From Candidatus Zixiibacteriota bacterium (GTDB taxonomy: Bacteria > Zixibacteria > MSB-5A5 > UM-FILTER-46-8), in contig WJIR01000176.1 of NCBI GenBank assembly GCA_014730175.1, positions 1-33,255 of the forward strand: DNA of 33,255 bases, given 5' to 3'. The notes below the pieces were generated by a model, which did not search any database, was not told the DNA's origin, and worked only from the letters and a program-made list of their open reading frames with translations. Position 1 is the first letter of the stretch; each line of letters begins with the position of its first letter. Below are positions 1-33,255 of this stretch, piece by piece. The translations under genes were made by a program, and so were the position numbers.

Positions 1-380
1 ATGATATGGTTGCATCATTAATGTCCACGGGCAAGGTCAACAAGGTAATTGTGGGAGCCGATAGAATCGCTATGAATGGTGATACTGCCAATAAAATCGG
101 TACATTCAATATAGCTTTGATGGCAAGGCATTTTAATATACCGTTTTATGTAGCGGCGCCATATTCGACATTCGACCCGGATACCGAAACGGGCGAGAGA
201 ATCCCTATAGAGTTTCGCTCATCCGATGAAATTACCGATAAAAAATCTTATGCTGCTGTTAATTGCGAGATAGAAATTTATAATCCGGCATTCGACATTA
301 CTCCGTCGGAGTTTGTGACTTTGTTTATAACCGATAAGGGGAATATCGCGCCGGAAGAAATCAAAGGGAATTTCGGCTAA
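1..380 (+). CDS. mtnA: S-methyl-5-thioribose-1-phosphate isomerase, C-terminal part (5' end outside window)
   Basis: This is the C-terminal 125 or so residues of an MtnA/eIF2B-related isomerase, which converts methylthioribose-1-phosphate to methylthioribulose-1-phosphate in cytoplasmic methionine salvage. The frame is open to the left edge, so the gene is cut by the window. Visible motifs are IVGADRIAMNGDTANKIGT, the family's catalytic-site signature with its Asp, followed by FYVAAPYSTFD and the usual ITPSEFVTLFITDKG ending. The stop is TAA at 378-380. No terminator hairpin is obvious downstream. The 181-bp gap and the strong promoter that follow suggest the next cluster is a separate unit. 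The family call is secure, but the start and full length cannot be seen. Confidence 0.93.
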   Translation, partial: DMVASLMSTGKVNKVIVGADRIAMNGDTANKIGTFNIALMARHFNIPFYVAAPYSTFDPDTETGERIPIEFRSSDEITDKKSYAAVNCEIEIYNPAFDITPSEFVTLFITDKGNIAPEEIKGNFG

Positions 381-473
381 GTTATTGTATTGGTTTTATT
401 TCAGCGATTCGATCTGACATGTTGATTTAACTGATATAGCACAAAATAGAATGATAAATACTGTTGTTTTTAC

Positions 474-501
474 TTGACACGATGTTTTATCATTATATAT
501 T
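474..501 (+). promoter_or_regulatory. sigma70-like promoter of the rplM-rlmD cluster
   Basis: A consensus -35 box TTGACA (474-479) is followed after 16 bp by TATATT (496-501). This is the best promoter match in the gap between mtnA and rplM and would give a leader of about 55 nt before the rplM ATG at 562. The prediction is from sequence match only. Confidence 0.7.
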
Positions 502-561
502 GAGAGATTTAGTCAAATTAGCCGATATGATTTTTAGTGGAATTTTAATTTGGGATCAAAT

Positions 562-993
562 ATGAAAACAGTAATACCTAAGCCAACCGAAATCGAGAAG
601 AAATGGTTGTTATATGACGCTGAAGGTATGGTTCTGGGACGTCTGGCGGCAGAGGTTGCCAAACGGATACGCGGTAAATATAATCCGGTTTTTACACCTC
701 ACATGGATACCGGGGATTATGTTATTGTGGTAAATGCTGATAAGATAGCATTGACCGGAAGCAAACCTCAGCAGAAGACATACTTCAGATACAGCGGATA
801 TCCGGGCGGTGAGAAGATAGTAAGTTATGAGAGAATGAAGCGGGACAAGCCTGAAGAGATAATAAAGCATGCAGTTAAGGGTATGTTACCTAAGAACAGA
901 CTCGGCAGAAAGCTATACCGGAAACTACATGTTTATGCCGGTCCGGAACATCCGCATAAAGCACAGAAACCTGTAAAAATGGAAATCAAGTAG
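562..993 (+). CDS. rplM: 50S ribosomal protein L13
   Basis: Ribosomal protein L13, an early-assembly protein of the large subunit. From the ATG at 562 the product is 143 aa, normal for the family, and begins MKTVIPKP as bacterial L13 usually does. An in-frame TTG at 550 would add four residues, but the ATG has a GGGA ribosome-binding match at 552-555 and fits family length better. Family motifs are LGRLAAEVAKRIRGK, TPHMDTGDYVIVVNADK, VKGMLPKNRLGR and KLHVYAGPEHPH. It is the first gene after the promoter at 474-501 and is followed by rpsI after 17 bp, the classic L13-S9 pair. Confidence 0.97.
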   Translation: MKTVIPKPTEIEKKWLLYDAEGMVLGRLAAEVAKRIRGKYNPVFTPHMDTGDYVIVVNADKIALTGSKPQQKTYFRYSGYPGGEKIVSYERMKRDKPEEIIKHAVKGMLPKNRLGRKLYRKLHVYAGPEHPHKAQKPVKMEIK

Positions 994-1010
994 TCCCCGG
1001 AGGATAAATA

Positions 1011-1403
1011 TTGGCAGATAAACCGATTACTGCAGTAGGCAGAAGAAAGACAGCGACGGCAGTCGTGAACCTCACTCCCGGTTCCGGCAAGATTACCGTA
1101 AACGATAAAGATTTGGAGACGTACTTCGGCAGACCTATTGTTATCCAGGAGGTCAATAAGCCGTTGGAAATCACCGAAACCAAGAGCAACTACGATTTAG
1201 TTTGTAGAGCGCGGGGTGGAGGTTTCACGGGACAGTCCGGAGCCCTCAGTCTCGCCATTTCAAGGGCGTTAGTCAAGGCAAACGAAGAATTAAGGCCTAT
1301 TTTAAAGAAGGAAGGTCTCTTAACCAGGGATCCTCGAATGGTTGAACGTAAGAAGTATGGATTGGTAAAGGCTCGCAAGCGTTACCAGTTCTCCAAGCGT
1401 TAA
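1011..1403 (+). CDS. rpsI: 30S ribosomal protein S9
   Basis: Ribosomal protein S9, whose C-terminal tail reaches the P-site tRNA in the small subunit. The 130-aa product opens ADKPITAVGRRKTATAVV and ends in the canonical basic tail KARKRYQFSKR. The start is a TTG at 1011, preceded by a strong GGAGG at 999-1003; no ATG fits. It follows rplM by 17 bp and is surely co-transcribed with it. A gap of 136 bp follows before rpsB. Confidence 0.97.
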   Translation: MADKPITAVGRRKTATAVVNLTPGSGKITVNDKDLETYFGRPIVIQEVNKPLEITETKSNYDLVCRARGGGFTGQSGALSLAISRALVKANEELRPILKKEGLLTRDPRMVERKKYGLVKARKRYQFSKR

Positions 1404-1539
1404 ACCGATTAACCGGAAAGCGGCAGACTTTCCGAATCAAACATGCCACACATTTACCGATTCTTATTCGGGTCCCGTATCGAGGGTGAATGAGGAGATG
1501 AAGTAAATGGAGGAATTAACCCATTCATAAGAGGTGTAA
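1404..1539 (+). promoter_or_regulatory. rpsB leader region with hairpin and a 7-codon upstream reading frame
   Basis: This is the only sizeable gap inside the cluster. It contains a 7-bp hairpin (CGGAAAG at 1414-1420 with CTTTCCG at 1428-1434, 7-nt loop, no U-tract) and a tiny reading frame at 1507-1530 encoding MEELTHS that stops 9 bp before the rpsB ATG. S2 leaders are autoregulatory in several bacteria, so a control role for S2 is plausible. No known leader motif is recognisable by eye, and the reading frame may be chance. Confidence 0.3.
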
Positions 1540-2382
1540 ATGAATATTACAGTAAAGGAATTGTTAGAAGCGGGCGTGCATTTTGGGCATCAAACCAAAC
1601 GTTGGAATCCTAAAATGCAAAAGTATATTTTCACCGCCCGTAATGGAATCTATATAATTGATCTGCATAAGACGGTACTTTCTATCCAACGCGCCGTCAA
1701 AAAGGTTCGCGATGTAACGGCGAACGGCGGAAGCATTTTGATGGTGGGCACCAAAAAACAAGCTAAGGAGGTAATTCGGGAGGAAGCGGAAAAGGCGGGA
1801 GCTTTCTATGTAGGCGAACGATGGCTTGGTGGGATGCTCACGAATTTTCAGACAATCAAGCAAAGTATCAGGAAGATAAAAGAGATCGACAAGATGGAGG
1901 CAGACGGCACCTTCGAGAAGATGACAAAGAAGGAAGTCCTTCGCCTACGCAAACATGGCGAGAAACTTAAGAATGTTCTCGGGGGTATAATTGATATGTA
2001 CAAACTCCCGGACTTAGTCTTTGTGGTTGACGCTAAAAAGGAGAGGATAGCGGTTGCGGAGGCGAATAAGCTTGATATTCCTGTGATTGCGATAATCGAT
2101 ACCAATACTGATCCCGATCCTATCGATTATCCGATAGCAGGCAATGATGATGCTATCAAATCGATTTCGGTAATCACTCGCGCTATTTCGGGGGCTGTTG
2201 CAGAAGGAAAACAACAAGCCGCTGTTGAGGAATTCGAGACGGAAACCGAGGTTAGCGCCAAGCCGGCAAGAGAAGAAAGTCCTGAGGTTTCTGGTAAGGG
2301 AGAAACTGTTGAGACCGAGGAAAAGGCGAAAGGAGCTGAAAAAGGTTCCGAAGTAACCCAAAAAGAAAACGATAGAACTTGA
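1540..2382 (+). CDS. rpsB: 30S ribosomal protein S2 with long acidic C-terminal tail
   Basis: Ribosomal protein S2, which binds between head and body of the small subunit late in assembly. The core, residues 1-221, carries the family motifs [37 protein letters not shown] and [20 protein letters not shown]. The 280-aa product is about 40 residues longer than E. coli S2. Residues 222-280 form a low-complexity tail rich in Glu, Lys and Ala that is probably disordered. The start at 1540 has GAGGTG upstream. tsf begins 17 bp after the stop, the near-universal rpsB-tsf arrangement. Confidence 0.97.
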
Positions 2383-2398
2383 ATATAGAGGTTAGACA

Positions 2399-2992
2399 AT
2401 GGAAATAACTGCATCGATGGTTAAAGAGCTTCGGGAGAAAACCGGAGCTGGGATGATGGACTGCAAGAAAGCGCTTAAAGAGTGCGACGGCGATATTGAA
2501 AAGGCTACAAGTTATCTGCGTGAGTTAGGCGTGCTGAAAGCCGCCAAAAAGGCTGATCGCGCGGTGAACGAAGGGATAATATATTCGTATATACATCCTG
2601 GGGACAAATTGGGGGTGTTGGTGGAAGTTAATTGCGAAACCGATTTCGTAGCAAGGAATGCAGATTTCCGTGAGTTTGTGAAGAACATAGCGATGCAAAT
2701 AGCCGCCTCTAATCCGATAGTCGTGGAAAGAGAGGAACTCGATCCCAAGTTAATCGAGGAGGAGAGGCAGATATATCGCACCCAGGCTATCGGTGAGGGG
2801 AAACCGGAAAAAATCGTGGATAAAATCGTTGATGGAAAACTGGAGAAGTATTATCAGGAAGTTTGTCTGATCGAACAACCGTTCGTCAAGGATCCTAATG
2901 TAACAATCAATGATCTGCTGACGGAGAAAATCGCTACGATTGGGGAGAATATCTCTATTAGAAGATTCGCACGTTTCAGAATAGGCGAATAA
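2399..2992 (+). CDS. tsf: translation elongation factor Ts
   Basis: EF-Ts, the nucleotide exchange factor that releases GDP from EF-Tu in the cytoplasm. The N-terminal UBA-like segment contains [19 protein letters not shown], and the EF-Tu-contact motif TDFV lies at residues 81-84. At 197 aa this is the short form of EF-Ts: E. coli EF-Ts has 283 aa, and the short type is known from Thermus and some other lineages. It lacks much of the second half of the core domain and the coiled-coil module. The ATG at 2399 is preceded by GAGG. pyrH follows after 12 bp. Confidence 0.96.
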
Positions 2993-3004
2993 TGCGGAGA
3001 GTGG

Positions 3005-3736
3005 ATGAGCGGCGCTAAACGTGAATACCCTTTTGCGTATCGTCGGGTACTCTTAAAGGTCTCCGGCGAGATGTTGATGGGAGATGCTGAATTCGGACTA
3101 AATCCTTCGGTGATTGATGGATTCTGCGATGAGATAGCTGATGTAGCCCGCGAGGGTTTACAGATGGGTATAGTTGTTGGAGGTGGTAACATTTTCCGCG
3201 GCACCCTTGGCGAACAACTTGGAATCAGCCGTGTTTCCGGTGATAATATGGGAATGCTGGCAACTCTGATAAACTCACTTGCGCTTCAGGCTCGATTGGA
3301 AGACAAGGGAATTCCGACCAGAGTTATGAGCGCCATCAATGTGGATAGATTTGCTGAGCCGTACATCCGCCGTCGGGCATTGCGGCACCTGGAGAAGGGA
3401 CGCACCATTATTCTGGCGGCAGGCACGGGCAATCCGTTCTTTTCTACAGATACCGCAGCGGCATTAAGAGCGACCGAAATCGGCGCAGAGATTCTTCTAA
3501 AGGGCACGAAGGTCGATGGGGTTTTCAGCGATGATCCGGTCATCTATCCCGATGCCATAAAATTCGATAATATGAGTTTCATTGATGTCCTTAATAAACA
3601 TCTACGGGTAATGGATTCAACTGCTACATCGCTCTGCATGGATAATAAGATTCCCATTGTTGTTTTCAATCTGCACGATGAAGGTAATTTGCGTAAAGCC
3701 TTAGAAGGGCAAAAGATCGGAACTTTAGTTAATTAA
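3005..3736 (+). CDS. pyrH: UMP kinase
   Basis: UMP kinase of the amino-acid-kinase fold, phosphorylating UMP to UDP with ATP for pyrimidine nucleotide supply. The 243-aa length is typical. The phosphate-binding segment LLKVSGEMLMGD is at residues 16-27, followed by VVGGGNIFRG (58-67) and the nucleotide-site motif AGTGNPFFSTDTAAALRA. The start at 3005 lies just after GGAGAGTGG. It sits between tsf and frr, a widely conserved order. A DNTM-type segment (SGDNMGMLATLIN) typical of hexameric bacterial PyrH is present. Confidence 0.97.
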   Translation: MSGAKREYPFAYRRVLLKVSGEMLMGDAEFGLNPSVIDGFCDEIADVAREGLQMGIVVGGGNIFRGTLGEQLGISRVSGDNMGMLATLINSLALQARLEDKGIPTRVMSAINVDRFAEPYIRRRALRHLEKGRTIILAAGTGNPFFSTDTAAALRATEIGAEILLKGTKVDGVFSDDPVIYPDAIKFDNMSFIDVLNKHLRVMDSTATSLCMDNKIPIVVFNLHDEGNLRKALEGQKIGTLVN

Positions 3737-3756
3737 TTTTTCAAAAGAGTGGAATT

Positions 3757-4314
3757 ATGATTAAAGATGTGTTAAAAGACATTGAAAGCAGAATGAAGAA
3801 ATCAGTAGATGCTTTGGATGCGGAATTGAAATCAATGCGTATCGGCAAGGCATCTCCCGCGCTACTGGATAATCTGCGTGTTGAATATTACGGAACTAAG
3901 GTTCCTATTAACCAGGTAGCGAATGTATCAGCTCCCGAACCGCGATTGTTAGTAGTTCAAACTTGGGAGAAGGATATGGTGGATGAGGTTGTGAAGGCGA
4001 TAATGAAATCCGAGATGGGCTTGAATCCATCAACCGAAGGAAACATCATTCGAATACCGATCCCGCCGATGAGCGAGGAACGCCGGAAAGAAACTGTTAA
4101 ATTAGTCAAGAAATTCGGCGAGGACTGCAAAGTAGCGATTCGCAATGTCAGGCGCGATGCTAATGATAGATTGAAGACTGCGGATAAGAATAAGGAGATA
4201 TCCGAGGATCAGATGCGCAAGGGTCAGGATCAGGTGCAGGAGGTCACCGATAAATATACGAAAAGCATTGATGAGTTAGTGGAGAAAAAGGAAAAGGAAG
4301 TTATGGAAGTCTAA
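3757..4314 (+). CDS. frr: ribosome recycling factor
   Basis: Ribosome recycling factor, which together with EF-G splits the post-termination ribosome. The 185-aa length is exactly standard. Motifs seen are ELKSMRIGKASPALLDNLRVEYYG near the N-terminus, then IRIPIPPMSEERRKE and VAIRNVRRDANDRLK in the three-helix bundle. The start at 3757 has AAGAGTGGA upstream. It follows pyrH by 20 bp and precedes uppS by 35 bp, the conserved tsf-pyrH-frr-uppS order. Confidence 0.97.
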   Translation: MIKDVLKDIESRMKKSVDALDAELKSMRIGKASPALLDNLRVEYYGTKVPINQVANVSAPEPRLLVVQTWEKDMVDEVVKAIMKSEMGLNPSTEGNIIRIPIPPMSEERRKETVKLVKKFGEDCKVAIRNVRRDANDRLKTADKNKEISEDQMRKGQDQVQEVTDKYTKSIDELVEKKEKEVMEV

Positions 4315-4349
4315 GGGTCTGCCCCCTTGAGACCATGCGATTGAGTTAA

Positions 4350-5120
4350 ATGGAAACAGCAGTAAAAACAGAAAACCTCAAGTTTCAAATAAAAGCAAGC
4401 AAGCGTCCATTACCGGTGCATGTTGCTATCATAATGGATGGGAACGGAAGGTGGGCGCGCAAACAGGGACTGATGCGAACCGAAGGGCATATCGCCGGCG
4501 TGCGCGCTGTGAAAAAGGTGGTGCGTGCTGCGGATGATATAGGTATCAATTATCTAACGTTGTTCACGTTTTCCTCGGAGAATTGGTGCAGGCCCCCGTT
4601 CGAGGTGGATGCTCTTATGAAGTTGCTCTATGAGACGACACGGGATGAGATAGATGAACTCGATGAGAACAATGTAAGGCTTATTACCACCGGCGATATC
4701 GAAGGTCTGCCGGAAGCGCAGAGAGAAATACTCCATTATGCGGTTGAAAGAACCAAGCATAATACCGGTATGACCTTGAACCTTGCGTTGAATTACGGGG
4801 GCAGGGGAGAGATTATTAACGCCGTGCGCTCGATAGTGTCCGATTGCATGGCCGGTAAGATCGATGTCAGTCATATCGATGAACATCTCTTTGCCTCCTA
4901 TCTATATACTACCTCACTGCCCGATCCGGACCTTCTAATAAGAACTTCCGGCGAGATGCGTATCTCCAATTTTATGCTTTGGCAGACCTCATATACTGAA
5001 CTATACATCACGCCTACGTACTGGCCTGAGTTTAACGAGGATGCCTTGTTTAACGCTATCCTTGATTTCCAATCCCGCGAGCGTCGGTTCGGCTGTGTAC
5101 CTCCCAAGTCCTCGGGTTGA
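4350..5120 (+). CDS. uppS: undecaprenyl diphosphate synthase (cis-prenyltransferase)
   Basis: Cis-prenyltransferase that extends farnesyl diphosphate with isopentenyl diphosphate to make the C55 lipid carrier for peptidoglycan and O-antigen synthesis, at the inner membrane face. The 256-aa product has the catalytic motif HVAIIMDGNGRWARKQG (Asp30), the FTFSSENWCRP segment (residues 73-82) and the C-terminal DLLIRTSGEMRISNFMLWQ with the conserved Arg residues and the YTELYIT continuation. The stop overlaps the proposed start of cdsA by 4 bp (TTGA). A 25-residue N-terminal stretch before the catalytic motif is slightly longer than average. Confidence 0.96.
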   Translation: METAVKTENLKFQIKASKRPLPVHVAIIMDGNGRWARKQGLMRTEGHIAGVRAVKKVVRAADDIGINYLTLFTFSSENWCRPPFEVDALMKLLYETTRDEIDELDENNVRLITTGDIEGLPEAQREILHYAVERTKHNTGMTLNLALNYGGRGEIINAVRSIVSDCMAGKIDVSHIDEHLFASYLYTTSLPDPDLLIRTSGEMRISNFMLWQTSYTELYITPTYWPEFNEDALFNAILDFQSRERRFGCVPPKSSG

Positions 5121-5944
5121 TTTTGGCTATAAGCAAAAATCTCTTATCTCGGGTACTTGTGGGGATAATCGCTATCCCTGTTATTATTTATATATCTCTG
5201 TATGGTGGATTACCGATAGTTGTATTCGCCTCTATGGTATCATTGATCGGCAGCTATGAGCTGTCATACCTCCTGTCAAAATCCGGACGCTTCGTTAAAT
5301 ATCTACTTCCTTTACCCGTAGCGATTGTAACCTTTTTGTTTTCGTATCAGCAGTTTCAGATCGGGCTCCTGGTGGTAATCATAACCGCTTTGATTATGGC
5401 TCTGGTAGCGGTTTTCTCCAACAATGTTCAGACCCTAAAAAACAGTTTGGTAAATTCCATATTTGCCATGATCTATCCCGGAGTGTTGCTCGCCGCCATT
5501 CCCCTTCTTTCTCACTTTGACCCTGATGGGGGAAAATGGCTTGTTGCTATGTTTATCATTATCTGGTGTGCCGATACCGCCGCTTATTTCGGCGGTAGGG
5601 CAACCGGCAAGAGGAAACTGGCATCGGAAGTAAGCCCGGGCAAAACGGTGGAGGGTTTATGGTGGGGATTTTTGGGTGCATTACTTTCAGCCGTGGTTAT
5701 ATGCTTTACGTTTCTACCGCCCTCCGAGTTAACATTTTTACTACCTGTGTCGATAATCATATCCGGGATAGGCGTAGTAGGGGATCTTTTCGAATCTTCG
5801 TTGAAGAGAGCGGTTGATGTTAAAGACTCCTCGCGGATTATTCCCGGACACGGTGGTGTTCTGGATCGATTTGATTCGGTGCTATTTGCGGCGCCGTTGC
5901 TTTACATCTTTTTACGCTTGCGAGATTTAATGGCAGGGATTTAA
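5117..5944 (+). CDS. cdsA: phosphatidate cytidylyltransferase (CDP-diacylglycerol synthase)
   Basis: Integral membrane enzyme that makes CDP-diacylglycerol from phosphatidic acid and CTP, the branch point of phospholipid synthesis. The 275-aa product is almost entirely hydrophobic helices. It ends with the family signature, seen here as SSLKRAVDVKDSSRIIPGHG followed by GVLDRFDS, with the conserved Lys, Asp and PGHGG-DR-D residues. There is no ATG near the 5' end. The TTG at 5117 overlaps the uppS stop, and a second in-frame TTG lies at 5123, so the exact start is uncertain by two codons. dxr and rseP, which often follow in other bacteria, are absent. Confidence 0.95.
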   Translation: MILAISKNLLSRVLVGIIAIPVIIYISLYGGLPIVVFASMVSLIGSYELSYLLSKSGRFVKYLLPLPVAIVTFLFSYQQFQIGLLVVIITALIMALVAVFSNNVQTLKNSLVNSIFAMIYPGVLLAAIPLLSHFDPDGGKWLVAMFIIIWCADTAAYFGGRATGKRKLASEVSPGKTVEGLWWGFLGALLSAVVICFTFLPPSELTFLLPVSIIISGIGVVGDLFESSLKRAVDVKDSSRIIPGHGGVLDRFDSVLFAAPLLYIFLRLRDLMAGI

Positions 5945-5952
5945 TTATTGCT

Positions 5953-7485
5953 ATGCAGGAATTCATTGAATCGCTACCTCTTACTCAATTAGAAACCATA
6001 GCGCTGGCGTTTGTTTATGCCGGTGTCGCTTATCTGGTTATAAGATTCTTACTGCGCTATCTCAAGCGCATCCCCACCATCTATAAGCACCGAAGGATAG
6101 CCCAGAGTGCTAACATCCTTTTTACGCTGTATATTTTGCTTTGGGGCTTGGGGCTAAGGGATAATATAGCCCAGGATGTAATACTCACTATTGTGTTGTT
6201 ACTTGCCGGATACCTGACCGTAGTCACAATCGAATATTCCATCTTCGATATGTTCCTGCATCGGGATCGAAGAACCGTTACTCCCGGATTACCCAGGGAT
6301 GTTCTTCGAATGGCGATTCTGCTAATCGTGGTTTATGCCGTACTACTGAGCGTGTTCAACTTAGATCTGTCCACGGTGTTGGTTTCATCGGCAGTTTTGA
6401 CCGCAGTTATCGGTTTAGCGCTTCAGGATTTGCTTAGTAATGTTCTTGCGGGAGTGGCGCTGCATATTGAAAAGCCATTCAAGGTGGGCGATTGGGTGCA
6501 AGTCGCCGGCCAGCAAGGTGAGGTTGTGGGGATAAGCTGGAGAGCGACACGTATAAAAACCCTCGAGAATAACTTTGTAATCATCCCCAACAATTCGATT
6601 TCACAAGCGGAGATTATAAATTATACTGAACCAGAACCGGTTCAGGGGCGCTTTTTAAATATCGGCACCAGTTACAATGATCCCCCCAATAAAGTCAAGA
6701 AAGCCGTAGAGGAGGTTGCCGCGCAGATTCCCGGTATTCTGAAAAACCCGCCGCCAAGCATGCGGGCTATCGAATACTCCGACTTTTCCATAAATTACGA
6801 ATGCAAATACTTCATTGATGATTATTCCATGCGAGAAGAAATCGGTGAGGAGTTCGTATCACGGCTTTGGTATAAATTTAAACGCGAAGGAATCGAGATT
6901 CCTTTCCCCATTCGCACCTTGCGTCCGATGGCATGGGCGGAAAGAATGAAAGAAGACGATGAGAAGGCTAACAGGAAAAAAGTCCGAAGATACCTGCGTT
7001 CACACGAGTTGTTTGCTGATTTATCCGATGAGGAGGTCGAGAAGCTTACCGAGGATTCCGCATTTCAGCTATACGGTGTAAACGAGGATATAATCATACA
7101 AGGCGATGAGGGGAATTCCATGTTCGTGATTATCTCCGGTGAAGCCCGGGTACTGGTTTCACAGAATGGACGCGAGGTGGAGATGGCGAGGTTAGGACCT
7201 GGCGAGTCTATCGGAGAGATGTCTCTTTTCACCGGTGAGAATAGGACCGCTACGGTTAGATGCGCACAGGATTCGGAACTGGTCGAGATTACCAGGGAGA
7301 ATTTCAAAGGTATATTGATGCAGAATCCCGCGCTGGTTGAACAGCTTAGCGAGAAAATCACGACACGTTCCAAGGAGATAAAGGAGACACTGCAGGCAAC
7401 CTCCGAATTGCAGTTTCAAAATGACAGACCCGAGAACGAAAAAGAGAGCTTCGTAAGAATAATAAAGAATTTCTTTGAGTTGTAG
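5953..7485 (+). CDS. MscS-family mechanosensitive channel with C-terminal cyclic-nucleotide-binding domain
   Basis: Inner-membrane small-conductance-type channel fused to a cNMP-binding module (510 aa). Hydrophobic segments lie near residues 15-37, 52-68, 75-101, 118-137 and 141-171. The last is the pore helix, rich in Ala, Gly and Val, leading into ALQDLLSNVLAGVAL. The MscS beta domain follows (HIEKPFKVGDWVQV, GEVVGISWRATRIKTLENN, IPNNSI). A CAP/CRP-like domain occupies about 351-475, with a phosphate-binding-cassette-like GESIGEMSLFTGENRTATV where Glu422 and Arg431 sit at the positions used for cyclic nucleotide contact. Ligand-gated relatives (bCNG type) are known. It starts 8 bp after cdsA and probably shares its transcript. 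The ligand and the degree of stretch gating cannot be read from sequence. Confidence 0.92.
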   Translation: MQEFIESLPLTQLETIALAFVYAGVAYLVIRFLLRYLKRIPTIYKHRRIAQSANILFTLYILLWGLGLRDNIAQDVILTIVLLLAGYLTVVTIEYSIFDMFLHRDRRTVTPGLPRDVLRMAILLIVVYAVLLSVFNLDLSTVLVSSAVLTAVIGLALQDLLSNVLAGVALHIEKPFKVGDWVQVAGQQGEVVGISWRATRIKTLENNFVIIPNNSISQAEIINYTEPEPVQGRFLNIGTSYNDPPNKVKKAVEEVAAQIPGILKNPPPSMRAIEYSDFSINYECKYFIDDYSMREEIGEEFVSRLWYKFKREGIEIPFPIRTLRPMAWAERMKEDDEKANRKKVRRYLRSHELFADLSDEEVEKLTEDSAFQLYGVNEDIIIQGDEGNSMFVIISGEARVLVSQNGREVEMARLGPGESIGEMSLFTGENRTATVRCAQDSELVEITRENFKGILMQNPALVEQLSEKITTRSKEIKETLQATSELQFQNDRPENEKESFVRIIKNFFEL

Positions 7486-7491
7486 TATAGT

Positions 7492-8877
7492 ATGGCAGTT
7501 CCTAATAAAGGCGAACAGGTAAGATTACCGGTAACAGATCTAGCGTTTGGAGGGATGGGGGTCGGTAAGATCGATGATTTTGTTATCTTCGTCTCCGGGG
7601 CTTTACCCGGTGAAGATGTAACCGCTGAGATTATAAAGCGTAAGAAGAATTATGCCGAAGCCAGGATAATCCAAATCGATTCCCCATCACCGGACAGAAT
7701 CGAACCGAGATGCAAACATTTCCCTCTATGCGGCGGATGCCGCCTGCAGCATCTTGCTTATGAGAAACAGGCGGAATACAAACGTAGCCAGATACACGAT
7801 TCGCTAAAACAGGTGGGCGGTTTATCTGAGATACCCGAAATAAAACTAATCTTATCAAAACAACCGTTTTACTATCGGAATAAGATGGAATATTCCTTCG
7901 GACTGAGCGCTGATAATGAACTGCAGTTGGGTTTGCATCCGCGCGGAAGATGGGGAAGAGTTTTCGATGTTGAGGAATGCTTTCTACAGTCGGAGCAGTC
8001 CGCTGCTATCGTGGCTGCTGTAAGGAAGGCGGCTCAGGAGCTATCGATTCCCGCCTACGATCAGAAATGCCATGAAGGCTTGCTGCGTTATTGTATGATA
8101 AGAGAGGGGAAAAGAACCGGTCAGCGAATGGTAAATCTGGTTACGCTGAAATCCGCCGAGTCGGAAATCGGACAAATACTCCAACGGATAGATGCTGACC
8201 GGGTTGGTATAACCTCTGTGGTTAATAATGTCAATACCAGAAAAGCGACAATCGCTTACGGCGAATACGAATACCCGGTTCTTGGCGATCCCTTTATTTA
8301 CGAGGAGATCTCCGGCACCAAATTTAAAATTTCAGCCAACTCATTTTTCCAGACCAATTCGCTGACTGCCGAATCGCTGTTTGCCGAAGTAGCCGAGTTC
8401 GCAGGATGTCAGGGAAATGAAAAGGTTCTGGATCTGTATTGCGGAACCGGCTCCATATCATTCTCGATTCAGGATAAAGTGCAAAATCTGATTGGGGTCG
8501 ATTCGGAGAGTTCGGCTATCGAAGATGCGATTACCAACAGGGATATTAACGGGATTGGTAATTGTGAATTTTACGTTTATGACAGCCTCGATTATCTGAA
8601 GATCGCAAATACCAGCGGGCAGCATTTCGATGTTGTAATAGCAGATCCTCCGCGCGCAGGGATGCATCCCAAAATGATACCGCAAATAGCGCAACTGAAT
8701 CCGCCCAAGCTGGTTTATGTTTCATGCAATCCGCCGGCTTTGGCACGGGATTGCGCAGACCTTATCGAAACCGGATACAGACTCGAACGCCTTACCTGCT
8801 TGGACATGTTCCCTCAGACCCCTCATATCGAAGCGGTGGCATTGTTTACCCGACCTACCGTACGTCGCTTGCAATGA
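7492..8877 (+). CDS. rlmD: 23S rRNA (uracil-C5) methyltransferase, RlmD/RumA type
   Basis: SAM-dependent RNA m5U methyltransferase of 461 aa with the full RumA layout. An N-terminal TRAM domain covers about residues 1-62. An iron-sulfur cluster set follows, C74, C80 and C83 in CKHFPLCGGC, with a fourth at C163 (VEECF). The Rossmann motif VLDLYCGTGSISFS is at 313-326, then ADPPRAGMHP, and the catalytic Cys412 lies in VSCNPPALARDC with Glu447 in PHIEAVALF as the proton-abstracting base. RlmD modifies U1939 in E. coli 23S rRNA. Gram-positive RlmCD and other paralogs share this architecture, so the exact target uridine is inferred. It begins 6 bp after the channel gene and ends just before a hairpin terminator. 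Confidence 0.9.
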   Translation: MAVPNKGEQVRLPVTDLAFGGMGVGKIDDFVIFVSGALPGEDVTAEIIKRKKNYAEARIIQIDSPSPDRIEPRCKHFPLCGGCRLQHLAYEKQAEYKRSQIHDSLKQVGGLSEIPEIKLILSKQPFYYRNKMEYSFGLSADNELQLGLHPRGRWGRVFDVEECFLQSEQSAAIVAAVRKAAQELSIPAYDQKCHEGLLRYCMIREGKRTGQRMVNLVTLKSAESEIGQILQRIDADRVGITSVVNNVNTRKATIAYGEYEYPVLGDPFIYEEISGTKFKISANSFFQTNSLTAESLFAEVAEFAGCQGNEKVLDLYCGTGSISFSIQDKVQNLIGVDSESSAIEDAITNRDINGIGNCEFYVYDSLDYLKIANTSGQHFDVVIADPPRAGMHPKMIPQIAQLNPPKLVYVSCNPPALARDCADLIETGYRLERLTCLDMFPQTPHIEAVALFTRPTVRRLQ

Positions 8878-8890
8878 AATATATACGAAA

Positions 8891-8916
8891 AAAGCTGCCC
8901 ACAACGGGGCAGCTTT
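8891..8916. terminator. hairpin terminator between rlmD and gltA
   Basis: A perfect 10-bp stem, AAAGCTGCCC (8891-8900) with GGGCAGCTTT (8907-8916), has a 6-nt loop. It lies 13 bp after the rlmD stop. A-runs at 8888-8893 give a U-tract for - strand transcripts, while the + strand tail is shorter. It probably closes the + strand cluster and can also stop gltA read-through. Confidence 0.75.
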
Positions 8917-8934
8917 GTTAATATGCTATTCCTT

Positions 8935-9035
8935 TGCGGTCGGGTGGGGGCACCCGATCGCACTTTCAATCCCCGAAGGACAAGCTCTCGGGTGCGGATC
9001 TTAGGTGCAAACGGCCGGGTGGGGGCACCCGACCG
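8935..9035. repeat. two copies of a GC-rich palindromic intergenic repeat
   Basis: Copy 1 (8935-8962) is a 12-bp stem TGCGGTCGGGTG with CACCCGATCGCA around a GGGG loop. Copy 2 (9012-9035) is CGGCCGGGTG with CACCCGACCG around the same GGGG loop. Each copy has one base change that keeps a G-U wobble in one strand's RNA, suggesting selection on structure or decay from a common palindrome. The 49 bp between them contain a related CTCGGGTGCGG. The arrangement resembles REP-like intergenic palindromes. The second copy is 33 bp from the end of gltA. Confidence 0.7.
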
Positions 9036-9068
9036 CACATCATTGTCAATATTTGCGAATTATTCTGG

Positions 9069-10343
9069 TTAGGCGTTTTCCTTGACCCATTCGGTGGAAA
9101 CCGATTTCGGACGGGTGATCGGTGTGCCGATAGCGCGATTGATAATCATCTGCGAGCACATTCCCATCGCCCTGGAAACGCTGAAGAGCACCGTGTAATA
9201 CGGGAATTCCTGCAAACCATAGTGATAAAGCAGCGAACCTGAACCGGCATCCACGTTAGGCTGCGGATTCTTGGCTTTTCCATGCTCGATCAGTACGCCC
9301 GGAATATGCTGGAAGATCATGTCAACAATCTTGAATACAGGATCATCGGGGCAGTGTTCCAGACCGAAATCGCGGAAAGCGATGAAACGCGGATCGGGGC
9401 AGCGCAGTACAGCGTGACCATAACCCGGAATCACCTTACCGGCGTTCAATGTATCCCATGCAAACTGCTTGAGCTGCTCTTCGGATGGTGCGCCTTTGAA
9501 TTTGTCCTTAATCTCCAGTACGAACTTCAGGCATTCCTGATTAGCCAGACCATGCAGAGGGCCAGCCAGTCCGTTCAAACCTGCCGAAACGGCATAGTAT
9601 GGATCGGAAAGCGCCGAGGCAACGGTATGGGCAGTGTTAGCGGATACGTTGCCGCCTTCATGGTCGCAATGAAGAGTGAGGTACAAGCGCATCAGATCCT
9701 TGAATTCACCCGAAGGGTCGTCGAGACCGAGCATCTTGGCGTAGTTGGCGCCCCAGTCGAGGTTTTTGTCGTACGGGATCGGATCGCCTTTCCCGTAGCG
9801 AATGCGATAGACACCCGCCGCAATACCGGGAAGTTTTGCGAGCAGATTCAGGCAGTCTTCATATACGGGATCCCAGTATTCGGTCTTTTTAATGCCTTCG
9901 GTATAGCGTTTACGGAATATAGATTCATATTCCAGAACCAGAATGGCGGTGTCCAGCATAGCCATCGGATGCGAGTCCTTCGGCATAGCCTTCAGAACAT
10001 CCCATACATAACCGGGTACATCCGCGCGGTCAGCATAGTCTTTCTGCAGTGTTTTCACTTCATCTTCATTTGGCAAGTCGCCGACGAGCAGCAGCCAGTA
10101 GATTTCTTCAGGCCATTTTTCTGTCAAGCCTTCCAGGATCGGAATACCGCGGATGATCAAACCTTTGTCGGGATCAACAACGGAGGTATCGCAGATCATC
10201 GCCTTTACACCTCTCATACCGCCGTACGCTTGCGCTACGGTCACTTCCGAGATAACCTTATCGGCTTTTTCCGCGGCAAGCTTTTTCAAATCTTCGCGAA
10301 TCCCGGGTATTTGAGAGGCGAATTTTTCCTTTAAAGTAGCCAT
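9069..10343 (-). CDS. gltA: citrate synthase, mitochondrial (eukaryotic-like) type
   Basis: Citrate synthase condensing oxaloacetate and acetyl-CoA in the TCA cycle. The 424-aa sequence resembles the mitochondrial form rather than E. coli GltA. It contains HCDHEGGNVSANTAH (catalytic-type His228), GPLHGLANQE (His264) and PNVDAGSG (Asp365), matching pig His274, His320 and Asp375, plus GYGHAVLRCPDPR with the substrate-binding His and Arg. Eukaryotic-like citrate synthases are known in a few bacteria, such as Geobacter. The mitochondrial VDAHSG is VDAGSG here. The ATG at 10343 is preceded by AGGAG at normal spacing. It stands alone, with a promoter upstream at 10407-10455. Confidence 0.96.
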   Translation of the reverse strand: MATLKEKFASQIPGIREDLKKLAAEKADKVISEVTVAQAYGGMRGVKAMICDTSVVDPDKGLIIRGIPILEGLTEKWPEEIYWLLLVGDLPNEDEVKTLQKDYADRADVPGYVWDVLKAMPKDSHPMAMLDTAILVLEYESIFRKRYTEGIKKTEYWDPVYEDCLNLLAKLPGIAAGVYRIRYGKGDPIPYDKNLDWGANYAKMLGLDDPSGEFKDLMRLYLTLHCDHEGGNVSANTAHTVASALSDPYYAVSAGLNGLAGPLHGLANQECLKFVLEIKDKFKGAPSEEQLKQFAWDTLNAGKVIPGYGHAVLRCPDPRFIAFRDFGLEHCPDDPVFKIVDMIFQHIPGVLIEHGKAKNPQPNVDAGSGSLLYHYGLQEFPYYTVLFSVSRAMGMCSQMIINRAIGTPITRPKSVSTEWVKENA

Positions 10344-10406
10344 TTTAAACTCCTGATTTTATGATTGTTATTTGTTTCACATGCTCAATCAAAAAAAAGT
10401 GGGTAC

Positions 10407-10455
10407 ATTATAGTTTAGAAGTGTCATTTTACGAAATATATCGGAGTTTTGTCAA
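10407..10455 (-). promoter_or_regulatory. candidate gltA promoter region
   Basis: On the - strand, TTGACA (10455-10450) is followed after 18 bp by TAAAAT (10431-10426). A perfect TATAAT (10412-10407) lies further downstream with only a poor -35 partner. Either would give a leader of roughly 55-90 nt before the gltA ATG at 10343. Which one is used cannot be decided from sequence. Confidence 0.5.
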
Positions 10456-10503
10456 GGAGTTTTTATAGATTTGAAATAGAAAAATACTTAAAATTATTAA
10501 AGG

Positions 10504-10531
10504 TTGCTTTTTTAAAAATTTCCCCTATTTT
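10504..10531 (+). promoter_or_regulatory. weak candidate promoter for the sorting-domain protein gene
   Basis: In the 288-bp divergent gap between gltA and the surface-protein gene, TTGCTT (10504-10509) is followed after 16 bp by TATTTT (10526-10531) within very A/T-rich DNA. It lies about 100 bp before the ATG at 10632. The match is poor and the area is so A/T-rich that chance is likely. Confidence 0.25.
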
Positions 10532-10631
10532 ATACACAATTAGCCGAGATCAATATACTTCGATTTTCTTCAATCGCTTTAATCGTAAGATCTTTGAAAA
10601 TTGTAACTCCTCTTTTGGAAAGGAGAACCGA

Positions 10632-13433
10632 ATGAATCGTTATGCGAAAATCTTCTTTGCTGCTTTTACAATTGTGCTTTTTACTTTTAACGCCGCAACT
10701 TCGTTCGCAGCAGAGGACAGCCAAAGCAACTTGCCGCAAACTCGGGCTGCGGATACTCTAATCTCCGAGAATTTCAGCGGCACACTGGGACCAATAGAAA
10801 ATAATCCGATTCCCGGATGGACTGTGATTGACAACGGAATTCAGGAATGGGATGAGACTTCATGGTCGCGATATGAAAACAACGCATATCCGGAATACTG
10901 GAATGGGGATTTAGCCAGAGTGCTTTTCGATGGCGTTAATGCTATCGGCGATTGGCTTATCTCGCCATCTGTGGATTGTTCTGCCGAAGGGACGGTAAAT
11001 TTCTCGTTCAAACAACGGCATTCCAACAGTAACAGCAATCCCGATACCGCATTCGTTCTGGGTTCGGTTGATGGCGGCGATACCTGGGCGCATCAAATAG
11101 CTGTTTACGATACCAGCATAGGCGCCTTGAACGATCCCGACACCGCAATATTTGATATCTCAAGCTGGGCAGCGGGCGAAAGCGACGTGAAAATCGCATT
11201 CTATCTTCAAGGATATTATGTGCTTAGCTGGTATATCGATGAGCCAACCATCGAAGGCGATGTTACCGATACTTTGCTCTATGAAGATTTCAACGGCGAA
11301 TGGGGACCTTATGGGGATAATCCGCCGGCAGGATGGACAATTATAAATGAGTATGGTCCCGATCCCCCCAACGATAACGACTGGTCGCGCTGGTACTACA
11401 GTTCCTGGCCTGATACGGTGGGTAGAGCTTATGACCAGGAAAATGATGAAACCGCCGATGAATGGCTTATCAGCCCAACCGTTTCATTCTCCGATGCGGC
11501 TATTTGCAGCGTTGCTTTCTATAATAGCTACTGGGATGACAATTATGATGATACCGACTCCGCCATGGTCTGGGGTTCCATCGACGGCGGAGAAACCTGG
11601 GAACACCTGGTGGCGCTTTATACCATCGAGGATGACCGCAATACCAGCAAAGCGGAAAGCTGGCGTGGTTTCGATATCAGTTCCTGGGCTCAGGGGCAAA
11701 GCAATGTTAAATTCGGATTGCATTATGTAAAGGATGATCCATCGTATCTCGGATGGTGGTTCCTCGATGATTTCACCGTTTACGAAATCGCCCTACTGGA
11801 TGATAACATCGCAGCTCTATCGGTTGATTCACCGTCAGGATTCATGATCACCGGGCAGGATTATCAACCGGCGGCTACCGTGCAGAATCTGGGACTCACT
11901 CAGCAGACATTCGATCTGAATATGACGGTGGTTGATCCGAATTCGAACGAAGTATATAATGAAACCGAAACCGATATCACATTGGAATCCCTTGATATGG
12001 TGCAGGTTGATTTCAGTGTAATGTTCACTCCCGATATAGAAGGTGATTATACCTTCACCGCTACCGTAATCAATCCCGGTGACCAGGATCCGAATGATGA
12101 CACGGCTCAGACAACTGTCTACGCCTATGACCACCAGGGAACCGGCGGTCCCGATGATTTCGGATATGAATTTATCGATAACACTATCGTAGGCGGTCCT
12201 GAATACAACTGGATCGATATCACCGAGACCGGAACCCAGATAGAGCCGACCAGCCATTATTTCATGTCCGATGGGATCCCAATGGGATTCTCCATGGAGT
12301 TCTACGGCGAGATGTATGATTCGATATGGGTGAATTCCCATGGCGAGCTGCATCTCGGTTCCCGCGATTCCTGGCTCAGCACCAACGATTGTCCTTTGCC
12401 GGATGAATCCACACCTCATGCGCCGCTATTGGCGGTATTCTGGGACAGACTGTATATTCATTACGAGGAAGGCCAGGGAGTTTATTATCAGTACTTTGAT
12501 GAACCGGATAACGATTTCTTCGTAGTACAATGGCAGGCGAAACTCGACGCGGAGAAAGATGATACGCTGGCATTCGAAGCGATTCTTTATGAAGATGGTT
12601 CAATCATCTATCAATACCAATATGTCAACGATCTCCCCGGAGGGCATGGAGAATCAGCAACGGTAGGAATGGAGTACGACGTGCTTCCCTCCGGTTTGAC
12701 TTACTACTGCGATGACAATAATCCGGGTAATCGCATTCAGAATGGTCTGGCAATCAAATGGTATATCCCCGCCCTTTGCTGTGACGTGGACATGACGCCT
12801 GATGACGATCCGGTGATTGTGCCTCCGGGAGGAAGCTTCGGTTTAACCGGATACATCGGCAATCCAACACCCGATCCGATTGTTACCGATGTGTGGGGCG
12901 GAGTGCTGTATCAGGATAATTTCTATCGCCAGTTTGCGTTTAACAATATACCGCTTGATCCCGGTGAATCGTTGACCGCTCATACCGCGCAGAATGTACC
13001 GAATTGGGCGCCGCAGGGAACTTATGGATATATCGCCTACTGCGGTGACCGCCCCGACACCAAGTGCGATTCGGCGGAGTTTCCGTTCACGGTATCAGGC
13101 GCGCGTCTTGCAGATGGCGCAACTGAATGGTCAATCGAAGGCGGCTTTTTCGGTGAGGAAATCATCCCAACCGAATTCTCACTGGACAACGCCTATCCCA
13201 ACCCCTTCAACGCTACCACCACGATTTCTTATCAATTACCGGTAGCGAGCAGAGTGAACCTGGATGTTTATAATGTTCTGGGACAGCGAGTCACCACATT
13301 GCTAAACGGCAATGTTGAAGCCGGATATCACAACGTCAACTGGGATGCATCGCAATATTCCAGCGGGATTTATTTCTATAAATTGTCAGTCGGTGATAAA
13401 GTCATCACCAAACGGATGACGCTGTTGAAGTAG
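10632..13433 (+). CDS. secreted multidomain surface protein with type IX-like C-terminal sorting domain
   Basis: A 933-aa exported protein. The ATG at 10632 is chosen because AGGAGA lies just upstream and the product then begins with a clear signal peptide (residues 1-27, MNRYAKIFFAAFTIVLF... ending SFAAED). An upstream in-frame extension to 10449 has no such support. Two similar MAM-like or choice-of-anchor-J modules follow, about 40-208 (ENFSGTLGPIENNPIPGWTV) and 214-387 (EDFNGEWGPYGDNPPAGWTI), each with a DEWLISP or GDWLISP strand. Then come a CARDB-like beta domain (about 390-500) and a beta-rich domain (about 505-715). The tail at 848-933 contains AYPNPFNATTTISYQLP, NVLGQRVTTL and SSGIYFYKL, ending ITKRMTLLK, the FCB sorting domain. 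It is probably surface-attached or released; its ligand is unknown. Confidence 0.88.
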   Translation: MNRYAKIFFAAFTIVLFTFNAATSFAAEDSQSNLPQTRAADTLISENFSGTLGPIENNPIPGWTVIDNGIQEWDETSWSRYENNAYPEYWNGDLARVLFDGVNAIGDWLISPSVDCSAEGTVNFSFKQRHSNSNSNPDTAFVLGSVDGGDTWAHQIAVYDTSIGALNDPDTAIFDISSWAAGESDVKIAFYLQGYYVLSWYIDEPTIEGDVTDTLLYEDFNGEWGPYGDNPPAGWTIINEYGPDPPNDNDWSRWYYSSWPDTVGRAYDQENDETADEWLISPTVSFSDAAICSVAFYNSYWDDNYDDTDSAMVWGSIDGGETWEHLVALYTIEDDRNTSKAESWRGFDISSWAQGQSNVKFGLHYVKDDPSYLGWWFLDDFTVYEIALLDDNIAALSVDSPSGFMITGQDYQPAATVQNLGLTQQTFDLNMTVVDPNSNEVYNETETDITLESLDMVQVDFSVMFTPDIEGDYTFTATVINPGDQDPNDDTAQTTVYAYDHQGTGGPDDFGYEFIDNTIVGGPEYNWIDITETGTQIEPTSHYFMSDGIPMGFSMEFYGEMYDSIWVNSHGELHLGSRDSWLSTNDCPLPDESTPHAPLLAVFWDRLYIHYEEGQGVYYQYFDEPDNDFFVVQWQAKLDAEKDDTLAFEAILYEDGSIIYQYQYVNDLPGGHGESATVGMEYDVLPSGLTYYCDDNNPGNRIQNGLAIKWYIPALCCDVDMTPDDDPVIVPPGGSFGLTGYIGNPTPDPIVTDVWGGVLYQDNFYRQFAFNNIPLDPGESLTAHTAQNVPNWAPQGTYGYIAYCGDRPDTKCDSAEFPFTVSGARLADGATEWSIEGGFFGEEIIPTEFSLDNAYPNPFNATTTISYQLPVASRVNLDVYNVLGQRVTTLLNGNVEAGYHNVNWDASQYSSGIYFYKLSVGDKVITKRMTLLK

Positions 13434-13528
13434 GTTTTGAATTGGCATTCTTGTCCCCGCCATGGCGGGGATAAGTGTGTCAGAATGATGACTGAGTTAA
13501 AATTTCGGGCTTTGTTAATAGCTGGGAA

Positions 13529-13545
13529 CCCCGATAGCATCGGGG
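13529..13545 (+). terminator. possible terminator after the sorting-domain protein gene
   Basis: A 7-bp GC-rich stem CCCCGAT/ATCGGGG with a 3-nt loop lies 95 bp past the stop at 13433 and is followed by CGTTTACCTTT. The U-tract is interrupted, so termination is only possible, and the hairpin may instead belong to the repeat cluster. Confidence 0.3.
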
Positions 13546-13704
13546 CGTTTACCTTTATATCAAAGAGACCGAGCGCACGTCCCGACGCCTCTCGCACACT
13601 GCGGGATTGCATCGGGATTGTCCATGTATCGCTGCCCTATCGAGGACATCGCTTAAAAAACAGTATTGCTAACATCCTTATACCTGACACTCCGAGGTTA
13701 TTTC

Positions 13705-13733
13705 TTGACAGATAATGCAATGGTTGATTAATT
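13705..13733 (+). promoter_or_regulatory. candidate promoter of the lipoprotein gene
   Basis: A consensus TTGACA (13705-13710) is followed after 17 bp by TTAATT (13728-13733), with the alternative TAATTG one base on. The leader to the TTG start at 13786 would be about 45 nt. Confidence 0.45.
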
Positions 13734-13785
13734 GGGTTAATGATTAGATTTGTTGAATAAGATATGTTTTATAAAGGAGTCTTAA

Positions 13786-14526
13786 TTGAAGAGCTTACTT
13801 TCTAAGTTGATAGTCTTCGTTATAATTGCGCTTGCCATGTTACTTACTCAGATCAGTTGCAGTGACGACAGTACTAATCCCAAACCCCAGCCCTGTTATG
13901 ATCTCACAGTTACCGTCATTGGCTTAGGTGCTGTCGAGTCCGATCCTGATTCCAATTGCTACCATCAGGGAACCGAGGTAGAGCTAACCGCTGTACCTGA
14001 CAATGGCTGGTTATTCGATATGTGGGCGGGTAATGTTGCATTCGAGGATAGCGCCGAATTTGATAGCGCTATTGTAATTACATTCGGGAGTGAGGATATT
14101 GAATTAACAGCATCTTTTGCTGAGGATAGCGCCTATACCGATTCGGTTACTCTAAGCGGCAGCATTACTCGGCAGGACGGTATATCACTACAGTATCCGG
14201 TTTTCCTTTTAATAAATGCTGACTTTGACAGCATATTGGCATCCTGGGATTTTTCGGGAGGTGTTGACTCGGTTCAATTCGAAGTGAAATTCTCAGTTGA
14301 TGATATCGACTCGTCATATATACATGCGATAGACAATATAGATAATGACGAATGGCTCTTCGAGGAAAACGAGCCCTGGGATTGTTATGATCCCGATGGA
14401 GATACGAACTGCAATGTCGTCACCTATGATACCGGAATGACAATTGAAGATATAAATCTAACATTAGACTTTTTCGGTCGGAAACAGCGGGAGATCCGCC
14501 CCCCTGTAATTAAACTGAACAAGTAG
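13786..14526 (+). CDS. putative lipoprotein with InlB B-repeat-like domain
   Basis: A 246-aa lipoprotein of unknown role. The start is TTG at 13786, supported by AAAGGAG at 13773-13779. The N-terminus has a basic-hydrophobic signal with a lipobox-like TQISC, so Cys25 would be lipidated, and Ser at +2 fits outer-membrane sorting. Residues about 38-115 look like the divergent InlB B-repeat (bacterial repeat) family: YDLTVTVIGLGAVESDP, then HQGTEVELTAVPDNGWLFDMWAGN and a LTASF strand. The rest (120-220) is Asp-rich and beta-like and is not recognised. It is a single-gene unit by its flanking promoter and terminator. Such modules occur in surface proteins, but adhesion is inference. Confidence 0.7.
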   Translation: MKSLLSKLIVFVIIALAMLLTQISCSDDSTNPKPQPCYDLTVTVIGLGAVESDPDSNCYHQGTEVELTAVPDNGWLFDMWAGNVAFEDSAEFDSAIVITFGSEDIELTASFAEDSAYTDSVTLSGSITRQDGISLQYPVFLLINADFDSILASWDFSGGVDSVQFEVKFSVDDIDSSYIHAIDNIDNDEWLFEENEPWDCYDPDGDTNCNVVTYDTGMTIEDINLTLDFFGRKQREIRPPVIKLNK

Positions 14527-14568
14527 CATCTTTGCGGTTTGCAAAGAATTTCTCAGCCAGCAAAACAA

Positions 14569-14602
14569 AAAAGGAACCGGCTACATTTTGCCGGTTCCTT
14601 TT
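14569..14602. terminator. bidirectional terminator between convergent genes
   Basis: A perfect 13-bp stem, AAAAGGAACCGGC (14569-14581) with GCCGGTTCCTTTT (14590-14602), has an 8-nt loop. It lies between the lipoprotein stop (14526, +) and the GWxTD gene stop (14623, -). An A-rich run on the left gives a long U-tract for - strand transcripts, and TTTT serves the + strand. Confidence 0.88.
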
Positions 14603-14622
14603 GAGCCATTCCGATTTTAGAA

Positions 14623-16044
14623 TCATCTGAACACTTTATTCGCCTGAAGCTTTTCCTGCCAGTTATCCACATACGGTTCGTCTTTGGCATTTGAATGGAA
14701 CAATCTAAAATCTCCATGTCCCTGTTCATCCACGAACACGAAGATTTTCTCTCCCGGTTGATCCGGGATGTTATAATACCGCCATATTTCAAAAGGAACC
14801 GTGTCGACTTCAAATCTGTAATCATCGGTCTCTGCCGGAGGACCATACATGATAAATATCCTTCCTTTATCGGTTGCCCAGCCTTTTTGATAACTGCGTC
14901 TGGCAAAGGAAGCATTGGCATAATCCCATCTGGCGTAATGCTGCACCTGAAATTCATTCAGTTCGTTGTTCGGCGTGGGGTCTCTTTCTTCCCAGAAATC
15001 CTTGATGAAGTTATTCTTACCTTCAAGATTTAGGCTGTCATAAATTTTAAGTTCACGTCCGCTGGCGATATGACTGATCTGCTTGCGCACTAATTCCGCA
15101 TCCTCTTCGCTATCGATCCTTTCCGCTTCGGGATGTGACTGGAACAGGGCTCGCATTAAGGGATTCATGGCATAATATTCGGAATGCTTGATGATAAATG
15201 GTTTGATACTGGTAACTTTCTTACCCGCATCAAAATCTGCTACAGAAATCTTGAGTTGGTATTTACCGTCGGGTAATGCAAAAGCATTTACCCCGTTTGA
15301 TATAACAGCGGAGCTACCCGGCTTGTCATATTCCGCTGAATAGAATTGCATAAATGTCTTACCCGTGGCATCGAGCGCGGCTACACTTACCTCGAATTTA
15401 CCGGGGTCCTCAGAATCGAACTGCATCCCTTGAACCTCGGTATAAAAGTAGATAAAATTATTCTCCGGTACAAAAACGCCGGATGCATTGGGAATAACCA
15501 GCACTCCATCCTTAACCGATGGTATATCGACCGTGTCAGGATTTAAGGAGTATGCCAGTTGAATCTGAGAAAGCTTTAATCCCGGGTCGGTATAATCCGG
15601 TACGGTAATCCTTTCTCGAACTTTTGCATTTAGACCGGAGTTTACGTCTTCCACCGCTACCGTGAGAACATAATCTCCCGGTCGTACGAAAGCCGGGACG
15701 GTATCGAAAAATTTGTATTCCTTTCTGTTCAATTCCTGCAGGTCTTCCACCGATGTTTTTCCCTGCCAGCTTATCTGATCGACAGAATCACCAGCTACCG
15801 TATCCAGTCTCAAGGTGATATCCATCGCCGCTTCATACCTTTCACCGCTGGGCACGAACTTCAACTGGGAACGAGGCAAGGTGTAATAAACCTCCAGCAA
15901 CGTTTCCAGGGTGTCGCCTTCTTCGGGAAAGCAGGCTGCGTCTATACTCAATCCCAGGCTTTTTTGGGCATTAATACCCTGGGCTGATAATATCATCATC
16001 AAGCCCAAAAACACTATTACTTTCGCACACAGTAAATTACTCAT
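14623..16044 (-). CDS. GWxTD domain-containing exported protein
   Basis: A 473-aa protein with a GWxTD domain, a family of unknown function found in FCB-related and acidobacterial genomes. The ATG at 16044 is preferred over an in-frame TTG at 16056 because the latter overlaps the GGAGG that serves the ATG. The signal peptide is MSNLLCAKVIVFLGLMMILS, probably cleaved near GINAQ. The middle is beta-sandwich-like with repeated YQLKISVAD-type and GDYVLTV strands. The C-terminal domain holds FWEERDPTPNNELNEF, then GWATDKGRIFIMYGPP (from residue 388) and FEIWRYY and FVFVDE strands. It is likely periplasmic or surface-exposed. It follows a second GWxTD gene by 37 bp on the same strand, so the two are probably co-expressed. 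Confidence 0.88.
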   Translation of the reverse strand: MSNLLCAKVIVFLGLMMILSAQGINAQKSLGLSIDAACFPEEGDTLETLLEVYYTLPRSQLKFVPSGERYEAAMDITLRLDTVAGDSVDQISWQGKTSVEDLQELNRKEYKFFDTVPAFVRPGDYVLTVAVEDVNSGLNAKVRERITVPDYTDPGLKLSQIQLAYSLNPDTVDIPSVKDGVLVIPNASGVFVPENNFIYFYTEVQGMQFDSEDPGKFEVSVAALDATGKTFMQFYSAEYDKPGSSAVISNGVNAFALPDGKYQLKISVADFDAGKKVTSIKPFIIKHSEYYAMNPLMRALFQSHPEAERIDSEEDAELVRKQISHIASGRELKIYDSLNLEGKNNFIKDFWEERDPTPNNELNEFQVQHYARWDYANASFARRSYQKGWATDKGRIFIMYGPPAETDDYRFEVDTVPFEIWRYYNIPDQPGEKIFVFVDEQGHGDFRLFHSNAKDEPYVDNWQEKLQANKVFR

Positions 16045-16081
16045 CTGATCCTCCAAGCTTAAAACTCAATTACATTCATGT

Positions 16082-17425
16082 TTAATCCATCCTTAAAGCG
16101 CCCGATCCCGGATAGGCAAGTTCATAATATCCGAATCCGTTTCTATCCACAAAAACGAATTTGCGATGATATCGGTAATAATACCATATCTCATAGGGTC
16201 TGCTATCGATTTCAAATGGATGACGTTCTATTTCCTCGGGTTTTCCGTATGTGATATAGATTCTGCCGAAATCAGATAAATAACCGGGACGACCATATCC
16301 GGTAAAATTACGATTCGCATACCTAACCCGATTGTAATATTCATCCTTCAGTTCATTTTCGGGCGTACTGGGAGAGGGGTCTCTCGTTTCCCAAAAAGAC
16401 TTTATCGCTTCCAAACGCTGATCCGGTTCAACATCGCGAATGGAATCTCGCTCGCCCGGCAAAGCGACATACCTGAGTATATCCACCGCATATTCGAAAT
16501 CCCTTTTTACCAGAGTCGCCAGTGACCAATCGATAAAGAAGACCTTGGAACGGGATGCGTACTCTGTCTCCAAATCTCTATCGCCAATAATTACTTCAAA
16601 ATCATAATTTCCCGGGGATAATTGTGAGATATCCAGATTGCTCAAAACGGGGATCGCCCCCTCCACGGCTTCGGTTCGGGATACATTTAAAGTGTCGTCC
16701 AACAACAGACTGCCTCCCGATTCCTTGATCTCATATCGAACACCTATGATATCAGGCATATTGTTTTGGGGATACAATTCGAAATAGAATCCCGGCGTAT
16801 CTTTTTCGCTATCAAAGGACACCGACGCCGCCGGCGGAACCAACTTACCATATCTGATGAAATCTTCTTTATTCACGATGTCGCTGGAATCAAACGGCTG
16901 AGTGAATATCAGTCCGGAGAGCATCATCGGAGCCCTGAAATGGCTACTTTCAACTTCGAATTCGTGGATTGATTTCAGGTTAGAGACACGATCAGTCAAA
17001 ATCACTTCAACTTTGTATTCAGCCGGCTCCACCTCAAACCATCTTCGTTCCAGAAAATAAGACGTTCTTTCTTTTGAGTATTGCTGCGGACTAGAATTGT
17101 CGAATTCCCGCTCCCAACTCGCTCCCGTTACCTGATTTCCATTTTTATCTCTAATTATAACAGCAAGTTCATACTTAGATACCCTTTGCTGATTCTCCTT
17201 TATTGAATACAGGTTCTGAAAAGGAACTCTGATGAAAATATCCAACATGAATCTGTTTTGCGGCGGCTCGGCAAAAACAGCATAATCGAAGCTAAAATTG
17301 GGGGCTCCGGCTGATTCCACACGAAATTGCTCAGGACGACGTTGGGCTTCCACTGTGGTTACTCCAACGAGGATTAAAGCGACTGCAACCATATATAGAA
17401 TATGCGATTTATTGTATTTTCCCAT
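16082..17425 (-). CDS. GWxTD-like exported protein, paralog of the downstream gene
   Basis: A 447-aa exported protein with the same layout as its neighbour at 14623-16044. It has a signal peptide (residues 1-27, ending TTVEAQ), beta-rich middle segments (SPGNYDFEVIIGDRD, RSYFLERRWFEVEPAEYKVEV-like strands), then FWETRDPSPSTPENELKDEYYNRV and the C-terminal domain. Here the name-giving signature is degenerate: GYLSDFGRIYITYGKP (from residue 381) has Tyr for Trp and Ser for Thr. The PYEIWYYY and KFVFVDRNG strands are kept. The pair probably arose by duplication and could form a heteromer. The function is unknown. The 128-bp A/T-rich gap upstream, with TATAAT-like boxes, may hold its promoter. 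Confidence 0.82.
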   Translation of the reverse strand: MGKYNKSHILYMVAVALILVGVTTVEAQRRPEQFRVESAGAPNFSFDYAVFAEPPQNRFMLDIFIRVPFQNLYSIKENQQRVSKYELAVIIRDKNGNQVTGASWEREFDNSSPQQYSKERTSYFLERRWFEVEPAEYKVEVILTDRVSNLKSIHEFEVESSHFRAPMMLSGLIFTQPFDSSDIVNKEDFIRYGKLVPPAASVSFDSEKDTPGFYFELYPQNNMPDIIGVRYEIKESGGSLLLDDTLNVSRTEAVEGAIPVLSNLDISQLSPGNYDFEVIIGDRDLETEYASRSKVFFIDWSLATLVKRDFEYAVDILRYVALPGERDSIRDVEPDQRLEAIKSFWETRDPSPSTPENELKDEYYNRVRYANRNFTGYGRPGYLSDFGRIYITYGKPEEIERHPFEIDSRPYEIWYYYRYHRKFVFVDRNGFGYYELAYPGSGALRMD

Positions 17426-17553
17426 TTGAGTTCACCATCCGATCAATAAACATAAGCCATTAATTATATAACCGCAACATGAATGCGAGTTATTCTGCAA
17501 TTACATATATATTATACGAACAAAGATAAAGATTGTTTTTCCGGATGGCAATT

Positions 17554-18798
17554 CTATTCATACCTCAAAGCTTCTATCGGATCGAGTTTAGCCGCGCGCG
17601 TGGCCGGATAAATCCCAAAGAACAACCCAACCCCGACAGAAAAACTGAATCCTATCACCATTGACGGAATTGACACTGTCGCCGCCAATGGGGTGGTAGC
17701 ATTAATAATCATGGCGACCGATAAACCGAAGGCAATTCCCAATAGTCCTCCACTGCCGGTCATCGCCATAGCCTCTACCAGAAACTGCCAAAGTATATCT
17801 CGTCGACGGGCGCCGATAGCTTTTCGAATGCCGATCTCACGGGTGCGTTCTTTTACTGACACTAACATGATATTCATCACGCCGACGCCTCCCACCAATA
17901 ATGCGATAGAAGAAATCACTATCATTACCAAATATATAGCGCTGGTGATCTGCCGGTATATATCCATAAATGCTTCCTGTGTGAATATAGCGAAATCGTT
18001 CGGTTTATCATAAGGAACTCCTCGTCGCCTTCTCAACAATTCGGTCATCTCATCGATTGCTTCATCCATAAGGCTATTATTCTTAGCCTGCACGCCGATC
18101 CAAACCCCCTCATCGCCGGGATATATTTTTTCGTAGGTTGAGAGCGGGATAAGCAGGTAATTATCCATCGATTTACCCAAAAGGGACTTACGCTCTTCAG
18201 CAACTCCGATAACGGAAAATTTCCCTTTGTTTACCATGATAATTTTCCCGATAGGGTCCTCATGCGGGAACAATCCCTCGGCAACATCTGCCCCCAGTAC
18301 GACCGTGTAGGTTCGGTAAAACATATCCATTTCGTTGAAAAAACGGCCCTGTTGCAGAATGAGGTTGTAGACAATCTGATAATCAGGAGTAACACCGCTC
18401 AGTTCCGGTCTGGAGACTTCGTAATTGCGATACTTGGCATGATTGCCGTCGGGATATTGCCACCATGATTTAGAAGGGGATACAGCTTCAACCGAGGGAC
18501 AGAACTCCTTGATAGCAATGGCATCTTCAACGGTCAGTCTCTTGCGGTTTCTCTCCTCCTCGTTGTGACCGTTTATACTGATTCCCGGTTTATATCGCGA
18601 CACGAAGATAGCGTTGGAACCGAGCGATTCTATTTGTTCAGCCATGCTCTTATTCAGTCCCTGAACTATTGCAACCATTCCTATCACTGCTGCCACGCCG
18701 ATGAAAACACCCAATATGGTCAGAAAAGATCGCAGCTTGTTTGCTTTCATAGCGCCCCAGGCTAAAACGATATTTTCAAATAAATCTCTTACTTTCAT
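17554..18798 (-). CDS. MacB-type ABC transporter permease (second of pair)
   Basis: A 414-aa inner-membrane permease of the MacB/FtsX type. One N-terminal helix (about 22-48, LRSFLTILGVFIGVAAVIGM) is followed by a large periplasmic MacB_PCD domain. Three C-terminal helices make the FtsX domain, with the coupling segment VKERTREIGIRKAIGARRRDILWQFLVEA, and the product ends IYPATRAAKLDPIEALRYE, a typical MacB-like terminus. There is no fused ATPase, so it must use the ATPase at 20029-20706. It starts 6 bp after the homologous permease gene and likely pairs with it as a heterodimer. It is the last gene of the export operon. Confidence 0.93.
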   Translation of the reverse strand: MKVRDLFENIVLAWGAMKANKLRSFLTILGVFIGVAAVIGMVAIVQGLNKSMAEQIESLGSNAIFVSRYKPGISINGHNEEERNRKRLTVEDAIAIKEFCPSVEAVSPSKSWWQYPDGNHAKYRNYEVSRPELSGVTPDYQIVYNLILQQGRFFNEMDMFYRTYTVVLGADVAEGLFPHEDPIGKIIMVNKGKFSVIGVAEERKSLLGKSMDNYLLIPLSTYEKIYPGDEGVWIGVQAKNNSLMDEAIDEMTELLRRRRGVPYDKPNDFAIFTQEAFMDIYRQITSAIYLVMIVISSIALLVGGVGVMNIMLVSVKERTREIGIRKAIGARRRDILWQFLVEAMAMTGSGGLLGIAFGLSVAMIINATTPLAATVSIPSMVIGFSFSVGVGLFFGIYPATRAAKLDPIEALRYE

Positions 18799-18804
18799 AA
18801 AGCC

Positions 18805-20028
18805 CTACTCATATCTCAAAGCATCTATGGGGTCCATGCGGGCAGCTTTCATTGCCGGGTAAATTCCGAAGAAGATGCCTATAACGCTGGATATCAAAAC
18901 GCCGGTGACAATCGACCAGGTTTCCACCGATGATGGGAGCGGAGTGGAGGTTGCGATAATTTTGGCGATTGCTGAGCCAAAACCGATACCGATAAGCCCG
19001 CCGATTATGGAAAGAGTCAGCGCTTCGATTAAGAACTGCCAGAGGATATCTTTTCTTCTGGCTCCCAAAGCCTTTCTGATACCTACTTCCCTGGTTCTCT
19101 CGGTAACCGAAACCAGCATTATATTCATAATAACAATTCCGCCGACAACAAGAGAAATCGAAGATACGCCGATAAGAACCAACCATGCGCCCTGCGTAAA
19201 GCTGTTATAAATTTCCATCATGCTTTCCGATGTGAAGAATTCAAAATCATCCGGTTCCGAATACTTAACATGACGTCGAGCCCTTAAAATGGCACGGGCT
19301 TCATCCATCGCTTCATCCATTTTAGTATACTCAACAGCCTTTACAAAAATCTGAATTGAACCGCCCCTGGAAAAATATTTACTGTATGTCGATAGAGGGG
19401 TGATTGCCCAGTTGTCCTGATTGACGCCCAAAATTGATCCCTGGGGTTTCCCTACGCCGATAATAGTAAAGTAATATTTACCGATTTTGAGTTTTTGTCC
19501 GATGGGATCGGTGTATGGGAAAAGATTTTCTGCCACATCCGGTCCCACGACGCAGACAGACCTCCTATGGAGTTCATCGGATTCCGTAAAACTCCTTCCT
19601 CGTTCGATATCGGTGGTTGCAATTTCGATATAGTTATAAGTAACACCCTTGACTATGGTACCGCCGATCTTATCGCTCCCCCGCTTTATAGTCATGGACC
19701 TGTCAAAACTCGAAGCGCCGACATGCTGGCAGTATTCACAATTCTCATCGATAGCAGCCATATCTCTTTTGGTTAGGTCTTTTCGTTTCCTGACCTTAAA
19801 CCATTGCTCCTCGGAAGTAACCAGACCGTATTTATCGATTATGAAAGTAGTAGATCCAAGCTGGCCGATCGCCTCGGAAACGGACTTATTCATACCATTG
19901 ATCACGGAGACAACCGCAATAACCGTCATCACTCCGATAACCATCCCCAGTAGTGTAAGGATCGCTCGCAGCTTGTTGGCAATCAGGGAAGCAAGCGCTA
20001 TTTTAATGCTCTCAAATACCTGATGCAC
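18805..20028 (-). CDS. MacB-type ABC transporter permease (first of pair)
   Basis: A 407-aa permease with the same one-plus-three helix layout as its downstream neighbour: LRAILTLLGMVIGVMTVIAV near the N-terminus, a periplasmic domain, the coupling segment VTERTREVGIRKALGARRKD and the ending IYPAMKAARMDPIDALRYE. The start is a GTG at 20028 that directly follows the stop of the ATPase gene, implying translational coupling. The periplasmic domain contains CEYC (residues 72-75), a Cys pair absent from the neighbouring permease. Mechanotransmission-type export of hydrophobic or lipidated substrates, as in MacB or LolCDE, is the family expectation. The cargo is unknown. Confidence 0.93.
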   Translation of the reverse strand: MHQVFESIKIALASLIANKLRAILTLLGMVIGVMTVIAVVSVINGMNKSVSEAIGQLGSTTFIIDKYGLVTSEEQWFKVRKRKDLTKRDMAAIDENCEYCQHVGASSFDRSMTIKRGSDKIGGTIVKGVTYNYIEIATTDIERGRSFTESDELHRRSVCVVGPDVAENLFPYTDPIGQKLKIGKYYFTIIGVGKPQGSILGVNQDNWAITPLSTYSKYFSRGGSIQIFVKAVEYTKMDEAMDEARAILRARRHVKYSEPDDFEFFTSESMMEIYNSFTQGAWLVLIGVSSISLVVGGIVIMNIMLVSVTERTREVGIRKALGARRKDILWQFLIEALTLSIIGGLIGIGFGSAIAKIIATSTPLPSSVETWSIVTGVLISSVIGIFFGIYPAMKAARMDPIDALRYE

Positions 20029-20706
20029 TTATTTAACCACTTCCTTTTCCACAGCGCCGTCGCGCAGGTAAATTATGCGCTGGGTACAGTCAGCAATATC
20101 CTGCTCATGGGTAACCACGATTACGGTATTGCCCCGTTCATGCAGCTTTTCGAAAACATCCATTATTTCTTCGCTGGTCGCCGTATCGAGGTTTCCCGTG
20201 GGCTCATCAGCAAGAATTATGGATGGATTATTCACAAGCGCCCGAGCAATAGCCACGCGCTGACGCTGTCCGCCGGATAATTCATTAGGTTTGTGGTTCA
20301 TCCTATCGGCGAGATCCACCGCGCTCAATGCCGCCTTTGCGCCTTCAAGCCTTTCCTTGGCTCCGGTACCGTTATATATCAATGGTAATTCAACATTATG
20401 CAAAGCGGTAGCGCGAGGTAGCAAGTTGAAGGTCTGGAAAACGAAGCCGATTTCTTTGTTTCTAACAAAAGCTAATTCGTCATCGTTCATACCCGAGACC
20501 GCTCGATCATTAAGGATATACTCGCCCCGGCTGGCGGTATCAAGGCAGCCGATTAAATTCATAAGGGTGGACTTGCCCGAACCGGAAGGTCCCATGATAG
20601 CGAGATATTCGCCCCTCTCGACCTGAATACTTACCCCTCGCAAAGCATGGACCGTTTCGGTCCCCATTACGTATGTTTTCCACAAATCACGTGTTTCTAT
20701 TAGCAA
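20029..20706 (-). CDS. ABC transporter ATP-binding protein (LolD/MacB type)
   Basis: The 225-aa cytoplasmic ATPase that powers the two downstream permeases. Walker [10 protein letters not shown] is at residues 39-47, Q-loop Gln91, signature LSGGQRQR at 143-150, Walker B IILADE with catalytic Glu at 168 and the H-loop His200. The sequence around [17 protein letters not shown] is typical of the LolD/MacB/FtsE group. The start is a TTG at 20706, supported by GAGGAGG five or six bases upstream; no ATG fits. It sits between the adaptor gene (19 bp gap) and the permeases. I leave the gene symbol blank because MacB is normally a fused protein and Lol systems lack adaptor and TolC partners. Confidence 0.94.
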
Positions 20707-20725
20707 GGTTACCTCCTCAAATCAA

Positions 20726-21943
20726 CTACCTGCCTTCGGGTTCCACGAAATCGCCGGATTTAAGAATCCGTAGCATCTGATAACTACCGGTGATAATGCT
20801 ATCTCCCTCGGATACGCCCTCCGCAATCTGGATATTCTGCTGGTCTGCCAGACCGGTGGTAACCGGCTGAAATTTCGCTTTGCCGTTTGATACCAGAAAT
20901 ACACCCTCTACCGGCTCTTCTTCCTCCATTTCTTCCTCATCGATATCGGCTTCTTCCGCTTTGGCGCCATTGCCGGTTACGGATTCCGCAATAATGGTAT
21001 CCGAGGGTGCGCGCATAACTATGGATTGTATCGGTACATTGACTGCATCGTTACTCACGCCGGTGGTGATATCCACGGTTGCTGTCATACCTGGTCTAAT
21101 GCCCTTCACTACGTCGGTAAATAATATGGTCACCAAAAAATTAACTACCTGTTCCTGAGAACTGACGCCGACGATGCGCGCCGAGTTCCCGATTTCCGTC
21201 ACCACGCCTTTGAAACTGGTGTCGGGATAGGCATCGAGGTCGATATCGACATCCTGCCCGATTTCGACCAACGCGATATCGGTTTCATCGACCTCGGCTT
21301 CAACTTCTATCGCGGACAGATCCGAAACCACCATGATAACCGTTCCCGGATTGTTCATGGTGCCGATAACCACGTTTTCGCCCTCTTCGGACATCAGAGC
21401 GGTGATCGTTCCGGCGATAGGTGACCTGATAGTGGTTTTCGCAAGCTGATCTTTGGCTTGCTCCAGGCTTGCTTCGGCTTGAGCCACCAATGCCTTAGCG
21501 GAATTATATTCAGCGCGGGAAAGATCCAGGGTTTCTTGAGAAACCAGCTTGCGCTTGAATAGCTCTTGATTCCTGTCAAAAGCGATTTCCGCTGTTTCAA
21601 GCGATGACTGAGCTTGCAGTAAAGATGCTCTGGCGCGAGAGACATCGGCTTGGTAACTGGTGGGATCGATCTGCACAAGTAAATCGCCCTTTTCCACTTT
21701 CTGTCCCTCTTTGACCGGCAATTTAATTATCCTGCCCATAACATCAGCGGAGATCTGCACCTCTTTTTTCGCCTCCACTCTGCCGGTAGCGGTAACGGTT
21801 GAAAATATATCACCTCTCTCCGCTGTTTCGACTCTGACCTTCTTAGCATCGACCTTGGTTTGACTCACCGCGATAAATATAAGAATCCCCAGAATTATTA
21901 CTACTATTCCACCAATGAAAATTTTCTTTTTCGTTTTTGCCAT
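20726..21943 (-). CDS. MacA/HlyD-like periplasmic adaptor (membrane fusion protein)
   Basis: A 405-aa adaptor linking inner-membrane transporter and outer-membrane channel. One N-terminal anchor (about 8-28) is followed by a split lipoyl domain (GRIIKLPVKEGQKVEKGDLL at 70-89, and IRSPIAGTITALMSEEGENV at 172-191). Between these is a coiled-coil hairpin (about 95-170) rich in Ala, Gln and Glu, then beta-barrel and membrane-proximal domains. Unusual is a run of acidic residues at 329-345 (EADIDEEEMEEEEP) inserted before the last beta strands, possibly a flexible loop. The ATG at 21943 has GGAG upstream. It lies 28 bp downstream of the TolC-like gene. Confidence 0.94.
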   Translation of the reverse strand: MAKTKKKIFIGGIVVIILGILIFIAVSQTKVDAKKVRVETAERGDIFSTVTATGRVEAKKEVQISADVMGRIIKLPVKEGQKVEKGDLLVQIDPTSYQADVSRARASLLQAQSSLETAEIAFDRNQELFKRKLVSQETLDLSRAEYNSAKALVAQAEASLEQAKDQLAKTTIRSPIAGTITALMSEEGENVVIGTMNNPGTVIMVVSDLSAIEVEAEVDETDIALVEIGQDVDIDLDAYPDTSFKGVVTEIGNSARIVGVSSQEQVVNFLVTILFTDVVKGIRPGMTATVDITTGVSNDAVNVPIQSIVMRAPSDTIIAESVTGNGAKAEEADIDEEEMEEEEPVEGVFLVSNGKAKFQPVTTGLADQQNIQIAEGVSEGDSIITGSYQMLRILKSGDFVEPEGR

Positions 21944-21971
21944 TATTTTCTCCGCAGCATTAACGAGTTAT

Positions 21972-23309
21972 TTATAAACCCATTGCTTTTTCAAGTTGAC
22001 TGACCGCAAGATTGTAATCGAAGAGAGACTGAATACGGTTTGCTTCCGCCAGTTTATAGTTAACCTGAGCATCGATTACATCAAGAATGGTGGCGGCGCC
22101 CAGATTGTACTTCTCCTGAGCAAGATTAAAATCCTCCTGAGCCGCCTTCTCTGATTCCTCAGTAAGCAGCAGGTTTTGACTCGCCTTTTGTAGATTCAAA
22201 AATGCCTGTTTAACCTCCAGCGCAACCGCATTCTTGGTGGCGTAATAATTATCCTGCGCACTACGGTATGTAATCCTCGACTTAGTATAAGAAGCCTTAG
22301 TTTGGAATCCGTTGAAGATATTGAAGTTAAACGAGCCGGATACATTCCATCGGTAATTCTTATCCCAAAAATTATCGACAAAATGCTCCATGGATTCCTC
22401 ATTCCAACTATATGAAGCGTTCAGGGACAAGCTGGGAAACCAGCTTCCTCTCGATGCGAGTTTATTGTACTTGGCAGCTTCGAGGCTTTTCTCCGCTTGC
22501 AGAAGCCCCGGATGTCTATCCATCGCCGCATCCACGGCATCCTCATAATCGTAGTCGATCTGCCTGATAGACAACTCCTGCACCGGCTCGATCTCCAGAT
22601 TTACATCACGGTTCATGATGTAATTAAGGTCTGCCATCGCCAATTTATAGTTGTTTTCGGCATCCACCAGATCCAATTTGTCATTAGCAACCTGCACCTT
22701 CGCTTTTAACACATCCGATATCGAAGCGGAACCTAACTCGTATCTACTCTGAGCAATCTTGAGTTGTTCCTGACCTCTGCGTACCGCATCCTCCCTGACT
22801 TCGATTAGCATCTGGGCTTTGTCCAAAGAATAATACTTCTCTTTAACCTCATATACAATATCCTTGACCGTCATTTCATAACCATATCGCCTCCCGGTTT
22901 TGTCGGCTTTAGCCCCGTAAACCCCGTAGATATTAGCTCCGCCGTCGAATATGGTCTGAGATAATTGAAAACCGGCGGAGTAGTTTTTACTTACAGAAAC
23001 TCCTGTAGAAGCGTTCACGAAGCTTTGTGTATTTTCATCATACCGAAGGTAATCGGTAGGACCTGTGATAGTACGCGATGCCCCCATCCAGCTATCCAGG
23101 CGAGGTAACAAACGTCCGTAGGCAGACCAAACATCCTGCCGGGATTTGTTATATTCATGCTCCGCTGAACGAATTTCGAGGTTGTTCCTCTTTGCAATTT
23201 CGATGCACTGTTCGAGCGTCAGTTTTTCCGCCGTAACCGGTGCGCTCAACAGCATGAGCAGTAAAATTATTAAAAGATAAAAGGGGATTCGCCTTGCATT
23301 ACTAATCAT
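21972..23309 (-). CDS. TolC-family outer-membrane channel
   Basis: A 445-aa outer-membrane efflux protein. A signal peptide (about 1-27, ending APVTAEK) is followed by LTLEQCIEIAKRNNLEIRSAEHEYNKS, the classic start of the family, and by two repeats of the efflux-protein domain with long periplasmic helices. The tail is AATILDVIDAQVNYKLAEANRIQSLFDYNLAVSQLEKAMG, typical of TolC-like proteins. It would form the trimeric exit duct for the adaptor and ABC transporter encoded immediately downstream. The ATG at 23309 has AGGAG upstream. It is preceded by a YIP1-family gene after 30 bp. Confidence 0.95.
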   Translation of the reverse strand: MISNARRIPFYLLIILLLMLLSAPVTAEKLTLEQCIEIAKRNNLEIRSAEHEYNKSRQDVWSAYGRLLPRLDSWMGASRTITGPTDYLRYDENTQSFVNASTGVSVSKNYSAGFQLSQTIFDGGANIYGVYGAKADKTGRRYGYEMTVKDIVYEVKEKYYSLDKAQMLIEVREDAVRRGQEQLKIAQSRYELGSASISDVLKAKVQVANDKLDLVDAENNYKLAMADLNYIMNRDVNLEIEPVQELSIRQIDYDYEDAVDAAMDRHPGLLQAEKSLEAAKYNKLASRGSWFPSLSLNASYSWNEESMEHFVDNFWDKNYRWNVSGSFNFNIFNGFQTKASYTKSRITYRSAQDNYYATKNAVALEVKQAFLNLQKASQNLLLTEESEKAAQEDFNLAQEKYNLGAATILDVIDAQVNYKLAEANRIQSLFDYNLAVSQLEKAMGL

Positions 23310-23339
23310 ATCGGTCTCCTAAATTAATTATCCGGACTA

Positions 23340-24077
23340 TCAAACGCCAAAGAACCCGCCGAAGATATTGGAGAGAGCGGTCGTGATCAAAATCCATATC
23401 AACCACAACACTCCTACGGATATAAACGACTTGGCTCTGGAGAAATCATATATTATAGAAAAGCCTATACTTACTAAAATGTATATCCATATCGTGAAGA
23501 ACTCGAAATGCCCGAGGAAGTTGTATATAAACGATTCGGACATGGACGCAGGAAGAAACAGAGTCGGCGCCAATGATATCTCCAATGTACCCTTTATATT
23601 TACCAAAATCGCGTTCACAATCGCCCCCAGGCATCCAATTAGCGACGAGTAACTGTATATCGCGAGGTTCTGCTTATACGTGGCATTGCCGCCCCCGAGA
23701 ACTGATCCCATGAAATAGAGCGCCCCTGCGACTACCAAAAACGCAACCAGGATTGCAATCGGTGCGAATACCGTTGCAACTATCCTGTTGACCCCCCATC
23801 CCTCCGTATCACCCATCTGCTTTTCGATCTCTTCGATCTGCTCCTCGGTTATACCCGGTCTATCACGAACTCTTTCCATCTGTGCTTCCATTGTCTGCTG
23901 CCAGGTGACCTGCATTGTGATAAGAGAGACCAGAATCAGCACCAACCAGGGCAAAAACCAGTTCGGCTTAATCTTCAGTTGTTCGAAAACCGAGGTGGGT
24001 TCGAAGAATATATTTAGCATTTTCTTTGCATTACCCATATCACTTTCGGATGGGGATTTTGTTTCAATCGAGTCCAT
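23340..24077 (-). CDS. YIP1-family integral membrane protein
   Basis: A 245-aa inner-membrane protein with five hydrophobic segments (about 42-60, 97-130, 138-163, 197-215 and 220-240) and a cytosolic N-terminal NIFFEPTSVFEQLKIKPNWFLPW, the hallmark of bacterial YIP1-domain proteins. A charged loop (about 62-95, many Glu and Arg) separates helices 1 and 2. The molecular role in bacteria is unknown; eukaryotic Yip1 proteins act in membrane trafficking, but that does not transfer directly. It is the first gene of the export operon, 30 bp ahead of the TolC-like gene, so it may help the exporter's assembly or substrate delivery. That is inference from position alone. Confidence 0.8.
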   Translation of the reverse strand: MDSIETKSPSESDMGNAKKMLNIFFEPTSVFEQLKIKPNWFLPWLVLILVSLITMQVTWQQTMEAQMERVRDRPGITEEQIEEIEKQMGDTEGWGVNRIVATVFAPIAILVAFLVVAGALYFMGSVLGGGNATYKQNLAIYSYSSLIGCLGAIVNAILVNIKGTLEISLAPTLFLPASMSESFIYNFLGHFEFFTIWIYILVSIGFSIIYDFSRAKSFISVGVLWLIWILITTALSNIFGGFFGV

Positions 24078-24264
24078 AATTGTACCTCATACTTCTTCTA
24101 TTAATGACGTTTTTTCTTATAAGAAGGTTTCAAAAAATCGATTCAATATCATTGTGTACAAATGCAATTCATCCAGTTCTACGATTATGTGAATGCCAGG
24201 TTAAGCGTACCCACACAAACTAACATATTGTACACTTAATGGCGTATAAAATTCAACATAAAAA

Positions 24265-24291
24265 AATCGGACAGGTCGCACCTGTCCGATT
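24265..24291 (-). terminator. terminator of the hppA-alaX unit
   Basis: A perfect 12-bp stem, AATCGGACAGGT (24265-24276) with ACCTGTCCGATT (24280-24291), has a CGC loop. It is followed on the - strand by a run of seven T (24266-24260, the last two overlapping the stem). It lies 27 bp after the alaX-like stop at 24319. Confidence 0.9.
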
Positions 24292-24318
24292 CATAGATTG
24301 ATAGAGATCCATGGAGGA

Positions 24319-25056
24319 TTAATAAACCACAAATGCCAGTCTTTTATTCCCCCCGGCTTTCTCCTCGAAGTACTTATTATGTTTCGGAATCAACCTGATA
24401 CTGCCGATTTCCCGAGTGCTGCGCAGAACCGTTCCGTAACAGATATCCACGCAGAGATCATCGATTTTAACAAGGCGAACCTTGTCGACATATTCGGGAA
24501 TAACGACGCTCTCAGCTTTTCGCTGCTCTATGTAATCGGTTATGTTCTTTCGCGGAACATAAAATATCTCTATAGAGCGATCCTCCTGCACAATGCGATT
24601 AGCTTCGCGCTCGACCTGCTTGGCGCAATTATCAGCAGTATTGCAGTCACGCAGATCGATATGAGTGATATGATCCCGACATTCCAGGTTTCCATTTATC
24701 CTACCGCCGCAGATCTCCAGCGCAAGCTGTGCCATTATATGCATAGCGGTATGGTTTCTCATTACTCTGTAACGTCGAGCCCAATCGAGATAACACCCGA
24801 CATCGGCGCCAACCGGAGGTGGTTTCTCCTTAATGTAATGCAGGATACGGTCGCCATCGAGTATCGTTTTCGAAACCGACAGCAACTTAGTTCCCAAAAC
24901 CAGGGTACCTTTATCATGCGGTTGGGGGTGGGCGATCTCATCGCCATGGGGATTAAGCACAGTATGAGACAACTCCACCTTACGACCGGAAACTTTAGTA
25001 ACCGTGGCTTTACAATCCTTTAGATATGAATCTTCGAGATACAGTGCTTTAGTCAT
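24319..25056 (-). CDS. AlaX-like alanyl-tRNA editing domain protein, divergent
   Basis: A 245-aa protein related over its length to AlaX-type trans-editing factors, which hydrolyse Ser- or Gly-tRNA(Ala). It starts MTKALYLEDSYLKDCKATVT, has the core motif RRYRVMRNHTAMHIM with a zinc-type HxxxH (HTAMH) and GGRINGN, and ends with the STREIGSIRLI and KRLAFVVY strands. Two active-site motifs are altered. The usual GGGQPxD loop reads HGDEIAHPQPHDKG, and the CGGTHV zinc motif reads CYGTVL, with Val replacing the His ligand. The ATG at 25056 has GGGGGAG upstream and matches the family start; in-frame ATGs at 25080 and 25104 are alternatives, the latter overlapping hppA. Editing activity is therefore uncertain. 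Confidence 0.8.
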   Translation of the reverse strand: MTKALYLEDSYLKDCKATVTKVSGRKVELSHTVLNPHGDEIAHPQPHDKGTLVLGTKLLSVSKTILDGDRILHYIKEKPPPVGADVGCYLDWARRYRVMRNHTAMHIMAQLALEICGGRINGNLECRDHITHIDLRDCNTADNCAKQVEREANRIVQEDRSIEIFYVPRKNITDYIEQRKAESVVIPEYVDKVRLVKIDDLCVDICYGTVLRSTREIGSIRLIPKHNKYFEEKAGGNKRLAFVVY

Positions 25057-25088
25057 AGCATCTCCCCCTGCCTTATCCATAATATTTC

Positions 25089-27113
25089 CTATCTTAAAAG
25101 CCATCCAACATGATTGGCAAACAACGGCGCTAACACCAGAGAAACAATTGCCATCAACTTAATCAGAATATTCATTGACGGACCCGAAGTATCTTTGAAA
25201 GGATCGCCTACGGTGTCTCCGACTACCGCTGCCTTGTGCGCATCGGAGCCTTTACCTCCGTGTGCGCCGCCTTCAATATACTTCTTTGCGTTATCCCAGG
25301 CGCCGCCCCCGTTAGCCATCATCAATGCCATCATCACTCCGCTGAGTGTAGAGCCGGCCAGCAATCCGCCCAAGGCTTCCTTGCCCAGGAATAATCCCAC
25401 TATAACCGGAGCGATAACAGCCAGAACTCCCGGCACCAACATCTCTTTGATCGCCGAGGTAGCTGCGATAGCAACACATGTTTCGGAATCCGGCTTAGCC
25501 TTACCTTCCATTAAGCCGGTAATTTCCTTAAACTGCCTTCGGACCTCATTCACCATGGCGAACGCCGCCTTACCGACTGCGGTCATGGTTAGAGCCGCAA
25601 CTAAAAATGGTAATAATCCGCCCAGAAATAATCCGATAACCACATTGGAACTAACCAGGTTTATAGATTCCAAACCTACAGCGGTTGTGTATGCCGCAAA
25701 TAACGCCAGAGCGGTTAACGCTGCCGAACCGATGGCGAAGCCCTTTCCGATTGCGGCGGTTGTATTGCCCAAAGCGTCAAGACGGTCTGTTATGCTGCGT
25801 ACATCGGGACCGAGTCCGGACATCTCCGATATACCACCGGCATTATCGGCGATGGGTCCGTAGGCATCGACCGACATGGTCACACCTATGGTCGCCAACA
25901 TGCCGACCGCGGCAATGCCTATTCCATACAATCCGGCAAGGCCGTAACCGGCGAAAATCGCAACACAAATCATTATCACCGGCAATGCTACCGATTCCAT
26001 CCCGACAGCTAAACCGGTTATAATATTGGTTGCGGGACCGGTTTCCGAAGCCTTAGCGATGTTTCGGATCGGTTTTGCGGCCGTATAATACTCCGTAAGT
26101 AAACCCAGCACAATACCGGCTAACGAGCCGATAAGCACAGCCCAGAATACTTTGGTTTCCACGCCCAAATATCCAGCGAGGAAATACGATGCAATCCACA
26201 TGACAACAGCGCCAACATAAGTAACAATTCTCAAAGTAGCAGCCGGATTCATCGTCGAAAATATCCTGACCGACAACACTCCCAACATGGAGGCTATAAT
26301 ACCTGCGGTGGGAATCATCAAGGGATAGAGCATATATCCCGTCATCCCGGGATTGTTCATCGCCATAGCCGCGCCAAGGACCACGGTAGCTATAATGGAA
26401 CCGACATAAGACTCAAACAGGTCAGCGCCCATACCCGCCACGTCGCCGACATTATCACCTACGTTATCTGCGATAACCGCAGGATTACGGGGATCGTCTT
26501 CAGGGATTCCCGCTTCGACTTTGCCGACGAGGTCGGCGCCAACATCCGCTGACTTAGTGTAGATTCCACCGCCGACACGTGCGAATAGAGCTATCGAAGA
26601 AGCTCCCATCGAGAAGCCGGTGATAGATTGAAGGTATTCCCACCCTCCACCAGCCTGAAGATCCTGTCGGGTAAAAAACCAGAAAAGCACACCGACACCG
26701 AGTAAGCCGAGCGATGCCACCGACATACCCATCACGGCGCCGCCGGAGAACGCAATCGTTAAAGCATTACCCTGCCCCTTATCTTTGGCAGCCTGGCATG
26801 TACGGACATTCGCCTTGGTTGCGGCTGTCATTCCGAAGAATCCGGCTAACATTGAGCAACCGGCGCCGATAAGAAACGAAATGCCCGACCATAAACCTAT
26901 AAATACAATCAAGAGTACCGCAACAATGGCTATGAAAAAGATGAGAATGGAGTATTCTTTTCTTAGAAAAACCATTGCTCCTTTGTGAATGGTTTCCGAG
27001 ATATCGGTCATCAGCTCTGATCCGGTTGGATTCCGCTTTATTGCGAAATATAAACCCAAGGCGAACAACAATCCGATGACACCCAACAAAGCAGCAAGCA
27101 ATCCTTCTGTCAT
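25089..27113 (-). CDS. hppA: membrane-bound ion-pumping pyrophosphatase (K+-dependent type)
   Basis: A 674-aa, roughly 16-helix inner-membrane pump that couples PPi hydrolysis to Na+ or H+ export. Catalytic motifs are [19 protein letters not shown] (about 182-200), DNVGDNVGD (216-224) and [17 protein letters not shown] (632-648). [10 protein letters not shown] at 449-458 has Ala at the position that is Lys in K+-independent enzymes, so K+ dependence is expected. The gate region reads [12 protein letters not shown], with Glu234 where Na+-pumping relatives have it (plant H+ pumps shift this Glu by a helix turn), so Na+ transport is compatible but not proven. Its stop lies 32 bp before the alaX-like start, and the two probably share a transcript. 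Confidence 0.96.
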
Positions 27114-27135
27114 AAAGTGTTATTCCTTTCTTATA

Positions 27136-27163
27136 TTTATATTACGATTTTATTAATTGTCAT
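27136..27163 (-). promoter_or_regulatory. candidate hppA promoter
   Basis: On the - strand, ATGACA (27163-27158) is followed after 16 bp by TATAAA (27141-27136), close upstream of the ATG at 27113 and of an AAAGGAA ribosome-binding match. The short leader and the A/T-rich setting make this moderate evidence. Confidence 0.4.
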
Positions 27164-27268
27164 TTCAGACCAAAATTTAGCCGGACGTATCCGGCGTAAA
27201 TCGAAAATCCAAATCGCGCGAGTCAATATAGAATGTATATTCTTACGTTCCGCCCGTAAGAGGAGATT

Positions 27269-27988
27269 CTAATCATCTAAAGTAAATGAAACGGGATACA
27301 TTATCCAGATAGCGACCGGCTGATTGTTGGCGATAGCGGGAGTATATACGTATCCATAAGCCGCTTCGATAGCCGCCTCTTCGAAGCCAGCTTCCACACC
27401 CGAATCCTTCGCCACAATTACGTCTCGCACCTTGCCGCTCTTGTCAACAAGCGCCTTTATCCAGACTTTCCCTTCCAAGCCCATACGCCGCGCCATTTCC
27501 GGGTACTCCGGCTGCACTGCTTTTACAACTTGAGGCTGCTGCTCTACCGGAATGAATTCATCCGGTTTCGGTAGCAGCTCATCCACATTCTCAATGACTA
27601 TTTCTTCCACCGGGGCTTCCTCGACGTTTTCAACCGGAGGCGCCGAAATTACTTTCAATTCTTCCTGAGTCGCCACTTTAACATTTTCCGGAGCTTCTTC
27701 ATCAGGCACCGCTTCGGGAATACCGACCGATGGCGGAGCTACCTCGGGAACCTGATAAGCAGTCTGAGGCGGTAACTTCTGGAGTTGCGGCGGCGGCGCA
27801 AGGTCGGTCATCGACTGCACTACCATCGTCCTCGTCGTGTGCTCCACTTCCGGTTCGTGGGTTGCCCAGAGCCAGCCCCCAACAATACCAAGGTGTATAC
27901 TCGCCGCTATCAAAACTGCAATAAACATATTTTTCTGATAACTGCGTTTCAGCTCAAGCGCACCATATTGTGCTGTAGCGCTATTCAC
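27269..27988 (-). CDS. tonB: TonB-family energy transducer
   Basis: A 239-aa TonB protein that spans the periplasm and passes proton-motive energy to outer-membrane receptors. One N-terminal helix (NMFIAVLIAASIHLGIVGGW) is followed by a Pro/Glu/Val-rich linker (APPPQLQKLPPQ, PPVENVEEAPVEEIV) and the C-terminal TonB domain (PEYPEMARRMGLEGKVWIKA, then SGVEAGFEEAAIEAA and the PVSFTL end). The GTG at 27988 is preferred over the GTG at 27997 because the AGGAGG ribosome site then lies about 8 bases upstream; the latter lies inside that site. It overlaps the preceding exbD by 8 bp. A weak CTTACG/CGTAAG hairpin lies just past its stop. Confidence 0.93.
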   Translation of the reverse strand: MNSATAQYGALELKRSYQKNMFIAVLIAASIHLGIVGGWLWATHEPEVEHTTRTMVVQSMTDLAPPPQLQKLPPQTAYQVPEVAPPSVGIPEAVPDEEAPENVKVATQEELKVISAPPVENVEEAPVEEIVIENVDELLPKPDEFIPVEQQPQVVKAVQPEYPEMARRMGLEGKVWIKALVDKSGKVRDVIVAKDSGVEAGFEEAAIEAAYGYVYTPAIANNQPVAIWIMYPVSFTLDD

Positions 27989-28553
27989 TTTCTTCACCTC
28001 CTCCTAATCCGTACTTCTTTGCAGCTTCATCCAACTGCATGACGTCATATTGAGACATGTCAACAAGACTGAAGCGGTATGAGAAATCCGGTATCTGCTG
28101 TTTTACGCGAGCCTCGACAAGCTTGATCTCATCGATAATATCGACCATCTTACTATACCGAGCGCTCTTATCAATTTTGATAACAGTCACCATTTTATCA
28201 ACGTCTTTGGCTATCCACTCCATCAGTGAATCGCCCAGCACTTCATATTTCATCAACTGGGGATCATCCTTCCCGATGTTGTAGAATAGGTTGTTATTGG
28301 CGTCGACTCTCAATGTGATCAAATGAGACTCACCGACCGGAATCGCATTCTCTTCCGCTTCCAACGGTGGAAGGTTTACTTCCAATGCCTGAGGTTGATT
28401 AAAAACCGTCGTGACCATATAGAATATCAGCAGCAAGAAAGCGATATCCACCATTGGCGTCAGGTCATTGACGATCCCGGTTCTTCTCTTTGGTCTTTTA
28501 AGTCCGCCGCCTTTTTTCTTCCCACCGCGTGGGGCTTCTACCATAACACCCAT
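27981..28553 (-). CDS. exbD: ExbD/TolR-family biopolymer transport protein (second)
   Basis: A 190-aa ExbD. After a basic, Gly/Lys-rich N-terminus (PRGGKKKGGGLKRPKRR, residues 9-25) comes the single helix with the proton-path Asp, DLTPMVDIAFLLLIFYM, then a periplasmic domain of about 130 residues. This copy is longer than the other ExbD and has a distinct periplasmic part ending YGLGGGEESE. The ATG at 28553 has AGGAG seven bases upstream. In this and related genomes two ExbD paralogs probably assemble with one ExbB, but stoichiometry is inference. Confidence 0.94.
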   Translation of the reverse strand: MGVMVEAPRGGKKKGGGLKRPKRRTGIVNDLTPMVDIAFLLLIFYMVTTVFNQPQALEVNLPPLEAEENAIPVGESHLITLRVDANNNLFYNIGKDDPQLMKYEVLGDSLMEWIAKDVDKMVTVIKIDKSARYSKMVDIIDEIKLVEARVKQQIPDFSYRFSLVDMSQYDVMQLDEAAKKYGLGGGEESE

Positions 28554-28634
28554 GGTTTATCTCCTAAAATCTATTACTATTGAACATATTAGATGTTTCA
28601 ATGAGCTCTAACCAAAATTCGGTAAACGGCATTG

Positions 28635-29102
28635 CTAAGTCTCCGCTTTCTCTCCTTCCGTGACCAACGAAAACTGGTTAATCTTCATTTCCTGCATGGC
28701 TCTCATTATCGCTCTCATAGTGCCGTAGCTGGCATCGCGATCCGCCTTAACCACAATCTCTGGATTCTTTAGCTTAGCGCGAACCTTTAGTAGCTCGATA
28801 TTGAAATTACTGAGATCCGCTAACTGATATATTCGCTCAGGAACCGAGACGGTTTTTCCTTCGACCAATTTCTCAGCGGTCATTATATATTCGATAAAAA
28901 TCGAATCCAGCTCGGTTACCGTAACATTTATTATATTTTTATCAGGTACCTTCTGCTCGGCATGAGAACTGGCTAAAGCCACCGGTTTAACCTCAGGCGG
29001 TTTAAACGAAGTAGTTGCCATATAGAAGATTAGAAGGAGAAAGGCGATATCGACCATAGGAGTCATATCTATAACAATACCGACTCTTCTTCCTTTAGCC
29101 AT
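28635..29102 (-). CDS. exbD: ExbD/TolR-family biopolymer transport protein (first)
   Basis: A 155-aa ExbD with a short basic N-terminus (MAKGRRVG), the helix IDMTPMVDIAFLLLIFYMAT containing the essential Asp, and a periplasmic domain with VVKADRDASYGTMRAIMRAM, the usual ExbD strand-helix element. It overlaps the ExbB stop by 8 bp, so the two are translationally coupled. The second exbD begins 81 bp downstream. It works with ExbB as the proton-driven stator-like motor for TonB. Confidence 0.94.
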   Translation of the reverse strand: MAKGRRVGIVIDMTPMVDIAFLLLIFYMATTSFKPPEVKPVALASSHAEQKVPDKNIINVTVTELDSIFIEYIMTAEKLVEGKTVSVPERIYQLADLSNFNIELLKVRAKLKNPEIVVKADRDASYGTMRAIMRAMQEMKINQFSLVTEGEKAET

Positions 29103-29832
29103 GTGTTGTAGCCTCGTTAGATTTTACCAATTGTACGATTTCGTAACTTGCTTCATCAATGGTGTAATTAAAAGAGTCCACCTTGTTTACAAAAACATTA
29201 TACATGATGATACCGAAAATTGCGTTAAACAATCCGCCGGCGGTATTAACCAGTGCTTCCGCAATACCGACCGCCAGTGATTCCGCGTCGATAACGCCGC
29301 CGGTACCCGCAGTCGCCGCAAACGCACGGATCATACCGATAGTGGTTCCTAAAAGTCCGGTCATAGTTGCGATCGATGCGATAGTTGACAGTGCAATAAG
29401 GTTCCTCTCCAAAAGAGGTACTTCAAGCGCATTGGCTTCCTCGATCGCTCTTTGCGTTTCGGCAACTCTTTTTTCGCTATTATAGTTTTCGTCTCCCTTA
29501 ACCTGCTTATACCTTTCAATACCGGCACGAATAATATTTGCCAGACTTCCTCTCTGGCGATCGCAGGCGGCGATAGCGCCATCGTAATCTCCGGATCTCA
29601 TGGAATCCACTACGTTTTTAAAGAACGATTGCACCGATTTCTTTCCTCTGGCTCTCCTCAAAGAGATTATACGCTCAAATACAAACATAGTTGTCATTAT
29701 TGACAGAGCGATAAGTACACCCACAAGCGGACCGCCCTGATGCAAGTATTCCGGCAGCATCGTCGCCCAGATCCAAAGGCCAACACCTAATGATATAAGT
29801 AAGTTCAGAGTTACAAAGACCGATTGTTTCAC
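29095..29832 (-). CDS. exbB: MotA/TolQ/ExbB proton channel family protein
   Basis: A 245-aa inner-membrane protein, the pentameric part of the TonB motor. It has an N-terminal pair of helices (TLNLLISLGVGLWIWATM and GVLIALSIMTTMFVFERI) and a cytoplasmic loop with NIIRAGIERYK. The C-terminal helical pair has LLERNLIALSTIASIATMTG, LLGTTIGMIRAFAAT and IAEALVNTAGGLFNAI, the conserved proton-channel signature. Two N-terminal helices rather than one are unusual for E. coli ExbB but common in FCB relatives. The start is a GTG at 29832 with GAGGAGG seven bases upstream. Confidence 0.93.
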   Translation of the reverse strand: MKQSVFVTLNLLISLGVGLWIWATMLPEYLHQGGPLVGVLIALSIMTTMFVFERIISLRRARGKKSVQSFFKNVVDSMRSGDYDGAIAACDRQRGSLANIIRAGIERYKQVKGDENYNSEKRVAETQRAIEEANALEVPLLERNLIALSTIASIATMTGLLGTTIGMIRAFAATAGTGGVIDAESLAVGIAEALVNTAGGLFNAIFGIIMYNVFVNKVDSFNYTIDEASYEIVQLVKSNEATTHG

Positions 29833-29864
29833 AGAGAATTCCTCCTCGTATTTTTAATTATAAT

Positions 29865-30572
29865 TTACAATTCAGCAGCCATCAGGGAACACACAAGCGC
29901 ACCCGCAAGCATAGCATAAAATCCAATTCCAGCCATGGATAGAAAACTTAACAGATTATAACTATCCCCAATTTCACGAACCCCTAAATCACCAAACGGC
30001 ATCGGATATCCGATCGAAGCCAGAATGAGTATAGTAAAAAACAAGAGTATCGGGATCCCGAAGAGCTTAGATATAGTCTTGATCATCGAATATTTCTTCG
30101 CCGGATTTTTCTTCATTCCGGCCAGCGTAATTAAAAAAGCTACTCCGATTATCGGGGTAATATACATGTAAAGCGCTAATATAATTAACGATGGCAATTC
30201 GAGTCCGGTACCCCAGGCTCCCAATGAACCCAGAAACGGCAAAGCGCTTATAAATCCTATTGCATTAATCGTATAGTCCGTATATTCGCCGGCATGGCCA
30301 TGCGTAACCCTAAACCATGGGAATATTAGACTCACTACTGTTAGCGCTGCCATTATCATCAATATGACACGTTCGGTTTCCGACATTATCGGTTTAAAAA
30401 GTACCGAATCTTCACGCTCAAAGACATCCTCGGGTTTACCGGATGTTAACCTCTCTCGAAATTTGCTCTCTTCATCGGAGTTTCCCCAGAAATCTTTTAC
30501 TTTTCCCGGAAAAACCTCGAATCCGATATAATTCCACCGTTTTGACTCTTGTTCTTTCTCTTTTTCTGCCAT
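29865..30572 (-). CDS. unrecognised four-helix membrane protein in the TonB operon
   Basis: A 235-aa protein I do not recognise. The first 70 residues are hydrophilic and charged (MAEKEKEQESKRWNY, then EVFPGKVKDFWGN), followed by four hydrophobic helices (about 70-90, 123-150, 170-193 and 208-232). The first external loop holds PWFRVTHGHAGEYTDY with two His residues. There is no signal peptide. It lies between the TPR gene and exbB, with gaps of 41 and 32 bp, so it is very likely part of the same transcript and could be an accessory subunit of the Exb motor. That role is inference from position. The ATG at 30572 has GGAGAG upstream. Confidence 0.72.
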   Translation of the reverse strand: MAEKEKEQESKRWNYIGFEVFPGKVKDFWGNSDEESKFRERLTSGKPEDVFEREDSVLFKPIMSETERVILMIMAALTVVSLIFPWFRVTHGHAGEYTDYTINAIGFISALPFLGSLGAWGTGLELPSLIILALYMYITPIIGVAFLITLAGMKKNPAKKYSMIKTISKLFGIPILLFFTILILASIGYPMPFGDLGVREIGDSYNLLSFLSMAGIGFYAMLAGALVCSLMAAEL

Positions 30573-30613
30573 TTACTCTCCATCACCCAATATAACAGAA
30601 GTTTTTCATTTAT

Positions 30614-32425
30614 TTATTGAAATGTAATCTGTAATAATTTCTTTTCAGCTTCTTGCGCGTCCTTTGAATTCGGAGCACGATCTATAATATATTGATACTG
30701 CGCCCTCGCTTCTTCATACTTCTGCCCCAGTCTATAAGAGTCCCCCAATCCCATACGCCAGCTTAAATTCCTGGCATCGCAATTTACAGCCTGTTGATAA
30801 TAGTTTATAGCTTCTTTCCATCTTCCATTGGAAAGACGATTTGCACCCAAACGGGCGTAACCGGCGCATTTTTGCTCCTGAGTAGCGTTCGGATTATTGA
30901 TAATATCCTCCCAGACATTCGCAGCCGCATCGAATTTACCCCAATTGGAGTAAATCACTGCCAGATAATACTGATTGTTGGCATCCTGTGGTTCAATCTC
31001 CAAAGCTCGGTTAAGCACCTCTGCCGCTTCCGAATACCGCCTATTATAACCGAGAGTGTTACCTAAAAGACCTAAAAGCTGAGGATCATCAGGATTTTCC
31101 TCAAGTACTTTTTTCAGAGCGTCAACAGCCTCATCATATTGCTGTGTGCTTAAATAGCAGTATGACAAGTTCTTGAGGGTATTTACGTTCTCCGGCGCTA
31201 TCTCCAACGATTTCTTGAAATTCTCAATCGCTTTCTCATAGTTTTTCTGCCGGTAGAATGCGTATCCCACGTCAGAATATCCCTGGTAATAATCCGGTTC
31301 GTATTTAAACACCTGATTGTATGATACAATTGCAGAATCGAGATAGGCGGGATTATCCGCACCCAGTTTTAACTGTGTTTGCGCCATCCGTTTCCAGAAT
31401 TCAGCATCCACTTTATCGGGATTAGCTTTCTCGAATTTCTGATAAGCGTCAAGAGCTTTGTCATACATCCCATTTTCGTAGTAAACTTTCGCCAGGTCAA
31501 AAAACGCTTCGGTCTGGCTGGGATCAATATCTATAGCGCGAATCAACATATCCCCAGCTTCATCATATTTCCCCAAAAGGATATATATTTTTGAAAGCCG
31601 GGTCAATGCGTCGACATCATTTGGTTCAAAATTCAGAAACGCCTCATAGGCAGCTTTTGCCTCCTGGAATTTCTCCGCGGCATAAAATATTAGCGCCATC
31701 TTGCGGTATGCTTCGGAATTATCAGGATCGATTTTGACTGCCTTTTGGTACTGGGCGACAGCAGCGGTAAAATTCCGCATCTGGAAATAAGCTTCCGCAA
31801 GATCAAAGTAAAAATCAGTGCGGGTGGAATCGATTGCCAGAGCCTGTTCGTATTCGGAAACCGCCAGCGGATAGATCTTACGCTTCATCTGTACATCGCC
31901 GAGATTCTTATGGTATTCGGCGGAGTTGGGATCGCTGATTATCGCTTCCCGGAATTGAAGGTCAGCCTTATCCAATTCCCCCTTCTCTAAATGAACAAGG
32001 CCCAATCCATTGTGGAACTCCGCTTCCATGTCCTTTCTTTCCAATCCCTTTTCGAAAACTTCTATAGCCTCATCGTATTCATCTTGCTCATAAAGCGCAT
32101 TACCCAATCCATAGAGAGCCTCGGGGCTTTTCCCCTTAATATCCACGGCTTTGCGATATGCATCCTCCGCATTTGCCCAATCCTCTTGTTGGCTATATAG
32201 CTCGCCTAAATAAATCGCGGCGTCAAGATTTTTAGGATCGGAATCAAGGAACTCCGCAATCAGTTTGATGGCGTCATCAATCTGCCCCTGGCTTACTAAT
32301 TCCTCTGCGTTTTCGATAACAGGGCCCGCATCGTATGAAAAGCTTACTCCAGCAAAAAGAAAACCTGCCATAAGCAGGGCAAAAAAAGCTGTCTTTGTAT
32401 CATAGTTATGTTTAAATCTTGTCAT
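30614..32425 (-). CDS. exported TPR-repeat protein heading the TonB operon
   Basis: A 603-aa protein made almost wholly of tetratricopeptide repeats, about 14-15 by eye, such as AEDAYRKAVDIKGKSPEALY, AVSEYEQALAIDSTRTDFYF and AIENFKKSLEIAPENVNTLK. Before them is a signal peptide or anchor (TAFFALLMAGFLFAGVSFS). The ATG at 32425 is chosen over the in-frame GTG at 32437. It is probably a periplasmic scaffold that binds partner proteins. TPR proteins next to ExbB/ExbD/TonB genes are a recurrent FCB arrangement, so it may organise the TonB complex or outer-membrane cargo. Nothing in the repeats points to a specific ligand. It is the first gene after the promoter at 32485-32512. Confidence 0.9.
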   Translation of the reverse strand: MTRFKHNYDTKTAFFALLMAGFLFAGVSFSYDAGPVIENAEELVSQGQIDDAIKLIAEFLDSDPKNLDAAIYLGELYSQQEDWANAEDAYRKAVDIKGKSPEALYGLGNALYEQDEYDEAIEVFEKGLERKDMEAEFHNGLGLVHLEKGELDKADLQFREAIISDPNSAEYHKNLGDVQMKRKIYPLAVSEYEQALAIDSTRTDFYFDLAEAYFQMRNFTAAVAQYQKAVKIDPDNSEAYRKMALIFYAAEKFQEAKAAYEAFLNFEPNDVDALTRLSKIYILLGKYDEAGDMLIRAIDIDPSQTEAFFDLAKVYYENGMYDKALDAYQKFEKANPDKVDAEFWKRMAQTQLKLGADNPAYLDSAIVSYNQVFKYEPDYYQGYSDVGYAFYRQKNYEKAIENFKKSLEIAPENVNTLKNLSYCYLSTQQYDEAVDALKKVLEENPDDPQLLGLLGNTLGYNRRYSEAAEVLNRALEIEPQDANNQYYLAVIYSNWGKFDAAANVWEDIINNPNATQEQKCAGYARLGANRLSNGRWKEAINYYQQAVNCDARNLSWRMGLGDSYRLGQKYEEARAQYQYIIDRAPNSKDAQEAEKKLLQITFQ

Positions 32426-32484
32426 CCTATCTGTCACCTATTATAGTTCCAACCAGATTTATCGAATTTGAATCAAAATTACAA

Positions 32485-32512
32485 ATAATACAAAATCCCA
32501 TCGGAAAGTCAA
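32485..32512 (-). promoter_or_regulatory. promoter of the TPR-exb-tonB operon
   Basis: On the - strand, TTGACT (32512-32507) is followed after 16 bp by TATTAT (32490-32485), placing the start of transcription about 50 nt before the TPR ATG at 32425. It is the only good match in the 111-bp gap and precedes a gap-poor run of six genes on the same strand. Confidence 0.65.
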
Positions 32513-32536
32513 GCATTTTTTTGTTAATACTACAAT

Positions 32537-32758
32537 CTATTCACCCTCGGTGTTCCTGAATTTCATCACGGTGGAGCCGATGCGATATAATCCGTAGATG
32601 AGTACCACAGCTCCGAAAATGATTCGCATGGCTTCCTGTTCTCCGCCTAATCGAAAGGGGGCTATACCCATCAGCAATAGAGCGCCATAAACCGAAAAAG
32701 CCAAACCGATAGCGAGATGAAGAACACCGATGAATTTGTTGAAAATAATCCTTTCCAT
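32537..32758 (-). CDS. small two-helix membrane protein
   Basis: A 73-aa hydrophobic protein I do not recognise. Two helices (about LHLAIGLAFSVYGALLLMGI and IIFGAVVLIYGLYRI) flank a short APFRLGGEQEAM loop, and it ends KFRNTEGE. The ATG at 32758 is chosen because a promoter match (TTGCAT-17-TATATT, 32814-32786) would start transcription downstream of the only alternative, a GTG at 32794. The ribosome-binding site is weak. It is separated from the TPR operon by that operon's own promoter, so it is probably transcribed alone. Confidence 0.65.
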   Translation of the reverse strand: MERIIFNKFIGVLHLAIGLAFSVYGALLLMGIAPFRLGGEQEAMRIIFGAVVLIYGLYRIGSTVMKFRNTEGE

Positions 32759-32785
32759 AAAGTTAGTTTTTTTTTGAAAATCCGA

Positions 32786-32814
32786 ATATATCACTTTTAA
32801 AAGCTCGATGCAAG
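32786..32814 (-). promoter_or_regulatory. candidate promoter of the small membrane protein gene
   Basis: On the - strand, TTGCAT (32814-32809) is followed after 17 bp by TATATT (32791-32786). The predicted transcript would begin near 32779, about 20 nt before the ATG at 32758. The remaining DNA up to 33000 is A/T-rich and shows no gene. Confidence 0.45.
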
Positions 32815-33000
32815 TTAAGCATAAGATATATTTTTATTTTTATTTCTTTATACTTTTGGTGTCCCCTTTTGTTTAATACAGATTCCGGATAATCGCTGTT
32901 CCATAATTACTGAAATCGCCTTCAATCGTCCGGAGAAACTGGCTGACTATTGTTAACTTATAGGCTTAAATGGAATACTGTATCCAGACATTAAGGATAA

Positions 33001-33255
33001 TGGAGATTAGCCGAGAGAGTCAATGAGAAGCTGCATATATTTTACTTAAACGATAAAGATGCCGGTTCTTCAGCATATAGCGAGGGCGTTCAAACTGAGA
33101 ATGTCTTCAGATACTTGGCATATCCGAATCCGATTTCAACGAATGCGGATCCACCCGATCCGAGCTTGCCAACGAAACTGACTCTTTTCCAGAATTACCC
33201 GAATCCCTTTAACAATCAAACCTCGATTGGGTTTTTCCTTCCGAACGATAAGGGG
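33001..33255 (+). pseudogene. fragment of a sorting-domain (YPNPFN) protein, no start visible, cut by window edge
   Basis: The + frame opens right after a TAA at 32998-33000 and stays open to the edge. The translation includes RYLAYPNPISTN and then LFQNYPNPFNNQTSIGFFLP, the opening of an FCB-type C-terminal sorting domain. No ATG or GTG occurs in frame; the first TTG, at 33115, has no ribosome site. This suggests the 3' remnant of a broken secreted-protein gene, or a frameshift upstream in the assembly. A truncated YPNP motif sits 27 residues before the full one, as if two sorting tails were joined. The fate beyond 33255 cannot be seen. Confidence 0.5.

What the first reader, a model, noticed from the sequence alone, without database searches (positions are those of the whole stretch)
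24319..25056. AlaX-like editing factor with a lost zinc ligand and rewritten substrate loop
The protein aligns with AlaX over its whole length and keeps HTAMH, yet the second zinc motif reads CYGTVL instead of CGGTHV (His to Val) and the GGGQPxD loop is replaced by a longer, His-rich HGDEIAHPQPHDKG. The frame is intact to both ends, so this is not simple decay. The extra His residues in the loop could supply a replacement metal ligand, or the fold may have gained another substrate.
Basis: partly seen in the sequence, partly recalled or inferred. Interest (0 to 1): 0.6.

Follow-up and report, generated by a model that had tools for sequence, protein, structure and literature searches.

The report
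Conserved AlaX relative, altered metal site
A small relative of the enzymes that remove wrongly attached amino acids from transfer RNA has, in one bacterial lineage (Zixibacteria), kept its fold and three of its four metal-binding residues but replaced the fourth and rebuilt its active site with conserved histidines, so it probably has a shifted chemistry or substrate.

Summary
The observation largely holds. A 245-aa AlaX-M-like ORF (24319-25056, minus strand) has CYGTVL where AlaX has CGGTHV, and a longer, His-rich loop. One correction: the loop carries a 4-residue insertion and lost the GGG, but keeps the family's QPxDxG core. It is not decay or error. Orthologs at 86, 82 and 51% identity in three other Zixibacteria keep both changes, with synonymous sites saturated. 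All 10 His of the window protein are conserved in the 51% ortholog (P about 0.001), as are whole blocks (AHPQPHDKG, RNHTAMH, LECRDHITHIDL, CYGTV). All 31 canonical AlaX compared have His at the Val position. The clade is well supported, found in 4 of 133 genomes of the phylum and nowhere else among about 1,700 genomes searched. The model (pLDDT 93) has the AlaX-M/AlaRS editing fold. The gene usually follows hppA and ends at a terminator; in one genome hppA has decayed while this gene stays intact. Host AlaRS editing sites are normal. Best reading: an active, metal-dependent aminoacyl-tRNA deacylase with a rebuilt site and shifted specificity. A binding-only protein is the main rival. No model coordinates were available, so ligand replacement was not tested.

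The parts
24319..25056 (-). AlaX-M-like variant gene, 245 aa, tRNA_SAD fold
   Evidence: ORF and start; NF040865 and PF07973 matches; model pLDDT 93.3 and Foldseek to AlaRS/AlaX-M
24907..24954 (-). Altered loop, residues 35-50 NPHGDEIAHPQPHDKG: 4-residue insertion, GGG lost, QPxDxG core kept; H37, H43, H47 invariant in orthologs
   Evidence: alignments A2 and A3, codons
24739..24753 (-). HTAMH (residues 102-106), first canonical metal motif, kept
   Evidence: H102 and H106 invariant in 35 of 35
24661..24687 (-). LECRDHITH (residues 124-132), rewritten segment, invariant in the four orthologs, with C126, H129, H132 absent from 31 canonical AlaX
24424..24441 (-). CYGTVL (residues 206-211), second metal motif: Cys kept, Gly to Tyr, His to Val
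   Evidence: V210 and Y207 in 4 of 4 orthologs, His and Gly in 31 of 31 others
24364..24381 (-). C-terminal 6-residue insertion (residues 226-231) with invariant H226, F230, E231
24264..24292 (-). Intrinsic-terminator-like hairpin (13 pairs, then T run) just after the gene
25089..27113 (-). hppA-like membrane pyrophosphatase gene, 32 bp upstream; same order in L012 and L050, remnant in L011
   Evidence: identification as hppA from the protein's sequence and my knowledge of the family

Best explanation
This is a lineage-specific, functional branch of the free-standing AlaX-M / AlaRS editing-domain family (tRNA_SAD fold) in Zixibacteria. Shown: the fold, three of the four canonical metal ligands (H102, H106, C206), purifying selection, and conserved rewriting of three segments (31-47, 124-132, 206-215) plus a new C-terminal insertion. 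Inferred: it still binds a divalent metal through H102/H106/C206, with the fourth position taken by water or by one of the new conserved His/Cys residues, and it acts in trans as a deacylase on an aminoacyl-tRNA with a specificity different from plain Ser-/Gly-tRNA(Ala) clearance, which a normal AlaRS editing site in the same cell already covers.
For: Orthologs keep every change at 51-86% identity with saturated synonymous sites. All 10 His conserved in the 51% ortholog, P about 0.001. H102, H106, C206 kept in all four; Q45, D48, G50 kept. Subfamily-specific invariant residues cluster at the loop, 124-132 and the metal motif. Confident AlaX-M/AlaRS editing fold. Clade 100/99 with trait columns removed. 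The gene stays intact in G002 although the neighbouring hppA has decayed. AlaRS editing sites HTATH + CGGTH intact in G000, G002 and G003; no other tRNA_SAD protein besides AlaRS and ThrRS in these three.
Against: The lost His is one of the four zinc ligands described for AlaX-S (PMC3680381), so metal binding may be weak or gone. No activity, metal or distance data. Only four sequences define the subfamily, three of them from one family.
Confidence: 0.5

Rival explanations
1. The protein has lost hydrolytic activity and works as a binding protein (tRNA acceptor end, synthetase or ribosome partner), as other retired members of this fold do.
For: A metal ligand is lost. Precedents: the AlaX-like domain of Plasmodium WRS lacks the zinc ligands and is judged non-hydrolytic (PMC3680381); Foldseek also matches a mitoribosomal large-subunit protein, which I recall is mL39, a retired ThrRS relative.
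Against: Three of four ligands and all His are invariant, while the Plasmodium domain lost all four. Conservation is highest around the catalytic motifs.
Confidence: 0.25
2. An ordinary Ser-/Gly-tRNA(Ala) editor in which the fourth ligand is replaced without change of substrate.
For: Full-length AlaX-M fold and retained QPxDxG. No other AlaX found in G000, G002, G003, so it could fill the usual AlaX role.
Against: The segments next to the motifs are also rewritten (Y35N, G207Y, 124-132), more than a ligand swap needs.
Confidence: 0.15
3. A hydrolase of a non-tRNA substrate, perhaps tied to the neighbouring membrane pyrophosphatase or to the envelope genes around it.
For: tonB-hppA-this gene order kept in two families; rewritten segments around the site.
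Against: Overall AlaX-M fold including the N-terminal barrel is kept. The gene persists in G002 after hppA decayed, so the link is not obligatory.
Confidence: 0.07
4. A private mutation, sequencing error or decaying gene.
For: None found beyond the lost canonical residue.
Against: Independent assemblies (PFXJ01000129, WJIJ01000047, G010) share the residues with different synonymous codons.
Confidence: 0.01

Closest known systems
AlaX-M / AlaXp-M trans-editing factors (PDB 2e1b, 9iuw, 3kew; NCBIfam NF040865)
   Same: Fold and full-length alignment (TMt 0.83-0.90, 23-26% identity), HxxxH, Cys of CxxxH, QPxDxG core, no C-Ala domain
   Different: His of CxxxH is Val, Gly is Tyr; GGG lost with a 4-residue insertion; 124-132 rewritten; extra C-terminal insertion
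AlaRS editing domain (PDB 2zze, 2ztg, 3wqy)
   Same: Best structural match (TMq 0.86-0.90) and best PDB sequence match
   Different: Free-standing here; the host AlaRS keeps its own canonical site
AlaX-like domain of Plasmodium falciparum tryptophanyl-tRNA synthetase (PMC3680381)
   Same: AlaX fold with Val in place of the fourth zinc ligand
   Different: There all four ligands are lost (Asp, Ser, Asn, Val); here three are kept and invariant
DGGTH AlaX-M (L024, L053, L054, L065-L070)
   Same: AlaX-M relatives with one changed metal-motif residue
   Different: Cys to Asp (still a possible ligand), His kept, canonical GGGQPxDxG loop in most

Membership tests
tRNA_SAD (PF07973) | Gathering score 24 bits | tested here: inconclusive
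   Window 25.3 and L005 27.8 pass; orthologs L012 20.5 and L023 16.8 fall below. The fold match is clear.
AlaX-M (alanyl-tRNA editing protein) | AlaX-M fold: N-terminal barrel plus SAD domain, about 230-245 aa, no C-Ala | tested here: met
   Model and Foldseek; 245 aa ORF
AlaX-M (alanyl-tRNA editing protein) | HxxxH zinc motif | tested here: met
   HTAMH, invariant in 35 of 35
AlaX-M (alanyl-tRNA editing protein) | CxxxH zinc motif | tested here: not met
   CYGTV in 4 of 4 orthologs; His at this position in 31 of 31 others
AlaX-M (alanyl-tRNA editing protein) | Gly-rich loop GGGQPxDxG | tested here: not met
   GGG absent, 4-residue insertion; QPxDxG half kept
AlaX-M (alanyl-tRNA editing protein) | NF040865 curated cut-off 300 bits | tested here: not met
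   156.9 bits; but canonical comparators also miss it (160-286 bits), so this feature does not discriminate
AlaX-M (alanyl-tRNA editing protein) | Hydrolysis of Ser-/Gly-tRNA(Ala) with bound zinc | not testable with these tools
   Needs purified protein
AlaX-L | C-terminal C-Ala domain (about 400 aa) | tested here: not met
   ORF ends at 245 aa; AlaX-L-sized frames of about 400 aa are common elsewhere in the phylum
AlaX-S | SAD domain without the N-terminal barrel (about 157 aa) | tested here: not met
   The N-terminal half aligns to AlaX-M/AlaRS; AlaX-S structures cover only about 160 alignment columns

The most novel reading that the evidence does not exclude
A new subfamily of the AlaX/AlaRS editing fold in which the conserved zinc tetrad has been rebuilt (fourth His replaced, new invariant His/Cys recruited) and which clears an aminoacyl-tRNA or aminoacyl ester that no known SAD-family enzyme handles.
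Probability: 0.3. Interest if true: 0.6.

Novelty: new variant of a known kind. Interest (0 to 1): 0.4.

Why it matters
The histidine of the CxxxH motif in AlaX and AlaRS editing sites is regarded as a zinc ligand. A natural branch that has lost it, kept the other three ligands and fixed new histidines around the site is a ready-made test of how such a metal site and its specificity can be rebuilt in evolution. It may also point to an unrecorded mischarging problem in Zixibacteria.

Tried and rejected
Decay, error or private mutation: rejected by orthologs. Spread beyond Zixibacteria: the viral contig scan gave none; plasmids gave only relatives under 32% identity (residues not inspected one by one); profile searches around four centres (387, 386, 387 and 400 genomes) gave no other member, and the matches read residue by residue were all GTH. 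Genome contigs gave only the same Zixibacteria plus canonical AlaX; its exact peptide patterns could miss distant members. Compensation for a defective AlaRS or ThrRS: not supported, both editing sites are canonical in G000. Obligatory link to hppA: rejected, hppA is a remnant in G002 while this gene is intact. Measuring distances from the loop His to the metal site: not possible, model coordinates are not exposed. Papers on AlaX-S structure and AlaX tRNA specificity were not held, and none describing this variant was found.

Full report
What is there. The ORF at 24319-25056 on the minus strand encodes 245 aa. An upstream in-frame ATG at 25104 overlaps hppA, but the ATG at 25056 follows a GGGGGAG ribosome-binding-like stretch and corresponds to the starts in G002 and G010. 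It matches the AlaX-M model nearly end to end (NF040865, 156.9 bits, cut-off 300), the AlaRS models, and Pfam tRNA_SAD at 25.3 bits. PDB sequence matches are AlaRS and AlaX.

Observation check. Against 31 canonical AlaX domains from Zixibacteria, Proteobacteria and other bacteria (A3), the window protein has Val at a position that is His in 31 of 31, and Tyr at one that is Gly in 31 of 31. HTAMH and the Cys are kept. The loop has a 4-residue insertion and no GGG, but Q45, D48 and G50 belong to the canonical QPxDxG and are invariant in all 35.

Not decay. Family and phylum searches and genome contigs give three orthologs: G002 = PFXJ01000129 (86%), G003 = WJIJ01000047 (82%), and G010 in another family (51%). 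All keep the loop, HTAMH, LECRDHITHIDL, CYGTV and the C-terminal insertion. Synonymous sites are saturated while dN is 0.10-0.47. All 10 His of the window protein are conserved in the 51% ortholog (hypergeometric P 0.001). In a tree with the trait columns removed the four form one clade (100/99) that joins the AlaX-M-like rows (99/97).

Distribution. 4 of 133 held genomes of the phylum carry it. In G009, the congener of G010, the contig ends at the 3' end of hppA, so absence there is not shown. Profile searches of 387, 386, 387 and 400 genomes around four centres found no other member. Matches from other lineages that were read residue by residue (L053-L054, L056-L059, L065-L074) are CGGTH or DGGTH AlaX. 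The viral contig scan gave none and plasmids only relatives under 32% identity.

Context. The order tonB - hppA - this gene is kept in the window, L012 and G010. In the window the gene starts 32 bp after hppA and is followed by a strong intrinsic-terminator-like hairpin; hairpins with T runs also follow in L011 and L012 (sequence printed, read by eye). In G002 the space upstream holds remnants of hppA (tblastn E 7e-7 to its C-terminus) while this gene is intact, so hppA is not required for its retention; G001 lacks both. G000, G002 and G003 have canonical AlaRS editing sites, G000 has a canonical ThrRS site, and no further tRNA_SAD protein was found in these three genomes.

Structure. The AlphaFold2 model is confident (mean pLDDT 93.3, pTM 0.91; loop blocks 81-85). 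Foldseek finds AlaRS editing domains (TMq 0.83-0.90) and AlaX-M (TMt 0.83-0.90), and more weakly ThrRS and a mitoribosomal large-subunit protein, which I recall is mL39, a retired ThrRS relative. Coordinates are not exposed, so ligand geometry could not be tested.

Mechanism. In AlaX-S the zinc ligands are His9, His13, Cys116 and His120 (PMC3680381), and in AlaRS the zinc helps recognise the serine hydroxyl (PMC8857464). Here three ligands remain and the fourth is Val. The AlaX-like domain of Plasmodium WRS, judged inactive, has Asp, Ser, Asn and Val at these four positions. Keeping three ligands invariant, fixing new His (31, 37, 43, 47, 129, 132, 226) in all orthologs, and rewriting the segments around the canonical motifs is the pattern of a working site with changed properties. 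H31, H43, H129, H132 and H226 occur in none of the 31 canonical sequences. I infer a metal-dependent deacylase with shifted specificity (0.5), with a binding-only protein as the main rival (0.25). That the loop core lies near the site is inferred only from Q45, D48 and G50 being among the few residues invariant in all 35 sequences, together with H102, H106, G208 and T209.

Novelty. No paper found describes an AlaX subfamily with these residues, but the library holds only open-licence papers. It is a new variant of a known kind: 'works like an AlaX' is likely, while 'is an AlaX-M' in the strict sense fails on the CxxxH motif and on the Gly-rich motif.

Noticed in passing
L011 5542-5573 (G002:C111:21567-21598): A solitary CRISPR-type repeat (GTCCCCCCCCGCGTGGGGGCGTGGATTGAAAC) between tonB and the decayed hppA. 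It differs at one base from the repeat of a 16-copy array on contig C3 of the same genome; another lone near-copy (2 mismatches) lies at C116:7609-7640. It may be an off-target repeat integration or a relic.
   Followed up: partly
L011 about 5680-5970: hppA pseudogene or remnant: a similar start and a C-terminal match with stops, most of the gene deleted, while the downstream AlaX variant is intact. The genome has only a distant (49%) pyrophosphatase elsewhere.
   Followed up: partly
L024, L053, L054, L065-L070: A widespread AlaX-M group reads DGGTH instead of CGGTH: the Cys ligand, which is essential in E. coli AlaRS (C666), is Asp. It could be a second natural metal-site variant.
   Followed up: no
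window 24319-27113: The hppA-like pyrophosphatase gene and the AlaX variant are adjacent in two families; the reason for the pairing is unknown.
   Followed up: partly
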